From Rhodospirillales bacterium BBD 1991-14 (GTDB taxonomy: Bacteria; Pseudomonadota; Alphaproteobacteria; Kiloniellales; Kiloniellaceae): a DNA stretch of 64,000 bases. Positions 1-64,000 of the stretch are shown in pieces; within the stretch, counting starts at the first letter, position 1; the number at the start of each line of letters is the position of its first letter. The translations under genes were made by a program, and so were the position numbers. Location: NCBI GenBank assembly GCA_001657395.1, contig LYSY01000001.1, forward strand, positions 186,001 to 250,000, given 5' to 3'. Below the pieces are notes generated by a model. It had not been told where the DNA came from, did no database searches, and saw only the letters and a program-made list of their open reading frames with translations.

Positions 1-250
1 GTACGGCCAGACCGTGCCCAACCTGACCGGCGGCACGGCGGTGATGAACGCCAACCATCACCTCTCAAAGCCCGTGCTGATCGGCGAGATCCAGGACGAC
101 GGCATGATCGAGACCGTCTGGTCGACCGACAAGGAAGTGGTGGGCGATGCCTGGAGCGACTTTATTCCGGAGAGCTCCAAGCTGACGGCCGACTGGACCT
201 ATCCCTGGGTCTGCGGCAATTGCGAGGCGCCGACCTACGCGACCAATTAG
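1..250 (+). CDS. urtA: Urea ABC transporter substrate-binding protein UrtA, C-terminal part
   Basis: This is the last 82 or so residues of a gene whose start lies left of the window. The reading frame is open from base 2 and stops at TAG 248-250. The tail contains ANHHLSKPVLIGEIQDDG and a cysteine pair in WVCGNCEAP, which fits the C-terminus of the UrtA family of periplasmic urea-binding proteins. The assignment rests mainly on context: urtB, urtC, urtD, urtE and the urease genes follow on the same strand. A GC-rich hairpin separates it from urtB. Confidence 0.85.
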   Translation, partial: YGQTVPNLTGGTAVMNANHHLSKPVLIGEIQDDGMIETVWSTDKEVVGDAWSDFIPESSKLTADWTYPWVCGNCEAPTYATN

Positions 251-266
251 CGTGCGTGCGAAGGGT

Positions 267-293
267 GAGGGGGCGACCGCCGTCTCCCCCCTC
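267..293 (+). terminator. Intercistronic hairpin after urtA
   Basis: Left arm GAGGGGGCGAC (267-277), loop CGCC, right arm GTCTCCCCCCTC (282-293), pairing with one mismatch and one extra C. No U-tract follows, so partial termination or protection of the urtA mRNA 3' end is more likely than full termination. It also argues for the urtB start at 318, since a GTG at 252 would put the hairpin inside urtB. Confidence 0.55.
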
Positions 294-317
294 CGATCTG
301 TGACCCTTGTTCGGGTG

Positions 318-1961
318 ATGCCTGTGTTTCGAAACGTGTTGAGGATATCGCTTGTCGCCGTCGCGCTGGCCGTGTTGCTGCCGGCGGCGGCGCGGGCGGA
401 TCTTCTCACGGATCTTCAGGCGCTCACCGAGAAATCCAACGAAACCAAGGCCGCGGCCGTGGAAGGCCTGGCCGCCGGCGGTCATGAACGGGCGCTGCCC
501 ATCCTCGAGGCCTATCTCGATGGGCACCTGTTCCAGGTGAAGGCCGATGACCGGCTGGTGATCGGGGAAGAGGCGGGCAAGGGCTACCGCATCTTCGATG
601 CCGTCACCGGCGAAGCCGCGGGCGAGCTTGGCAAGCGCAAGCTGCGCAAGGTCAGAATCAACAATCGCCTGCGCCAGGTGGTGAAGGCCGCACTCGGCGG
701 GCTTACCCTGGGCAGCGCTGATCCGGCTGCGCGGATGCGCGCCGCCGATGCCGTCTTCCGCTCTGCGCCGGCGGAAATGATCGGCCCGCTGGAAGCGGCG
801 CTGGCGAACGAACAGGATGCCAGGGTCGCCGAGCGGATCAGGCGCGCGCTGGCCGCGACCCGTCTTGTCAATGCCGAAGACGGCGCACTGCGCGTGACCG
901 CTCTTCAGACTCTTGCAGACTTCACCGATCCCGATGTCCGCGCTGTCGTTGCCGGCGTTCTGCGCGACGACGATGCGGGTGCGCCCCTGGAGGCCGACGC
1001 GGCGGTGCGCGCTGCCGCCGAGGAGACCCTCGCGACCATCGAGCGGGCACTGGAGTTCAACAGGTTTCTCGCCAGCATCTTTCAGGGCATCAGCCTGGGC
1101 TCCGTGCTGCTGCTGGCCGCCATCGGCCTGGCGATCACCTTCGGGGTCATGGGCGTCATCAACATGGCCCACGGCGAGATGGTGATGCTGGGCGCCTACA
1201 CGACCTTCGTGGTGCAGGAAGTCTTCCGCACCTCCTTCCCCGGCTACTTCGACTATTCCCTGGCGGTCGCCATTCCAGCCGCCTTCCTGGTGACCGGCCT
1301 GGTGGGCATCGGCATCGAGCGCGGCATCATCCGTTTCCTCTACGGGCGCCCTCTGGAGACTCTGCTCGCCACCTGGGGGCTCAGCCTGATCCTGCAGCAG
1401 CTTGTGCGCAGCATCTTCGGGCCGACCAACCGCGAAGTGGGCAACCCCTCCTGGATGAGCGGCGCCTGGGAGGTGGCCGGCGGCCTGACCCTCACCTACA
1501 ACCGGCTCTGGATCATCGTCTTCGCTCTGGTGGTCTTCGCCCTGCTGATGGCGCTCATCCGCTTTTCCAGCTACGGCCTGCAGATGCGCGCGGTAACCCA
1601 GAACCGCCCGATGGCCTCGTCCATGGGCATCCGCACCGGCTGGGTCGACGCCATGACCTTCGGGCTCGGCTCGGGCATTGCCGGCATGGCCGGCGTGGCC
1701 TTGAGCCAGATCGACAACGTCAGCCCGAACCTGGGGCAGGGCTACATCATCGACAGTTTCATGGTCGTGGTCTTCGGCGGCGTCGGCAACCTCTGGGGCA
1801 CCCTGGTGGGGGCCTTCTCCCTCGGTCTGGTGAACAAGTTCCTGGAGCCTTATGCCGGCGCCGTGCTCGGCAAGATCCTGGTGCTGGTGGTGGTGATCCT
1901 CTTCATCCAGAAGCGCCCGCGCGGCCTCTTCGCCCTGCGCGGCCGCGCGGTGGAGAACTGA
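318..1961 (+). CDS. urtB: Urea ABC transporter permease UrtB
   Basis: Membrane subunit of the urea importer, about 547 residues. From ATG 318 the protein begins with a signal-peptide-like segment (MPVFRNVLRISLVAV, cleavage near AARA-DL). Residues up to about 240 form a soluble alpha-helical region, as is usual for UrtB. A LivH-type permease with many membrane segments follows, containing GVMGVINMAHGEMVMLGAY and GGVGNLWGTLVGA. A GTG at 252 is in frame, but it would add 22 residues before the signal peptide and cover the hairpin. It ends 4 bases before urtC. Confidence 0.92.
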   Translation: MPVFRNVLRISLVAVALAVLLPAAARADLLTDLQALTEKSNETKAAAVEGLAAGGHERALPILEAYLDGHLFQVKADDRLVIGEEAGKGYRIFDAVTGEAAGELGKRKLRKVRINNRLRQVVKAALGGLTLGSADPAARMRAADAVFRSAPAEMIGPLEAALANEQDARVAERIRRALAATRLVNAEDGALRVTALQTLADFTDPDVRAVVAGVLRDDDAGAPLEADAAVRAAAEETLATIERALEFNRFLASIFQGISLGSVLLLAAIGLAITFGVMGVINMAHGEMVMLGAYTTFVVQEVFRTSFPGYFDYSLAVAIPAAFLVTGLVGIGIERGIIRFLYGRPLETLLATWGLSLILQQLVRSIFGPTNREVGNPSWMSGAWEVAGGLTLTYNRLWIIVFALVVFALLMALIRFSSYGLQMRAVTQNRPMASSMGIRTGWVDAMTFGLGSGIAGMAGVALSQIDNVSPNLGQGYIIDSFMVVVFGGVGNLWGTLVGAFSLGLVNKFLEPYAGAVLGKILVLVVVILFIQKRPRGLFALRGRAVEN

Positions 1962-1965
1962 CGCC

Positions 1966-3092
1966 GTGCTGCTCTCCAACGACCATGGCCGCCTGCTGTC
2001 GCCCCTGGGCGCAAAGATAACCCTCGGTCTGCTGCTGGCCGCCGGGGTGCTGGTGCCGCTGCTGAATCTGGCAGTGCCGCCGGACTCGGTCTTTCACGTT
2101 CCCACCTATCTCGTGAGCCTGCTGGGCAAGTATCTCTGCTTTGCCCTGCTGGCCCTTTCCGTCGACCTGATCTGGGGCTACTGCGGGATCCTCAGCCTCG
2201 GTCATGGCGCCTTCTTTGCCCTGGGCGGCTATGCCATGGGCATGCACCTGATGCGCCAGATCGGCGACCGCGGAGTCTACGGCCATCCCGTCCTGCCGGA
2301 CTTCATGGTCTTCCTGAACTGGAAGGAACTGCCCTGGTACTGGTACGGCTTCGACTCCTTTCCCTTCGCCATGCTGATGGTGGTGCTGGTGCCGGGCCTG
2401 CTGGCGCTGGTCTTCGGCTGGCTCGCCTTCCGCTCCCGCGTCACCGGGGTCTACCTCTCCATCATCACCCAGGCCATGACCTTCGCCCTCCTGCTGGCCT
2501 TCTTCCGAAACGACATGGGCTTTGGCGGCAACAACGGTCTCACCGACTTCAAGGACCTGCTCGGCTTCGACCTGCAGTCCGACGGCACCCGGGCCGCGCT
2601 CTTCGCCGCCTCGGCGCTGGCTCTTGCGCTCGCCTATCTGCTCTGCCGCTGGATCGTCGGCTCGAAACTCGGCCGCGTGCTGATCGCCATCCGCGATGCC
2701 GAGAGCCGCACCCGTTTCCTCGGCTACAGGGTGGAATTCTACAAGCTCTTCGTCTTCGTGCTTTCGGCCATGCTGGCCGGCATCGCCGGGGCGCTCTACG
2801 TGCCCCAGGTCGGCATCATCAATCCCAGCGAGTTCTCCCCGGCCAACTCCATCGAGATCGTCATCTGGGTGGCCGTCGGCGGGCGCGGCTACCTGCACGG
2901 CGCCATCCTGGGGGCGGTACTGGTGAACTACGCCAAGACCTACCTGACCGGGGCGGCGCCTGAGATCTGGCTGTTCTTCCTGGGCGGCCTCTTCATCGCG
3001 GTCACCGTCTTCATGCCCAAGGGCATCATTGGCTCGCTGGAGCAGGTGTCGGCACGCGTTCCCCTGCTGGCGCGGGCAGCCGGAGGCCGGCA

Positions 3093-3096
<4 letters not shown>
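1966..3096 (+). CDS. urtC: Urea ABC transporter permease UrtC
   Basis: Second membrane subunit of the urea importer, 376 residues, LivM-like. It has repeated hydrophobic segments and the family signatures GYCGILSLGHGAFFALGGYAMG and VGGRGYLHGAILGA. The GTG start lies 4 bases after the urtB stop, and its TGA overlaps the urtD ATG (ATGA at 3093-3096), so the two are probably translationally coupled. Confidence 0.93.
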
Positions 3097-3914
<818 letters not shown>

Positions 3915-3924
3915 GGAGACAAGC

Positions 3925-4623
3925 GTGGTGCTGAAGGTCCAGGACATCGATCTCTTCTACGGCGCCAGCCAGGCGCTGCGGAAGGTCAGCCTGACGGCCG
4001 CCAAGGGGGCGGTCACCTGCGTTCTCGGCCGTAACGGTGTCGGCAAGACGTCTCTCCTGCGGGCCATTGCCGGCCAGCAGGCGGTGAAGGGCGGGTCGAT
4101 CACCTGGGAGGACGAAGCCCTGGACGGGCTGCCGCCGCACCAGCGGGCGCGGCGGGGGATTGCCTTCGTGCCGCAGGGGCGCGAGATCTTTCCGCTGCTG
4201 TCGGTGGAAGAGAACCTGCGCAGTGGCTATGCGGCCCTGCGGCGAACGGAGCGTTTCATCGAGGACGAGATCTTCGACCTTTTTCCCGTCCTGAAGGACA
4301 TGCTGCGGCGGCGCGGCGGCGATCTTTCTGGCGGCCAGCAGCAGCAGCTTGCCATCGCGCGGGCCCTGGTTATGCGCCCGCGCCTGCTGATCCTGGACGA
4401 GCCCACCGAGGGTATCCAGCCGTCGATCATCAAGGACATCGAGCGGGTCATTCGCTTGCTCGCCGGCCGCGGCGATATGGCCATTCTGCTCGTCGAACAG
4501 TATCTTGAATTCGCAAGGGACCTGGCCGACAGCTATGCGGTGATGGATCGCGGGGAAATCGTTCTGACGGGCCGGGGTGAGGAGATGGTGGAGGCCGATG
4601 TCCGTCGCTACATCGCCGTGTGA
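3925..4623 (+). CDS. urtE: Urea ABC transporter ATPase UrtE
   Basis: LivF-type ATPase of the urea importer, about 232 residues. Walker A is GRNGVGKTS, the signature is LSGGQQQQLAIARAL, and Walker B is LLILDEPTEGIQPSI. I chose the GTG at 3925 because GAGGAG sits just upstream and the protein then begins MVLKVQDIDLFYG; the next GTG (3928) is equally possible. The end overlaps the chosen ureD start. Confidence 0.92.
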   Translation: MVLKVQDIDLFYGASQALRKVSLTAAKGAVTCVLGRNGVGKTSLLRAIAGQQAVKGGSITWEDEALDGLPPHQRARRGIAFVPQGREIFPLLSVEENLRSGYAALRRTERFIEDEIFDLFPVLKDMLRRRGGDLSGGQQQQLAIARALVMRPRLLILDEPTEGIQPSIIKDIERVIRLLAGRGDMAILLVEQYLEFARDLADSYAVMDRGEIVLTGRGEEMVEADVRRYIAV

Positions 4624-5497
4624 GGCTGCGGCCGTGGCTTTGGACCGGGGGGCGGGGGCCGTGGTACCTCTGCGGCGTCCGGCGGTGCACGGCGAGGCGG
4701 CGCTGTCGCTGCGCTTCCTGGATGGCGAGACCCGCCCGGCGGACCTCTATCAGCGCGACCCGCTGTCGCTGCGTCTGCCGCGGCCGGCGCGGGGCGACAT
4801 TCTGGAGGCCTGCCTGATCACCACCTCCGGCGGCATCGTCGGCGGTGACCGGCTGGACATCGCCGTTACTGCGGGGCAGGGCGCGCGGGCCCGGGTCTAT
4901 CCCCAGGCGGCGGAGAAGGTCTACCGCTCAACCGGTGCCGACAGCCGCATCGACGTGACCCTGACAGCCGATGCGGACTCCTGGCTGGAGTGGCTGCCGC
5001 AGGAAACCATCCTCTTCGATGGCGCGCGCCTCAGGCGGCGCACCACCCTGGACCTGGCGGCGGGCAGCCGGGCACTGGCCGGCGAGTTTCTGGTCTTCGG
5101 CCGCCGTGCCTCCGGCGAGCAGCTTGCCCGGGGATTGATCCACGATGCCTGGCGCGTGAGTCGCGACGGCACGCTGGTCTGGGCCGACGCCCTGCACATG
5201 GACGGTGACCTTGCCGCGCCGTTGGCATCGCCGGCCTGTCTCGGTGGGGCAACGGCTTTCGCCTCGATGATCTATGCAGCCGACGATGCGGCGAGCCATC
5301 TTCCGGCACTGCGCGACCTCTTGCCGGCGGAAAGCGCCGAGGCGCAGCACGCACTGACGGCGGTGAACGGGCTCATTGTCGGGCGCTTCGTCGGCCAAGC
5401 CCTGGCGGTGCGCCGAAGTTTCGGCAGCTTCTGGGCGGCGGCGCGGGCGGCTCTGGCCGATCTGCCCCCGCAGCTTCCGCGTCTCTGGCATCTTTGA
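4598..5497 (+). CDS. ureD: Urease accessory protein UreD
   Basis: Accessory protein that joins UreF and UreG in delivering nickel to apo-urease. About 299 residues, a little longer than usual. Family features: ITTSGGIVGGDRLDI, a run through QAAEKVYRS, and LEWLPQETILFDGARLRRRT. Start ATG 4598 overlaps the end of urtE by 26 bases; a GTG at 4577 is the alternative. The overlap ties urease maturation to urea import in one transcript. Confidence 0.93.
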   Translation: MSVATSPCEAAAVALDRGAGAVVPLRRPAVHGEAALSLRFLDGETRPADLYQRDPLSLRLPRPARGDILEACLITTSGGIVGGDRLDIAVTAGQGARARVYPQAAEKVYRSTGADSRIDVTLTADADSWLEWLPQETILFDGARLRRRTTLDLAAGSRALAGEFLVFGRRASGEQLARGLIHDAWRVSRDGTLVWADALHMDGDLAAPLASPACLGGATAFASMIYAADDAASHLPALRDLLPAESAEAQHALTAVNGLIVGRFVGQALAVRRSFGSFWAAARAALADLPPQLPRLWHL

Positions 5498-5528
5498 AGA
5501 AAAATGAGAAATATTAGGGGAGTAGGAT

Positions 5529-5831
5529 GTGAACCTGACGCCGCGTGAAAAGGACAAGCTGCTGGTCGCCATGGCCGCCATGGTGGCGCGCAACCGCCTG
5601 GGCCGGGGGTGCAAGCTGAACTATCCGGAGGCCATCGCGCTGATCTCCGACTTCGTGGTGGAAGGCGCGCGCGACGGGCGCCCGGTGGCCGACCTCATGC
5701 GCGACGGCGGCACGGTCCTCGGCCGCGACCAGGTGATGGAGGGTGTGGCCGAGATGATCCACGAGATACAGGTGGAGGCCACCTTTCCCGACGGCACCAA
5801 GCTGGTGACCGTGCACCAGCCGATCCGCTAG
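5529..5831 (+). CDS. ureA: Urease gamma subunit UreA
   Basis: Smallest structural subunit of urease, 100 residues, the normal length. It begins [17 protein letters not shown] and contains [21 protein letters not shown] and the tail VTVHQPI, both typical of the family. It starts at GTG 5529, 31 bases after ureD, with AGTAGGA just upstream. Separate gamma and beta genes are the common bacterial arrangement. Confidence 0.97.
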
Positions 5832-5843
5832 GGAGGCCGCGCG

Positions 5844-6167
5844 ATGATCCCCGGAGAAATCATGGTCGCCGAGGGCGACATCACCCTGAACGAAGGGCGG
5901 GAGGCGATCGCCCTGATGGTCGCCAACAGCGGCGACCGGCCGATCCAGGTCGGCTCCCACTATCATTTCTACGAGACCAACGAGGCGCTGGTCTTCGACC
6001 GCGACAAGGCGCTGGGCCGCCGGCTGGACATCGCCGCCGGCACTGCCGTGCGCTTCGAGCCCGGCCAGAGCCGCGAGGTCAGCCTGATTCCCTATGCGGG
6101 CGCACGCCAGGTTTACGGCTTCAACGCCCGGGTCAACGGCCCCCTCACCGAAGACATGGGGGGCTAG
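5844..6167 (+). CDS. ureB: Urease beta subunit UreB
   Basis: Structural subunit of urease, 107 residues. It begins [19 protein letters not shown] and carries the conserved [16 protein letters not shown] block and [19 protein letters not shown] lies just upstream of the ATG. The end is 4 bases before ureC. Confidence 0.97.
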
Positions 6168-6171
6168 GGCC

Positions 6172-7881
6172 ATGCCGCAGAAGATCGACCGCGCCGCCTA
6201 TGCCGCCATGTTCGGCCCCACGGTCGGGGACCGTGTCCGCCTGGCCGACACCGAGCTTGTCATCGAAGTCGAGGAAGACAAGACAACCTACGGAGAAGAA
6301 ATCAAGTTCGGCGGCGGAAAGGTGATCCGCGACGGCATGGGGCAGGCCCAGGCGAGCCGCGCCCAGGGCGCCGTCGACACGGTCATCACCAACGCGCTGA
6401 TCGTCGACCACTGGGGCATCGTGAAGGCCGACGTCGGCCTGAAGGACGGGCGCATCGCCGCCATCGGCAAGGCCGGGAACCCGGACGTGCAGCCCGGCGT
6501 CGATATTGTGGTCGGTCCGGGGACCGAGGCCATCGCGGGCGAGGGGCGTATCCTCACGGCGGGCGGCATCGATGCGCACATCCACTGGATCTGCCCGCAG
6601 CAGATGGAGGATGCACTCTACTCCGGCGTCACCACCATGCTGGGCGGCGGCACCGGCCCCGCCGAGGGCACCAACGCCACGACGGCGACGCCCGGGCCCT
6701 GGCACATCGCGCGCATGCTGCAGGCTGCCGAGGGCTTCCCCATGAACCTCGGTTTCTTCGGCAAGGGCAACGCGACCAAGCCGGATGCCCTGCGCGAACA
6801 GATCGCCGCCGGCGCCTGTGCGCTGAAGCTGCACGAGGACTGGGGGACGACGCCGGCGGCCATCGACACCTGTCTTTCGGTGGCCGAAGAGATGGACATC
6901 GGCGTGGCCATCCACACCGATACGCTCAACGAGTCGGGTTTTGTCGAGAACACCGTGGCCGCCTTCAAGGGCCGCACCATTCACGCCTTTCATACCGAAG
7001 GCGCCGGCGGCGGCCATGCCCCGGACATCATCAAGGTCTGCGGCGAGACCAATGTCCTGCCGTCCTCCACCAACCCGACGCGGCCCTTCACGGTGAACAC
7101 GGTGGACGAGCATCTCGACATGCTGATGGTCTGCCACCACCTGGACCCCAAGATCCCGGAGGACCTGGCCTTCGCCGAGAGCCGCATCCGGCGGGAGACC
7201 ATTGCCGCCGAAGACATCCTCCACGACCTCGGCGCCTTTTCCATGATTGCCTCCGACAGCCAGGCCATGGGGCGCGTGGGGGAGGTGATCATCCGCACCT
7301 GGCAGACCGCCGACAAGATGAAGAAGCAGCGCGGCGCCCTGCCGGAGGACAGCGGGCGCAACGACAACTTCCGGGTCAAGCGCTACATCGCGAAGTACAC
7401 CATCAATCCGGCGCTGACCCACGGCATCGCCGACTCGGTGGGCTCCGTCGAGGTCGGCAAGCTGGCCGATCTGGTGCTCTGGAAGCCCATGTTCTTCGGC
7501 GTGAAACCGGATCTGGTGCTGAAGTGCGGCAGCATCGCGGCGGCGGCCATGGGCGATCCCAACGCCTCCATCCCGACGCCGCAGCCGGTCCACTACCGCC
7601 CCATGTTCGCCGGCTTCGGCAAGGCCATGACCGAAAGCGCCGTCACCTTTGTCTCCCAGGCCGCGGCGGAGGGCGACGCGGGGCGGCTGCTCGGGCTCTC
7701 CCGCCAGGTCGTGCCGGTCTCCGGCATCCGCACGGTGACCAAGAAGGACATGGTGCTGAACGACTACACGCCGGAAGTGGAGGTCGATCCCGAGACCTAC
7801 GAGGTGCGGGCCGATGGCACGCTCTTGACCTGCGAGCCGGCGGAGGTGCTGCCCATGGCGCAGCGCTACTTCCTGTTCTAG
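6172..7881 (+). CDS. ureC: Urease alpha (catalytic) subunit UreC
   Basis: Nickel-dependent amidohydrolase converting urea to ammonia and carbamate, 569 residues. Active-site elements are present: metal histidines in DAHIH (about 136 and 138), the lysine to be carbamylated in ALKLHEDWG (about K219), and the flap with [12 protein letters not shown]. Nothing suggests inactivation. I chose ATG 6172, which gives [20 protein letters not shown]; an upstream in-frame extension to 6094 only overlaps ureB. Confidence 0.98.
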
Positions 7882-7892
7882 GGGCCGGCGCG

Positions 7893-8414
7893 ATGCAGAG
7901 AGCGACCACGGTTCGTGCGGCCGGGACCTGGTCCCCGGCGGAGGCCTGCGATGCGGTGCGCCTGGATTTCGATGCGCGCCATCGCCGCCGCATCGTCATG
8001 AAGGGCGAGGCTGGGGTGGAGTTTCTGCTGGACCTGCCCGAAGCCATAGCGCTGTCGGACGGCGACGGCCTGGTGCTGGAGGCGGGCGGCACGGTCGCCG
8101 TGGTGGCGGCGCCCGAACGCCTGATCGAGGTGCGGGCCGGGCCTGGCGCCGACCTGCTGCGCATCGCCTGGCACCTTGGCAACCGTCATCTGCCGACCCA
8201 GTTGCTGGGCGACCGTCTGCGCATCCGTGAGGACCACGTGATCCTGGAGATGCTGCAGAAGCTGGGTGCGCGCACAGCGTTGATCGAAGCGCCCTTCAGT
8301 CCCGAAGGCGGCGCCTACGGTCACGGAAGAACGCAGGGGCACGGCCATGGCGGGCCCGGGCATGGCGGACACGGGCATGGCGGACACGGGCATGGCGGAC
8401 ACGGGCATGACTGA
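7893..8414 (+). CDS. ureE: Urease nickel metallochaperone UreE with His-rich tail
   Basis: Nickel-binding chaperone, 173 residues from ATG 7893. The core contains HLGNRHLPTQ with the usual metal-site histidine region, and RIREDHVILEML. The last 25 or so residues are almost only Gly and His (repeats of HGGHG), the kind of nickel-binding tail found in Klebsiella-type UreE. The tail is encoded by a 15-bp tandem repeat. The gene overlaps ureF by 8 bases. Confidence 0.94.
   Translation: MQRATTVRAAGTWSPAEACDAVRLDFDARHRRRIVMKGEAGVEFLLDLPEAIALSDGDGLVLEAGGTVAVVAAPERLIEVRAGPGADLLRIAWHLGNRHLPTQLLGDRLRIREDHVILEMLQKLGARTALIEAPFSPEGGAYGHGRTQGHGHGGPGHGGHGHGGHGHGGHGHD
8358..8409 (+). repeat. 15-bp tandem repeat coding the UreE tail and an alternative UreF N-terminus
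   Basis: Three exact copies of GGGCATGGCGGACAC at 8358-8372, 8373-8387 and 8388-8402, followed by a partial copy. In the ureE frame each copy adds HGGHG; in the ureF frame each adds MADTG and a new in-frame ATG. Since 15 is a multiple of 3, copy-number change keeps both frames. Confidence 0.9.
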
Positions 8415-9093
8415 ACCGCTCGATCACGCGGGGCTCTACCGCCTGATGACCTGGCTTTCGCCGTCCTACCCTGTGGGCGCCTTCAGCTACTCGCACGGCC
8501 TGGAGTACGCCGTCGAGAACGGCACGGTGACCGATGCGGCGGCGCTGGAGAACTGGCTGCGGGACCTGTTGCTTTTCGGCTCCGGACGCAACGATGCCTG
8601 CCTCTTTCACCATGCCTTCGAGGCCGCGGATGACCTGGAGAAGTTGCTGGAAGTCAATGTATTGGCGGCGGCTTTTGTCGCATCGTCTGAGCGTCATCTG
8701 GAGACGACCGCGCAAGGCCGCGCCTTTGCCGAGGCCACCCGCGATGCCTGGCCTTGTGCCGCGCTCGACCGTCTGCTGTCGGTCTCGGCAGGGCCGCCGG
8801 CCTACCCTGTGGTGGTGGCCGTTGCGGCTGCCGGCCACGGTTTGCCGCTGGCTGCCGGCCTCCACGCCTACCTGCACGGCTTTGCCGCCAACATCGTCTC
8901 TGCCGGGGTGCGTCTCATTCCGCTGGGCCAGAGCGACGGGCAGCGTGTGACGGCGGCGCTGGAGCCGGCCATTGCCGAGACCGCGGCGCTGGCGCAGACC
9001 ATGCCGCTGGAGGATCTCGGCGGTGCCTCCGCCCTGGCCGATCTGGCGGCGATGAAACACGAAACCCAGTACACGAGGTTGTTCCGATCATGA
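8407..9093 (+). CDS. ureF: Urease accessory protein UreF
   Basis: Component of the UreDFG nickel-insertion complex, 228 residues from ATG 8407. Signature region [20 protein letters not shown] near the N-terminus, and [13 protein letters not shown] at the C-terminus. Four further in-frame ATGs lie upstream inside the tandem repeat (8347, 8362, 8377, 8392), so longer forms starting (MADTG)n are possible. I prefer 8407 because it gives the usual family N-terminus. Confidence 0.93.
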
Positions 9094-9731
9094 CCACAGC
9101 ACAGACAGGCCCTTTGCGGGTCGGTATCGGCGGGCCGGTGGGCTCCGGCAAGACGGCGCTGATGGACGCGCTCTGCAAGACGCTATCGCAGCGCTACGAC
9201 ATCGCCGCCATCACCAACGACATCTATACCCGCGAAGATGCGGAGTTCCTGACCCGCTCAGGCGCCCTGCCGCCGGAGCGCATCGTTGGGGTGGAGACCG
9301 GCGGCTGCCCGCATACGGCCATCCGCGAGGACGCCTCCATCAATCTGGCCGCCGTCGCCGACCTGCGCACGCAGTTTCCCGAGCTCGATCTGGTGCTGAT
9401 CGAATCCGGCGGCGACAACCTGGCAGCCACCTTCAGCCCGGAGCTGGCCGATATCACCATCTACGTGATCGACGTCTCCGCCGGTGACAAGATCCCGCGC
9501 AAGGGCGGGCCGGGGATCACCCGTTCCGACCTGCTTGTGATCAACAAGACGGACCTGGCGCCGCTGGTGGGCGCGGATCTCGGCGTCATGGACCGCGATG
9601 CCAAGAAGATGCGCGGCGAGCGGCCCTTCGTCTTCGCCCAGGTGAAGGCGGGGCAGGGGGTGGCAGAGGTCGCCGCCTTCATTGAGCGCCTCGGCGGTCT
9701 GGCAAAGGACGCCGAAAGCTCCGTCGCCTAA
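9090..9731 (+). CDS. ureG: Urease accessory GTPase UreG
   Basis: SIMIBI-class GTPase that powers nickel delivery to urease, 213 residues. P-loop GPVGSGKT at about 15-22, metal site GCPHTAI, and guanine-specificity motif NKTDLAP. It starts at ATG 9090 inside the ureF stop (ATGA overlap). It ends the urt-ure operon, 5 bases from the convergent recQ. Confidence 0.97.
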
Positions 9732-9736
9732 AACAG

Positions 9737-11539
9737 CTAGCCCGCGTCGGCGATTTCGCCGAGAAAGACATCGGCGAAGTCCCGCAGTTTGGCGGTGCCG
9801 ACGCCGTTGACGGCGGCGAATTCGCTGTGGCTGCGCGGGCGCCGCCGGGCCATGTCGGCCAGGGCCTTGTCGGGGAAGATGACGTAGGCGGGAACGCCGC
9901 GCTCCTTGGCGAGGCGCAGGCGCAGTTCCTTGAGCCGGCCGAGCAGGGAGTTCTCCTCCGGTGTCAGGGCCGTTTCCGGTGCCTGCTTTCGGGTTCGCGG
10001 CTTGCGGCCGTGGGTGGCGACCCGGTCCGGGCGGTAATGGAAGGCTTCCGCGCCGGCCAGGAGGGCGCGGCCCTTGGCGGTGATCTTCAGGCCGCCGTAT
10101 CCGGCAATGTCGAGCTGAAGGAAGCCGGCGGCCACAAGCTGGCGGATCAGGGAGCGCCAGGCCTCCTTCTTGCCGTCCGCCCCGGCGCCGAAGCCTGCAA
10201 GGTTGTCGTGGCCAGACTTCACGACCTTTTCGGTTGCCGTGCCCCGCAGGATGTCGACGATATGGGCGACGCCGAAGCGCTGGCCGGTTTGCTCGATGAC
10301 GGCCAGGATCTGCCGGCCCTCCGCAGTCCCGTCGCTAAGATCCACCGGGTTGCGGCAGAGATCGCAGTTGCCGCAGGGTTCCAGGTCTTCACCGAAGTAG
10401 TTCAGCAGCAGGCGCCGCCGGCAGGTGGGGGACTCGCAGTAGCCGATCAGGGCGTCGAGGCGCTGGTGCTCGCGCCGGCGCCGGTCGTCGCTGCTTTCTT
10501 CCTGCTCGATGAAGACCCGGCGCATGCGGATGTCGTCCAGGCCGTAGAGCATCTGCGCCTCGGCAGGCAGGCCGTCCCGGCCCGCGCGGCCGATCTCCTG
10601 GTAGTAGGCCTCTACCGATGCCGGGAGGTCGCAGTGGAAGACGAAGCGCACATCCGGCTTGTCGATGCCCATCCCAAAGGCAATGGTCGCGACCATCACC
10701 ACGCCATCTTCGGTCATGAAGGCGTTCTGGTTTGCATCCCGGGCTTCCTTGTCCATCCCGGCGTGATAGGCCAGCGCCTTGATGCCGTTTTCCACCAGAA
10801 AGGCCGCGGCTTCCTCGGTCTTGCGCCGGGACAGGCAGTAGACGATGCCGCTGACGCTGTCGTGGCGCCGGAGGAACGTCAGCAACTGGCTCTTCCACTG
10901 CTGCTTCACCTCGACGCCGAGCTGCAGGTTCGGGCGGTCGAAGCCCAGTACGAAGCTTTCAGCGTCTCCGCCGAACAGCTTGTCGACGATGTCATTTCGC
11001 GTGGTGGCATCCGCGGTCGCCGTCAGGGCAGCAATGGGAGCCCCGGGAAAGATGTCCCTAAGCTGCGCCAGGTCCTCGTACTCCGGGCGGAAGGCCGGGC
11101 CCCATTGGGAGATGCAGTGCGCCTCGTCGACGGCGATGAGCCGCACGTCCAGCCGCTTGAGGGCAGCCAGCATGCGCTCTGTCATCAGGCGCTCCGGCGC
11201 CAGGTAGAGCAGGCGGGTCTCGCCCGCCGCGACGCGCCGCCAGGAAGCCACGTTGTCGGCGCGCGGGCGCGCCGAGTTGATGGTTTCCGCCTCGACCCCG
11301 GCCAGGCGCAGGGCGGCGACCTGGTCCTGCATCAGGGCAACCAATGGCGAGACCACGACCGTGAGGCCGCCCCGCGCCAGGGCCGGCACCTGAAAGCAGA
11401 GCGACTTCCCGGCCCCGGTCGGCATGACGGCGAGGGCCGAACGCCCGGCCAGCAGGGTGTCGATGATCTCCGCCTGTCCCGGGCGGAAGCTGTCGAATCC
11501 AAAGACGTCCTTGAGTATCAGCGCTTTCTGGTCGCTCAC
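9737..11539 (-). CDS. recQ: ATP-dependent DNA helicase RecQ
   Basis: 3'-5' DNA helicase acting in recombination and replication repair, 600 residues, normal length. Motifs in order: PTGAGKSLCFQ (Walker A), VDEAHCISQWG (DEAH box), YYQEIGRAGRDG (motif VI), a zinc-binding RQC region with CESPTCRR and CGNCDLC, and a C-terminal HRDC domain. It is convergent with ureG. About 200 bases upstream hold its presumed promoter; no obvious hexamers were picked out. Confidence 0.97.
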   Translation of the reverse strand: MSDQKALILKDVFGFDSFRPGQAEIIDTLLAGRSALAVMPTGAGKSLCFQVPALARGGLTVVVSPLVALMQDQVAALRLAGVEAETINSARPRADNVASWRRVAAGETRLLYLAPERLMTERMLAALKRLDVRLIAVDEAHCISQWGPAFRPEYEDLAQLRDIFPGAPIAALTATADATTRNDIVDKLFGGDAESFVLGFDRPNLQLGVEVKQQWKSQLLTFLRRHDSVSGIVYCLSRRKTEEAAAFLVENGIKALAYHAGMDKEARDANQNAFMTEDGVVMVATIAFGMGIDKPDVRFVFHCDLPASVEAYYQEIGRAGRDGLPAEAQMLYGLDDIRMRRVFIEQEESSDDRRRREHQRLDALIGYCESPTCRRRLLLNYFGEDLEPCGNCDLCRNPVDLSDGTAEGRQILAVIEQTGQRFGVAHIVDILRGTATEKVVKSGHDNLAGFGAGADGKKEAWRSLIRQLVAAGFLQLDIAGYGGLKITAKGRALLAGAEAFHYRPDRVATHGRKPRTRKQAPETALTPEENSLLGRLKELRLRLAKERGVPAYVIFPDKALADMARRRPRSHSEFAAVNGVGTAKLRDFADVFLGEIADAG

Positions 11540-11743
11540 GCGTACCCCGCAACGTCGAAGGTGGCAGGGTGACAGTCCACCAGCGCAGGGGTCCCGTGTC
11601 GGCTTGCGAATCGAGAGGGCCGGATCAGCATGACCCGACGTTCATGCCTGCGCCCCGGCCGGGCCTCAACCCTTTTTGCTGTGGGTAACAGGGATCGGCG
11701 CGACGGCGCCGCGCTCGGCCCCGCCATGCGGACGCAAAGGGGG

Positions 11744-12940
11744 CTATTCTGCCCCTTCCGTGTCCCCCTCGGCATCGTCGTCCACCTCGATGACGGAGAT
11801 CGGCTGCTTCAGCTTCTTCAGTTTGTTGTACTGCTTCAGCTTCTCGATCATGGCGGGCGAAAGGCGGTGCCCGCTGGCGAGGACCAGAACATCAGCCTCG
11901 GTGACGACATCGGCGGCCAGCTTGTGGGTTTCCTTGAGCTGAAAGAGCTCGACCTGTTGGACCTCTGGCTCCGCCGAGGCGTCGCCGCTGCTGTCTTCCG
12001 CAGGGACCAGGCAGGCCTGGGCCGCCTTCAGGATCTCGGGGTCGTAGTGCGCACCATCCCTGGCCAGGGTCTCGAAGGCTGCGCTGCTGGGCCACTCGCC
12101 CGTCGTCGCCCGCGCAAGGTCGGAGAGCACGCGCAGGACCCGTGCCTCCATCGGCAGCGCCTCGCCCTTCTTGCCGTCACCGGGAAAACCGCTGCCGTCG
12201 AAGCCCGCGGACTGGTAGTAGACGGCATCCGCGACGGCTTCGAGCCGCGGGATGTTCTTGATCAGGTCGCGAGCGGTCTCCGGCGTCCGGGTCAGCATCT
12301 CGGCTTCCACGTCGCTGAGCTTCTCCCCGTCGCGCAGCTTCTGGCTCACTTCCCTGGGCAGGGTGATGCGGCCGATTCCATGCAGCATGATGGACATGTT
12401 CAGAGCCCAGCCGTCGCGCAGCTTCATGAAGCGCGCCAGCATGCGCGCCCAGAGCTGCAGGCGGGCCGTCTCCTTGAACGCCTCGGGGTCGTTCAGCGAG
12501 AGCACGTCGACCAGCACCTTGATGCTGCCAGCCAGGGTTTTTTCCAGCAGTTCCCGTTCGGCGGCGATCAGCCGGTACTGCTGCTGGGCCGCCTCCACGG
12601 CAACGGCGAGGTCTTCCGGGCCGCAGGGCTTGGTCAGAAAGCGGAAGATGTGCCCTTCGTTGACGGCGTCCATGGCCGTTTTCTGGTCGGCATTGCCGGT
12701 CAGCATCATGCGGACCGTCAGCGGCGCCTTCTGCTTGACCTGGCGCAGAAAGCTGATGCCGTCCATCTCCGGCATCTGCTGGTCGCTGACCACGACGGCA
12801 AAGGGACCGTGCTGGTCGATCGCGTCCAGGCCGGCGGCGCCCCCTTCGGCGGTCTTCAGATCGAAGCGCTTGCGCAGGCCGCGCTTGAAGGCGCTCAGGA
12901 TCTGCGGATCGTCGTCGACGAAGAGGACCTTGTCGCTCAC
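11744..12940 (-). CDS. Response regulator with degenerate HD-GYP domain
   Basis: 398 residues. An N-terminal receiver domain has the acidic pocket FVDDD and phospho-acceptor D53 in SDQQMPEMDG. It is followed by an HD-GYP-like domain in which the metal site is lost: the HD pair reads HG (about 187-188) and the HHE region reads YYQS (about 241-244), although FDGSGFPG keeps the GYP-like loop. The tail after about 330 is acidic and low in complexity. It should not hydrolyse cyclic-di-GMP but may act by protein contact, as shown for HnoD of Shewanella. GTG start 12940 overlaps the stop of the upstream gene (GTGA). Confidence 0.85.
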   Translation of the reverse strand: MSDKVLFVDDDPQILSAFKRGLRKRFDLKTAEGGAAGLDAIDQHGPFAVVVSDQQMPEMDGISFLRQVKQKAPLTVRMMLTGNADQKTAMDAVNEGHIFRFLTKPCGPEDLAVAVEAAQQQYRLIAAERELLEKTLAGSIKVLVDVLSLNDPEAFKETARLQLWARMLARFMKLRDGWALNMSIMLHGIGRITLPREVSQKLRDGEKLSDVEAEMLTRTPETARDLIKNIPRLEAVADAVYYQSAGFDGSGFPGDGKKGEALPMEARVLRVLSDLARATTGEWPSSAAFETLARDGAHYDPEILKAAQACLVPAEDSSGDASAEPEVQQVELFQLKETHKLAADVVTEADVLVLASGHRLSPAMIEKLKQYNKLKKLKQPISVIEVDDDAEGDTEGAE

Positions 12941-14145
12941 GCTGCACTCCCGATACGGCGCCAGCCCTCGGCCCAATCGGCAATGTTCTCGGTGCAGCCC
13001 TGCTGGCCCAGAAAGTCCGTATCCAGGCGCGCGAGGACGGCGTCTGACGGCTCTCCGGCATCGCTGGCGCTGACGATACCCAGGGCGGCGTGGACCGCCA
13101 GAAGCGGCAGCCGCGCGTCTTCGTCTTGCTCTGGGACCCCGGGCTCGCGATGATGGCGGATCGCCTCGACAACCGCTGAGGGCATGCCCCAGGCTGCTGC
13201 AAGGTATGCCCCAAACACGACGTGGGAGGCGGCGAAGACCTCCCGCTCGGCATCGTCCGGCCCCTTGCCCTCGTCGACCAGGGCGGTGACACGGGCGTAG
13301 TGGTCACCGGCCTGATCGCAGAGCAGCAGGCGGCCGAGATTGTGGAGCAGGCCGGCGAGACGGGCCTGTTCGATTACCTGGGCAGAGGCGCCCCGCTGCT
13401 CGGCGATCCAGGCGGAGAGTTCGCTGACGCTGCGGGCCTGTGCGATCGCCCGCTCGTAGGCGGCGCGGCAGGGCCCCGAAGGAAAGGCGCTGACGAAGGA
13501 TTCGTTGATCAGCAGGGCGCGCAGAACGTCCCAGCCCAGCAGGTTCGCGGCTGCCCTGGGACTGAACACCGGGTCACCGATGCCAAAGTAGGCGGAATTC
13601 GCCAGCTGCATCACCTTTGCGGCGAGCGCCGGCTCGTCGGCGAAAAGTTCCACCGCCTGGTCGATGGTCGCAGATTCCGAGTCCAACAGGTCGGCGAGGG
13701 CATCGAAGGTGCTGCGCGAGGTCGCGAGACACCGCACGCCGGTCACCAGCGCCCCCATGTCGATATTCTCGAACTCGCTGCGCCGCCGCAGGCAATGGCT
13801 GATGACCGCGACAAGCCGCTCGCTGTTCGACGGCTTCGGAAAGAACTGGTGGCTCGTCACCACCGTACGGAACGTCGCCTCGGTGTCGGCTTCGCCGGAA
13901 AGGATGAAGCGCAACATCTGTGGATAGCGCTCCGCCACCTGGTCAAGCAGCTCCGCGCCCCCGACGCCCGGCATTTTCATGTCCGTAACAAGCACATCGT
14001 AGCTTTCCCCCTCAAGCGTCTTCAGTGCCTCCTCGCCGCCCTCGGCGAAGTCCATGGTCCATTCATTGCGCATGCTGCGCAGCATGCGGCGAAGCCCCTG
14101 AAGGATGTTGCTTTCATCGTCGACGAAGAGAATGCGCGGCTTCAT
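12937..14145 (-). CDS. Response regulator with HDOD output domain
   Basis: 402 residues: receiver domain with phospho-acceptor D55 in VTDMKMPG and the conserved lysine in FFPKPSN, then an HDOD domain (ATSRSTFDALADLLDS, VMQLANSAYFG, GLLHNLGRLLLCDQ) of the type that usually works as a protein-protein signalling module. It starts directly after the kinase stop and overlaps the downstream regulator by 4 bases, so both regulators are probably targets of the kinase. The specific output is not known. Confidence 0.87.
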   Translation of the reverse strand: MKPRILFVDDESNILQGLRRMLRSMRNEWTMDFAEGGEEALKTLEGESYDVLVTDMKMPGVGGAELLDQVAERYPQMLRFILSGEADTEATFRTVVTSHQFFPKPSNSERLVAVISHCLRRRSEFENIDMGALVTGVRCLATSRSTFDALADLLDSESATIDQAVELFADEPALAAKVMQLANSAYFGIGDPVFSPRAAANLLGWDVLRALLINESFVSAFPSGPCRAAYERAIAQARSVSELSAWIAEQRGASAQVIEQARLAGLLHNLGRLLLCDQAGDHYARVTALVDEGKGPDDAEREVFAASHVVFGAYLAAAWGMPSAVVEAIRHHREPGVPEQDEDARLPLLAVHAALGIVSASDAGEPSDAVLARLDTDFLGQQGCTENIADWAEGWRRIGSAA

Positions 14146-15519
14146 CTAGACAGCCTCCTTCAGGGTCTCGGCCTCCCCAACCGGCAAATGAATGATGAAC
14201 GTGGTGCCGACGCCGACCTCGGACTCTACCGAGATGGTTCCATCGTGCTTCTGCGTGATGCTGCTGTAGGCGATCGACAGCCCCTGGCCGGTCCCCTTGC
14301 CGACGCCCTTGGTCGTGAAGAAGGGATCGAAGATCTGCTTCCTGTGTTCCTCGGAAATGCCGCAGCCGGTATCGCTGATGCGGATCTCGGCCATGTCGCC
14401 GCGCTGCAGCGTCTCGATGGTGATCTTGCCCAGATCTTCCTTGTTCAGGCTTTCGATCGCGTGTGCGGCGTTGATCACCATGTTCAGAATGACCTGGTTC
14501 AATTCGCCCGGCAGGCAGGGAACCATGGGCAGGCTGTCAGCGAACTTCGTCTCCACCTCGGCGATGTACTTCCACTCGTTGCGGGCGACCGTCAGGGTGG
14601 TGTCGATGGCCTTGTTCAGATCGACCAGGCTCTTTTCCGCGGTGCCCGGGTGCGAGAATTCCTTGATCGCGGTGACGATCTTGCTGATCCGCGCAACGCC
14701 ATCCAGGCCCTGCGCGATGGAGGTCGGAACCTCCTCTTTCAGGAAGTCGATGTCGGCGTCTTCCTGGCAGGCCTTCACGGTGGCGATCTCGTCGCCCAGC
14801 ACGCCGGCGGCTTCGGCTGCCTTCAGCAGGGTCTCTTGCGCTTCCAGCACCTTCATCAGATCGGTGAAGGCGTCTTTCAGGAAGTGACCGTTGTCGCTGA
14901 CGTACTGAACCGGCGTATTGATTTCATGGGCGATGCCGCTTGCCAGGGTGCCGAGGGACTCCAGCTTCTGCGCCTGACTCAGCTCCTGTTCGAGCTTGGC
15001 CCGCCTCTCCTCGGCTTCCTTGCGGGCGGAGACATCCTTGAGGATCCAGACCGTGAAGGTGCTGCCGTCCATGTCGAGCTGGGTGATGGACAGTTCCATC
15101 GGAAAGGTCGCGCCGCTTTTGCGCTGGCCGACAGACTCAATGGATTTGTCGGAGGTGTTCAGTTCCTGGTGGAGCTCCGAAACGGCATCGTATCCATGCG
15201 CGGCATCGCGGGTCTCCGGGCTGAACAGCTCGAAGAAGTCGGTTCCCAGCATTTCTTCCTTCGACATTTCGAAGGTCAACTCGGCCACCCGGTTGGCGCG
15301 GATGATCTGATCCTTCTCGTCGACCAGGAAGATCGAAGCCATGGCGTGGTCGAGGACTGCCTGAAGCTGCTGCGACTGAGCCTTGATGAGCTGGGCGGAC
15401 TTGGAGACCTGTTCGCTGGCCAGGTAGAGGTCGCGGCTCTTTGTTTCAAGCAGGGACTCGGCCTGCCGCCGCGCGATCTTCTCGCGCGCCAGACGCTTCT
15501 TGAGAACGTCCGTGTCCAT
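14146..15519 (-). CDS. PAS-domain sensor histidine kinase, likely H-NOX partner
   Basis: 457 residues with no membrane segment, so cytosolic. An N-terminal coiled coil (about 1-55) precedes a PAS domain (about 55-165), then the phospho-acceptor helix with H in SGIAHEINTPVQYV, N box LNQVILNMVINAAHAIE, G1 SDTGCGIS and G2 GKGTGQGLSIAY. All catalytic motifs are present. It sits between the H-NOX gene (3 bases) and the HDOD regulator (0 bases), the layout of H-NOX-regulated kinases (HnoK type). Confidence 0.9.
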   Translation of the reverse strand: MDTDVLKKRLAREKIARRQAESLLETKSRDLYLASEQVSKSAQLIKAQSQQLQAVLDHAMASIFLVDEKDQIIRANRVAELTFEMSKEEMLGTDFFELFSPETRDAAHGYDAVSELHQELNTSDKSIESVGQRKSGATFPMELSITQLDMDGSTFTVWILKDVSARKEAEERRAKLEQELSQAQKLESLGTLASGIAHEINTPVQYVSDNGHFLKDAFTDLMKVLEAQETLLKAAEAAGVLGDEIATVKACQEDADIDFLKEEVPTSIAQGLDGVARISKIVTAIKEFSHPGTAEKSLVDLNKAIDTTLTVARNEWKYIAEVETKFADSLPMVPCLPGELNQVILNMVINAAHAIESLNKEDLGKITIETLQRGDMAEIRISDTGCGISEEHRKQIFDPFFTTKGVGKGTGQGLSIAYSSITQKHDGTISVESEVGVGTTFIIHLPVGEAETLKEAV

Positions 15520-15522
15520 ATC

Positions 15523-16065
15523 CTAAGCCGCCTTCGTCAGAAGGAACCGAACGCTGCTGCCGCTGTCGTCGATGTCCTGGCGTTCGACGCTCATCTTCTC
15601 GCCGAAGTAATCGATACAGCCCAGGATCAGGCCGTGCGCCGCATCGGCCAGGCAGCGCTGTGACTCGTAGATGACTTCAAGCGTGTCGTCGCCCTGGCGT
15701 GTGGCGGTGATCAGAGGCGGCTTGGAATCGCTGTAGAGCTTGCGGACCTCTGCGTGAACGATGCTCTCCACGCCTTCAAGGAAGGTGAAGGCATCCTTGA
15801 CCCCGGAGAAGAAGCGGGGGTAGGTGCGCACGAAGCGCTCGAAGAGGTAGAACCCGTAGGCGCGGACGAGGTCGGTGACCGGTGTATCGGTCTCCTTGCT
15901 CAACTGGACCACCAGTTGAACGAGCTCGGTGTGGTCGTAGGTCCCGATCGTCGTGTAGGCGCAGCCCGAAGAGACATCGACCTGATCGATGATGCGCTCG
16001 GTCAGATCAGGCGAAAACTTCTGGTCCACCATCTCCAGAAACTCGGTGAAGAGTATGCCCTTCAT
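15523..16065 (-). CDS. H-NOX haem nitric oxide-binding protein
   Basis: 180 residues, the usual stand-alone H-NOX length. It begins MKGILFTEFLEMV and has the proximal haem ligand H104 in IVHAEVRKLYSDSKPP and the porphyrin-binding Y-x-S-x-R motif (Y133, S135, R137). The position matching the oxygen-stabilising Tyr140 of the Caldanaerobacter protein is alanine (A142), so it should bind NO and exclude O2. It is the first gene of the four-gene operon and presumably controls the kinase. Confidence 0.93.
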   Translation of the reverse strand: MKGILFTEFLEMVDQKFSPDLTERIIDQVDVSSGCAYTTIGTYDHTELVQLVVQLSKETDTPVTDLVRAYGFYLFERFVRTYPRFFSGVKDAFTFLEGVESIVHAEVRKLYSDSKPPLITATRQGDDTLEVIYESQRCLADAAHGLILGCIDYFGEKMSVERQDIDDSGSSVRFLLTKAA

Positions 16066-16351
16066 GGTAGCGTTTCTCCCGTCAGCTCCAGCGGGTGCCG
16101 GGTTGCCCCGCCACGCCCAACCCTTGGCCCTGGGCCTCCGGAAACAGCAGTGATGAGCACCCAGTCTGCAGGCGCGAGGAGAAAATCCCTCCCTTCACCT
16201 GCGCTTCTGATGAGGAACTATCGACAGTAATTCTAGACAAAACGTTAATTCTCTTAGGTTGAAAATTATCAAAATGATTATCTATAGAGGGTTGAGTCGC
16301 ACAGGGGTGCGGCCTGGGCGTGCTGCTGATTTTGCTGGAGCGGGATGGCCG
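16066..16351. other. AT-rich intergenic region upstream of the H-NOX operon
   Basis: 286 bases between the H-NOX start (minus strand) and the LysR stop. The part from about 16205 to 16300 is clearly AT-richer than its surroundings and probably holds the H-NOX operon promoter. On the minus strand a TTGATA hexamer is followed 17 bases on by ATTAAC, a weak match only. No gene seen. Confidence 0.4.
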
Positions 16352-17233
16352 TCAGGCGGCTGCGGCGCTGCCATAAACCCCGCGCAGAGCCTCGACAAGG
16401 GGGGCGACGAGATGCCGCTTCGGGCAGTCGCTGCGCAGGCTGACGGCCAGGTGCCGCAGCACGGGGGGTGAACCGAAGGCGCGGACGCGGATGTCCTCAG
16501 GAAACCCGCTGCCCGCGGCGGCGGCGGGGACGATGGAGACCCCGAGCCGCTGGCGCACCAGCGAGACCACCGCTTCCAGGGTGTCGATCTCCATACGGGA
16601 GTTCACCGCGATCTTGCGCCGCTGCAACTCTCCGTCGATCAGCCGTGCCACTCGGGCCTGGCGGCTGAAGCGCACATAGGGCTCCGAGGCCAGGACCTTG
16701 GTGACGTCGCGTCCCTTGATGTCGCGATGGGCGATCAGAACCAGCGGCTCGCTGCAGATCCGGTGGCTGACGAGGTCCGAGTCTCCCGGTGCAGCCTCCG
16801 TCACGATTGCGCAGTCAAGGGTTCGACGGCGCAGCCGCTCCTCAAGATCGTGCGACAGTCCGGTGGTGAGGCGCACCGAGACCTCGGGCCGCTCCGTCTG
16901 CAGCCGGCGCAGCGCGGCGGGCACTGACGAGGCCACGGCCGTATGGACGGCGCCGACACGCAACACGCCCCGCGCCGGATCCCGCGAGAGGCTTTCGCTC
17001 AGCGCCTCCCAATGGGCGATCACCTCGCGGGCGCGGCTCACGAAGTCCCGGCCTTCCTCGGTCAGCTGCGGCGGCCGGCTGCGGCGGTCGAACAGCGTGA
17101 TGCCGATCTCGTCTTCCAGGGCGCGCAACTGGAGGCTGACGGCCGAGAGGGAGAGGCCAAGCTGGGCGCTGGCTTCCGCGAAGCTGCCGCAGTCCGCCGC
17201 GGCGATCAGGGTGTAGAGCGACTTAACGTCCAT
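16352..17233 (-). CDS. LysR-type transcriptional regulator
   Basis: 293 residues. N-terminal winged helix-turn-helix (GSFAEASAQLGLSLSAVSLQLRALE) followed by a periplasmic-binding-like effector domain. It is divergent from the TPP/fumarate-reductase/fumarase operon across 117 bases, so it most likely regulates that operon in response to a substrate or intermediate. Effector unknown. Confidence 0.9.
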   Translation of the reverse strand: MDVKSLYTLIAAADCGSFAEASAQLGLSLSAVSLQLRALEDEIGITLFDRRSRPPQLTEEGRDFVSRAREVIAHWEALSESLSRDPARGVLRVGAVHTAVASSVPAALRRLQTERPEVSVRLTTGLSHDLEERLRRRTLDCAIVTEAAPGDSDLVSHRICSEPLVLIAHRDIKGRDVTKVLASEPYVRFSRQARVARLIDGELQRRKIAVNSRMEIDTLEAVVSLVRQRLGVSIVPAAAAGSGFPEDIRVRAFGSPPVLRHLAVSLRSDCPKRHLVAPLVEALRGVYGSAAAA

Positions 17234-17282
17234 GCTGGGCCGAGGCTGCTTGTTTTCCTGTTTTTCTAAACTTAGTTAGCTC

Positions 17283-17310
17283 TTGATTGAGATTTGCAAA
17301 AGCATAGACT
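17283..17310 (+). promoter_or_regulatory. Candidate sigma-70-type promoter for the TPP-enzyme operon
   Basis: TTGATT (17283-17288), 16-base spacer, TAGACT (17305-17310), in an AT-richer stretch 40 bases before the ATG at 17351. GGGAG precedes the ATG. The divergent LysR regulator would bind around here. Confidence 0.35.
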
Positions 17311-17350
17311 GGCTGCAAGCAGAACGAAACAGTCTTTGTGCAGGGAGCAA

Positions 17351-18985
17351 ATGCCGATGCGCGGTGCGGATCATTTGGCGGGCGCCATGGCGCAGGCCGG
17401 CGTCGACGTGGTCTTCTCGCTTTCAGGCAACCAGATCATGCCGCTCTACGATGCGCTGATCGACCCGGGCATCCGTATCGTTCACAGCCGTCACGAGGCG
17501 GCGGCCGTCTTCATGGCCGATGCCTATGCACAGGTGTCGGGCCGTATCGGCGTTGCCCTGGTGACGGCCGCCCCGGGCTTCGGCAATGCGCTGGGCGCGC
17601 TCTATACCGCCGCCATGTCGGAAAGCCCGGTGATCTTCCTGTCCGGTGATTCACCGGTCGGACTGGACGGGAAGGGGGCCTTCCAGGAGTTTCCGCAGGG
17701 CGCGGCGGCGCGCCCCTTTGTGAAGGCCAGTGAGCGCGTACAGAATGCCGGCGACCTCGCCCCGGCCTTTGCCAGAGCCGTCCGGCTGGCCAGGGCCGGC
17801 CGTCCCGGTCCGGTGCATCTCGCGCTGCCCTTCGATGTCTTGAAGGCGGAGGTGGGCCCGGCGGTGCCGATGACCTCCGCGGACTTTGCTGCGCCGGTGC
17901 GCAGCGCCGACCCCGAGATGCTCGCAGCCATCCAGGCACGGCTAGCGGCTTTCGAGCGCCCCTTGTTGCTCGCCGGTCCCAGCCTGAACGTCCTGCGTGG
18001 CGGCGACCGCCTGGCGAAGCTTGGCGAAGTGCTCGACCTTCCGGCCATTGCGCTGGAAAGCCCGCGGGGCCTGCGGGATCCGGCTCTGGGCGCCTTTGCC
18101 GAGGTGCTGGCCACCGCGGACTGTCTCTTCTTCGTCGGCAAAGCGACCGACTTCATGTCCGGCTTTGGCGGGATGGCGCAGTCTTCTGCCGCACCTGTGA
18201 TCCTGGTTGACCCTGACGCCACCGCGATCACGCGGGCCAGGGAGACGCTGGGCGGGCGCCTCGAGCTTACGGCGATCGCCGATCCCGGTCCCGTAGCGGC
18301 AGCCCTGACGGCGGCCGGCGGTGGCGGCGAGGCGCGCGCCGCCTGGCGCCGGGAGGTGGCCGATGCGCTGGCCTGCCGCGCGGAGCCGGAGCACACCAAG
18401 GCCATTCACGCCGCCGAGGTCGGTGCCGCGGTGCAGTCCGCCTTGCAAGGCAGCGCCGATGCGATCCTCATCTGCGACGGCGGGGAGTTCGGTCAGTGGA
18501 TACAGGCGACGACCCGCATTCCCCGTCGGATCATCAACGGGCCCTCCGGCGCTATCGGTGCGGCGCTGCCTTATGCCATCGGCGCCAGACTTGCGCAGCC
18601 CGATGCGCCGCTGGTCGCCCTGATGGGCGACGGGACTGCGGGCTTTCATCTCAGCGAGTTCGAAACGGCGGCGCGTGAACGGACCGCCTTTGCGGTCATC
18701 GTCGGCAACGACGCCCGCTGGAACGCCGAGCAGGTGATCCAGGTCCGCGACTATGGCGCGCAGCGCAAGATCGGCTGCGATCTGCTGCCCGGCGCACGCT
18801 ACGACAAGGCGGCCGAGGCGCTCGGCTGCCGGGGCTTTCATGTAACCGAGGCCGGGCAGCTGCAGGGCGCACTCGCCGATGCGCTGTCCGGCGGTGCGCC
18901 GGCCTGCATCGATGTCGCGATCGCACCGCAGGCGGCGCCCAGCGTGTCGCGCAGGTCCCCGGAACCCGTGAAAGCGCCGGCATGA
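17351..18985 (+). CDS. Thiamine diphosphate-dependent enzyme, acetolactate synthase-like
   Basis: 544 residues from ATG 17351, chosen for the GGGAG just upstream. Three-domain architecture of the acetolactate synthase/2-hydroxyacyl-CoA lyase/oxalyl-CoA decarboxylase family: catalytic glutamate in SRHEAAAVFMADAY (E49), KGAFQEFPQ, and the C-terminal TPP motif GDGTAGFHLSEFE to GNDARWN. The substrate cannot be read from sequence. It is the first gene of an operon with a fumarate-reductase-like complex and a fumarase-like hydratase, which points to dicarboxylate or 2-oxoacid catabolism rather than branched-chain amino acid synthesis. The stop overlaps the next ATG. Confidence 0.85.
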   Translation: MPMRGADHLAGAMAQAGVDVVFSLSGNQIMPLYDALIDPGIRIVHSRHEAAAVFMADAYAQVSGRIGVALVTAAPGFGNALGALYTAAMSESPVIFLSGDSPVGLDGKGAFQEFPQGAAARPFVKASERVQNAGDLAPAFARAVRLARAGRPGPVHLALPFDVLKAEVGPAVPMTSADFAAPVRSADPEMLAAIQARLAAFERPLLLAGPSLNVLRGGDRLAKLGEVLDLPAIALESPRGLRDPALGAFAEVLATADCLFFVGKATDFMSGFGGMAQSSAAPVILVDPDATAITRARETLGGRLELTAIADPGPVAAALTAAGGGGEARAAWRREVADALACRAEPEHTKAIHAAEVGAAVQSALQGSADAILICDGGEFGQWIQATTRIPRRIINGPSGAIGAALPYAIGARLAQPDAPLVALMGDGTAGFHLSEFETAARERTAFAVIVGNDARWNAEQVIQVRDYGAQRKIGCDLLPGARYDKAAEALGCRGFHVTEAGQLQGALADALSGGAPACIDVAIAPQAAPSVSRRSPEPVKAPA

Positions 18986-19716
18986 CCCAGGGGCCGGAAG
19001 CCGCGCTGACCGTGCGCATCTGGCGCGGCAAGGCGGAGGGTCGTTTCGAGACCTATCGCGTTCCGGCCCGCGACAACCAGACCGTCCTGGATGTGGTCAC
19101 GGAGGTGCAGCGCCACCAGGCGCCGGACCTGGCATACCGCTTTGCCTGCCGGGTCGGGGTCTGCGGCTCCTGCGCCATGACCGTCAACGGCCGCCCGCGC
19201 TGGACCTGCCGCACCCACGTGCGCCGGGTCGCGCTGGAAGGGACGCTGACGGTGGAGCCGCTGCGCAACCTGCCGCGGATCAAGGACCTGGCCTGCGACA
19301 TGGCGCCCTTCTTCGACAGGTGGCAGCGCGCCGGTGGCCGGTTTTCCGGAACCGCAAGCCGGCAGGATCCGCCGCAGCGGGTCGACCCGCAGTCGCCATC
19401 GCGCCTGGCTGCTTCGGCTGCCATCGAGTGCATCAACTGCGCGGTCTGCCATGCGGCCTGTGACGTGGTTGCCTGGAATTCCGACTACCTGGGCCCGGCC
19501 GCCCTGAACCGCGCCTGGACGCTGGTGAACGATGCGCGCCACGGGCCGCGCGCGGACACCCTGGACCGTGCCTTCGCTGAAGGCGGCTGCACCTCCTGCC
19601 ACAGCCAGGGCAACTGCACCCGCCACTGTCCGGTCGGCCTCAGCCCATCGGAAAGCATCGCCGCGCTGAAGCGCAGCGCCTTCTTCGGCCTGCCGAAGGG
19701 GGAGGCCCCGGAGTGA
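18982..19716 (+). CDS. Iron-sulfur subunit, succinate dehydrogenase/fumarate reductase family
   Basis: 244 residues. Plant-type [2Fe-2S] ligands at C56, C61, C64 and C76 (CRVGVCGSC...C), then cysteines 150, 153, 156, 160, 206, 212 and 216, spaced as in SdhB for the [4Fe-4S] and [3Fe-4S] clusters. There is one extra cysteine at 203. It links the flavoprotein to the membrane anchor. Overlaps its neighbours on both sides by 4 bases. Confidence 0.92.
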   Translation: MTQGPEAALTVRIWRGKAEGRFETYRVPARDNQTVLDVVTEVQRHQAPDLAYRFACRVGVCGSCAMTVNGRPRWTCRTHVRRVALEGTLTVEPLRNLPRIKDLACDMAPFFDRWQRAGGRFSGTASRQDPPQRVDPQSPSRLAASAAIECINCAVCHAACDVVAWNSDYLGPAALNRAWTLVNDARHGPRADTLDRAFAEGGCTSCHSQGNCTRHCPVGLSPSESIAALKRSAFFGLPKGEAPE

Positions 19717-20042
19717 CGGAGCGCCGGCTCTTCGTGCTGCAGCGATTGACGGCGCTGATCCTGGCGCCGCTGGTGCTGGTGCATCTGGGGCTCATCCTCT
19801 ATGCGGTGCGCGACGGCCTGACGGCGCAGGAGATCCTCGGCCGCACCCAGGGCAGCCTGGGCTGGGCATTCTTTTACGGAACCTTCGTGCTGGCTGCGGC
19901 CATCCATGCGCCGCTGGGCCTGCGCACCATCCTGCGCGAGTGGACCGGTGCCAGCGCGCGCGTGGCGATGCTTGTCTCTCTTGTCTTCGGCGTGCTGCTG
20001 GCCGGACTTGGTCTGCGGGCCGTGGTCGCAGTGGTTGCTTAG
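19713..20042 (+). CDS. Membrane anchor subunit 1, succinate dehydrogenase/fumarate reductase type
   Basis: 109 residues, three predicted membrane helices. Two histidines lie in membrane segments (VLVHLGLI and AAIHAPLGLRTILREW), the second in a context like the haem b ligand of SdhC/FrdC proteins. GTG start overlaps the iron-sulfur gene stop. Confidence 0.8.
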   Translation: MTERRLFVLQRLTALILAPLVLVHLGLILYAVRDGLTAQEILGRTQGSLGWAFFYGTFVLAAAIHAPLGLRTILREWTGASARVAMLVSLVFGVLLAGLGLRAVVAVVA

Positions 20043-20046
20043 GCCC

Positions 20047-20394
20047 ATGCAGCCCCTTCGGAATCACGAGAGCTACCTCGCCTTCCTCGGCCACCGTCTG
20101 TCGGGGCTGGCCCTGGCCGTCTTCCTGCCTTTCCATTTCCTCGCGCTCGGTCTCGCGCTCGAAGGGGCTGAACGGCTGGACGCCTTCCTGGTCTTCGCCG
20201 AGCTGCCGCTGGTGAAGGTCGCGGAGTGGGGGCTGGTCACTTTGCTGACCCTTCATCTCTGCTTCGGGCTGCGCCTGCTGGCGTTGGAACTGCTGGTCTG
20301 GCCTTACCGCAACGATCCGCGCCTGCGCTGGATCTTTCCGGGAACAGCCGCCGCCATTGCCGTCGGCGTGGCCTTCTATGCGCAGGTCTGGTGA
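20047..20394 (+). CDS. Membrane anchor subunit 2, succinate dehydrogenase cytochrome b type
   Basis: 115 residues from ATG 20047. It contains the SdhC-like HRLSGLALAVFLPFHF motif, a second membrane histidine in LTLHLCFGLRLLALEL, and three predicted helices. With the preceding subunit it should form the haem b and quinone site. It ends 3 bases before the flavoprotein start. Confidence 0.82.
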   Translation: MQPLRNHESYLAFLGHRLSGLALAVFLPFHFLALGLALEGAERLDAFLVFAELPLVKVAEWGLVTLLTLHLCFGLRLLALELLVWPYRNDPRLRWIFPGTAAAIAVGVAFYAQVW

Positions 20395-20397
20395 GCC

Positions 20398-22146
20398 ATG
20401 CGGATCGAGCGCCTGAAGACCGACATTCTTATCCTCGGCAGCGGCGGCGCCGGCCTCTTCGCCGCGCTCCACGCCAAGCAGGCCAATCCGGACCTCGACG
20501 TGACCATCGCCGCCAAGGGCCTGCTGGGAAAGTCCGGCTGCACCCGCATGGTGCAGGGCGGCTACAACGTCGCCCTGGGGGCCGGCGATTCGATCGAGCG
20601 CCACTTCATGGACACCATCGTCGGCGGCAAGTGGTTGCCGCGGCAGGACCTGGCCTGGACCCTCTGCGTCAAGGCGGTCGAGCGGATACGGGAGCTGGAG
20701 AACGAGGTCGGCTGCTTTTTCGACCGCAATCCTGACGGCACGCTGCATCAGAAGGCCTTCGCCGGTCAGAGCTTCGACCGCACGGTGCACAAGGGCGATC
20801 TGACCGGCATCGAGATCATCAACCGCCTGATGGAGCAGGTCTGGGCGCTGGATGCGCGGCGGCTGGAGGAACACCGCGCCATCGAGCTGATCCCTGCGCG
20901 CGACGGCTCCGGCATTGCCGGCGTGCTGCTGATCGACCTCCGCGACGGCAGCTACCGCCTCGTTCAGGCCAAGGCCGTGCTGCTGGGCACCGGCGCCGGC
21001 CCGACCATGTACCTCTATCACACGCCCTCCGGCGACAAGAGCTGCGACGGGCTGGCCATGGCCCTGCGCTACGGCCTCGCGCTGCGCGATATGGAAATGG
21101 TGCAGTTCCACCCGACCGGTCTTCTGGGCGGGCCCGATACCCGGATGACGGGGACGGTTCTGGAGGAGGGGTTGCGCGGCGCCGGCGGCTACCTGCTGAA
21201 CGGCGCCGGTGAGCGCTTCATGGAAAACCATCACCCGGCCGCCGAGCGGGCGACTCGCGACATCGTCTCCCGCGCCATCTATTCGGAGATGCGCGCCGGG
21301 CGGACGACGCCCATGGGCGGGGTCTTCATCGAGATGGCGCACCTGGGGCCGGAACGGGTGGAGGACCTCTTCCCGGGCATGGTGAAGCGCTGCGCCGACT
21401 GCGGCTTCGACTTGGCCGGCGGACGGGTCGAGGTGGTGCCGACGGCCCACTACATGATGGGCGGTGTCGAGTTCGAGGCCGACTGTTCCACCGCGTCGCC
21501 CGGCCTCTTTGCGGCGGGGGAGGACTGCGGCGGCGTCCACGGTGCCAACCGCCTGGGCGGCAATGGTGTCGCCAACTCCACGGTCTTCGGCGGGATCGCG
21601 GGCGAGTCCATGGCCGCCTTTGTCGCCGGCCAGCGGAGCTGGCGGGAACCCGACGAAGGCGTCATCGATGCCGCCGTCGCGCGGGCGGAGCGGCCCTTTG
21701 CGCAGGCCGGTGGCGATCTGAATGGGCTGCGCGAAAGGCTCTGGCAGGACATGTGGGATCACGTCGGCATCCTGCGCACGGCTGCCGGCTTGGAACAGGG
21801 CCGCGCAGTGGTCGCTGACCTTGCCGCGGCCCTGGAAGGAACCGGCCTGGCCGATGCCGACCGGGCATTTAATCTCACTTGGCACGACTGGCTCAATCTG
21901 CAGAACCTGCTTACCATCTCTGGCGTTATCGCCGAGGCGGCTCTGGCCCGCGAAGACTCCCGCGGAGCCCACTTCCGCGAGGACTTTCCGGAGACCGGCG
22001 ATCTATCGGAGAGCGCGTTCACCCGTGTGCGCTTGGAAGGGCAGGCCCTTGAGACCGCGATGGTGCCGGTGGTCTTCGACCGGGTGCAGCCGGGCCAGTC
22101 ACTGATCGCCGACGAGGCCGGGGCACCGCCGGCAGCGGCGGTTTAG
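20398..22146 (+). CDS. Flavoprotein subunit, succinate dehydrogenase/fumarate reductase family
   Basis: 582 residues. FAD-binding GSGGAG near the N-terminus; substrate-site elements QFHPTGL, EEGLRGAGGYLLN, PTAHYMMGG and GANRLGGNGV are kept, so it should act on succinate, fumarate or a close analogue. In the segment where SdhA/FrdA carry the histidine that binds FAD covalently (SHT-x3-QGG), this protein reads GCTRMVQGG, with cysteine C48 in that position. FAD is therefore probably non-covalent, as in aspartate oxidase and some fumarate reductases. Gene order (FeS, anchor, anchor, flavoprotein) differs from the usual sdhCDAB. Confidence 0.9.
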   Translation: MRIERLKTDILILGSGGAGLFAALHAKQANPDLDVTIAAKGLLGKSGCTRMVQGGYNVALGAGDSIERHFMDTIVGGKWLPRQDLAWTLCVKAVERIRELENEVGCFFDRNPDGTLHQKAFAGQSFDRTVHKGDLTGIEIINRLMEQVWALDARRLEEHRAIELIPARDGSGIAGVLLIDLRDGSYRLVQAKAVLLGTGAGPTMYLYHTPSGDKSCDGLAMALRYGLALRDMEMVQFHPTGLLGGPDTRMTGTVLEEGLRGAGGYLLNGAGERFMENHHPAAERATRDIVSRAIYSEMRAGRTTPMGGVFIEMAHLGPERVEDLFPGMVKRCADCGFDLAGGRVEVVPTAHYMMGGVEFEADCSTASPGLFAAGEDCGGVHGANRLGGNGVANSTVFGGIAGESMAAFVAGQRSWREPDEGVIDAAVARAERPFAQAGGDLNGLRERLWQDMWDHVGILRTAAGLEQGRAVVADLAAALEGTGLADADRAFNLTWHDWLNLQNLLTISGVIAEAALAREDSRGAHFREDFPETGDLSESAFTRVRLEGQALETAMVPVVFDRVQPGQSLIADEAGAPPAAAV

Positions 22147-22156
22147 GGAGGATAGA

Positions 22157-23122
22157 ATGATTGAAAACGCGGCCATCGAGGCGGCCGGCTACGAGATCAT
22201 GCGCAAGGCGGCCATCGACATTCCGGAGGACTATCTGGCCGGGATCAAGGGCATGATCGACGTGGAAAGCGGCGATCTCTCGGCCTTCGTCCTGCAGTCC
22301 ATGGTGGAGAACTGGGAGGCGGCCAGCGAGGACCGGCGGCCCATGTGCGCCGACACCGGCCTGCCGCGCTACTACGTCAAGGTCGGCGACCGTGCGGCCT
22401 TTGCCGGTGGCTTCACCGGGATCGAGCGGGCGCTGCGCAGCGCGACGGCCCGGGCCACGCAGGACGTGCCGCTGAGGCCCAACCGCGTACACCCGCTCTG
22501 GCGCAGCGAGCACAACAACAACGTCGGCATCAACGCGCCGGAGATCGAGTGGAGCTTCGAGCCGGAGGCGGACTGGATCGAAATCACCACCGTGCACAAG
22601 GGCGGGCTCTTCGGCTCCGACTACCGCATGCTTTTTCCCGGCGACGGCATCGACGGCATCAAGCGCTTTCTGCTGGATACCCTGATCGCCTTCGGCAAGC
22701 GGGGGCTGGCCTGCCAGCCGGCTATCGTCGGCGTCGGCATCGGCGGCTCCAAGGACACCTGCATGGTGCTCGGCAAGCAGGCGGCCTGCCTGCGCGTCGT
22801 CGGCGACCGCAACCCCGACCCGAAGATCGCCGCCCTGGAACTGGACCTGAAGGAGCTGGGCAACTCCATCGGCATGGGCGCCATGGGTTTCGTCGGCTCT
22901 TCCATGGTGGTCGATTGCCACATCGAGGTCGGCTATACCCACACCGGCGGCATGCCGGTTTCCGTGCACACCTTCTGCCTGTCGTCGCGCCGTGCCACGG
23001 CGCGCCTCGCCGCGGACGGGTCCGTCACCTACCGCAGCGACCCCCAGTGGTTCACCCCTTACATGCGCCGGGAGACCGTGGAATGGCCAAGCCAGGATCG
23101 AAGCTTAAACAGGTCCGCCTGA
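22157..23122 (+). CDS. Class I fumarase/tartrate dehydratase-type hydratase, alpha subunit
   Basis: 321 residues. Class I (iron-sulfur) hydratase features: MCADTGLPRYYVK with the first cluster cysteine, GIGGSKDTCMVLGKQA, and GAMGFVGSSM with THTGGMPVSVHTFC. It should add or remove water on a fumarate-like substrate. RBS GGGAGGA precedes the ATG. The coding region overlaps the beta subunit by 40 bases. Confidence 0.88.
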   Translation: MIENAAIEAAGYEIMRKAAIDIPEDYLAGIKGMIDVESGDLSAFVLQSMVENWEAASEDRRPMCADTGLPRYYVKVGDRAAFAGGFTGIERALRSATARATQDVPLRPNRVHPLWRSEHNNNVGINAPEIEWSFEPEADWIEITTVHKGGLFGSDYRMLFPGDGIDGIKRFLLDTLIAFGKRGLACQPAIVGVGIGGSKDTCMVLGKQAACLRVVGDRNPDPKIAALELDLKELGNSIGMGAMGFVGSSMVVDCHIEVGYTHTGGMPVSVHTFCLSSRRATARLAADGSVTYRSDPQWFTPYMRRETVEWPSQDRSLNRSA

Positions 23123-23763
23123 GCCTGCCGGCGAAGCCGGAGGACATCGCGGCGCTGGAACTGGGCTCCGTCGTCTATCTCAGCGGCCTCGTCTATACGG
23201 CCCGCGAAGGGGTCTACAACCGTATCCTTGTCGAGGGCGGCGCGCTGCCCGACGGCCTGACCGAGGCCAGCAATGTGAACTTCCACTGCTCGCCCGCCGC
23301 GGCGCCGCAGCCGGACGGCAGCTACATCATCGGGGGCGTGACGGCGACGGCCAGCTTCCGCTTCTCCAAGTACCTCGGCGACTGGCTCGACCTGACCGGC
23401 ACCAAGATCGTGATCGGCAAGGGCGGCATGCCGCGCGACGACTACAAACAAGTCCTGGCACCGCGCGGCGCGGTCTATCTGACCACCGTGGGCTACGGAA
23501 CCGGCGCCTTGCTGGGCCGGGGGGTGAAGGGCGTGCGCTCGGTGCACTGGCTGGAGGAGCTGGGCATCGCCCAGGCGCTCTGGCTCTTCGAGGTGGAAGA
23601 CTTCGGCCCCTTCATCGTCGACAGCGACCTTGCCGGCAACTCGCTCTTCGCCCAGCAGGGCGACATCGTCAACAAGGGGATCGGCAAGCTTTACCAGGGC
23701 CTGAAGCCGCCGGCGCTGCACCGCTACGGCGAAACCGACGACCGCGAAGACGAGGTGATGTAG
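23083..23763 (+). CDS. Class I fumarase/tartrate dehydratase-type hydratase, beta subunit
   Basis: 226 residues from ATG 23083, which lies inside the alpha gene. Contains GSVVYLSGLVYTARE, DLTGTKIVIGKGGM and PRGAVYLTTVGYGTGALL, typical of the C-terminal half of class I fumarases. Last gene of the operon, convergent with the nitroreductase gene 23 bases on. Confidence 0.88.
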   Translation: MAKPGSKLKQVRLSLPAKPEDIAALELGSVVYLSGLVYTAREGVYNRILVEGGALPDGLTEASNVNFHCSPAAAPQPDGSYIIGGVTATASFRFSKYLGDWLDLTGTKIVIGKGGMPRDDYKQVLAPRGAVYLTTVGYGTGALLGRGVKGVRSVHWLEELGIAQALWLFEVEDFGPFIVDSDLAGNSLFAQQGDIVNKGIGKLYQGLKPPALHRYGETDDREDEVM

Positions 23764-23786
23764 CCGGCTAATCCAGCTTGAAGCCG

Positions 23787-24626
23787 CTAATCCAGGCGGA
23801 ATCCTTTGCCGCGGACGAAGGCGCCGAAGCCGGCGCGCTCAGGCTTCGCGTACTGGCGCGTCTTGTCTTCCGACCAACCATAGGCAGGGTCCTCGCCGAA
23901 ATCCTCAACGGAGCGCTGGACGGCGTAGCGGCGGGAGGGGTCGTAGGCCGTGACGGCTTCGCGAACCCCATCCTCGGAGAAGCGGTTCTCGTGCAGCGTG
24001 ACGGAAAGCGGCAGGCGCGCGCTGATGGGGGCCGCTTCGGCGGGCCAGCCGACGGCCAGCCCCGCCACCGGAAAGACGTGATCCGGCAGGCCGAGAAGGT
24101 CGCTGACCTGTCCGGCATCGTTGCGCAGTGCGGAGATCGGGCAGGTTCCGAGGCCCAGCGCCTCGGCGGCCACGACAAAGGTGGCGAGCGCGATGCCGGC
24201 ATCCACCGCAGCGTTGAAGAAGGCATCCAGGTGGTCGTTGGCGAAGGCATGGCCGCGCCAGTCGTGGATCTGGCGCTGACGGCGGTTGTTGCCGCAAAAA
24301 ACCAACAGGCTGGGCACACCGGCGGTCCAGGCCTGATCGGCGATCAGGCGGCCGAGTTTAGCTCGCAGGTCCTTCTCCGTCACCACGACGATATCGCGCT
24401 GCTGCAGGTCGCTCTTGGTTGGCGCCGAGAGGGCGACGGCGGCGAGCAGGCGCAGCAGGGCGGGGTCCACGGGCTCCGGCTTGAAGTGGCGGACGGAGCC
24501 GCGGCCGGCGATCGTTGCCAGGCTGTCGAGTGCCGTCAATTGTTCATCGGTCCGCAGTGACTCTGCGTCGCTGAAGCGCGCAGCCAAGGCGGACTGCAGG
24601 GCTTCGAGCCCCTGCGAGCGGTCCAT
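23787..24626 (-). CDS. Nitroreductase-family flavoprotein
   Basis: 279 residues. FMN-binding nitroreductase fold: RGSVRHFKPEPVD at the start of the domain, LSAPTKSDLQQRD, GLGTCPISALRN and HVFPVAGLAVGWP, nearest in appearance to NfsA-like NAD(P)H oxidoreductases. I chose ATG 24626 because AGAAGGA is just upstream. Substrate unknown; it has no operon partner. Confidence 0.85.
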   Translation of the reverse strand: MDRSQGLEALQSALAARFSDAESLRTDEQLTALDSLATIAGRGSVRHFKPEPVDPALLRLLAAVALSAPTKSDLQQRDIVVVTEKDLRAKLGRLIADQAWTAGVPSLLVFCGNNRRQRQIHDWRGHAFANDHLDAFFNAAVDAGIALATFVVAAEALGLGTCPISALRNDAGQVSDLLGLPDHVFPVAGLAVGWPAEAAPISARLPLSVTLHENRFSEDGVREAVTAYDPSRRYAVQRSVEDFGEDPAYGWSEDKTRQYAKPERAGFGAFVRGKGFRLD

Positions 24627-24755
24627 TCCGGGTTCCTTCTTGTGCTTTTGGCTTTTGGCAATCCCTGCGGCTGGCGCCAGAAGGTGCCGCCGGGACGGGA
24701 CGCTGTCCACCCAAAATCGCCGCGTGGTCGCCGCAGGTGTCGGCTCAACCCATCG

Positions 24756-25628
24756 TCAGGCGCTGCGGCGGTTCTGCCCGATCATGCTCTCCCGCAGGTA
24801 GTCGGCGACCTGGCGGGCCGCCGGGTTGGGTTCGATGTTGCTTTCGTAGAGATTGATCGTGAAGTTCGGCAACTCCGGCAGGCCGCTGTCGCGCCCCAGA
24901 ACCTCCATATCCTCCGGAATGAAGGACGCGAGAAAGGCCGTCACCGCCAGGTCCGAGCGCACGGTGGTCATGGTCGCTTCGAGGGTGCCGTACTCGAAGA
25001 CCGAGCGCCAGGGAATGTCCCGCGCGTCCAAGGCCTCGACGATGGGGTCGCGGAAGGCGCAGGTCTCGCTGACGATGGAGAGGGGCAGGGGGCGCTTGCG
25101 GTGGGCCGTGCCGTTCCTGCTGCCGATCCACAGCAGACGTTCGACGGAGAGGCACTCGCCCTTGGACTCGCCGAGCGGCTCCTCGACCAGCGCCACATCG
25201 ACGCTGCCGTCGCTCAGGCCCGCGATCAGCACCTTGGAAGTGGCGCAGTTGAGCGACACCTCGATCCGGGGATTGGCCTCGGCAAAGCCCTCGAAGACCA
25301 GGGGCAGATAGGTCGACACGAGGTCGAAAGGAATGCCCAGGCGCACCTTGCCGTCGATGGCCGGGCCGGTCATCTCCTGCAGGATTTCGTCGTTCATGGC
25401 CAGCAGACGCTTGGCGTGGCCGAGCATCTGGTCGCCACGGGCCGTGAGCTTAAGGCCGCGCCGCGCGCGGTCGAAGAGCACGCAGTCCAGCGTCTCTTCA
25501 AGACGCTTCACCTGCTGGCTCACGGCCCCCTGGGTGAGGCCCAGGCGGTCCGCGGCTGTGGTCATGCTTCGGGTGCATGCGACGGCGGCGAAGGCGCGGA
25601 GCAGGCCGATGTCGAGATTTCTGTTCAT
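24756..25628 (-). CDS. LysR-type transcriptional regulator, divergent from lysE-like gene
   Basis: 290 residues with an N-terminal helix-turn-helix (TTAADRLGLTQGAVSQQVKRLE) and an effector-binding domain. It is divergent from a LysE-family exporter across 110 bases that contain a dyad, the layout of LysG/LysE-type pairs, so it probably controls the exporter. Confidence 0.9.
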   Translation of the reverse strand: MNRNLDIGLLRAFAAVACTRSMTTAADRLGLTQGAVSQQVKRLEETLDCVLFDRARRGLKLTARGDQMLGHAKRLLAMNDEILQEMTGPAIDGKVRLGIPFDLVSTYLPLVFEGFAEANPRIEVSLNCATSKVLIAGLSDGSVDVALVEEPLGESKGECLSVERLLWIGSRNGTAHRKRPLPLSIVSETCAFRDPIVEALDARDIPWRSVFEYGTLEATMTTVRSDLAVTAFLASFIPEDMEVLGRDSGLPELPNFTINLYESNIEPNPAARQVADYLRESMIGQNRRSA

Positions 25629-25649
25629 GGCTCTATCATCATGACTGCT

Positions 25650-25671
25650 AATTTTATGTATTAGTAAAATT
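25650..25671. promoter_or_regulatory. Candidate LysR operator between the regulator and the exporter
   Basis: Inverted repeat AATTTTA (25650-25656), 8-base spacer, TAAAATT (25665-25671); an overlapping CTAAT/ATTAG dyad shares the spacer. It lies in the AT-rich divergent promoter region, 21 bases from the regulator start. The arms also fit a T-N11-A pattern. Confidence 0.5.
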
Positions 25672-25738
25672 GCCTTTCATAATATATTGGGCGAACCCTA
25701 ATGTGAAGCCTCTTCGAACCGTGGACGAGGGGGCTGCC

Positions 25739-26338
25739 ATGCCGGAGGTCTTTCCATCCCTGCTGCTCTTTGCGGTGGTCGCCACCATCACGCCCGGCGG
25801 TGCGACCACCTTGGCCACGGCCTCCGGCGTGCGCTTCGGCTTTCAGCGCAGTCTGCCGCTGGTGTTCGGGATCGCCGCCGGGCTTGCCATTCTGGCGGCC
25901 TCCGCCGCCTCCGGCCTTGCCGCATTGCTGCAGGGCCTTCCGGGGCTGGGACTGGGGCTGAAGCTGGCCGGCACGGCCTACCTGTTCTGGCTGGCCTGGC
26001 GCATCTGCTCTGCCGGCACGCCGGACGATCAGGCGGCGGATGCGGCCCGGCCGCTGGGGTTTGCCTCCGGGGCCGCGCTCCTGCTGGTCAACCCCAAGGC
26101 CTGGGCCATGGTCTTCGGCGCTGCGGCCTCCTTCGCCTCGCTCTCGGCCCAACCCCTGGAACTGGCCGTGGTGATGGCGGGCACTTTCGGCGCCGCAGCC
26201 GTGGGGTCGCTGTGCCTCTGGTGCGCCGGCGGTTCGTTGCTGGCCCGCGCGCTCCGCGAGGACTGGCAGTGGCGCATGGTCAACATCACCCTTGGCCTGC
26301 TGCTGGCTGCCTCCGTTCTGCCGATCTGGATCGCCTAG
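25739..26338 (+). CDS. LysE-family amino acid exporter
   Basis: 199 residues with about six hydrophobic segments. It opens PEVFPSLLLFAVVATITPGG, the TPGP-like start of LysE/RhtB exporters, and has LVNPKAWAMVFGA in the middle. ATG 25739 was chosen over an upstream in-frame start at 25670 that would enter the regulatory dyad. It likely exports an amino acid or derivative under the divergent LysR protein. Confidence 0.85.
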   Translation: MPEVFPSLLLFAVVATITPGGATTLATASGVRFGFQRSLPLVFGIAAGLAILAASAASGLAALLQGLPGLGLGLKLAGTAYLFWLAWRICSAGTPDDQAADAARPLGFASGAALLLVNPKAWAMVFGAAASFASLSAQPLELAVVMAGTFGAAAVGSLCLWCAGGSLLARALREDWQWRMVNITLGLLLAASVLPIWIA

Positions 26339-26426
26339 CGGCGCACCGCCTGCGCAGCCTTGTTTTGCCTCCCCACTTCGGCTGAAATCGCGCGCATGAC
26401 ACCGCTTGCGCGTTTCCAGCCAATCC

Positions 26427-27704
26427 ATGGGTGAGGCCGCTCCCGGCACGAACCTCTGGTCGACCACAGCCGGGGAGATGCTTGCGGCGGAGCCGCTGAA
26501 AGAGGATGCCCGTGCCGACGCCGTGATCGTCGGCGGCGGGTTCACCGGTTGCTCTGCCGCGCTGCATCTGGCGGAAGCCGGCTTAGGGGTGCGTCTCCTG
26601 GAAGCGCAAAGCATCGGCTTCGGCGGATCCGGGCGCAACGTCGGCCTGGTGAATGCCGGCCTCTGGCTGCCGCCCGAACAGGTGGAGCAGACCTTGGGGC
26701 AGGCGGTCGGGGGGCGCCTGAATGCCGCGCTGGCCGCCGGGCCGGAGCTGGTCTTCTCCTTGATCGACCGCCTCGGCATCGACTGCGAGGCGACGCGCAG
26801 CGGCACCCTGCATTGCGCCCACAGCCAGGGCGGTCTCGATGATCTGAAGGACCGCCTGCGTCAACAACTGGACCGGGGCGCGCCGGTCGAACTGCTGGAT
26901 GCGGAAGAGACGGCCGCGCGGACCGGGACGCAAGCCTACCGCGGCGCCCTTCTGGACCGCAGAGCAGGCACCATTCAGCCGCTCGCCTACTGCCGGGGGC
27001 TTGCGCGCGCCGCCCGCGATGCCGGGGCCGTGCTGCATGAACAGACGCCGGTCGTGAGCGCCGCCCGCGAAGGGGACGGCTGGCGGGTTGCAACGCCCCG
27101 CGGCAGCGTCTCGGCCGGGGCTTTGCTGATCGCGGTGAATGCCTACGGCCGGCCCATGGCGGGCCTGACGCCGCAGGCCTACGTGCCGGTCCACTACTTC
27201 CAGATTGCAACCCGGCCCCTGACCGACAACCTGCGGCGCAGCGTTCTGCCGGAGCGCCAGGGCTGCTGGGACACGGCGCCGGTCATGTCGTCGTTCCGGC
27301 TGGATGCCGCCGGGCGGCTCCTGGTCGGTGCCGTCGGGTCGCTGGAGGGACCGGGCGCGCGCTGGCACCGGGCCTGGGCCGAGCGCAAGCTGGCGGCTCT
27401 GTTCCCCGATCTCTCGGGTATCGACCTGGAGCATGCCTGGTGCGGGCGCATCGCCATGACGGGCGACCATCTGCCCAAGATCCTCCGACTCGGGGAGCGC
27501 GGCCTTTCCGTCTTCGGTTACAGCGGCCGCGGGATTTCGCCGGGCACCACCTTCGGCAAGGCCATGGCGGCCTATCTGGTCGACGGTGACGAGGGCTCGC
27601 TTCCCTGTGACCCGGTGGACGCTCACAGCGAGAGGCTTGCCGGCATCAAACAGGCCTACTATGAGTTCGGTGCCTCCCTGACCCATGCGGTGGGCGAGCG
27701 CTAG
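26427..27704 (+). CDS. FAD-dependent oxidoreductase, DadA/PuuB-like
   Basis: 425 residues from ATG 26427; a TTG at 26406 is an alternative. Dinucleotide-binding GGGFTGCSAALHLAE at about 36-50, GFGGSGRNVGLVNAG, and a C-terminal FGYSGRGISPGTTFGK, as in glycine/D-amino acid oxidases and gamma-glutamylputrescine oxidase. It would oxidise an amine or amino acid. It precedes a 2-hydroxyacid dehydrogenase by 47 bases, so the two may share a transcript. Confidence 0.85.
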   Translation: MGEAAPGTNLWSTTAGEMLAAEPLKEDARADAVIVGGGFTGCSAALHLAEAGLGVRLLEAQSIGFGGSGRNVGLVNAGLWLPPEQVEQTLGQAVGGRLNAALAAGPELVFSLIDRLGIDCEATRSGTLHCAHSQGGLDDLKDRLRQQLDRGAPVELLDAEETAARTGTQAYRGALLDRRAGTIQPLAYCRGLARAARDAGAVLHEQTPVVSAAREGDGWRVATPRGSVSAGALLIAVNAYGRPMAGLTPQAYVPVHYFQIATRPLTDNLRRSVLPERQGCWDTAPVMSSFRLDAAGRLLVGAVGSLEGPGARWHRAWAERKLAALFPDLSGIDLEHAWCGRIAMTGDHLPKILRLGERGLSVFGYSGRGISPGTTFGKAMAAYLVDGDEGSLPCDPVDAHSERLAGIKQAYYEFGASLTHAVGER

Positions 27705-27751
27705 GCGCTGCAGTCTTCCGCAACCCATTCTTTTACGAGCAGAGCAGTGAC

Positions 27752-28717
27752 ATGAGCGACAAACCCCGTCTGTGGATCACCCGGAAGCTGTCCGCCGCGA
27801 CCGAAGCGAGAGCCCAGCACGACTACGACGTCATCCTCAACCCCGAAGACCGGGTCTTCACGGCTGAAGAACTCGTGGCCGGGAGCGCAGAGGTCGACGC
27901 AATCCTGCCCTGCCACTCGGAAGTCTTTTCGGCTGACGTGGCTGCAAGGCTTTCGGACCGGCTCAAAATCATCGCCAACCACTCGGTCGGTGTCGACCAC
28001 TGCGATCTGACCGCCCTGAAGGCGCAGGGCATTGTCGTCACCAACACGCCGGATGTGCTCTCCGACGCCACGGCGGAGATCGCCTTCCTGCTGCTGCTGG
28101 GGGCTGCGCGGCGCGCTTCGGAGGGCGACCGCATGGTCCGGGCCAGCGCCTGGACCTCCTGGAGCCCCGCCTTCATGGTGGGCCAGCAGGTGACGGGAAA
28201 GCGGCTGGGCATCGTCGGCATGGGCCGGGTCGGGCGGGTCATGGCGCGGCGCGCCCGCGGCTTCGATATGGAGGTCCACTACTACAACCGCAAACGCCTG
28301 ACCCCGGAACTGGAGGAGGGCGCGACCTTCCATGACAACCTGGACGATCTGCTGGCGGTCTCCGAGTTTCTCTCGCTGCACTGCCCGGCGACGCCGGAGA
28401 CCACCGACCTGATGAACCGGGAGCGTCTGGCGAAGCTGCCGGCAGGGGCGATCCTGGTGAACACCGCCCGCGGTGCCCTGGTGGACGAGGCGGCCCTGAT
28501 CGAGGCCCTGCAGTCCGGCCACCTGGCGGCGGCGGGCCTGGATGTCTTCCGCCAGGAGCCCGGCGGCAATCCGGCCTTCGCGGCGCTCGACACCCTCTTC
28601 ATGCTGCCGCATATCGGCTCGGCCACCCGCGACACCCGCGATGCCATGGGCTTTCGGGCCCTGGACAACCTGGATGCCTTCTTTGCGGGGCGAGAACCGG
28701 CGGACCGGGTGGCCTGA
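27752..28717 (+). CDS. D-2-hydroxyacid dehydrogenase, glyoxylate/hydroxypyruvate reductase type
   Basis: 321 residues. NAD(P)-binding GMGRVGRVMARRARGFDM, catalytic arginine in NTARGALVDEAAL, glutamate in DVFRQEPGG and histidine in LPHIGSATRDTRD. The full active site is present. It would interconvert a 2-oxoacid and D-2-hydroxyacid, possibly the product of the oxidase upstream. Confidence 0.92.
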   Translation: MSDKPRLWITRKLSAATEARAQHDYDVILNPEDRVFTAEELVAGSAEVDAILPCHSEVFSADVAARLSDRLKIIANHSVGVDHCDLTALKAQGIVVTNTPDVLSDATAEIAFLLLLGAARRASEGDRMVRASAWTSWSPAFMVGQQVTGKRLGIVGMGRVGRVMARRARGFDMEVHYYNRKRLTPELEEGATFHDNLDDLLAVSEFLSLHCPATPETTDLMNRERLAKLPAGAILVNTARGALVDEAALIEALQSGHLAAAGLDVFRQEPGGNPAFAALDTLFMLPHIGSATRDTRDAMGFRALDNLDAFFAGREPADRVA

Positions 28718-28942
28718 CCGGCAATCAGGGCTCTATGGCGGAAGCCCGCCGAAAGCGCTATACCCTTCGCAAGCAAGGCGGCCGCAAGGCTCCGCAAGCT
28801 GAGGGGGAGGGGGATCCTCCAGAACCGTTCCGGCCTGCGTTGTGCCCTTTCGGGGGCCGGCCGGGCACCGGCGGTGCCTTCGGCAGCTAGGAAAGCAGGG
28901 CCTTCGCGCGAAGGCCGCAAAGGGAGAACAGGAGGGAAGAGC

Positions 28943-30103
28943 ATGAACAAGGCATTGCTGGGAATGGCCCGGGGAATGGTCCTGGGGGCCGCGGGGCTGC
29001 TGGCAGGCGTTGGAACGGCCCAGGCCGAGCCCATGAAGATCGGCATGATCACCACGCTGTCGGGCGGCGGCTCCAGCCTGGGGATCGACGTGCGCGACGG
29101 CTTCCTGCTGGCGGTGAAGCAATCCGGCGCCAACGATGTCGAGGTCATCGTCGAGGACGATGCCCGCAAGCCGGACCTCGCCAAGCAGATCGCCGACAAG
29201 TTCATTCAGCGCGACAAGGTGGACATCCTGACCGGCATCATCTGGTCGAACCTGGCCATGGCGGTGGTACCGGCCAGCGTGCGCCAGGGCATCTTCTACA
29301 TCAGCCCCAATGCCGGGCCTTCGGCGCTGGCGGGCAAGGGCTGCCACGAGAACTACTTCAACGTCGCCTGGCAGAACGACAACCTGCACGAGGCCATGGG
29401 CGGCTACGTCCAGGCCAACGGCTTCGAGAAGCCCTTCATCCTGGCGCCCAACTATCCGGCGGGTCAGGACGCACTCACCGGCTTCAAGCGCTATTACACC
29501 GGCGAACTGGCGGGTGAGATCTACACCAAGCTCGGCCAGACCGATTACGCGGCAGAGATCGCCCAGATCCGCGCCGCCGATCCGGACTCGATCTTCTTCT
29601 TCCTGCCCGGCGGCATGGGTATCGCCTTCATGAAGCAGCTTGCCCAGTCCGGCCTCGACACACCGGTCTTCGGCCCCGCCTTTTCCTTTGACCAGGGTAT
29701 CCTGAAGGCCGTGGGCGATGCGGCGCTCGGCGTCAAGAACACCTCCCAGTGGTCCAAGGATATCGACAACCCCGCCAACAAGGCCTTCGTCGAAGCCTTC
29801 CAGGCGGAGTACGGGCGCCTCCCGTCGCTCTACGCCAGCCAGGGCTACGATGCCGCCAAGCTGATCCTGGCGGCCCAGGACAAGGCCGGCGGCCTGGAAG
29901 ACAAGGCAGCATTCCGCGCGGCCCTGAAGGAAGCGGACTTCAACTCCGTGCGCGGCGCCTTCGCGTTCGCCGACAACAATCACCCGGTGCAGGATATCTA
30001 CGTGCGCGAGGTGGTGAAGGAAGGCGACGTGCTGACCAACAAGATCGTCGGCGTCGGCCTTACCGGGCATGCCAACGCCTATGTCGCGGACTGCAAGATG
30101 TAG
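28943..30103 (+). CDS. Branched-chain-type ABC transporter substrate-binding protein
   Basis: 386 residues from ATG 28943, with GGAGGGAAGAG upstream. A signal peptide with cleavage near AQA-EP precedes a LivJ-like type I periplasmic binding fold (MKIGMITTLSGGGSSLGID, YISPNAGPSALAGKGC, FILAPNYPAGQDAL). Its ligand cannot be read; the nearby hmgA genes make an aromatic compound or amino acid a reasonable guess. A terminator-like hairpin follows. Confidence 0.9.
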   Translation: MNKALLGMARGMVLGAAGLLAGVGTAQAEPMKIGMITTLSGGGSSLGIDVRDGFLLAVKQSGANDVEVIVEDDARKPDLAKQIADKFIQRDKVDILTGIIWSNLAMAVVPASVRQGIFYISPNAGPSALAGKGCHENYFNVAWQNDNLHEAMGGYVQANGFEKPFILAPNYPAGQDALTGFKRYYTGELAGEIYTKLGQTDYAAEIAQIRAADPDSIFFFLPGGMGIAFMKQLAQSGLDTPVFGPAFSFDQGILKAVGDAALGVKNTSQWSKDIDNPANKAFVEAFQAEYGRLPSLYASQGYDAAKLILAAQDKAGGLEDKAAFRAALKEADFNSVRGAFAFADNNHPVQDIYVREVVKEGDVLTNKIVGVGLTGHANAYVADCKM

Positions 30104-30122
30104 CGCCGCGGCGATGCAGGTC

Positions 30123-30157
30123 ACGGGGGCTGCCGTCCGGCGGCCCCCGTTTGTTTT
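30123..30157 (+). terminator. Terminator-like hairpin after the LivJ-type gene
   Basis: Stem ACGGGGGCTGCC (30123-30134) with GGCGGCCCCCGT (30139-30150), loop GTCC, one G-T wobble, followed by TTGTTTT. This has the form of an intrinsic terminator, but it lies between the binding-protein and permease genes, so partial read-through is expected. Confidence 0.7.
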
Positions 30158-30187
30158 CAGGGTCCTCTACCAGCCGCCGGGCGCAGC

Positions 30188-31108
30188 GTGTCCTTTGCCT
30201 TCCTGATCGAGCAGCTTCTGAACGGTCTTCAGTTCGGCGTCATGCTGTTTCTGATGGCCGCCGGCCTGACCCTGGTCTTCGGCGTCATGGGCCTGATCAA
30301 CCTTGCCCACGGCTCCCTCTTCATGCTGGGTGCCTTCTTCTGTTCCTGGATCGCCGAGGCCAGCGGCTCGTTCTGGATCGGGCTTGGCGGCGGTTTCCTG
30401 GCCGCGGCCGCGGCCGGCGCGCTGATCGAATTCGTCGTCATCCGGCGGCTCTATGACCGCGACCACCTGGACCAAGTCCTGGCGACCTTTGCCCTGATCC
30501 TGATCTTCTCCGAAGTGACGCGCTGGGTATTCGGGGACCAGCCGCTCTATCTCGACATTCCGACGCTGCTGTCCGGCTTTCTGCCGCTGCCCGGCGGCGG
30601 GGGCTATCCGGTCTACCGACTGGCGATCATCGTCGTCGGGTTGCTGACCGCTTACGGGCTCTACCTGCTGATCACGCGGACACGCCTCGGCATGCGCATC
30701 CGCGCCGGAGAGTCGGACCGGGAGATGATCGGCGCCCTTGGCGTTGACATCCGCAAGCTCTACACCGCCGTCTTCGCCCTCGGCGCCGCGCTGGCCGGAC
30801 TTGCCGGCGGCATGGTGGGGGCGCTGCAGTCGGTACAGGTCGGCATGGGCGAGCCGGTGCTGATCCTTGCCTTCGTGGTCATCGTCATCGGCGGCATCGG
30901 CTCGGTGAAGGGGGCGCTGGTCGCCTCTATCCTGGTGGGCCTGACCGACACCCTGGGCCGGGTCTTCCTGCCCCAGGCCTTTGCGTTGGTGCTCCCGGTC
31001 GCCGAGGCCACAGCCGTCGGTTCCGCCCTGGCGTCGGTTGCCATCTATCTTCTCATGGCGGCGATTCTCGCCTGGCGGCCCAAGGGCCTCTTCCCGGTGA
31101 ATGCGTGA
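30188..31108 (+). CDS. Branched-chain-type ABC permease, LivH-like
   Basis: 306 residues, about eight membrane segments. It contains GVMGLINLAHGSLFMLGAF and VIGGIGSVKGALVASI, family signatures shared with UrtB. GTG start. The end overlaps the LivM-like gene by 8 bases. Confidence 0.92.
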   Translation: MSFAFLIEQLLNGLQFGVMLFLMAAGLTLVFGVMGLINLAHGSLFMLGAFFCSWIAEASGSFWIGLGGGFLAAAAAGALIEFVVIRRLYDRDHLDQVLATFALILIFSEVTRWVFGDQPLYLDIPTLLSGFLPLPGGGGYPVYRLAIIVVGLLTAYGLYLLITRTRLGMRIRAGESDREMIGALGVDIRKLYTAVFALGAALAGLAGGMVGALQSVQVGMGEPVLILAFVVIVIGGIGSVKGALVASILVGLTDTLGRVFLPQAFALVLPVAEATAVGSALASVAIYLLMAAILAWRPKGLFPVNA

Positions 31109-32108
31109 GCCGCCGGCGATGATCGAACGCTCCCGCGAAACCCTGGTGAACGCCGTGCTGGCGGGGCTGCTGCTGGCAGCGCCCCTTGTCGCGACGGCGC
31201 TGGACGAGCCCTTCTACGTCTCCCTGGCCAGCCGGGTGGCGATCCTCGCCCTGGCCGGCGTCGGCCTCAACCTCGCGCTCGGCTATGGCGGCATGGTGAG
31301 TTTCGGCCACGCAGCCTTCTTCGGCCTCGGCGGCTATGTGGCCGGCATCGCCGCCTTCCATGCCTTCGAGGGCTCGGCCTTCATCATCTGGCCGGTCACC
31401 ATCGGGGGCAGCGACCAGCTTCTGGTCGTTTGGCTGGTGGCCGCCCTGGTGGCTGCGCTGGCGGCGCTCGCCATCGGCGCCATCTCGCTGCGCACCTCCG
31501 GCGTCTACTTCATCATGATCACCCTGGCCTTCGCCCAGATGATCTATTACCTGGCGATCTCCATACCCGCCTATGGTGGCGAGGACGGGCTTGCGATCTA
31601 CCTGCGCAACCAGCTGCCGCTGGCCGACAGCAACGACCCATTGGTGTTCTTCTTCCTCTGCTACGGTCTGCTGCTGCTGGCGTTGTTTGTCTCCGCGCGC
31701 ATCGTGGCCGCGCCCTTCGGCATGGCGCTGCAGTGCGCGCGCATGAACGAGGTGCGCCTCGCCACGTCGGGCATCGCGCCTTACCCGGTAAAGCTCACCG
31801 CCTTCGTGATCTCCGCCGTGATCACCGGCATCGCCGGGGCGCTCTTCGCGGACCTGAATGGCTTCGTCGGCCCCTCCATGCTTTCCTGGCACCGCTCGGG
31901 CGAGATCATGATCTTCGTCATCCTGGGCGGGGTCGGCCGCCTGTTCGGCCCGCTGGCCGGGGCTGCGCTCTTCATTCTGCTGGAAAGCTTCATCGGCGGC
32001 TTCACAGACCGCTGGCAGCTCCTGCTCGGTGCGGTGCTGCTCGGCGTGGTGCTCTTCGCGCGCGGCGGGGTGATGGGGCTGCTGGCGGGGAGGGCGCGCC
32101 ATGACTGA
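31101..32108 (+). CDS. Branched-chain-type ABC permease, LivM-like
   Basis: 335 residues with GYGGMVSFGHAAFFGLGGYVAG, TSGVYFIMITLAFAQMIYY and LGGVGRLFGPLAGA. Second membrane subunit of the importer. Overlaps both neighbours by 8 bases. Confidence 0.92.
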   Translation: MREPPAMIERSRETLVNAVLAGLLLAAPLVATALDEPFYVSLASRVAILALAGVGLNLALGYGGMVSFGHAAFFGLGGYVAGIAAFHAFEGSAFIIWPVTIGGSDQLLVVWLVAALVAALAALAIGAISLRTSGVYFIMITLAFAQMIYYLAISIPAYGGEDGLAIYLRNQLPLADSNDPLVFFFLCYGLLLLALFVSARIVAAPFGMALQCARMNEVRLATSGIAPYPVKLTAFVISAVITGIAGALFADLNGFVGPSMLSWHRSGEIMIFVILGGVGRLFGPLAGAALFILLESFIGGFTDRWQLLLGAVLLGVVLFARGGVMGLLAGRARHD

Positions 32109-32847
32109 GCCGCTGCTGGAGCTGCGGGGCCTGAGCAAGGCCTTTGGCGCCGTGAGGGCCTGCGATGGCGTCGACCTCACGCTGTTGCCTGGGGAGATCC
32201 ACGCCCTCATCGGCCCTAACGGCGCCGGCAAGTCGACCCTGATCGCCCAGGTCGCCGGCTGGCTGAAACCGGACGCCGGTGCGGTGCACCTGTTGGGGGA
32301 GGACGTTTCCCACCTCTCCGTCGCAGCCCGGGCGAACCGCGGCCTGGGGCGCAGCTTCCAGGTTTCGTCGCTGGCTGGGGAATTCAGCGCTCTGGGCAAC
32401 GTCCTCCTGGCGCTGCAGGGGCGCGACCACGGCGCCTTTCGGTTCTGGTCGCCGCTGCGCAAGGACACGCGCCTGCGCGCAGAGGCCATGGCAATTCTGG
32501 AGCGCGTCGGCCTGGCGGAACGCGCCACGGTGCAGGTCTCGACTCTCTCCCATGGCGAACGCCGCCTCCTGGAGATTGCCCTGGCGCTCGCCCTGCGGCC
32601 AAAGGTGCTGCTGCTGGACGAACCCATGGCCGGCCTCGGCCCGGAAGGCACGCGCCAGCTCACCGAATTTCTGCAGCCGCTGAAGAACGAGGCGGCAATC
32701 CTGCTGGTGGAGCATGACATGGACGCGGTCTTCGCTCTGGCCGACCGCATTTCGGTCCTGGTCTACGGCAAGGTCATCGCCTCCGGCCCGGTGGAGGAAA
32801 TCCGCCGCTCCGCCGCGGTGCGCGAAGCCTATCTGGGGGATTCCTGA
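32101..32847 (+). CDS. Branched-chain-type ABC ATPase, LivG-like
   Basis: 248 residues with Walker A GPNGAGKST, signature LSHGERRLLEIALAL, Walker B LLLDEPMAGL and switch histidine in LLVEHDMDAV. Its last base is the first base of the next gene's ATG (TGATG overlap). Confidence 0.93.
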   Translation: MTEPLLELRGLSKAFGAVRACDGVDLTLLPGEIHALIGPNGAGKSTLIAQVAGWLKPDAGAVHLLGEDVSHLSVAARANRGLGRSFQVSSLAGEFSALGNVLLALQGRDHGAFRFWSPLRKDTRLRAEAMAILERVGLAERATVQVSTLSHGERRLLEIALALALRPKVLLLDEPMAGLGPEGTRQLTEFLQPLKNEAAILLVEHDMDAVFALADRISVLVYGKVIASGPVEEIRRSAAVREAYLGDS

Positions 32848-33533
32848 TGCTGGAGGTCAGAGGCATCGAAGCCGCCTACGGCTCCTCCCAGGCGCTTTTC
32901 GGCGTCGATCTGGCCGTCGGCGAAGGGCAGATGGTGGCGCTGCTCGGGCGCAACGGCATGGGCAAGACTACGACCATCCGCACCCTCTGCGGCCTGATGC
33001 CGGCGCGCGCCGGCAGGCTGCGCTTTCTCGGCGAGGACATCGGCGGCCTGCCGGCCTACCGCATCGCCCGGCGCGGTGTCGGCCTGGTGCCGGAGGGGCG
33101 GCGCTGCTTTCCGAACCTGACGGTGCGCGAAAACCTGCTGGCCACCGCGCGCGGTGAGGGCTGGGACCGCGCCGCCGTCGCCAGGCTGTTCCCGCGGCTT
33201 GAGGAACGCGCCGAGCAGATGGCACGGACTCTGTCCGGCGGCGAGCAGCAGATGCTGGCCATCGGGCGCGCGCTGATGACCAACCCGCGCCTGCTGATCC
33301 TCGACGAGGCGACGGAGGGGCTGGCGCCGGTCATCCGGCATGAGATCTGGGCCGCCATCGCCGCAGTGAAGGCCCGCGGCCAGGCGATCCTCATCGTCGA
33401 CAAGAACCTGAAAGACCTGCTGCCGCTCTCGGACGCCTGCGTGATCCTCGAAAAAGGCCGCAGCGTCTGGTGTGGCAACCCGGACGACCTTGCAGCCGAT
33501 GCCGACCTTCAGGACCGCTATCTCGGACTGTGA
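32847..33533 (+). CDS. Branched-chain-type ABC ATPase, LivF-like
   Basis: 228 residues with Walker A GRNGMGKTT, signature LSGGEQQMLAIGRAL and Walker B LLILDEATEGLAP. Where LivF usually has a histidine after Walker B (LVEQ/H), this one reads ILIVDKNLKDLL, as in some LivF proteins. Last gene of the importer operon, convergent with marR 4 bases on. Confidence 0.92.
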   Translation: MLEVRGIEAAYGSSQALFGVDLAVGEGQMVALLGRNGMGKTTTIRTLCGLMPARAGRLRFLGEDIGGLPAYRIARRGVGLVPEGRRCFPNLTVRENLLATARGEGWDRAAVARLFPRLEERAEQMARTLSGGEQQMLAIGRALMTNPRLLILDEATEGLAPVIRHEIWAAIAAVKARGQAILIVDKNLKDLLPLSDACVILEKGRSVWCGNPDDLAADADLQDRYLGL

Positions 33534-33537
33534 AGGC

Positions 33538-34095
33538 TCAAGCCGCCCGGGTGCGTCGTGACTGCAGGGCGGTTGGTCCCTTGCCCTCCGCCGTCCCGCG
33601 CCGGGACAGCAGGGAGGATTTCTTGTGGATGCCGAGCGCCCGTTCCAGCACGGCCATGCCTTTGACCAGCGCCTCGCGGTCCTCCGCCGACAGTCCCTCC
33701 ATCAGCTCCGCCTCGAAGCGCAGGACCTTCGGCGCCAGCCTGCGGTAGGCGGCCATGCCGGCAGAGGAGAGGGCGAGATGCTCGATGCGACGGTCCTGTT
33801 CGTCGGTGTGGCGCTGCAGCCAGCGGCGGCGTTGCAGGGCGGCCACGGCGCGGCTGACCTTGGTCTTGTGCATGGCCGAGTGCGCGCCGATCTCGGTGGC
33901 CGTGGCGACGCCGAACTGGCCGAGGGTGGCCAGGGTCCGCCATTCCGGCACCGTCAGGCCGAACTCGTTGCGGTAGATGGCCGAGAACTGGCGGCTGGCG
34001 ATGGCCGCGGCGCGGTTCAGCCGGTAGGGCAGGAAGGACTCCAGCTCCAGGGCGTCCGGCGCCTGGGCCTGTGATGGATCGGTCTTCAGGGTCAT
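33538..34095 (-). CDS. MarR-family regulator, probable repressor of hmgA
   Basis: 185 residues from ATG 34095. Winged helix core TATEIGAHSAMHKTKVSRAVAALQRRRWL with the wing HTDEQDRRIEHLALS. It is divergent from hmgA, and a perfect inverted repeat lies between the two genes. A minus-strand promoter (TTGTGA, 16 bases, TATCAA) overlaps that repeat, which suggests autorepression. The effector could be homogentisate or a related aromatic acid. Confidence 0.88.
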   Translation of the reverse strand: MTLKTDPSQAQAPDALELESFLPYRLNRAAAIASRQFSAIYRNEFGLTVPEWRTLATLGQFGVATATEIGAHSAMHKTKVSRAVAALQRRRWLQRHTDEQDRRIEHLALSSAGMAAYRRLAPKVLRFEAELMEGLSAEDREALVKGMAVLERALGIHKKSSLLSRRGTAEGKGPTALQSRRTRAA

Positions 34096-34164
34096 TGCAT
34101 GCAAATCCCTGTTCTGGTCCCCGTTCTCTTGTCGCCGCACCTTCTGTGTTGTTTCAGCGGCGCT

Positions 34165-34188
34165 TGATAGTTACATCTGCAACTATCA
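34165..34188. promoter_or_regulatory. Candidate MarR operator between marR and hmgA
   Basis: Perfect inverted repeat TGATAGTT (34165-34172), 8-base spacer, AACTATCA (34181-34188). It lies 70 bases from the regulator start and 95 from hmgA, in the only AT-rich part of the divergent region. Arm length and spacing suit a winged-helix dimer such as MarR. Confidence 0.7.
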
Positions 34189-34282
34189 CAAAGACCCGGG
34201 TCTGTGCAAGCGGTCCGGTACGGGCGCGCAGGTCTGGCGGCCTTCGGCTGCCGCTTGAGAAAGAGGATGAAGGAGTGAGCCC

Positions 34283-35581
34283 ATGGCGCTGAGCTATCTC
34301 TCAGGCTTCGGCAACGAGTTTCAGAGCGAGGCCCTGCCGGGTGCCCTGCCGCTGGGGCAGAATTCGCCCCAGCGCTGTCCCTACGGCCTCTATGCCGAGC
34401 AACTGAGCGGCACCGCCTTCACCGCGCCGCGGGCCAGCAACGCGCGCTCCTGGCTCTACCGTATCCGGCCCTCGGTCAGTCACCAGGGTCCCTTCAAGAC
34501 CGTGGATCTGCCGCTCTGGGAAACTGCACCGCGGCCGGCGGCGGCGGGGCTGGCGCTGGGTCCGCTGCGCTGGGGGCCGCCGCCGATCCCGGAGGAGGCG
34601 CTGACCTTCGTGACCGGCATGCGGACCATGACCGCCGCCGGCGATGCCCGCGTGCAGGACGGCATGGCCGCCCACCTCTACTTCGCCACCCGCTCGATGG
34701 AGCGGGAGTACTTCTACAACGCCGACGGCGAAATGCTGGTGGTGCCGCAGCAGGGCGGCCTGCGCTTTGCCACCGAACTCGGCATCCTGGAGGTGACGCC
34801 GGGCGAGATCTGCGTGCTGCCGCGCGGCGTGAAGTTCCGCGCCGAACTGCTTGACGGACCGGCACGAGGTTATGTTTGCGAGAACTACGGCGCGCGCCTG
34901 GCGCTCCCCGGCCTCGGGCCCATCGGCGCCAACGGCCTCGCCAGCCCGCGCGATTTCCAGGCGCCGGTCGCTGCCTACGAGGACACGGCGGAAGAGGCGC
35001 GCCTGACGGTGAAGTGGGGCGGTGCCTTCCAGGGCTGCACAATCGCCCAGTCGCCCCTCGACGTGGTCGCCTGGCATGGCAACTACGCACCCTACAAGTA
35101 TGATCTCCGGACCTTTTCTCCGGTCGGCTCTGTCCTGGTGGATCATCCCGACCCATCGATCTTCACGGTGCTGACCTCGGCCTCGGCGACGCCCGGCACC
35201 GCCAACGTGGACTTTGTCATCTTTCCCGACCGCTGGATGGTGGCGGAAGGGACCTTCCGCCCGCCCTGGTACCACATGAACGTGATGTCGGAGTTCATGG
35301 GCCTGATCTACGGCGTCTACGATGCCAAGCCGGACGGTTTCCAGCCCGGCGGCATGAGTCTGCACAACGCCATGCTGCCCCACGGACCCGACCGCAACGC
35401 CTTTGCCAAGGCGAGCACGGAAGACCTGGGTCCGGCCAAGCAAAGCGGCACCCTGGCATTCATGTTCGAAACCAGGTTTCCACAGCAAGTTACTGATTTT
35501 GCGGCTAATCTGGAGACTTTGGATCAGGATTACGTGAGCTGCTGGGACGGCCTTGAAAAGCAGTTCGACGGCACGCCGTAG
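34283..35581 (+). CDS. hmgA: Homogentisate 1,2-dioxygenase
   Basis: 432 residues, normal length. Ring-cleaving iron enzyme of tyrosine and phenylalanine degradation, giving maleylacetoacetate. It begins [21 protein letters not shown] and has the iron-site region [15 protein letters not shown] and [13 protein letters not shown]. It is followed at 30 bases by fumarylacetoacetate hydrolase. Maleylacetoacetate isomerase and 4-hydroxyphenylpyruvate dioxygenase are not in the window. Confidence 0.97.
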
Positions 35582-35611
35582 CGACCTGTTCGACACAAAG
35601 AAGGGGGACCC

Positions 35612-36640
35612 ATGAAACTCGCAACCCTGAAGGACGGCAGCCGCGACGGCCGCCTGCTGATCGTCTCACGCGATCTTTCCCGGGCGGTGAAGGCGCAGAC
35701 CGTGACGACGCTGCAGGCGGCCCTCGACGACTGGGCCGCGATGGCCCCGGGCCTGGAGGCCGAAGCGGTGGCTTTGGAGAAGATCGTCGAAGCTGGCGGC
35801 GACGGCGGCGACAGCTTCCCCTTTGAGCCGGCGAAATGCCATTCGCCGCTGCCGCGGGCCTATCAGTGGGCCGACGGCTCGGCCTACGTGAACCACGTGG
35901 AACTGGTGCGCAAGGCGCGCGGCGCGGAGATGCCGGAAAGCTTCTGGACCGACCCCTTGATGTACCAGGGCGGCTCCGACTCCTTCCTCGGCCCTTGCGA
36001 CCCGATCCCCTTCGTCGATCCGGCCTGGGGCCTGGACCTGGAGGGTGAAGTGGCGGTAATCGTCGACGACGTCGCCCCCGGCACGGCGCCGGCCCAGGCC
36101 GCGGAAGCGATCCGTCTGGTCATGCTGGTGAACGACGTCAGCCTGCGCGGCCTGATCCCCGGCGAACTGGCCAAGGGCTTCGGCTTCTTTCAGGCCAAGC
36201 CCTCCTCGGCCTTCTCGCCGGTTGCCGTAACCCCGGATGAACTGGGCCCTGCCTGGGATGGTGCGAAGCTCAGCCTGCCGCTGCTGGTGCACCTCAACGG
36301 CGAGCCCTTCGGCAAGGCCGAAGCGGGAGAGGACATGACCTTCGACTTCGGCCAGCTCATCGCCCACGCGGCGCGCTCCCGCCCCTTGGCCGCCGGCAGC
36401 ATCATCGGCTCCGGCACCGTCTCCAACCGCGATGCCTCGGGCGGGCCCGGCAAGCCGGTCGGGGCCGGCGGGCGTGGCTATTCTTGCATCGCCGAGCTGC
36501 GCATGGTGGAAACCATCCTGGACGGTGACGCCAAGACGCCCTTCTTGCAGGACGGCGACAGCGTTCGGATCGAGATGCCGGATGCCGATGGGCAATCGAT
36601 CTTCGGCGTCATCGACCAGCGTGTGGAGAAAACGGGCTAG
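35612..36640 (+). CDS. Fumarylacetoacetate hydrolase family protein, probable fumarylacetoacetase
   Basis: 342 residues. It contains YQWADGSAYVNHVELVRKARG, LDLEGEVAVIVDDV, LVNDVSLRGLIPGELAKGFGFFQAKP and GSGTVSNRDASGG, features of bacterial FAH enzymes found beside hmgA. It splits fumarylacetoacetate to fumarate and acetoacetate. GGGGGA precedes the ATG. Convergent with the multihaem cytochrome gene. Confidence 0.92.
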   Translation: MKLATLKDGSRDGRLLIVSRDLSRAVKAQTVTTLQAALDDWAAMAPGLEAEAVALEKIVEAGGDGGDSFPFEPAKCHSPLPRAYQWADGSAYVNHVELVRKARGAEMPESFWTDPLMYQGGSDSFLGPCDPIPFVDPAWGLDLEGEVAVIVDDVAPGTAPAQAAEAIRLVMLVNDVSLRGLIPGELAKGFGFFQAKPSSAFSPVAVTPDELGPAWDGAKLSLPLLVHLNGEPFGKAEAGEDMTFDFGQLIAHAARSRPLAAGSIIGSGTVSNRDASGGPGKPVGAGGRGYSCIAELRMVETILDGDAKTPFLQDGDSVRIEMPDADGQSIFGVIDQRVEKTG

Positions 36641-36657
36641 CACCAGGCCGTCAGCGT

Positions 36658-38976
36658 TCAGCGCTGTCTGCGGCGCTCGATTTCAGCCATCAGGTCCGCC
36701 CCTTCGGACCGCTGGGGATGCTGACGCAGGAGTTGGCGGGCCAGGTCTCTTGCCTCGTCGAAGCGTTCCTGATCCATCAGCAGGAAGCCCAGGCCGTAGA
36801 GGATCTCGGGATCCGACGGCGCCAGAGCCAGAGCGTCGCGCATGCGCGCCTCGGCGGCCTCGGTTTGCTCCGCGCGGGCCAGGGCCAGGGCGAGGTTGTA
36901 GCGCAGCCGCGCGTCGCCGGGCAGCAACCCGGCTGCGACTTCCAGTTCCTCAATGCCGCTGCGCAACGCTCCACGCTCGATCTCCAGCAGACCGAGCGCG
37001 CGCCGCAGGCTCGCGGCTTCGGGGAGTCTGGCCAACCCGGCGCGGAAGCTGGCGGCGGCTTCGGCGCTGCGGCCGCGCCCCTGCTGCAGGCTGCCAAGCC
37101 GCAGCCAGGCGTCCTCGAAGTGGCCGTTCAGGTCGAGCGCCCGTTTCAGTGCGGCCTCCGCCGCCCGCGGGTTGCCGGTGCGCAGTGCCAGGGTGGCGAT
37201 GTTCATCTGGGTCTCCGGCAGGTCGGCCGAGGCCAGCAGGCTCGCACGGTATTCCGCCGCGGCCCGGTCGAAGGGCAGGACGGCTTCGGCGGGAAAGGCG
37301 AGGGGCGGGACGTCGACCATCAGGCGCGCTGCGGCAATGCGCACGGCCTTGAGCGGGTCCTCCAGTAGCGGGGCCACGCGTGCGACCCGACGGGGACCTT
37401 CGGCAGCTTCCTGAAGCAGCACGGCACTGCGCCGCACCAGCGGGTCCGGATCGTTCAGCAAAGGCGCGGCGGCGTCCGCCGCAGCCGGACCGTAGCGCCG
37501 CAGCAGGTCGAGGGCGGTGGCCCGCAGGATGCCGGGCTGGCCTTCGTTTTGCGCAAGCGCCACAAGCGCTGACTCCGCTTTCGCCTCCCCGCGGCGTCCC
37601 GCTGCGATGATCTCCCCAAAGTGCGGCTGGCCGCCGCGGCCCTCCGAGTACCAGTCCGCGACCTGCCGTGCCGCCCAGGCAGGGTCACGGTCGGCGTGGC
37701 AAAGCGTGCAGGCGTTGGGCGTGCCGATCTCGACGGAGAGGTCCGGCCGGGGGACACGAAAGCTGTGGTCGCGGCGCGGGTCGACGATCATGTAGGTGCG
37801 TGCCGGCATGTGACAGCTCACGCAGGCGGCGCCGGTGGTCCCCGCTTCGTGGAAGTGATGCTCCGGCGAGTCATAGGGCTTCTTTATGAGGCTTGGAAAG
37901 AGGCTGTTGCCGGCCGGACTGTGGCACTGGGTGCAGAGCGCGTTGCCTTCGGCCTTCAACTGCGCGCTATGGGCGTCGTGGCAATCGCTGCAGGTGACGC
38001 CCTCCGCATGCATGCGGCTTTGCAGGAAAGAGCCGTAGACATAGACCTCGTCCAGGATCTGGCCGTCGGCATGGTAGAGACCCTCGCGCAGCAGGGCGGG
38101 GACGAAGTGGTCGAGAATGGGCGCACCGGCGGGCCGGCTCTCGGCGCCCAGGGATTGCCGGCGTGCGTGACAGGCGGCGCAAACCTCGACTTCAGTGCCC
38201 GGACTGCGTTCCCGCTGAGACGCGCTCAGGCTGACGGTAAGGCCTTTGGAGCCTTCATCTTGATCGCTGCCCGGGTTGCGCGCCCAGGCGACATGGGCCT
38301 CGCCGGGGCCATGGCAGGACTCGCAGCCGACATTGGCTTCATGCCAGCGGCTGTCGAAAGCGCCGCTGCGCGGCTCGAGCCCCTTCGCAAAGCCCGTGGA
38401 GTGGCAGTCGGCACAGCGGCTGTTCCAGTTGTTGAAGGTGCGGCTCCAGTGCAGACCGTCCTCTTCGCCAATCTCCGGGCCGGGATAGAGATGGAACCAC
38501 CGCTTTGCCTCCACGTCCCAGGCCACGGTGAGGGCCTGAAGCCGCCCCCCGTCGAGCATCACCAGGTATTGCTGCAGCGGCGCGACGCCGACGGCATAGA
38601 GCACCTTGTGGTCCTGCCAGGTGCCACTGTCGTCGCGGGACTGGGCAATGAAGGCGTCGCCGCGACGCAGAAACCGCCAATCTTCGCCTTGCTGTTGGAA
38701 ACGGCTGCCGTCGAAGTCGGCGAGAACCGTCTCATCGGCCGCTTCCTTCAGCGCCCAGTCGTGGTGGGATCCCAGCCAGGCCGCGTGTTCGTCGTCATGA
38801 CAGTCCGCACAGACGGCGGTGCCGAGGTAGCCTGAACCCGTCGGATCGCGGTGCGTTTCCTCGGAAGCGTGCAGCGGTTGTGTCCCGAATAACCACACCA
38901 AAAAAGAGAACACAAGGCCTGCGCAGATGAGCCTGCCGTGTCGTCGTGTTCCAGTGCTCTCTAATAGTCGCGTCAC
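36658..38976 (-). CDS. Eight-haem c-type cytochrome with HEAT and TPR repeats
   Basis: About 772 residues if started at GTG 38976, giving a signal peptide ending near PLHA-SEE; no good RBS is seen, and an in-frame ATG at 39126 would add 50 residues overlapping the divergent sulfatase gene. Eight CxxCH motifs at about 56, 188, 218, 266, 329, 348, 385 and 423 form a cytochrome c554-like half. HEAT-like repeats (about 460-570) and five or so TPR units (about 580-772) follow. Periplasmic; electron partner unknown. Divergent from the sulfatase. Confidence 0.85.
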   Translation of the reverse strand: MTRLLESTGTRRHGRLICAGLVFSFLVWLFGTQPLHASEETHRDPTGSGYLGTAVCADCHDDEHAAWLGSHHDWALKEAADETVLADFDGSRFQQQGEDWRFLRRGDAFIAQSRDDSGTWQDHKVLYAVGVAPLQQYLVMLDGGRLQALTVAWDVEAKRWFHLYPGPEIGEEDGLHWSRTFNNWNSRCADCHSTGFAKGLEPRSGAFDSRWHEANVGCESCHGPGEAHVAWARNPGSDQDEGSKGLTVSLSASQRERSPGTEVEVCAACHARRQSLGAESRPAGAPILDHFVPALLREGLYHADGQILDEVYVYGSFLQSRMHAEGVTCSDCHDAHSAQLKAEGNALCTQCHSPAGNSLFPSLIKKPYDSPEHHFHEAGTTGAACVSCHMPARTYMIVDPRRDHSFRVPRPDLSVEIGTPNACTLCHADRDPAWAARQVADWYSEGRGGQPHFGEIIAAGRRGEAKAESALVALAQNEGQPGILRATALDLLRRYGPAAADAAAPLLNDPDPLVRRSAVLLQEAAEGPRRVARVAPLLEDPLKAVRIAAARLMVDVPPLAFPAEAVLPFDRAAAEYRASLLASADLPETQMNIATLALRTGNPRAAEAALKRALDLNGHFEDAWLRLGSLQQGRGRSAEAAASFRAGLARLPEAASLRRALGLLEIERGALRSGIEELEVAAGLLPGDARLRYNLALALARAEQTEAAEARMRDALALAPSDPEILYGLGFLLMDQERFDEARDLARQLLRQHPQRSEGADLMAEIERRRQR

Positions 38977-39085
38977 AAAAGGATCACGTCTTGAGGTAGA
39001 GAATCTTTTCAGCCAAGAGTAGCGGTATCCGGTCGTTTGTCCTAGGCTTGCATACGGTGCAATCGGAAAAAGGGGGAGTTCTGAG

Positions 39086-40651
39086 ATGTGGATGCCGTTC
39101 CCGCGCAGCCGAACCGCCGTCATCACCGCCGCCGTTGCGACCGCACTCAGTCTTGCAGCGGCGCCATCTCCTGTTCAGGCGCAAAGCGAGAGGCCGAACA
39201 TCCTCGTCATCTGGGGCGATGACATCGGGCAATCCAACATCAGTGCTTACACCATGGGCCTGGTCGGCTACCGGACACCGAACATCGACCGCGTTGCCAA
39301 CGAGGGCATGATCTTTACCGATTACTACGGCGAGCAGTCCTGCACTGCCGGTCGTTCCTCCTTCATCATGGGGCAGAGCGTGTTCCGCACCGGCCTTTCC
39401 AAAGTCGGCCTGCCGGGCGCCGATCTGGGAATGCGGGTGGAGGACCCGACGATCGCGGGCCTCCTGAAAGCACAGGGTTATGTGACCGGCCAGTTCGGCA
39501 AGAACCATCTGGGCGACAAGGACGAGCACCTGCCGACAAACCACGGCTTCGACGAGTTCTTCGGCAACCTCTATCACCTGAACGCCGAGGAGGAACCGGA
39601 GAACGAGGACTATCCCAGGGACCCAGCATTCCGTGAGCGCTATGGCCCGCGTGGGGTCATCCAGTCCTCGGCCGATGGCGAGATTCAGGACACCGGCCCG
39701 CTGACCCGCAAGCGCATGGAGACGGTGGACGAAGAGACCCTGGCCGGGGCACTCGATTTCATCGAGCGCGCCCACGAACAGGAAACGCCCTTCTTTGTCT
39801 GGTGGAACGGCACGCGCATGCACTTCCGCACCTATGTGAAGGATGAACTGCGCGGGATCTCCGGCCAGGACGAGTATGCCGACGGCATGGTCGAGCATGA
39901 CATGCATGTCGGCCAGCTGCTGGACAAGCTGGACGAACTCGACATCGCCGACAACACCATCGTGCTTTACTCCACCGACAACGGTCCGCATATGAACACC
40001 TGGCCCGATGCGGCGCAGACGCCGTTCCAGGGTGAGAAGAATACCAACTGGGAGGGTGGCTGGCGGGTGCCGGCCATGGTGCGCTGGCCCGGCAGGATCG
40101 CACCCGGCTCGGTCAGCAATGAGGTGGTCCATCACATGGACTGGTTGCCGACCTTCCTGGCCGCCGCAGGAGCTCCGGACATCAAGGAACGGCTTCTTGA
40201 AGGCGGCGTTCAGGCCATCGGCCGCGAGTACAAGGTTCACCTCGACGGCTACAACATCCTGCCCATGCTCACCGGTGAGACGGAGGAAAGCCCGCGCAGG
40301 GAGATCTTCTACTTCTCGGATACCGGTGACCTGACGGCGCTGCGCTATGGCGATTGGAAGGCGATTTTCATGGAGCAGGAGCGAAAGGAAACGCTGAGGG
40401 CCTGGATCGAGCCCTGGAAGCCCCTGCGCGTTCCGCTTATCTTCAATCTCCGCCGCGACCCCTACGAGCGCGCTTACTTTACCTCGAACACCTACTATGA
40501 CTGGCTGATCGACCGGATTTACTTTCTGGTCCCGGCCCAGGAGTACGTGGGTCAGTTCCTGGCGACCTTTCAGGAGTTCCCGCCGCGCCAGAAGGCGGCC
40601 AGCTTCTCGATCGACCAGGTCTTGGAGAAGTTGCAGACCAGCGGCCGGTAG
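39086..40651 (+). CDS. Sulfatase (arylsulfatase family), secreted
   Basis: 521 residues with a signal peptide (cleavage near VQA-QS). Metal site NILVIWGDD, and the formylglycine motif CTAGR with Cys86 as the residue to be oxidised, followed by GQFGKNHLGD and STDNGPH. It should hydrolyse a sulfate ester in the periplasm once matured; no formylglycine-generating enzyme is in the window. GGGGGAG precedes the ATG. Confidence 0.92.
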   Translation: MWMPFPRSRTAVITAAVATALSLAAAPSPVQAQSERPNILVIWGDDIGQSNISAYTMGLVGYRTPNIDRVANEGMIFTDYYGEQSCTAGRSSFIMGQSVFRTGLSKVGLPGADLGMRVEDPTIAGLLKAQGYVTGQFGKNHLGDKDEHLPTNHGFDEFFGNLYHLNAEEEPENEDYPRDPAFRERYGPRGVIQSSADGEIQDTGPLTRKRMETVDEETLAGALDFIERAHEQETPFFVWWNGTRMHFRTYVKDELRGISGQDEYADGMVEHDMHVGQLLDKLDELDIADNTIVLYSTDNGPHMNTWPDAAQTPFQGEKNTNWEGGWRVPAMVRWPGRIAPGSVSNEVVHHMDWLPTFLAAAGAPDIKERLLEGGVQAIGREYKVHLDGYNILPMLTGETEESPRREIFYFSDTGDLTALRYGDWKAIFMEQERKETLRAWIEPWKPLRVPLIFNLRRDPYERAYFTSNTYYDWLIDRIYFLVPAQEYVGQFLATFQEFPPRQKAASFSIDQVLEKLQTSGR

Positions 40652-40858
40652 AAATGAGCGCCTGAGCATGGCGCCGGCGCCTTGACCTCAGGTCTGCGCG
40701 TCCGGCGCTGGGGGCGGCCAACGGCAGCTTGCCGCCCAGGCGCAGCGTTGCCCCTCTGTCACCGCGTCCCACACACTGGACGGTTCGCGGGGCGGTGGCA
40801 GTCCCCCTGCCGTATGTCCGCATGGTCGCTTGATGACCAGGCGGGAACGTGATTGGCT

Positions 40859-41860
<1,002 letters not shown>

Positions 41861-41870
41861 GGACACTCGA

Positions 41871-42857
41871 ATGCGCGATCTTGCGGCACGCACACGAACC
41901 GGGCTCACAGGACATCGCCCAGCCGCAGTCTCAGACGATCCCCGCATTCGCGTCGACCGTGCCCACCTGCGTAGCCTTGAGGGCCGGGCCAAGGCGCTCA
42001 GTTTCCTGCCGCGCCGCAGGGCCGGCAGCGTGCTGAACGGGCGGCATGCCTCCCGGCTGCGCGGACGCGGGCTGAACTTCGAGGAGCTGCGCGACTATCT
42101 GCCCGGCGACGATGTGCGCTCGATCGACTGGAAGGTGACCGCGCGCACCGGCGTTCCCTACGTCCGTGTGTATACCGAAGAACGCGACCGCCCGGCCCTG
42201 ATGCTCGTCGATCAGCGCATGTCCATGTTCTTCGGCTCGCACCTGAACATGAAATCGGTGACGGCGGCCGAGGCGGCGGCGCTCGCCGCCTTTCGCATCC
42301 TTGATCAGGGGGACCGAGTTGGCGGGATCGTCTTTGGTGATGTGACACAGGCGGAAATCCGCCCTTTGCGCAGCCGTGCCCGCGTCGATGCCTTCATCAC
42401 CGCTCTTGCCGCGGCCAACGGCATGTTGAGGGCCGATGCACTGGCGGTTTCGACCATGGACCTCAACCGGCCGCTGGAGGCGGCGGCGCGCATCGCCCGG
42501 CGCGATCATCTGGTGCTGGTGATCAGCGACTTTGACGGTATCGACCGAAGGACCGAAACGATCCTCGGCGGGCTGGCGCGGCACAACAGCGTTGTTCTCT
42601 GTCTGGTGACGGATCCCACTGCCTATGAAATCCCGGAGCGCATGAAGCTTGTCTTCTCAGACGGGCGCCTGCAGGCCGAGCTCGACACCGCTGCGGGCCA
42701 AACGCGGCGCGCGCTGAGCGATCTCGCAACCGGGCGCATTGCCGGCGTGCTGGCCTTGGGGCGCAGGCTCGGCCTGCCCATCCTGCCGATCAGTGCCGGC
42801 GAAGACACTGTCGAGCAGGTCCGCAGCCTGCTCGGTTTCGCGCGGATGCGGCCATGA
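41871..42857 (+). CDS. DUF58 protein (vWA-like) of the MoxR operon
   Basis: 328 residues. It carries the DUF58 signature RGRGLNFEELRDYLPGDDVRSIDWKVTAR, followed by a vWA-like fold with LMLVDQRMSMFFGS. No membrane segment is evident. Usual second gene after moxR. Overlaps the next gene by 4 bases. Confidence 0.92.
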   Translation: MRDLAARTRTGLTGHRPAAVSDDPRIRVDRAHLRSLEGRAKALSFLPRRRAGSVLNGRHASRLRGRGLNFEELRDYLPGDDVRSIDWKVTARTGVPYVRVYTEERDRPALMLVDQRMSMFFGSHLNMKSVTAAEAAALAAFRILDQGDRVGGIVFGDVTQAEIRPLRSRARVDAFITALAAANGMLRADALAVSTMDLNRPLEAAARIARRDHLVLVISDFDGIDRRTETILGGLARHNSVVLCLVTDPTAYEIPERMKLVFSDGRLQAELDTAAGQTRRALSDLATGRIAGVLALGRRLGLPILPISAGEDTVEQVRSLLGFARMRP

Positions 42858-43333
42858 GCGAGGACCTCGCCAGGCTCGATCTGATCGGACTCCTCGACCT
42901 CCTGGAGCCGCTGCCCGAACCGCAACCCGTCCCGCTCTGGCCGCAGACCGCCGGCTGGTTCTGGCTGGGCCTTATCCTGCTGGCCCTTGCGATCTGGCTG
43001 GTGCGACGCTGGCTCCTGCGGCGACGCGCCGACGCCTACCGCCGCGCCGCGCTCCGGGAGATCGCGGCGGCGGGGGAGGACCCCTCGATCCTGGCGGCGA
43101 TCCTGCGCCGCACTGCGCTTGCGGCCTTTCCGCGGGCCCAGGTCGCCGGGCTCTACGGGGAGGCCTGGCTGGCCTTCCTCGATCATGCCTATGGCGGCAC
43201 GGAGTTCTCCAAAGGTCGGGGACGCGTGCTCGCGCGAGCGCCCTACGACAAGGGAGGCGACGCGACAGAGCTCGCGGTGTTGGCTGCAGACTGGGTCAGG
43301 CGTCATCGCGGTCCGGGCAGGGCTGGGCAATGA
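42854..43333 (+). CDS. DUF4381-type membrane protein of the MoxR operon
   Basis: 159 residues with one membrane helix (GWFWLGLILLALAIWLVRRW, about 35-55) and a cytosolic helical part containing PRAQVAGLYGEAWLAFLD. It matches the small protein commonly placed between the DUF58 and vWA genes of Bat-like operons. Overlaps both neighbours by 4 bases. Confidence 0.85.
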   Translation: MSEDLARLDLIGLLDLLEPLPEPQPVPLWPQTAGWFWLGLILLALAIWLVRRWLLRRRADAYRRAALREIAAAGEDPSILAAILRRTALAAFPRAQVAGLYGEAWLAFLDHAYGGTEFSKGRGRVLARAPYDKGGDATELAVLAADWVRRHRGPGRAGQ

Positions 43334-44313
43334 TCGAGCTGGCCTTTCCTTGGGCGCTTCTGCTGTTGCCGGCACCCTGGCTGATCTGGCGCTTCGCGCC
43401 GCCGCACCGCCAGGAGATGCCGGCTGTCCGCCTGCCGTTTTTTCGGCGTATTGCCGAAGCGGTGGGCGCCTCTCCCCGAGCCGGGTCGACGGTTCTCGCG
43501 CGCCGGCGCCTCCAGATGGCCGTGGCAATCCTTGTCTGGGTTCTTATGGTCCTGGCGATGGCCCGGCCCGAGCGGGTCGGCGAGCCGATTGAGATCACCA
43601 AGGCGGCGCGCGATATCGTCCTGGCCATCGATCTCTCCGGTTCCATGGACGAACGCGACTTTCTGGCGGCTGACGGCTCGCGCGTGCAGCGTCTGGAGGC
43701 GGTGAAGCGGGTCGTCGGGCGGTTCATCGCGGCGCGGGAGGGGGATCGCGTGGCGCTCATCGTCTTCGGGTCGAAGGCCTTCGTGCAGGCGCCCTTCACC
43801 GAGGATCTGCGCAGTCTGCGTGCGCTTCTGGATCAGACAGAGGTGGGGATCGCGGGGCCTCACACCGTGGTGGGCGATGCCATCGGCCTTGCGATCCGCA
43901 CCTTCGAGGCCAGCGCGATCGAGCAGCGCTTGCTGATCCTGCTGAGCGACGGGGCCGACACCGGCAGCCGCATGAGCCCGCTCAACGCCGCTGCGATTGC
44001 GGCGCAGAACGGCGTCGAAATCTTCACCATTGGGGTGGGCGACCCGGGCGGGTCCGGCGAGGACCGGGTCGACCTGGGGATGCTGCGGGAAATCGCCGCC
44101 GGCACCGCTGGGCGCTTCTTCTCGGCGGATGATGAAGCCGGACTGACCGCTGTCTATGACCGGATCGAAGAGCTGACGCCGCGCAGCGTCGAGACGCTCT
44201 CCTTCCGCAACCGTGAGCCGCTCGCCCAGTGGCCGATGGGTGTTGCCGGCTTGTTGGTGTTGCTGACCATTGCTTTGCTGCAATGGCGCTCAGGCGGAGG
44301 ACTGCGCGCATGA
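43330..44313 (+). CDS. BatA-like vWA membrane protein
   Basis: 327 residues: two N-terminal membrane helices, a von Willebrand A domain with an intact MIDAS (DLSGSM, D101, S103, S105; later TVVGDAIG and LLSDGADTGS), and a C-terminal membrane helix. Probably a metal-dependent adhesion module acted on by MoxR. Overlaps both neighbours by 4 bases. Confidence 0.92.
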   Translation: MIELAFPWALLLLPAPWLIWRFAPPHRQEMPAVRLPFFRRIAEAVGASPRAGSTVLARRRLQMAVAILVWVLMVLAMARPERVGEPIEITKAARDIVLAIDLSGSMDERDFLAADGSRVQRLEAVKRVVGRFIAAREGDRVALIVFGSKAFVQAPFTEDLRSLRALLDQTEVGIAGPHTVVGDAIGLAIRTFEASAIEQRLLILLSDGADTGSRMSPLNAAAIAAQNGVEIFTIGVGDPGGSGEDRVDLGMLREIAAGTAGRFFSADDEAGLTAVYDRIEELTPRSVETLSFRNREPLAQWPMGVAGLLVLLTIALLQWRSGGGLRA

Positions 44314-45860
44314 TCGAACACTTGGGCGACTTGCAGTACTTCTACTTTCTAAGGCCCTGGTGGCTGTTGCTGGTCCCCCTGGCCCTGACGCTCTGGTGGC
44401 GCATTCGCAGGCGCGCGATGTCACCCACGCCTCTGCCCGGCGGCCTTGCCCCCCATCTCGCCGCCGCCTTGACGGTGGGCGGTCCGCGCGCCCGCAAGCT
44501 GCTGGCCATCGACGGGGCCGTCGCCGCCATCGCCCTGGCTGCGCTCGCCGCGGCCGGCCCGAGCTGGACCCGGGTGCCCAATCCGCTGGTGGCCCAGACG
44601 GCGCCTCTGGCCATCGTGCTCAAGGTTTCGGAATCAATGCTTGCGGGCGACGTCGTCCCCAGCCGGCTGGAACGGGCCCAGCAGAAGATCCTCGATGTGA
44701 TCGCGGCGCGCGCCGGCGGGCGCACGGCCCTCATCGCCTACGCGGGCACGGCCCATCGGGTGGTGCCGCTTACCGAGGACCCCGCGGTCCTGAAGCCCTT
44801 TGTCGAAGGCCTCGGGCCGGACGTTATGCCGCAAGAGGGCCAGAATGCCACCGCCGCCCTGGCCCTGGCGGTGGAGGCCCTCGCCGGCGAGGCGGTTCCA
44901 GGCGCCATTCTTTTCGTACTCGACGGTCTCGATCGAGCCGACCTGGCCGGCTTTGCGCAGCATACGGCTGCCGACGGCGCGGGCCTTGTGTTTCTCAGCC
45001 TTGACGGGTCAGGGGAGGCGCTCAGCCACCTGCGCTCCATCGAGGGTGCCTCGGTGATCGAGGTCACCGCCAACGCGGCGGATGTGGCGGAGATCGGGCG
45101 GCAGGTGGCCTCTGCCTACCGTGATGCCCTGGCGCGGGATGAGAACCAGCGATGGGACGACCGCGGCTGGATGCTGGCATGGCCGGCGGCGCTGCTGGTG
45201 CTGCTGTGGTTCCGACGCGGCTGGACCATGCGTTGGAGCCTTGCAGTTCTGGCCCTGACAGCAACGGCGACAGTGACGGCGCCCAGCGGCCCGGCGCGGG
45301 CCGACGGCATCGCCGACTGGTTCCTCACGCCGGACCAGCAGGGGCGGCTGGCCTACGAAAGCAAGGACTTCTCAACCGCCGCGGACCTCTTTCAGGATTC
45401 GCTTTGGCGCGGCCAGGCGCTCTACAAGGCGGGCCGCTACGCTGAAGCGGTCCAGGTCTATGCGCGCCTGGAAAGCGCCGAGGCCGCCTTCGGTCAGGGG
45501 ATGGCGCATCTGAAGATCCGGGAGTACCGCCGGGGGATCACCGCCTTCGAAGCGGCGCTGGCGCGCGAGCCGGGCCATACCGCTGCGGCGCGCAACCTGG
45601 AGATCGCCCGCGCGATCCTCGCCTATATTGAGCGTGTCCGCCTGCAGTCGGATACCAGGGAGGGATCGGAAGGGGCTGACGACGTGGTCTTCGACAAGGA
45701 GGCCGAGGGCGGCATCGAGATAGAGATCACCACCGAAACGGAAATGCGGATGCAGACAGCAGAGGAGTGGATGCGCAGCGTCGATACCCGCACCGCCGAT
45801 TTTTTGCGCAGCCGTTTTGCGCTGGAAGCGGCCCGGGACAGAGGTCAAACCGTGCCATGA
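44310..45860 (+). CDS. BatB/BatC-like fusion: vWA domain with altered MIDAS plus TPR
   Basis: 516 residues. N-terminal membrane helices, a vWA-like domain (about 98-300), two more helices near 310-350, then a TPR part (LAYESKDFSTAADLFQDSL, ALYKAGRYAEAVQVYARLE). The MIDAS aspartate is replaced: the motif reads KVSESM (K105, S107, S109), so metal binding may be lost. Combines functions that are separate genes (BatB, BatC) elsewhere. Confidence 0.88.
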   Translation: MIEHLGDLQYFYFLRPWWLLLVPLALTLWWRIRRRAMSPTPLPGGLAPHLAAALTVGGPRARKLLAIDGAVAAIALAALAAAGPSWTRVPNPLVAQTAPLAIVLKVSESMLAGDVVPSRLERAQQKILDVIAARAGGRTALIAYAGTAHRVVPLTEDPAVLKPFVEGLGPDVMPQEGQNATAALALAVEALAGEAVPGAILFVLDGLDRADLAGFAQHTAADGAGLVFLSLDGSGEALSHLRSIEGASVIEVTANAADVAEIGRQVASAYRDALARDENQRWDDRGWMLAWPAALLVLLWFRRGWTMRWSLAVLALTATATVTAPSGPARADGIADWFLTPDQQGRLAYESKDFSTAADLFQDSLWRGQALYKAGRYAEAVQVYARLESAEAAFGQGMAHLKIREYRRGITAFEAALAREPGHTAAARNLEIARAILAYIERVRLQSDTREGSEGADDVVFDKEAEGGIEIEITTETEMRMQTAEEWMRSVDTRTADFLRSRFALEAARDRGQTVP

Positions 45861-47152
45861 ATTGGCTCCGGTGCTCACCACTTCTGCTGCTTCTTGCTGC
45901 GCCGGTCTGGCCGGCGATGGCAGCAGAGCCGCCGGAGCCGCTCTTGCGCATGGAGCTTGAGAAGCGATCAGCCATTGTCGGCCAGCCCATCGTCTTCAGG
46001 GTCACGGTGCTGGTTCCGACATGGCTTCCGGAAAGCCCCGTCTTTCCCAGCTTCGAGGTTCCCGATGTCATGGTCCGTCTGCCAAGCCGCGCCGCGGGCC
46101 CGACGAGCGAGCGCATTGGCGGCGACACCTGGTCCGGCGTCACCCGCGCCTACCGCCTCTATCCGATGGCCGCGGGACGCTTCACCATCCCGCCGCGCAG
46201 GCTGCGTGTGACCTATGCCCACCCGGAGACACGCGCGCCCATTACCGCAAACCTGCGCAGCGACGCAATCTCTTTCGAGGGGACTATTCCAAGGGGAACG
46301 GAAGGCCTCGATCCCTTCATCGCCGCGGAGGCACTGGTGATCGAACAGAGGATCGAAGGCACGCCAACGGAGCTTGCGCCCGGCGGCGCGGTCACCCGCA
46401 GCGTCACCGCCAGGGTGGAGGGCATGTCGCCGCTCTTTCTGCCGTCACTGATCCCGGCGCTCGACTCCCAGGTGTTCTCGGCCTATCCGAAGGAGCCGCT
46501 GGTGAGCGAACAGGAAGAGTGGATGGCGCTCTCGGGCGAGAGAACCGAAAGCGTCACCTACGTGGCGGTGGCGGGTGGGAATGCGGCGGCTCCGCCGATC
46601 CGCCTGCGCTGGTACAACCTCAAGACCAAGCGGGTGGAGACGGCGGAGGCTGAAGGCCTCGATCTTGCCTCGCGCGGGCCGCCACCGCAGGCAAGACAGT
46701 CACGGGGCTCCGGCTGGAGCGGTCTTGCGCCCTGGGTTCTGGGCGGCGTGCTCGCGCTTCTCGCTTTCGCGATTGCTGCTGTTCGCCTCCGGCCCCGGAT
46801 CGCGGTCTGGCGCCAGCGGAGGCGGGAGGCCCATCGCGCCTCCGAGGCCTACGCCTTCGCGCTGGCGCGCACCGCGCTCCGGAAGCAAAACCTGGGCGAG
46901 GCGACAAACGCGCTCGCGCTCTGGTCATCGCGCCTGCGGCCGGTGGCGGGAGAAGAGGAGACACGTCTTTCTGAGGCTTTCGAAAGGCTTGGTGCGGCGC
47001 GCTATGGATGCCTTCAAGCCAAGCCGGCTGACGGGCTCTGGAGCGGGGCATTGGAGGCCCTGCGGGCGGCGCGCCGCCGGCGTCTCCAGCACTCGGCAAC
47101 CGCCTATGCCGCCGAAGAACTGCCACCGCTCAACCCCGGAAGAGCCCGGTGA
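45857..47152 (+). CDS. BatD-like protein
   Basis: 431 residues. A signal peptide (LLLLLAAPVWPAMA) leads into an oxygen-tolerance/BatD-like beta-rich region (VGQPIVFRVTVLVPTWLPESP), a membrane helix near 315-335, and a basic helical tail. Last gene of the Bat-like operon. Confidence 0.82.
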   Translation: MNWLRCSPLLLLLAAPVWPAMAAEPPEPLLRMELEKRSAIVGQPIVFRVTVLVPTWLPESPVFPSFEVPDVMVRLPSRAAGPTSERIGGDTWSGVTRAYRLYPMAAGRFTIPPRRLRVTYAHPETRAPITANLRSDAISFEGTIPRGTEGLDPFIAAEALVIEQRIEGTPTELAPGGAVTRSVTARVEGMSPLFLPSLIPALDSQVFSAYPKEPLVSEQEEWMALSGERTESVTYVAVAGGNAAAPPIRLRWYNLKTKRVETAEAEGLDLASRGPPPQARQSRGSGWSGLAPWVLGGVLALLAFAIAAVRLRPRIAVWRQRRREAHRASEAYAFALARTALRKQNLGEATNALALWSSRLRPVAGEEETRLSEAFERLGAARYGCLQAKPADGLWSGALEALRAARRRRLQHSATAYAAEELPPLNPGRAR

Positions 47153-47246
47153 CCCGGTCCCTTATCACTCTGCTGATCTTCCCCAGAATGCTTGGGTTGG
47201 CCGCCCTGCATGGCGCAGCGGCCGGTCCCGAGGCTTGGAGGTGCCC

Positions 47247-48233
47247 ATGACCCCTCTTTGTCGATTTGCGCTGATCTTTGCCGTAGTTCTGCTGCCCGTA
47301 CCGGCGGTCGCAGATCCTCTGCCGTCCTGGAACGACGGCTCGGCGAAGGCGGCCATTCTCTCCTTCGTCGAACAGGTGACTGAAGCCGGCGGCGCGCATT
47401 ACGTACCGCCGCCTGAGCGCATCGCCGTGTTCGACAACGACGGTACGCTGTGGGCGGAACAGCCGATGTACTTCCAACTGATCTACGCGTTCGACTATGT
47501 GAAGGCCCTTGCGCCGCGCAACCCCGGCTGGGCCGAAAGCCGGGTCCTGCGGGCCGCCATGGTCGGCGATGTCGCGGAGGTTCTGCGTAACGGCCAGCAG
47601 GGTGTGATGCAGGTGGTCATGGCCAGCCATGCCGGCATGACGGTCGATCAGCTTCAGGCATCGGTGCGCGACTGGCTGGCCGAAGCCCGCCACCCGACGA
47701 CCGGGCGGCCCTACACGGCCATGGTCTATCAGCCCATGCTGGAACTGCTGGCCTATCTGCGCGGGGAGGGCTTCAAGACCTTCATCGTATCCGGCGGCGG
47801 CATCGACTTCATCCGCGTGTTCTCCGAGGAAGTCTATGGCATTCCGCCGGAGCAGGTCATCGGCTCCAGCCTCGTCGCCGAGTTTGTGGAGACGGCTGAA
47901 GGGGCGGTGATCCGCAAGCTGCCCGAACTCAACTTTGTCGACGACAAGGCCGGCAAGCCGGTGGCCATCAACCTGCACATCGGGCGCCGGCCCATCGCCG
48001 CTTTCGGCAACTCAGACGGCGACCTCCAGATGCTGCAGTACACGACCTCCGGCGAAGGTCTGCGCTTCGGGCTGATCGTCCGCCACAACGATGCCGAGCG
48101 CGAGTGGGCCTACGACCGCGAGAGCGGCATCGGCCGTCTCGACACGGCGCTGGACGCCGCGGAGGAGAGGGACTGGACCGTCGTCGGCATGGAGTCCGAC
48201 TGGCGCGTCATTTACCCAGCGGAAGCGGACTGA
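47247..48233 (+). CDS. Secreted HAD-superfamily phosphatase
   Basis: 328 residues with a signal peptide (cleavage near AVA-DP). HAD motif I FDNDGTLW, motif II FIVSGGGIDF and motif IV FGNSDGDLQML are all present, so it should be an active periplasmic phosphohydrolase. Substrate unknown. It lies 94 bases after the Bat-like operon and is convergent with the S41-like gene. Confidence 0.88.
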   Translation: MTPLCRFALIFAVVLLPVPAVADPLPSWNDGSAKAAILSFVEQVTEAGGAHYVPPPERIAVFDNDGTLWAEQPMYFQLIYAFDYVKALAPRNPGWAESRVLRAAMVGDVAEVLRNGQQGVMQVVMASHAGMTVDQLQASVRDWLAEARHPTTGRPYTAMVYQPMLELLAYLRGEGFKTFIVSGGGIDFIRVFSEEVYGIPPEQVIGSSLVAEFVETAEGAVIRKLPELNFVDDKAGKPVAINLHIGRRPIAAFGNSDGDLQMLQYTTSGEGLRFGLIVRHNDAEREWAYDRESGIGRLDTALDAAEERDWTVVGMESDWRVIYPAEAD

Positions 48234-48299
48234 GGCCACGCCCCGCAGTTTGCTGCGCCTTTCGTGTCATCCACGACAGGGCGCGCGCGGGGGCTGCCC

Positions 48300-49874
48300 T
48301 TACTCGGCCGGTGCAGGTTTGCTGCTCTGCCCGATCCTGATGACCCTCTGGTAGAGCGCCGGATCAGCCAGTATTGCCTTTGCGAACTCAATGTCCTGGC
48401 TGCTGCTCGCGAAGCTGGGCGGGCAGAGTGCGCGATGAGCCTGCAGCGCACGCCTGTTGTGATGGGCAATCTGCCTGGTCCTTTGCGGCCAAGTGGTAAT
48501 GCCCTCGCCCCGCTTGAGCCTGCTGAGCCGCTGATCGACCGGATCCTGCTTTGCCGTACAGACCATTGGAACGACACCGCGTTCGGAGATTCGGTACTTG
48601 GCCCAGCTGTAAGTGTCGGCCCACGACACCGACAGCAGTGCGCTGTTTGGAAGATAGGTGCTCTTCGGCACCCTGCCTTGACCTCGAGTGACCGTACCGA
48701 TGACGACGCCGCGTCCGAGGTCCTGAATGGCTGCGGCAACGGCTTCGGCAGACTGCCTGGTTGCGCCGTTCTGGAGAACAACGAGCGGTACATCCGCTAG
48801 AACGGGTTCCTCCCAGCTTGGGTACCAGTCGCCACTGGTGGGCGTGCGCCCTTCTGAAGTGAAGACGGACACCTCGGAAACGAAGAATTCCATGATTCCT
48901 CTCGCCAACCACGGCTGCGACCCTGATGCGCCGCGCAAGTCGAGAATGAGTCCTGTCGCGCGCCCGGGACCCTGGGCAAGGTCCGCTTCTATGATTTCCT
49001 TGGCTCTTTCAGTCGTTTTGTCGGTGATGCTGCCCAGTTGAAGGTACAGCAGAGAGCCCATGCGCCGGCTGACTGGCAGTTCGAAATCGATATCTTCGCG
49101 CTCCACCGTTACAGTCTCGCGTTCGCCGCTCTCAGTATCGCGAACTGTCAGGGTTAGAGATGTTCCCAAGGCGCCCGCGAGGTCCGCTTGAAGTTGAACC
49201 AGCGACAATTGCCGGACCGGTCTGCCATTTACCTCTTCAACGACCTGGCCGGCCTCAAGGCCGGCTTCATCGGCGTTGGAACCGAACCGAACCTGTGCAA
49301 TCTGTTTTTGCGGATCATGTGTGCGGATGAATGAGATGCCGACGGTAGCCGGCTTCTCTTTAAACATGTCCACCATCCGAACAAGGTCATTGAAGGACCG
49401 GTAGAACGAATAGGGATCGAGAGCGTCGGCAGCGCCATGGAGCAGGGTGTCAACCCGTTGTCCCCAGCTTTCTGCGGCCAGTGCCTCGGACTCGGTGCTG
49501 GCGGCTTCTACTGCTCTTCTGACCGTGTTTGCCCAGGCGTCGGGCCGATCGCGCGGCGGTGGCTCAAAGCTGTGGACCGGTCTCCCGTCGAGCAGGAGGG
49601 TCACAGTTTCGCCGTCATCGCGGAGTTCAAGCTCCGGGTCAAGCGTAGCAAGATTACGCAGACCGGCCTTTCCGAGATCGTCGAGCCTCGGCTCTTCGAG
49701 GTAGGTGTCATTGATGTACTGGTAAGCGTTGCGCAGAGCACGCGTCGCTTCCGTGGCCCCCAGGTTGTCAAGTGCGGTCTGCACGCCTTCGACGGTCGTG
49801 GGCCTGGGCTGCGCACAGCCCTGCACGGTCAATGCCAGGGCTCCAAGAGCCAGCAACCTGAGAAACGCGACCAC
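48300..49874 (-). CDS. S41-family (C-terminal processing protease-like) protein lacking catalytic Ser and Lys
   Basis: 524 residues from GTG 49874, preceded by GGGAGAG. Probable lipoprotein or signal peptide (TVQGC, Cys20). A PDZ domain is seen around ADEAGLEAGQVVEEVNGRPV, then an S41 core (YLQLGSITDKT, GLILDLRG). Aligning ATRQSAEAVAAAIQD with the SASASE-I-x-AAAMQD block of Prc puts Gln374 at the nucleophile, and Gln399, 25 residues on, at the general-base lysine. It is therefore probably a pseudo-protease with a binding or scaffold role. Confidence 0.8.
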   Translation of the reverse strand: MVAFLRLLALGALALTVQGCAQPRPTTVEGVQTALDNLGATEATRALRNAYQYINDTYLEEPRLDDLGKAGLRNLATLDPELELRDDGETVTLLLDGRPVHSFEPPPRDRPDAWANTVRRAVEAASTESEALAAESWGQRVDTLLHGAADALDPYSFYRSFNDLVRMVDMFKEKPATVGISFIRTHDPQKQIAQVRFGSNADEAGLEAGQVVEEVNGRPVRQLSLVQLQADLAGALGTSLTLTVRDTESGERETVTVEREDIDFELPVSRRMGSLLYLQLGSITDKTTERAKEIIEADLAQGPGRATGLILDLRGASGSQPWLARGIMEFFVSEVSVFTSEGRTPTSGDWYPSWEEPVLADVPLVVLQNGATRQSAEAVAAAIQDLGRGVVIGTVTRGQGRVPKSTYLPNSALLSVSWADTYSWAKYRISERGVVPMVCTAKQDPVDQRLSRLKRGEGITTWPQRTRQIAHHNRRALQAHRALCPPSFASSSQDIEFAKAILADPALYQRVIRIGQSSKPAPAE

Positions 49875-49993
49875 CTTGCTCTCCCGCAGGAACTTGCTTT
49901 TTAGTCTACGCCAGAGGTTGCAAATTCTCCTTATGGTTTCAAGTGAATTCCGGACCCGGCGGGCGGGAAACCTGTAGAGAGAGGAGGCCCGAC

Positions 49994-50728
49994 CTACCCG
50001 TAAACCGCCTGCGAGAAGGCGCGGAAGAGGCGGGTGGAGAATGCGTTCTCCAGAGGCTTGTATTCCGGGTGCCACTGGACGCCGAGGGCGAAGGCCTTGG
50101 CGCCGTCGACGGTGACCGCTTCCGGCGTGCCGTCGGGGGCATGGCCCTCGATCGTGAGGCCGGCTGCGGGCCGGTCGATGCCCTGGCCGTGCAGGGAATT
50201 CACCTCGATCTCCGTGGCCCCGGCGATCTCGGCAAAGCGGCCGCCGGCGGTGAAGGTCATGGCGTGGCGGGGGCCGTAGCGTACGTCCGGATCGTCGTGT
50301 TTGGGCATGCGATGGTCCATGCGGCCGTCGACCTCGTGCACCCGGGGATGGAGCGTGCCGCCCAGGGCCGCGTTCAGCTCCTGGAACCCGCGGCAGATGA
50401 AGAGCGTCGGCAGACCCTTCTCCAGCGCCGCCTCGATCATCCGAAAGGTCATGGCGTCGCGGGCCTGGTCGTAAGGCTCGTAGCGTTCGCTGGGGCTATG
50501 GCCGTAGAGCGTCGGATGGACGTTGGAGGGGCTGCCGGTGAACAGAAGGCCGTCGAGGGCCTCCAGCATCGCCGCCGCCTCCTGGCTCTCGGCCATGGCC
50601 GGGATCACCAGAGGGGTACAATCAGCCGCCTCCCAGACCGCGCGCAGGTACTTGTCGCCGACCACGTGGTAGGGCGAGTTGTCGTAGGTGCGGTAGTCGG
50701 CGGTGACGCCGACGAGCGGGCGTCTCAT
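49994..50728 (-). CDS. Class I glutamine amidotransferase, PuuD-like gamma-glutamyl hydrolase
   Basis: 244 residues from ATG 50728. Nucleophile C112 in LFICRGFQELNAALGG, and the catalytic His-Glu in GVQWHPEYKPL. Closest in appearance to gamma-glutamyl-gamma-aminobutyrate hydrolase of putrescine degradation. Last gene of the polyamine-type importer operon; overlaps the cysteine hydrolase by 4 bases. Confidence 0.9.
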   Translation of the reverse strand: MRRPLVGVTADYRTYDNSPYHVVGDKYLRAVWEAADCTPLVIPAMAESQEAAAMLEALDGLLFTGSPSNVHPTLYGHSPSERYEPYDQARDAMTFRMIEAALEKGLPTLFICRGFQELNAALGGTLHPRVHEVDGRMDHRMPKHDDPDVRYGPRHAMTFTAGGRFAEIAGATEIEVNSLHGQGIDRPAAGLTIEGHAPDGTPEAVTVDGAKAFALGVQWHPEYKPLENAFSTRLFRAFSQAVYG

Positions 50729-51372
50729 GCGGCCGAAGCCCCTCGCGCCTGCATCTCGTCCAGCAGCTCCGGCGTCTCCGCAATGCGGGCGTAGCCCTTC
50801 ATCACCGCGAGGCTGGCCGCCTCCTGCTCTGCGCTTTTGGTGGCGCAGGCATCGGCCACCATGGTGACCAGGTAGCCGCGGTCGGCGGCGTCGCGCACGG
50901 CCGATTCCACGCACTGGCTGGTGAAGACGCCGAAGACCGCGAGGCGCTCGATCTCCAGGTTGCGCAGCAGGTAGTGGATGTTGGTGGCGTTGAAGATACC
51001 GGAAGCCGTTTTGGGGAGGACGATCTCGTCGCCCTGGGGCGCGAGGGCCGGCATGACATGGCCGCCGGGCGAGCCGCGCGGGATCAGGAAGTCGCTGCGC
51101 TTGTGGTCCAGGCTGCGGTCTCGCCCGTCCCTGGTGAGCGCCTCGATCACCGTGTAGATCACCTCGATGCCGGCAGACCGTGCGCCTTCGACCAGCTTCG
51201 CTGCGTTGGGCAGCACAGTGCTGTCCAGGCGCTGCCAGTAATGCTCGCTCGCGGGAAAGCCCAGCTCTTCGGCCAGGGCTCTGTCGCAGAAGCCGCGCTG
51301 CAGATCTACCACCAGCAGGGCAGAGGCGTCGCGCTCCAAAGCGAAGTCGTAACCGGTTCCCAAATCCGCCAT
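50725..51372 (-). CDS. Isochorismatase-family cysteine hydrolase
   Basis: 215 residues from ATG 51372. Catalytic triad of the family: D23 in LLVVDLQRGF, K121 in VLPKTASGIF, C154 in TSQCVESAVRDA. Members with this cysteine are amidases such as N-carbamoyl-amine or nicotinamide-type hydrolases. In this operon it would release ammonia or a carbamoyl group from an imported nitrogen compound. Overlaps the amidotransferase gene. Confidence 0.9.
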   Translation of the reverse strand: MADLGTGYDFALERDASALLVVDLQRGFCDRALAEELGFPASEHYWQRLDSTVLPNAAKLVEGARSAGIEVIYTVIEALTRDGRDRSLDHKRSDFLIPRGSPGGHVMPALAPQGDEIVLPKTASGIFNATNIHYLLRNLEIERLAVFGVFTSQCVESAVRDAADRGYLVTMVADACATKSAEQEAASLAVMKGYARIAETPELLDEMQARGASAA

Positions 51373-51374
51373 CG

Positions 51375-52400
51375 TCAGGCCGTTTCCGCCTTCTCGCGGT
51401 GGTAGTCGAAGGTTGCGTTGATCATGTCCAGCAGGTGCTGGCCGGAGGTGGTGGGCGGGAACTTTACCGGCCGCTCCGGACTCACGCAGCTCGGCAGCGC
51501 TTCCACCTTCGCGCGGAAGTTCGGGTCGTAGAAGAAAGGCAGGGAATAGCGCTCCGTTCCCGAGAGATTCACCACCCGGTGCTGGGTGGAGGCGAAGAGA
51601 TCGTTGGTCCAGCGCGCCATCATGTCGCCGATGTTGATGACGAAGGCACCCGGAATCGGCGGCGCGTCGATCCAGGTGCCGGCGGCATTCTTCACCTGCA
51701 GGCCGCCGTTCCTGTCCTGCGCCAGGATGGTCAGGCAGCCGAAGTCGGTATGGGCGCCGGCGCCGATCTGCTTTTCCGTGATGGCGCCCTGCTGTGGCGG
51801 GTAGTGCAGGGGCCCCAGGGTCGCCATGGGGTCGGTGAGATCCCGGTCGAAGTGGCACTCGTCGAGGCCGAGGGAGAGGGCGAAGGCGTGCATGATCTGC
51901 CGCCCCAGGCCGGTCAGCGCATCGAAGTAGGACTGCATGGCCCCCTGCCAGCCCGGCAGATTGTCGGGCCAGAGGTTGGGGCCGTGCAGCGGCAGGCCGG
52001 CCTGGACCAGCGGGTGGTCGGGGGCAAGATCGCGGCCGATCTTGACGCCTTCCTTCAGGTCGCCGGCCTCGGTCTGCTTGCCCGGGTCCAGGTTCTCGCC
52101 GCCCAGCTTGAAGTAGCCGCGATGACAGGGCGACCGCTCGATGTCGATGGCGAGCTTGGCCTCCAGCGGCTGGTCGAAGAAGCGCTTCGCCTCGGCGAAA
52201 CTGCGCGCCACCAGGTCCGGCGCGATGCCGTGATTGGCCAGATAGAAGAAGCCGATGTTGCGGCAGGCGGCGCCGATTTCCCGCGCGACGGCCTGGCGCG
52301 CCGCGAGGTCGCCGGTGAGGAAGGGGCCGAAGTCGATCACCGGGATCTTTTCCAGCGGCACCCGCTCGCCGCGCAGGCTTTCGTCGAGGTCAATGGTCAT
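51375..52400 (-). CDS. 2-oxoglutarate/Fe(II)-dependent oxygenase, isopenicillin N synthase-like
   Basis: 341 residues from ATG 52400. Iron ligands H217, D219 (GAHTDFGCLTIL) and H274 (STQHRVVN), and the co-substrate R-x-S motif RYSLPFF (about 284-286). N-terminal DIOX_N region IPVIDFGPFL. It should oxidise a small molecule, likely the imported substrate. It sits between the permease and cysteine hydrolase genes (2-base gaps). Confidence 0.93.
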   Translation of the reverse strand: MTIDLDESLRGERVPLEKIPVIDFGPFLTGDLAARQAVAREIGAACRNIGFFYLANHGIAPDLVARSFAEAKRFFDQPLEAKLAIDIERSPCHRGYFKLGGENLDPGKQTEAGDLKEGVKIGRDLAPDHPLVQAGLPLHGPNLWPDNLPGWQGAMQSYFDALTGLGRQIMHAFALSLGLDECHFDRDLTDPMATLGPLHYPPQQGAITEKQIGAGAHTDFGCLTILAQDRNGGLQVKNAAGTWIDAPPIPGAFVINIGDMMARWTNDLFASTQHRVVNLSGTERYSLPFFYDPNFRAKVEALPSCVSPERPVKFPPTTSGQHLLDMINATFDYHREKAETA

Positions 52401-52402
52401 GG

Positions 52403-53215
52403 CTATGCCCCTTGAGACTTTCGGCGCCGCAGCAGCATCCAGCTGCCGTAGCCGAGGATCAGCACCAATGCGGCGCCCGAGGTGGTGAGCGCACCGAGGG
52501 TCGGCACCAGCGGCGTGTAGCCGGAGACCATCTTGGCATAGAGCCATTCCGGCACGGTCTGGTCGGCGCCGGTGGTGAAGAGCGACAGCGGGAAGTTGCC
52601 CCAGGACAGCAGGAAAGCGAAGAGCCCGCCGGAGACAACGCCCGGCCAGAGCACCGGTAGGGTGACCTCCTTGAGGGTCTGCCAGCGCGTCGCGCCGAGA
52701 TCGAAGGCGGCCTCCTCCAAGGCGGGGTCGAACGAATAAGCCTGGATGGAGATGACGAGAGTCACGATCGGCACGATCCAAACGAGGTGCGCGATCACCG
52801 CCGTCCGCCAGTCGGGAATGATCCCGACCGACGAGAACCAGATGAGCAGGGCCAGGCCGAGCACGGCCTGGGGAAAGAAGATCGGCAGCAGAACGAGCCG
52901 CTGATAGAACCGCCGGCCGCGCCAGTCGAAGCGGGCGAAGGCCAGGGCGCCGAAGAAGGCCAGGACCACCGAGATGAGGGCGACCAGCAGCGCGATGCTG
53001 AGCGAGGTGGAAACCAGGTCGCGCACGGTCAGGGAGGAGAAGGCGCGGTCGTACCACTTGGTGTCGAAGGCCGGAACCGGGAAGCGGAAGTAGCGCTGCC
53101 TGGAGAAGGAGGCGAGCACCACGCAGAGGATCGGCAGGTAGAGAAAGACGATGATCGATCCCGACCAGGCGGCCATCAGGCCATGGGTGATGCGTTTCTT
53201 GCGGGCCTCAGTCAT
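52403..53215 (-). CDS. Polyamine-type ABC permease, PotC-like
   Basis: 270 residues from ATG 53215, six membrane helices. The EAA loop reads LEEAAFDLGATRWQTLKEVTLPVLWPG. Overlaps the PotB-like gene by 8 bases. Confidence 0.92.
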   Translation of the reverse strand: MTEARKKRITHGLMAAWSGSIIVFLYLPILCVVLASFSRQRYFRFPVPAFDTKWYDRAFSSLTVRDLVSTSLSIALLVALISVVLAFFGALAFARFDWRGRRFYQRLVLLPIFFPQAVLGLALLIWFSSVGIIPDWRTAVIAHLVWIVPIVTLVISIQAYSFDPALEEAAFDLGATRWQTLKEVTLPVLWPGVVSGGLFAFLLSWGNFPLSLFTTGADQTVPEWLYAKMVSGYTPLVPTLGALTTSGAALVLILGYGSWMLLRRRKSQGA

Positions 53216-54122
53216 CGCGGCCGCGCCCCAGGATGCGGTCGAGGTCAACCCAGTTCAGCAGGGTGATGACCAGGGTGCCGGAGAAGAGGATGAGCAGCAC
53301 CGAGAGCGCCGAGCCCAGAGGCCAGTTCTGCCCGAAGGTGAAGGCGGTCTCGATCTCGTCGGCGATCATGATGACGGCCTGGCCGCCGAGGATCTTGGAC
53401 TCCGCCAGCGAACCGAGCGAGAGGATGAAGGTCAGGAGACCGCCGATCAGGATGCCCGGCATGGCCAGCGGCAGTTCCACCTCGCGGAACACCTGCCAGC
53501 GTGAGGCGCCCATGTCGAAAGCCGCCTCGGTCACCTCGCGGGAGACCATGGAGATGCCCAGCACCATGGGAAAGAGCGTGAAGGGCAGGTAGACGTAGAC
53601 CAGCCCCAGAACGATGGCCGGCACGTCGTAGAGAATGCTCTCGGCTTCGATCCCCAGCCAGGTCTGCAGGCTGCCCAGCAGCACGCCACCCTTGATGAGA
53701 AACAGCACCCAGCCGAACAGACGGATGTTCTCGGAAACGAAGAGCGGAATCACGATGGCCAGGGTCATCAGGTTGGCCCAGCGGCCGAAGATCTTGGCCA
53801 TGCCGTAGGCAATGGGCCAGCAGATCACCATCAGCAGGGCGACCGTGACCAGCGCCAGCCCCAGGGATTTGACGAAGGAGATGTAGTAGCTGCCGGAAAA
53901 GACGGTGTGGTAGTTCTCGATGGTCGGCGGAAAGGTGAAGTCGAAGGTGCCTTCCGGCATGAAGGAGTAGCCGAGTACGGCCAGCAGGGGCGCGGCGAAG
54001 GCCAGCGCCAGGAAGATCAGCACCGGCAGCGCCGCCAGCAGCCCGGGGTTGCGCAGGCGCCTCCGCGGGCGCGGCGTGGGTCTTGCGGTGTCGCCGAGGG
54101 TGCTTTCGGTCGCGGCGGTCAT
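53208..54122 (-). CDS. Polyamine-type ABC permease, PotB-like
   Basis: 304 residues from ATG 54122, six membrane helices. The EAA loop reads TEAAFDMGASRWQVFREVELPLAMPG. A basic and proline-rich N-terminus (about 25 residues) precedes the first helix. ATGA overlap with the ATPase gene. Confidence 0.92.
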   Translation of the reverse strand: MTAATESTLGDTARPTPRPRRRLRNPGLLAALPVLIFLALAFAAPLLAVLGYSFMPEGTFDFTFPPTIENYHTVFSGSYYISFVKSLGLALVTVALLMVICWPIAYGMAKIFGRWANLMTLAIVIPLFVSENIRLFGWVLFLIKGGVLLGSLQTWLGIEAESILYDVPAIVLGLVYVYLPFTLFPMVLGISMVSREVTEAAFDMGASRWQVFREVELPLAMPGILIGGLLTFILSLGSLAESKILGGQAVIMIADEIETAFTFGQNWPLGSALSVLLILFSGTLVITLLNWVDLDRILGRGRDD

Positions 54123-55186
54123 TCCGGCGCCAGCACGCTGTCGCGTGCCTCCCAGCCGATCACGACCCGGTCGTCGAGCTGGCCCTCGTAGCGCTGCTCG
54201 CGCAGCTTCTCCACCAGGAAGACAGCCTCGCCGACCCGCACCTGGTACTGGATGCGGCTGCCCAGCGCGTACTCGTTGTAGAGCACGCCCTCCACCTGGT
54301 TCTCGGCCGTCTCGCCGGGACCGAGAAAGCGCAGGTATTCGGGCCGGATCACGAGATAGCCGCCGGCGAAGTCGCTCTGGCCGCCCGGGTCGCTCGGACC
54401 CTGCAACGTCGCGCCCAGGGCGGGACAGTGCAGCCCGGCGCCGTTGGGCTTCACCTCCAGAACGTTGACCTCGCCCATGAACTCCGAGACGAAGCGGTTG
54501 GCGGGGCGGGAATAGATCTCGTCCGGCGCGCCCACCTGCACCAGTTCGCCGGCCCGCATGATGCCGATGCGGTCCGACATCACCATGGCCTCTTCCAGGC
54601 TGTGGGTGATGTAGATGAAGGTCTTGCCGGTCTCCCGGTGGAGGTCTTTCAGTTCCTTTTCCAGGGTCTTGCGCAGGCGGAAGTCGATGGCCGAGAGCGG
54701 CTCGTCGAAGAACAGGATCTCCGGATCGAAGGCCAGGGCACGGGCCAGGGCGATGCGCTGGCGCTCGCCACCGGAGCACTGGCTGACCTGCTTGCCGTAG
54801 TAGTCCTCCGGCAGGCGCAGCAGACGCAGCAGTTCGTCGGCGCGCTCCCGCCGTTGCATCGGCGGCACGCCACGCATCTTCAGGGGAAACTCGATGTTCT
54901 GGCCGACGGAGCGGTGCGGGAAGAGGGCGAGGGACTGGAAGACCATGCAGGTCGGCCGCCGGTTGGCCGGCGTCTCGTTGATGCGCTGCCCGCGCAGCAG
55001 GATCTCTCCGCCGCTGGGCTCTTCCAGTCCGGCCAGCATGCGGATAAGCGTTGTCTTGCCGGAGCCGGATGGCCCGACGATGGTGAAAAACTCGCCCTCG
55101 TCGATGGCGAGATCGATGTCCTTGACCGCCACGAACTGGCCGAAGCGCTTGGACAGCTGCGACAGTCTGAGGATGGGATCGGCCAA
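54119..55186 (-). CDS. Polyamine-type ABC ATPase, PotA-like
   Basis: 355 residues. Walker A GPSGSGKTT, signature CSGGERQRIALARAL, Walker B ILFFDEPLSAID, switch histidine in ITHSLEEAM, and a C-terminal TOBE-like domain with RPEYLRFLGPGE. The signature begins with Cys in place of the usual Leu (QCSGGE). Confidence 0.93.
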   Translation of the reverse strand: MADPILRLSQLSKRFGQFVAVKDIDLAIDEGEFFTIVGPSGSGKTTLIRMLAGLEEPSGGEILLRGQRINETPANRRPTCMVFQSLALFPHRSVGQNIEFPLKMRGVPPMQRRERADELLRLLRLPEDYYGKQVSQCSGGERQRIALARALAFDPEILFFDEPLSAIDFRLRKTLEKELKDLHRETGKTFIYITHSLEEAMVMSDRIGIMRAGELVQVGAPDEIYSRPANRFVSEFMGEVNVLEVKPNGAGLHCPALGATLQGPSDPGGQSDFAGGYLVIRPEYLRFLGPGETAENQVEGVLYNEYALGSRIQYQVRVGEAVFLVEKLREQRYEGQLDDRVVIGWEARDSVLAPE

Positions 55187-55257
55187 ACTAACGCCCTCTT
55201 ATCGGCCCAGGGAGGTATCGGCGGGACGGGCCCCGGGCCACGGTCCGGAAGGTCCGC

Positions 55258-55285
55258 CCCCCGGTGGCCTTTGGGCCACCGGGGG
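55258..55285 (-). terminator. Intercistronic hairpin between the PotD-like and PotA-like genes
   Basis: Perfect 12-bp stem CCCCCGGTGGCC (55258-55269) with GGCCACCGGGGG (55274-55285) and a 4-base loop. No U-tract is seen in the direction of transcription. It probably favours expression of the binding protein over the rest of the operon. Confidence 0.7.
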
Positions 55286-55314
55286 AGAACCGCCCAGGAG
55301 TGCCTTTTGCGCCC

Positions 55315-56457
55315 CTAGGCCTCGCGCTTGGCGGCATTATAGATCTTATCCATCACCTCGTAGTCCGGATTGATCTGATAGTCGACGGTGTTGGAGAGTT
55401 CCTCCTCCAGGCTGTCCCACTGGATGGCGTCCAGTTCCTCGCTGGAGAAAAGGTCGAAGACCTCTTTGTTGCCCATTTGAGTCACTGGATTGTAAGTGCC
55501 CTCGGCAAAAGCCACTGCGTGGCAGACTTCGGCGTCCTGCACGTACTCCAGGAAGTCATAGGCGAGCGGCGAGACCTGCGGGTTGTTCACTACGGAGGTC
55601 ACCTCCACCCAGGTGATGCCGCCTTTGCCGCCGGCCAGCGGACCTTTCTTGGGAGTGATGCCGCGGATGTTGGTGGCGCCGTCCAGGCGCGCCGGGCTGG
55701 CGGTGTAGGTGCCGCCGGTCAGATAGAAGTCGATCTCGCCGTTGATCAGCGCCAGGTTCATGGCCACCAGGTCGTCGGTCTTGAGCTTGGCCCCCTTGAA
55801 CCAGGCCCGCGCCGTCTTTTCGAAGGCGGCGATCTCAGCCTCGCTGTGCGGGACGAAGGGGTCGAGCCCGGCGCCGATGCACATGTGGAAAATGTTCCAA
55901 TTGTCGTAGGTGAGGATACCGAAACGCCCGGCGTTGGAGGCTTCGTTGAACAGGTTGAAGCCTTCGTCCTCTGCCGTCGCGCGGCTCACCTTGTCGGTGT
56001 TGACCACGAAATTGAAGGGCCCGAAGCGCTGGATGATACCCAGCAGGTTGGCGCCGTCCTCGGAGTAGCACCATTTATAGTTCTCGTTGAAGGGGGCCAT
56101 CATGCTGTCGAAGTAAGGCTCGAAGCGATCCTTCGGCAGCGGCTTGATCAGCCCTTCCGGCCACATCTCGTCGCGCGCCCAAGGCTGGTTCACGTTGATG
56201 ACGTCCCAGACGTTCACTTCGCCGGCGCGCAGCTTGTTGATCATGTCCGGGTCCGAAGTGCCGCTCTCGGCGGAGACATCGGCCGAGGTGCTGCGGCGGA
56301 AGGGGTCCAGCACTTCGTCGGAGTTATAGCCTTCCCAGCAAAGGATGTTCAGTTCCTTCTCGCGCGCCGCCAAGGCGGGACCAGCGAGAGGGCCGGCGAG
56401 GCCGAGGGCCCCGGCAGCGGCGGAATACCTCAACAGACTGCGACGGTCGAACTGCAT
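55315..56457 (-). CDS. Polyamine-type ABC substrate-binding protein, PotD-like
   Basis: 380 residues from ATG 56457. N-terminus FDRRSLLRYSAAAGALGLAG resembles a Tat signal (RR followed by a hydrophobic stretch; AlaA-AR cleavage). The fold is PotD-like: LNILCWEGYNSDEVLDPF. The ligand need not be a polyamine, since family members also bind other cations and amino-containing compounds. First gene of the operon that runs down to 49994. Confidence 0.9.
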   Translation of the reverse strand: MQFDRRSLLRYSAAAGALGLAGPLAGPALAAREKELNILCWEGYNSDEVLDPFRRSTSADVSAESGTSDPDMINKLRAGEVNVWDVINVNQPWARDEMWPEGLIKPLPKDRFEPYFDSMMAPFNENYKWCYSEDGANLLGIIQRFGPFNFVVNTDKVSRATAEDEGFNLFNEASNAGRFGILTYDNWNIFHMCIGAGLDPFVPHSEAEIAAFEKTARAWFKGAKLKTDDLVAMNLALINGEIDFYLTGGTYTASPARLDGATNIRGITPKKGPLAGGKGGITWVEVTSVVNNPQVSPLAYDFLEYVQDAEVCHAVAFAEGTYNPVTQMGNKEVFDLFSSEELDAIQWDSLEEELSNTVDYQINPDYEVMDKIYNAAKREA

Positions 56458-56617
56458 GATCACGCTCCCCGCTTTTCTTGTTTGTGCCCGTGTTGTCCCC
56501 CAGGAGAGCCCGTCCGAAACGGACCGGCCCATAAGGGACTGTGCTGCCGGAGACGGTCTTCGGCAGCCTCCCAACAAGCCTCCGGTGATGAAAGTACCAC
56601 GCAGAATTTGGTAATTC

Positions 56618-56632
56618 CAACATGATTTGTTG
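56618..56632. promoter_or_regulatory. Candidate operator in the divergent region
   Basis: Inverted repeat CAACA-TGATT-TGTTG, next to a TTGG/CCAA dyad (56608-56620), in the AT-rich middle of the 293 bases between the PotD-like gene and the TIM-barrel gene. It may bind the DeoR regulator encoded nearby. Arms are short, so chance is possible. Confidence 0.3.
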
Positions 56633-56750
56633 TACTCGCCACGAACTTGGGGCATAACCGATGCACGGCGTTTGGCGGAAAGGCGCAAAGCCCGAACAGC
56701 GCCCCTGCAGCTTCCAGCAGCTTAAGGACTGCGAAGAGGGAAAGCCCTGA

Positions 56751-57443
56751 ATGACGCAAGCCAGTACGCGACCGGCGATTGACTTCATCTTTATGTTCAC
56801 CCGCGCCGATCAGACGGTTGAGGACTGCCTCGACGTCTTCGACATCGTTGCGGGGGCCGGCGTGAAACACATGGGCTTCAAGGACGTCGGCGTGAACTTC
56901 GAAACGCTGGTGGAGTTGAACCGGCGCATCAAGGCAGCCGGGGCCACCAGCTATCTGGAGGTTGTATCGACGACCCCGGAGGCCTGTCTGGACTCGGCCC
57001 GCGCGGCACGCCAGATCGGCGTCGACTGGGTCATGGGCGGCACCGACGCTGCAGGCATTCTGGAGATCCTCGACGGCAGCGGGATCGGCTATCTGCCGTT
57101 CCCCGGCCGCCCGGTGGGCCACCCGACCGAACTCGGCGGGACGGCGACGGACGTGGAGGCGGACTGCCGCCGCTTTGAATCGCTCGGCTGTGCCGGGGTT
57201 GATCTGCTGGCGTACCGGGCGACGGAAGCCGACCCGCTGGAATTGGTGCAGGCGGCGCGCCGTGGCACGCAGGGCAAGCTTGTGGTGGCCGGCAGCGTCG
57301 ACTCGCCCGACCGTGTCCGCAGGCTGGCGGAGGCGGGCGCCAATGCCTTCACCATCGGCTCCGCGGCCTTTGACGGCTCTTTCTCGCCGCGCAAGGGTGC
57401 CCTGGCCTCGCAGCTTGGCGACATCCTGGAAGCGGCTGTATGA
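56751..57443 (+). CDS. Uncharacterised TIM-barrel protein, HisA/HisF-like appearance
   Basis: 230 residues with alternating beta-alpha pattern: AIDFIFMFTRADQTVEDCL, VDWVMGGTDAAGILEIL, VVAGSVDSPDRVRRLAEAGANAFTIGSAAFDG. The last segment is a phosphate-binding-like GSVD...IGSA loop found in phosphate-ligand TIM barrels. I do not recognise a specific family function. It overlaps the DeoR gene by 4 bases and is divergent from the PotD-like operon. Confidence 0.7.
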   Translation: MTQASTRPAIDFIFMFTRADQTVEDCLDVFDIVAGAGVKHMGFKDVGVNFETLVELNRRIKAAGATSYLEVVSTTPEACLDSARAARQIGVDWVMGGTDAAGILEILDGSGIGYLPFPGRPVGHPTELGGTATDVEADCRRFESLGCAGVDLLAYRATEADPLELVQAARRGTQGKLVVAGSVDSPDRVRRLAEAGANAFTIGSAAFDGSFSPRKGALASQLGDILEAAV

Positions 57444-58348
57444 GCGGCTCCGCCAAGACCGCTCCCGCCAAACCGGTGCCCCAAAAGACCGCGCCCCAGA
57501 AGGCCGCGCCCCAAAAGACGGTGCCGGCCAAGCTGGCCTCGCGGCAGAGTGCAAAGCCGGGCGCCAAGGCAAGCGTTCGGAACAGCGACCGCCTGGACCG
57601 CGATGAGCGCCACCGGCGCATCATCGGCGAACTGCAGTCGAACCCCACGGTGCGCATCTCCCATCTGGCCGAGGCTTTCGGGGTTTCCACCGAGACCGTT
57701 CGGCGCGACATCGACTCGCTGTCCTCGCGCGGGCTGGTGGAGCGTACCTACGGCGGCGCGGCGGCGCCGATGGGGCGGGAGCCCAGCGTGCGCGAGCGCA
57801 ACACCGCCATGGTCGCGGAGCGCCAGCGCATCGCTGCGGTCGCAATCCAGGCGATCGCGCCGGGCGACGTGGTCATGATCGATTCCGGCGCGACCACCCA
57901 TCACTTGGCCCAGCGCATCGCGGCGGAGGGTATCGAGGTGACCGTCATTACCAACGGCCTGGAGATCGCCGAGGAACTGGGCGTCTCGCCCAACGCCCGC
58001 GTGATCCTCTGTCCCGGCGCTTACTCTGCCCACGAGAAGGGGGTCTACGGTCAGGATACCTGCGACTTTCTCGGTCGCTTTCACGCCAACGTCGCCTTCA
58101 CCTCTGCCGGCGGGATCACCGAGAACGGCGTTACCGACGTGGACTCCAACGCCTGCTGGGTGAAGCGGGCGATGTTCAAGCGGGCCGAACGGCGCATCTT
58201 CATGATGGACAACGCCAAATTCAACGTGCGCCTGCTGGAGATCGTCATGCCGTTGACCGACCTGACCGATCTCGTGGTGGACCGGCCGCTGCCGGAAAAG
58301 CTGGCCGAAGCCGCCAGGAACGCCGGCATCATCACGGTGGTGGCCTGA
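57440..58348 (+). CDS. DeoR/GlpR-family regulator with a Lys/Pro-rich N-terminal extension
   Basis: 302 residues, about 50 more than usual. Residues 1-50 are low complexity (repeats of APQKT/APQKA), rich in Lys, Pro and Ala. Then a DeoR helix-turn-helix (ISHLAEAFGVSTETVRRDIDSL, ERTYGGA) and a sugar-phosphate-isomerase-like effector domain (VVMIDSGATTHHLAQ). A later start near DRLDRDERHRR has no clear RBS, so the extension may be real. It probably regulates the TIM-barrel gene and the divergent importer operon. Confidence 0.87.
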   Translation: MSGSAKTAPAKPVPQKTAPQKAAPQKTVPAKLASRQSAKPGAKASVRNSDRLDRDERHRRIIGELQSNPTVRISHLAEAFGVSTETVRRDIDSLSSRGLVERTYGGAAAPMGREPSVRERNTAMVAERQRIAAVAIQAIAPGDVVMIDSGATTHHLAQRIAAEGIEVTVITNGLEIAEELGVSPNARVILCPGAYSAHEKGVYGQDTCDFLGRFHANVAFTSAGGITENGVTDVDSNACWVKRAMFKRAERRIFMMDNAKFNVRLLEIVMPLTDLTDLVVDRPLPEKLAEAARNAGIITVVA

Positions 58349-58560
58349 CACCAACAGAGCTTGAACAGCCCTTACGGTTGACCCTCTCCGCATTCCGCTC
58401 CGCGCCGGGAGGTGTGGCCGCGTGTCAGGAATGACGGGCGCTCCCGCCATGCCTCGTTTCAGAAAAGAAACCAAAGATTGAATAGATGTAGTGGTTGATG
58501 CGATAAAAACGCGATCACCGCACAGCCTCGTTGAATCTCGATATCGAGGAGAAAGAGACG

Positions 58561-58905
58561 ATGAAGAACGTTCTTTCTGCGGTTGCAATGATCGCGTTCG
58601 CTTCCGCGGTGACATCTGCCGTCAGCCAATCGATGGCTGACGAGCCTCGTCGCAGTTCCACAGAAACCCTGCAACTTGAGGAACTGCGGGATACACCCCT
58701 TCAGCCCCCTGCGAGCCGGGCAGGGGACATCAAGGCTCCGGGTGTGTCCGAAGAACTGGCGATTACCGAGAGCTGCAGTTCGATCAACGTCGGCTGCGAC
58801 GGGATGGACTGCGTCATCAATAACAACGGCACGCTCTGCGAAGGCAAGGTCGAGGTCTTGACTGAAGGGGCGCCGTCCAGTCTCTCCTGCAGCGCCGTTT
58901 GCTGA
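58561..58905 (+). CDS. Small secreted protein with six C-terminal cysteines, unknown function
   Basis: 114 residues from ATG 58561, preceded by GAGGAGAAAGAG. Signal peptide with cleavage near SMA-DE. A mid-region rich in Ser, Glu and Pro leads to a C-terminal segment of 43 residues with six cysteines (SC, GC, DC, LC, SC and the final C). Pattern suggests disulfide bonds in the periplasm. I recognise no family; it stands alone, with a hairpin about 40 bases downstream. Confidence 0.65.
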   Translation: MKNVLSAVAMIAFASAVTSAVSQSMADEPRRSSTETLQLEELRDTPLQPPASRAGDIKAPGVSEELAITESCSSINVGCDGMDCVINNNGTLCEGKVEVLTEGAPSSLSCSAVC

Positions 58906-58944
58906 CGGCCTTTCTCCGCCAGCGCCTTCGCGGGCCGGCCCAAG

Positions 58945-58966
58945 CGGGGCTCCCCTGGGAGCCCCG
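58945..58966 (+). terminator. Hairpin downstream of the six-cysteine protein gene
   Basis: Stem CGGGGCTCC with GGAGCCCCG and loop CCTG. No U-run follows, so termination is only possible, not clear. The region 58906-59245 shows no convincing gene; it holds this hairpin and the palindrome at 59186. Confidence 0.45.
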
Positions 58967-59185
58967 GTCCTTCCGCCTCGAACCATTCGACCATCTTGTC
59001 CCACGCTGAGAGCCCGGCTGCGCCGTAGCGGCCGAATGGCCGAGGCCGCCGCCGCCCCTGCTCATGCAGGGCCTCCCTCTCTTTCGTCGGGCGCGCACGG
59101 CCACGCAGGGTAGAGCCGAGACCTCTGGTGCAACGCCAGGGGTGCATACATCTGTAACTGTCATTAAAATTTCATAAAACTGTGG

Positions 59186-59205
59186 TCTGCAATTTAAATT
59201 GCAGA
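59186..59205. promoter_or_regulatory. 20-bp perfect palindrome upstream of the RpiR-family gene
   Basis: TCTGCAATTTAAATTGCAGA is its own reverse complement over 20 bases. It lies 40 bases before the GTG of the RpiR-family regulator, inside an AT-rich stretch (about 59155-59215). Most likely an operator for this regulator. Confidence 0.7.
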
Positions 59206-59245
59206 AATAGTGCTGGTCTAACCGAGATCGCAGGAGAGGGATCGG

Positions 59246-60100
59246 GTGTCCGCAGAACTTCAGAAGCTCATCGCTGCCCATGCCAGCCGGCTGACCACCG
59301 CCGACAGCCGGTTGCTGGATGTCCTGCTGCAGGATCCGCTGCGCGCGGCCATGGACACCGGCAAGGACATCTCGGACCGGGCCAATGTGCATCCGGCCGC
59401 GGCGGTCCGCCTGGCGAAGCGGTTGGGGTTTCCGGGTTACCCGGAGTTCCGCGCCTTTCTGCGCGAGAACCTGACGGCCGGTGAGGACGATTTCCGCAGT
59501 CCGGCCGCGCGGGTCATGGCCCGTTTGGCCCGCAGCGAGGAGAGCTCCAGCCTTTCTGCCGTCATCGAAAGCGAGATGGCGGCCCTGGCCGGGCTGCGCG
59601 AGGCCGTTGCCGATGGCGAGATCGCCGCCGCGGCAAGGGAAATTGCAAAGGCGCGACAACTCTACGTCTACGGCCGCGGCCATGCCGCATCGCTGTCGTC
59701 CCTGGTCAGCCGCCGGCTCCGGCGCTCCGGCTACCCCGTCACCGACATCGGGTCGCACATCACCGGTCCGGCCGAACTTCTGATCAACCTGGGCCCCGAG
59801 GACCTGCTGCTTCTCTTCGCCTTTCGCGAACCCACGGCGCGGCTGCAGGAACTGCTGACCACCGCGCGGGGCGTCGGTGCCCGGGTGCTGGCCATCACCG
59901 ATGTGGGCGGCGGGCGGCTCGACCCCAAACCCGATCTTCATATTTCCGCACCGCGCGGCGCTGCCGGCGAGTCCCAGTCGCTGGTTGTGCCCATGACCAT
60001 CACCAACGCGATCATCCTGGAATTGGCGGCCACCGATGACGGCCGCTCGCTGGCCGCCCTGGCGCGCTACGACGACCTGAAGAAACGGTTCGCACGATAA
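59246..60100 (+). CDS. MurR/RpiR-family regulator with SIS domain
   Basis: 284 residues from GTG 59246, preceded by AGGAGAG. N-terminal helix-turn-helix (DISDRANVHPAAAVRLAKRLG) and a SIS sugar-phosphate-binding domain (LYVYGRGHAASLSSLVSRRL). Precedes a family 5 importer by 47 bases, so it likely controls that locus and itself. Confidence 0.9.
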   Translation: MSAELQKLIAAHASRLTTADSRLLDVLLQDPLRAAMDTGKDISDRANVHPAAAVRLAKRLGFPGYPEFRAFLRENLTAGEDDFRSPAARVMARLARSEESSSLSAVIESEMAALAGLREAVADGEIAAAAREIAKARQLYVYGRGHAASLSSLVSRRLRRSGYPVTDIGSHITGPAELLINLGPEDLLLLFAFREPTARLQELLTTARGVGARVLAITDVGGGRLDPKPDLHISAPRGAAGESQSLVVPMTITNAIILELAATDDGRSLAALARYDDLKKRFAR

Positions 60101-60147
60101 CGCCGGCGGCGTCGCTTCACCCGGAGAGAGGAACAGGAGCTTCAGAC

Positions 60148-61752
60148 ATGTCCCCCATCTCGAAGAGTCTCACCTTTGGTCTTTTGGCGGCCTTGGCGTC
60201 CACCACCGCCGTGGTCCCCGCGCAGGCCCAGTCCACGGCCCCGGAAATCGCCGTGGCCGTGAACAAGCTGGCGCGCAATCTCGATCCCGGCCGTCAGACC
60301 GGCAACGTTGACGTGCGGGTCTACTTTTCGATCTACGATACGCTCATCAAGCGCGACTTCCGCAACGCCCCGGAGGTCGGAGTGAAGCTTGAGCCCGGAT
60401 TGGCCACAAGCTGGGCGCGCCCGGACGCGCGCACCCTGGAGGTGACGCTGCGCGAGGGGGTCGTCTGCCATGACGGCTCGCCCTTCAATGCCGACGACGT
60501 GGTCTTCACCTTCAGTGAAGAACGCCTTTGGGGCGGGCAGTCGTTCTATCCGCGCGGCCGCAACTACTTCAGTCATCTGGAAAGCGTCGAGAAGGTCGAT
60601 GACAGGACGGTGCGCTTCGTCACCAAGGCACCCGACCTCATCCTGGAGGAGCGCCTGACCAGCTACACCTCCTTCATCGTCTGCGACGAGCCCTGGATGG
60701 CTTTTCAGAAGGACGGCGTTCCCTTCGCGGAGTGGATGGAAGCCGCCTTTGACGAAATGAAGTGGGCGCCCGTCGGCACCGGTCCCTTCAAGGCCACCGG
60801 CTACCGCAAGAACGACTTCATCCGCCTAGAAGCACACGAGGGCTACTGGGGCGGCAGGCCGGCGGTCAGCGCCATCGAGTTCAAGGAGGTTCCCGAGGTC
60901 TCGGCGCGCATCGCCGGCGTCGTCAGCGGCGAATACAAGATGGCCGTCGACATTCCGCCCGATCAGATGGAGGTCGTCGCCGGCTACGACAACGTGAAGT
61001 CAACGAGCGTCTCGCTGGACAACACCCATGTGCTGGTCTTCAACCAGACGGACCCCGTTCTTGCGGACAAGAACCTGCGTCAGGCGATGAGCTACGCGAT
61101 CGACCGCGACGCCCTGCGCAAGGCGCTGTGGAACGATGATAACTACACGCCCAACGGTCATCAGCTCGCCTCCTTCGGTGCCATGTACAATGCTGAGCGT
61201 GCCGGCTACACCTACGATCCGGACAAGGCGCGCGAACTGGTCAAGGCCAGCGGCTACGACGGCTCCACCATCTCCTTCCGCCTCATCGACGGTTACTATC
61301 TGAACGGCCGCGATGCAGCCCAGATCATTCAGGAGATGTGGCGCCAAGTGGGCATCAACGCGGAGCTCAACTTCGTCGAGAGCTTCAAGCAGGTGCGGTC
61401 CGAAGGTGCGCAGGTCTATGCCTGGTCCAACACCTACCGCCTGCCGGATCCGACCGGAGCGATCAACGTGAACTGGGGGCCGAACGCCGGCATTCAGAAG
61501 AAGTACGGCTTCTTCACGCCGCCATCCGAGTTCAACGACATTGCCTCGTCCCTCGTCAGCATCGAGGATCAGGGCGAGCGCAAGGCGAAGTTTCAGCGCA
61601 TGCTCGACATCTTCGAGGACGAGATGCCCATGACCATGCTCTATAATCCGCTGGTCACTTTCATCATGGCCAACGACGTGGAGTGGACGCCTTACAGCCT
61701 CTACTTTATGGACTTCGGCCCGGATAACTTCAAGCTGAGCCTCGGCCAATAG
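60148..61752 (+). CDS. Family 5 extracellular solute-binding protein, peptide/nickel/opine type
   Basis: 534 residues with a signal peptide (cleavage near AQA-QS). Family 5 features: VYFSIYDTLIKRDF, LEVTLREGVVCHDGSPFNADDVVFTF, GTGPFKATGYRKNDFI, and YDPDKARELVKASGYDG. Ligand unknown. It is followed by a hairpin and two ATPases, without permeases between. Confidence 0.92.
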   Translation: MSPISKSLTFGLLAALASTTAVVPAQAQSTAPEIAVAVNKLARNLDPGRQTGNVDVRVYFSIYDTLIKRDFRNAPEVGVKLEPGLATSWARPDARTLEVTLREGVVCHDGSPFNADDVVFTFSEERLWGGQSFYPRGRNYFSHLESVEKVDDRTVRFVTKAPDLILEERLTSYTSFIVCDEPWMAFQKDGVPFAEWMEAAFDEMKWAPVGTGPFKATGYRKNDFIRLEAHEGYWGGRPAVSAIEFKEVPEVSARIAGVVSGEYKMAVDIPPDQMEVVAGYDNVKSTSVSLDNTHVLVFNQTDPVLADKNLRQAMSYAIDRDALRKALWNDDNYTPNGHQLASFGAMYNAERAGYTYDPDKARELVKASGYDGSTISFRLIDGYYLNGRDAAQIIQEMWRQVGINAELNFVESFKQVRSEGAQVYAWSNTYRLPDPTGAINVNWGPNAGIQKKYGFFTPPSEFNDIASSLVSIEDQGERKAKFQRMLDIFEDEMPMTMLYNPLVTFIMANDVEWTPYSLYFMDFGPDNFKLSLGQ

Positions 61753-61772
61753 GCCAGGCTGGCGGGGACGGT

Positions 61773-61796
61773 GATGCGGCGCCAAGGCGCCGCATC
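61773..61796 (+). terminator. Hairpin after the family 5 binding-protein gene
   Basis: GATGCGGCGCC (61773-61783) pairs with GGCGCCGCATC (61786-61796); the real loop is at least CAAG. No U-tract follows. Same position as hairpins behind the other binding-protein genes in this window. Confidence 0.65.
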
Positions 61797-61837
61797 GCCT
61801 CCGCCGCAGTTTCGTCAGGGTTTCCGGTAGCGTCTCG

Positions 61838-62689
61838 ATGTTGTTGTCGGTGAACGATCTCGCGGTCAGTTTCGACGGCGCTTTGCGCGCCGGCAGGGCT
61901 GTGGACGGGGTTTCCTTCACCATCGAGAAGGGGCGCACGTTGGGCCTCGTCGGGTCCAGCGGCAGCGGCAAGTCGGTGACCTGTCACGCCATTCTCGATC
62001 TCTTGCCGCCGACCGCCGAGCGCCTTTCCGGCAGCGCGGTCTTCGATGGTCAGAACCTCTTCGCGCTCGACGAAGGCGCGATGGCGGCCTGCCGCGGCCG
62101 GCGGATCGCGATGATCTTTCAGGACCCGGTGCGCTCCCTCAATCCGGTCATGACCATCGGCGCCCAGTTGGGCGAAACCCTGCGGCTGCACCGCGGGCTC
62201 TCAGGTGCTGCTCTTACAGGGGAGATAAAGGCACTGCTGCGGCTTGTCGGCATTCCGGATCCGGCTTTGCGGTCCAGGGCCTACCCCCATCAGCTCTCCG
62301 GCGGGATGTGCCAGCGGGTGATGATCGCCATGGCGACGGCGGCGCGTCCCGACCTGCTGATCGCCGACGAACCCACCACCGCCCTGGATCTCACCACCCA
62401 GGCGCAGATCCTGGCGCTGCTGCGCGACCTTCAGGACCGCTTCGGCACCGCGATCCTGCTGGTGTCGCACGATATGAGCGTCGTCGCCGAGCTGGCCCAC
62501 ACAGTGGCGGTCATGTCGCAGGGTCGGATCGTGGAAGAGGGCGTCATGGCCGGCGTCCTGCGCAACCCCCGGCACCCCGTAACCCAGGAGATCGTTGCCG
62601 ACGCCATGCGCCTGCCGATCCCCGAGGCACTCACGGCGCCGGATCTCGCCACAACAGCTCCCCGGCATCGCGGTCAGGGTTCGCCATGA
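61838..62689 (+). CDS. Peptide-type ABC ATPase, DppD-like
   Basis: 283 residues. Walker [14 protein letters not shown], signature [15 protein letters not shown], Walker [13 protein letters not shown], switch histidine in LVSHDMSVV. The C-terminal iron-sulfur-type cysteine segment of DppD is absent, which makes it shorter than usual. ATGA overlap with the next gene. Confidence 0.92.
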
Positions 62690-63768
62690 CGCGGCCGCTG
62701 GTCACGCTGACCGACGCGCGGCGCAGCTTCGCCGGGCCGGCCCAAGGGTTCCTGGGACGGGAGAGGCCAAGGGTGCAGGCCGTGGCCGGTGTGTCGCTCG
62801 CGATCGAGCCGGGCGAGGCGCTCGGTCTTGTCGGAGAAAGCGGCTGTGGCAAGTCCACGCTCGGGCGGCTGGTACAGGGGCTGGAACGGCCGGACGGCGG
62901 TACCGTTCTGGTGGACGGCGCGCCGCCGACCGCCGACCGCAGGACCCATGCCCGGCGGGTGCAGACCATCTATCAGAATCCGCTGGACGTCCTGGATCCG
63001 CGCCTGAGGGTCGCGGAGGCCGTGGCCGAGCCCCTTGAGATCCACCAACTGGGAACCCGCGAGGCCAGGGTGGAACTGGTGATGCAGCTTCTGCGGGATG
63101 TCGAACTGCCGGAAGACCTTGCTCTGCGCTACCCGCACGAGCTTTCCGGGGGGCAAGCCCAACGCGTCGTGATCGCGCGCGCCCTTGCGCTGGAGCCGCG
63201 GGTCATCGTCTGCGACGAGCCGGTGGCCTCCCTCGATGCCCCCATCCAGCGCCAGATCCTGCGCCTGCTCGACCGTTTGCGCCGGAACCTGGGTCTTTCC
63301 TATCTCTTCATCTCGCACGATCTGGGTGCGGTCTGGGAGCTTTGCCAGCGCGTGGCCATCATGTACCTCGGACGCATCGTCGAGGAGGGGCCAAAGGAGG
63401 AGATCTTCCTGAGGCCGCGGCACCCCTACACCCAGGCGCTGCTGACGGCCATCCCGCGCCCCGATGCCCCGGATGCGCCGCGTGCGCCGCTGCTCGAGGG
63501 AGAGCCGCCAAGCCCGGTGAACGCGCCGCCGGGCTGTGCTTTCCATCCGCGCTGTGCCTATGCGCAGGAGGTCTGCCGGACGGCTGCACCGGCCCTCATG
63601 CACACCCAGCCGCTCCACCGCACGGCCTGCCACCTTGTGGCCTCCCAGCCCATGGCCGACCAACACATGGCCGACCAACACATGGCCGACCAACACATGG
63701 CCGAAAAGCAAGCAAACGAAGAACAAGCAGACAGAGCAGAAGAAGAGGATCAAGCCGGTGCCATCTGA
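62686..63768 (+). CDS. Peptide-type ABC ATPase, DppF-like, with repeat-bearing C-terminus
   Basis: 360 residues from ATG 62686. Walker A GESGCGKSTLGR, signature LSGGQAQRVVIARAL, Walker B VIVCDEPVASLDAP, and the C-terminal oligopeptide domain PPGCAFHPRCAYAQEVC. The last 40 or so residues are unusual: three repeats of MADQH followed by an acidic, glutamine-rich tail. Overlaps the phosphatase-superfamily gene by 11 bases. Confidence 0.92.
   Translation: MTRPLVTLTDARRSFAGPAQGFLGRERPRVQAVAGVSLAIEPGEALGLVGESGCGKSTLGRLVQGLERPDGGTVLVDGAPPTADRRTHARRVQTIYQNPLDVLDPRLRVAEAVAEPLEIHQLGTREARVELVMQLLRDVELPEDLALRYPHELSGGQAQRVVIARALALEPRVIVCDEPVASLDAPIQRQILRLLDRLRRNLGLSYLFISHDLGAVWELCQRVAIMYLGRIVEEGPKEEIFLRPRHPYTQALLTAIPRPDAPDAPRAPLLEGEPPSPVNAPPGCAFHPRCAYAQEVCRTAAPALMHTQPLHRTACHLVASQPMADQHMADQHMADQHMAEKQANEEQADRAEEEDQAGAI
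63651..63695 (+). repeat. 15-bp tandem repeat in the DppF-like C-terminus
   Basis: Three copies of CATGGCCGACCAACA (63651-63665, 63666-63680, 63681-63695) plus a diverged fourth, coding repeated MADQH. Same length, copy number and M-A-D core as the repeat at 8358. Confidence 0.9.
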
Positions 63769-64000
63769 CCCCCAAGTCCTTCTCGTCGTCCTGGACGGCC
63801 TGAGACGTGACTTCGTTACGGCGGCCTACACGCCGAACCTCTGCGCGTTCCTGCGCGAGAACGTCGACTACAGGGAATCACGCGCGGTCTTTCCCTCCAT
63901 GACGCGGGTCAACGCCGCCGCCATCGGCTCCGGATGCGTGCCGGGAATGACCGGCGTGATCGCCAACCAGTTCTACGATCCCAAGGTCTTCGCCGATGCG
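63758..64000 (+). CDS. Alkaline-phosphatase-superfamily phosphodiesterase/hydrolase, N-terminal part
   Basis: First 81 residues, running off the right edge. GTG 63758 overlaps the DppF-like gene and has AGAAGAGG upstream. It reads VLLVVLDGLRRDF (metal-binding Asp) and then FPSMTRVNAAAIGSG, where Thr is the likely nucleophile as in nucleotide pyrophosphatase/phosphodiesterases. In this operon it may act on a phosphorus-containing substrate brought in by the importer. Start outside the usual upstream-gene frame, so confidence in the exact start is moderate. Confidence 0.8.
   Translation, partial: MPSDPQVLLVVLDGLRRDFVTAAYTPNLCAFLRENVDYRESRAVFPSMTRVNAAAIGSGCVPGMTGVIANQFYDPKVFADA

Follow-up and report, generated by a model that had tools for sequence, protein, structure and literature searches.

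The four genes at positions 11744–16065 of the window (the whole 64,000-nucleotide stretch of DNA analysed here) encode an H-NOX protein, a PAS histidine kinase and two response regulators, and they raise the question of whether the locus is a variant of a known nitric oxide (NO) signalling system or has another descent. In Shewanella oneidensis, the kinase of the HnoX/HnoK/HnoB/HnoC/HnoD system serves several regulators, one of which is a degenerate HD-GYP protein (PMC6335343, PMC8846402; these papers, like the others given below by PMC number, are cited from the portions available). In the NosP-NosK-NosR system of Burkholderia, NosK phosphorylates NosR and NosP inhibits NosK (PMC12570481). 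Here we argue, at a probability of about 70%, that the window encodes an NO-responsive branched two-component system in which a stand-alone H-NOX has been attached to a pre-existing cassette of kinase, REC-HDOD and REC-pseudo-HD-GYP genes.

A tight four-gene operon

All four genes lie on the minus strand, in the order H-NOX, PAS histidine kinase, REC-HDOD, REC-HD-GYP-like. The first (15523–16065) encodes a stand-alone haem NO/O2-binding sensor of 180 aa (PF07700, E 2.3e-37; 128.8 bits against a cut-off of 25.5). It is separated by 3 bases from the kinase gene (14146–15519; 457 aa; HATPase_c 6.5e-25, PAS_9 4.9e-12), whose product matches HisKA at only 8.2e-4, under the cut-off of that model. 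With a gap of 0 follows the REC-HDOD response regulator (12937–14145; 402 aa; HDOD PF08668 2.7e-36, 125.3 bits against a cut-off of 22.9; Response_reg PF00072 1.1e-17), and its stop shares a 4-base overlap, GTGA, with the start of the REC-pseudo-HD-GYP response regulator (11744–12940; 398 aa; HD_5 PF13487 8.6e-39, Response_reg 4.3e-19), if the GTG at 12940 is that start. The open reading frame listing gave a TTG at 12976; we chose the GTG because the three relatives compared begin the protein at the same place (V, M, V). A sequence-only reading of this DNA had described a tight operon with gaps or overlaps of 0–4 bases, and this description holds. The genome, of a marine bacterium, is Pelagibius-like (Kiloniellaceae). 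The same four-gene order occurs in seven other genomes of this family, four of the same genus and three of a sister genus. With gene starts set at the beginning of the REC domain, the HDOD gene meets or runs into the HD-GYP gene in the former, and 29–46 bases lie between the two in the latter.

A domain scan found neither GGDEF nor EAL in the four operon proteins, and no EAL match when the two flanking genes scanned were included. As the HD-GYP domain is non-catalytic by sequence (see below), this agrees with the earlier claim that the operon encodes no cyclic-di-GMP (c-di-GMP) enzyme. Outside the operon, the genome contains five GGDEF and three EAL matches above their cut-offs, which represent possible targets.

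An FNR/NNR-like anaerobic box 5' of the H-NOX gene was also considered, scored against what we take to be its consensus. A single site with one mismatch is present (16259–16272), unique at that level in the 64 kb. At eight other loci, the closest match within 400 bases ahead of the H-NOX gene has 2 to 4 mismatches, so that the box is not conserved and was rejected; no NO-related promoter element was found to be conserved upstream of H-NOX across the window and these eight loci.

Intact receivers, degenerate output domains

Both window receivers possess the acidic pair, the phospho-accepting Asp, the Thr/Ser and the Lys. Among the REC-HD-GYP-like proteins, D9, D10, D53 and K104 are invariant in 59 rows (the window protein and 58 ORFs left after filtering by length and against a short skip list). 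The 51 rows of REC-HDOD proteins (the window plus 50 hand-picked from the 81 HDOD ORFs of named loci) share D9, D10, D55 and K104 without exception and S83 almost without.

The output domain of the last protein is modelled as an HD-GYP fold with a pLDDT of 91.7 and matches 4mcw (Z 19.6, rmsd 2.8, 176 aligned). By the PmGH metal-ligand numbering that we assume, its ligand positions read E,E,H,G,T,Q,S,D, versus E,H,H,D,H,H,H,D in PmGH; HG, T, QS and GFP stand in place of the catalytic HD, H, HH and GYP residues. With three of eight ligands kept, the domain is degenerate, as had been proposed from the sequence alone. This state is general: both catalytic motifs are absent from 77 of the 79 neighbouring HD-GYP-like ORFs, H276 is replaced by Q in 73 and H212 by S in 59, and the cassette proteins have a consensus of their own (S, Q, C, H, Q) around the former metal site. 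NosR is the top NCBIfam model for the window protein (NF053512, 245.8 bits, below the cut-off of 400) and for the ten cassette members tested, all of them under the cut-off. The structure 3kcn from R. baltica ('adenylate cyclase homolog') was considered as the receiver of that species' cassette protein and proved to be a related receiver instead.

The REC-HDOD gene is the sole HDOD gene found in the genome, and its product is, like GsmR and DVU0330 (PMC4114195), a REC-HDOD response regulator. Structurally, the HDOD part is best matched by crystal structures of MmoQ (3p3q; Z 19.7, rmsd 3.9, 251 aligned), in search lists that consist mostly of receiver domains and leave room for families not listed there. 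Two ligand-like positions, H and D, are replaced in the window by Q and N, and this first H and D are gone in all eight Kiloniellaceae H-NOX-linked versions. Judged by sequence, both receivers thus look incapable of the enzyme role that they resemble.

Could the receivers nevertheless be a pair of enzyme and pseudo-enzyme, in which an HDOD domain with H/HD/H/H residues may bind metal or nucleotide in most cassettes, the pseudo-HD-GYP protein serves as its regulatory partner, and the HDOD site was later lost in the Kiloniellaceae H-NOX branch? Most of the 51 rows retain the residues (41 keep the first H, 47 the H of HD and 44 its D, and the middle and last H stand in 48 each), and R. baltica retains all five. 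Moreover, the HDOD regulator DVU0330, which carries HD residues, is weakly active on bis-pNPP (PMC4114195), and SadB, which combines HDOD with a YbaK-like domain, binds c-di-GMP (PMC6543031), a paper that states the mechanism of the HDOD domain to be not established. However, GsmR showed neither phosphatase nor phosphodiesterase activity (PMC4114195), and mutation of three histidines left the swim and biofilm phenotypes of the HDOD protein I2285 unaltered (PMC9040570). The loss of the first H and D from all eight Kiloniellaceae versions makes such a mechanism unlikely in the window, and we consider the pair as a whole an unlikely one.

The H-NOX as a probable NO sensor

The window H-NOX, whose closest solved structure is 6ocv (E 2e-37), has both the proximal His and the YxSxR motif, the His standing 29 residues before YESQR; we take these to be the haem motif of H-NOX, and the numbering likewise. 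The fifth residue after the Arg of YxSxR, where a Tyr presumably marks O2-binding proteins, is Ala in all eight Kiloniellaceae H-NOX proteins and Leu in L107 and L222. In L247 the H-NOX carries YKSRC rather than the exact motif. The window protein is a probable NO sensor. A response to O2 or to the redox state of cysteines or haem, rather than to NO, would fit the activation of H-NOX by oxidation that has been described (PMC7108781, PMC12329717). Against the O2 variant stands the Ala or Leu in place of Tyr in these ten proteins, and we judge a sensor of either kind to be distinctly improbable.

A proposed signalling path

By analogy, the branched NO-responsive system that we favour probably works in an Hno- or Nos-like way. 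Binding of NO to H-NOX would change how strongly the PAS kinase autophosphorylates, inhibition being the likeliest effect in view of what is reported for HnoX/HnoK, and phosphate would pass from the kinase to both receivers. The pseudo-HD-GYP protein is predicted to be unable to hydrolyse c-di-GMP by known HD-GYP chemistry and may bind a partner protein, for example a c-di-GMP enzyme encoded outside this operon; the HDOD protein may bind a partner or a ligand. We infer that both outputs act by binding, because the former is predicted to lack HD-GYP catalysis and the HDOD site of the window is incomplete; since SadB contains HDOD and binds c-di-GMP, ligand binding is as possible as the protein contact proposed from the sequence alone.

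Few cases of degenerate HD-GYP proteins were found in the papers examined. Pairing behind one kinase gives the HDOD and pseudo-HD-GYP proteins a likely partner and, in the H-NOX branch, a probable input in NO; the contact between them and their ligands therefore become direct questions for the bench.

A widespread cassette, mostly without H-NOX

The last three genes of the operon recur far beyond it. With REC-HDOD as the sole query, 74 distinct loci were retrieved, of which 59 have an adjacent HD-GYP-like gene (55 downstream, 4 upstream only), 54 have a kinase directly upstream of REC-HDOD, and 46 have both; these are raw counts, set against no background rate for other regulators. (The ORFs from a phylum search with PF08668, many of them some 300 aa long, do not serve here as a control for adjacency.) By the names on their entries, the 46 loci fall into nine phylum-level groups, with three unplaced. 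Across all 80 loci the HD-GYP-like gene is downstream in 61, overlapping or within 4 bases in 44 of these by REC-domain start; 15 lack an HD-GYP-like neighbour and 20 lack a recognised kinase immediately upstream, in some cases at contig ends. The pairwise distances of the three proteins are correlated (r 0.53 to 0.68, 39 loci), at a level that 0 of 2000 permutations reached. Kinase, REC-HDOD and REC-HD-GYP-like genes are thus a conserved unit, mostly without H-NOX and with differing inputs.

H-NOX is not a regular companion of this unit: it was present in six of the 74 other genomes fetched by REC-HDOD and lay beside the cassette in at least one of the six, G591 among them being on short contigs. 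The combination was seen, among the loci examined, in two Kiloniellaceae genera, two other alphaproteobacterial genomes, one of them without HD-GYP, and one Rhodopirellula. Beyond the Kiloniellaceae, L247 is complete, no HD-GYP gene was seen in L222, and in R. baltica (L107) H-NOX, kinase and REC-HDOD occur together with a further kinase gene; by genome rather than locus, H-NOX and a kinase closely precede REC-HDOD in G788 and, without HD-GYP, in G477. The proposed neighbourhood search for H-NOX beside REC-HDOD, run in part, yielded two of 57 further H-NOX regions in addition to R. baltica; many H-NOX matches were in frames longer than 400 aa, none of them among the regions fetched.

In the open literature on HDOD and HD-GYP response regulators, as far as it was accessible, we found no description of the kinase/REC-HDOD/REC-pseudo-HD-GYP cassette, nor in the open literature a paper treating H-NOX together with HDOD. 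We advance tentatively, at slightly less than even odds, the wider proposal that this is an undescribed, cross-phylum cassette with interchangeable inputs, in which two HD-superfamily receivers, one of them a conserved pseudo-enzyme, form an obligate pair; H-NOX would be one such input, acquired in Alphaproteobacteria and, either independently or by transfer, in Rhodopirellula as well.

Kinase ancestry and the known NO systems

The window kinase is 47–60% identical, over about 275 aa, to kinases of H-NOX-free cassettes, the exceptions being L039, whose kinase is a fragment, and L074 and L095, whose kinases, beside REC-HDOD genes, are only 33% identical over less than 200 aa. In a tree from which these three cassette rows and eight H-NOX-linked rows shorter than 230 aa were omitted (L137 returned via another cut), and whose bootstraps had not settled, it falls inside a 66-row clade of cassette kinases (100/100). 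Of the 11 other H-NOX-linked kinases, ten lie outside the cassette clade, and seven of these, from other Pseudomonadota, form a separate clade (95/90); the second R. baltica kinase, which adjoins its H-NOX, is within the cassette clade on a long branch. Support is weak (92/23) for the branch that joins the ten alphaproteobacterial H-NOX cassettes. The window kinase therefore groups with cassette kinases and apart from most H-NOX-linked ones. A FIST domain in the cassette kinases was considered and rejected, Pfam giving PAS_7 in those tested.

This placement bears on the possibility that the operon is a true Shewanella-type Hno system (HnoX, HnoK, HnoD) in which the EAL regulator HnoB was swapped for REC-HDOD. 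The design is shared: a stand-alone H-NOX adjoins the kinase (3-base gap), and a degenerate HD-GYP regulator is present. Five loci of other Pseudomonadota (L226, L229, L249, L251, L253) likewise combine H-NOX and a REC-HD-GYP gene with a kinase that shares 33–40% identity with that of the window across about 270 aa; and since the genome encodes EAL proteins elsewhere, an HnoB-like target is possible. Unlike the Hno system, however, the window operon has no EAL or DNA-binding regulator, and a REC-HDOD instead. Its kinase sits in a different clade from the seven closest H-NOX-linked kinases (the named S. oneidensis proteins were not themselves compared, and HnoK is absent from the rows of the tree), among the kinases of H-NOX-free cassettes, and its pseudo-HD-GYP protein is 35–38% identical to those of L247 and L107 versus 24–30% to those of the five loci. 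We hold a part-swapped Hno operon to be very improbable; it looks rather as if H-NOX was captured by another cassette. Of the earlier proposal, the NO-responsive branched system stands in part, with H-NOX adjoining a kinase and two receivers whose phospho-acceptor sites are intact; a reading as a variant of the Shewanella system is not supported, given the kinase clade and an HDOD/pseudo-HD-GYP pair that belongs to a wider unit mostly without H-NOX.

The NosP-NosK-NosR system also combines a kinase with a REC-degenerate HD-GYP protein; its sensor, NosP, is a FIST protein, whereas that of the window is an H-NOX. No FIST sensor is encoded in the window operon, which is on contig C1, the genome's two FIST matches being on C4 and C15. 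A plasmid search left REC-HDOD unmatched and returned two NosR-like genes in Burkholderia pyrrocinia, whose neighbouring kinases fall outside the cassette clade. No HDOD gene is annotated beside them, and none appears in the available part of the NosP-NosK-NosR paper (PMC12570481), in contrast to the window. The cassette also suggests more than one origin for H-NOX/kinase signalling with a degenerate HD-GYP output.

That H-NOX and cassette are chance neighbours with no functional link would suit the usual absence, or location elsewhere, of H-NOX in other genomes with a REC-HDOD gene, but is hardly credible when H-NOX and kinase stand close to each other ahead of REC-HDOD in two Kiloniellaceae genera, G788, G477 and R. 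baltica, and when purifying selection acts on each of the four window genes (dN/dS 0.05 to 0.36 versus three relatives), which are therefore not chance open frames.

The H-NOX operon

The sequence-only reading had proposed a tightly spaced four-gene operon, and this was borne out. The minus strand encodes, in this order, H-NOX (15523-16065), a PAS kinase (14146-15519), a REC-HDOD protein (12937-14145) and a REC-HD-GYP-like protein (11744-12940), with gaps of 3 and 0 bases between the first three genes. The most likely start of the last gene is the GTG at 12940, which would give a 4-base GTGA overlap; this start position is identical in the three relatives compared. Purifying selection acts on all four genes: dN/dS lies between 0.05 and 0.15 when the nearest relative is compared, and for HDOD it reaches 0.36 with another relative. 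The site between LysR and RecQ genes is kept in all four other genomes of the genus in which the operon was found. The residues typical of working receivers are present in both proteins: an acidic pair, the Asp that accepts phosphate, a Thr or Ser, and a Lys. A sequence with one mismatch to an FNR-type box (TTGATAATTTTCAA, 16259-16272, minus strand) lies 194-207 bases before H-NOX and is not conserved among relatives. In three loci of the sister genus (L020, L021, L022), an opposite-strand gene matching REC and kinase profiles, plus another REC gene, stands before the operon.

A widely distributed three-gene cassette

In the order Kiloniellales, a relative of REC-HDOD (E ≤1e-30) was found in 12 of 61 genomes, at 13 places, and in all 13 the kinase, REC-HDOD and REC-HD-GYP-like genes are consecutive. 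H-NOX precedes this cassette at eight of the places, all within two genera of the Kiloniellaceae, and is absent in front of it at the remaining five. A named collection was also scanned with the REC-HDOD alignment alone, and the best 80 of at least 575 confirmed relatives were taken; six repeat places already in hand, leaving 74 distinct others. Among these 74, an HD-GYP-like gene adjoins HDOD in 59 (55 after, four before only), a kinase directly precedes REC-HDOD in 54, and both occur together in 46. The 46 complete cassettes span nine named phylum-level groups, as read from record titles with 'delta' titles taken as one group; three loci are unplaced. The distances measured for the three proteins are correlated with one another, both over 39 loci (r 0.53 to 0.68) and over the 33 that remain without the order's rows (r 0.61 to 0.74), with none of 2000 permutations as high in either case. 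This fits inheritance of the cassette as a unit, the sequence distances not telling shared history from co-evolution. At one Phycisphaerae locus (L079:131-5095), a tandem pair of REC-HDOD genes is flanked by REC-HD-GYP-like genes.

H-NOX, HDOD, degenerate HD-GYP domains and multi-output kinases are already known; in the portions of the open papers searched, we found no description of the cassette or its H-NOX form. We consider the cassette itself the more interesting of the two.

Retained and lost residues in the output domains

The HD-GYP domain had been read as degenerate, and the alignment agrees. The modelled fold is that of HD-GYP (pLDDT 91.7; output domain against 4mcw, Z 19.6, rmsd 2.8, 176 aligned), and the motif residues are changed. 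Aligned with PmGH (4mcw), in what we take to be its metal-ligand numbering, the domain keeps three of eight ligands, with HG for HD, QS for HH and GFP for GYP; because of these changes, the known HD-GYP chemistry should be absent. Among the 79 HD-GYP-like ORFs that lie no more than 700 bases from a REC-HDOD gene (the window, the order's loci and six repeats included), 77 likewise carry neither of the canonical motifs; the exceptions are L094 and an additional ORF of L061. On alignment evidence, the residues around the former metal site are not random: H212 has become Ser in 59 of the 79, D213 Gln in 40, K217 Cys in 40 and H276 Gln in 73, while H250 is still His in 39.

In contrast, the HDOD partner mostly retains its residues (H, H, D, H and H in 41, 47, 44, 48 and 48 of 51 rows), including H/HD/H/H in Rhodopirellula baltica. 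The eight H-NOX loci of the Kiloniellaceae all have Q or K in place of the first H and N, C or G in place of the D; both original residues are retained in four of five H-NOX-free loci of the order, and H-NOX-free L024 has HD but E at the first H. No HD motif was seen by eye at the expected place in two further H-NOX loci, L222 and L247. These losses in H-NOX loci may reflect a single ancestral event. The window's HDOD part was modelled at pLDDT 93.6 (against MmoQ 3p3q, Z 19.7, rmsd 3.9, 251 aligned), and no other HDOD gene was found in the source genome.

Association of H-NOX with the cassette

H-NOX is present in 18 of 385 genomes of the class sample and 103 of 398 of the phylum sample. The neighbourhood search suggested by the sequence-only reading covered 57 H-NOX regions (17 class and 40 phylum, the latter part of the matches listed), extending some 7 kb to either side as far as contigs permitted: REC-HDOD follows an H-NOX/kinase pair in L222 and L247 and in none of the other 55. 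The complete alphaproteobacterial cassette of L247 (3751-9034) has a strongly diverged HDOD protein, YKSRC replacing YxSxR in H-NOX, and an additional REC regulator gene upstream of H-NOX. In one Sedimenticola genome, an HDOD gene without recognised REC (L189:10942-11925) lies about 3.5 kb from H-NOX, and a cassette occurs elsewhere on the same contig. Six of the 74 other genomes behind the REC-HDOD-fetched loci have H-NOX, adjoining the cassette in one, R. baltica (the short contigs of one genome, G591, may hide such adjacency). In R. baltica, H-NOX, two kinases, REC-HDOD, REC-pseudo-HD-GYP and another REC are consecutive on one strand (L107:4525-10718).

The window kinase core is 47-60% identical to kinases of H-NOX-free cassettes, apart from L074 and L095 (33% over <200 aa) and a fragment at L039. 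Against seven H-NOX-adjacent kinases of other Pseudomonadota it is 33-40% identical over about 270 aa; with the remaining H-NOX-linked kinases, only about 115 aa matched, or identity was 24-31% over longer stretches. In a tree of 78 kinase rows (rows <230 aa excluded; no bootstraps quoted here are settled), 66 form one clade (100/100) comprising all 54 H-NOX-free cassette rows, 11 H-NOX cassette rows including that of the window, and the second R. baltica kinase. The seven Pseudomonadota kinases form a separate clade (95/90), and a third clade (99/93) consists of two NosK-like kinases from Burkholderia; three H-NOX-linked kinases, mostly on long branches, fall outside. Since the alphaproteobacterial H-NOX cassettes cluster weakly within the cassette clade (92/23) and R. 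baltica stands apart, H-NOX likely joined the cassette by two captures, or by one capture plus transfer, between which the H-NOX tree did not discriminate.

Proposed mechanism and other NO-related genes

Both the proximal His and the YxSxR motif are present in the window H-NOX, which lacks Tyr at what is presumably the O2-binding position, so NO is its likely ligand. By analogy with HnoX/HnoK, in which NO lowers kinase activity (PMC8846402), NO should lower PAS kinase activity; because the sign of the NosP effect varies among species (PMC12570481), the effect here may have either sign. Phosphate should reach both receivers, REC-HDOD and REC-pseudo-HD-GYP. As neither window output has a complete HD site, both probably act by binding; published work describes HnoD inhibiting the EAL enzyme HnoB through direct interaction (PMC6335343) and SadB binding c-di-GMP (PMC6543031). 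Elsewhere in the source genome, five GGDEF and three EAL matches exceed the cut-off, and these proteins would be candidate targets.

A second HNOB protein of this genome (contig C15:326238-326705; L028:6179-7081; 301 aa frame) also matches V4R, just under its cut-off, and kinase, receiver and HDOD profiles gave no match within about 6 kb of its gene. Two FIST (NosP-like) matches lie at C4:355335-355922 (L147) and C15:197103-197693. The former adjoins a PAS-HisKA-HATPase-REC hybrid kinase, and the genome may therefore have a separate NO pathway.
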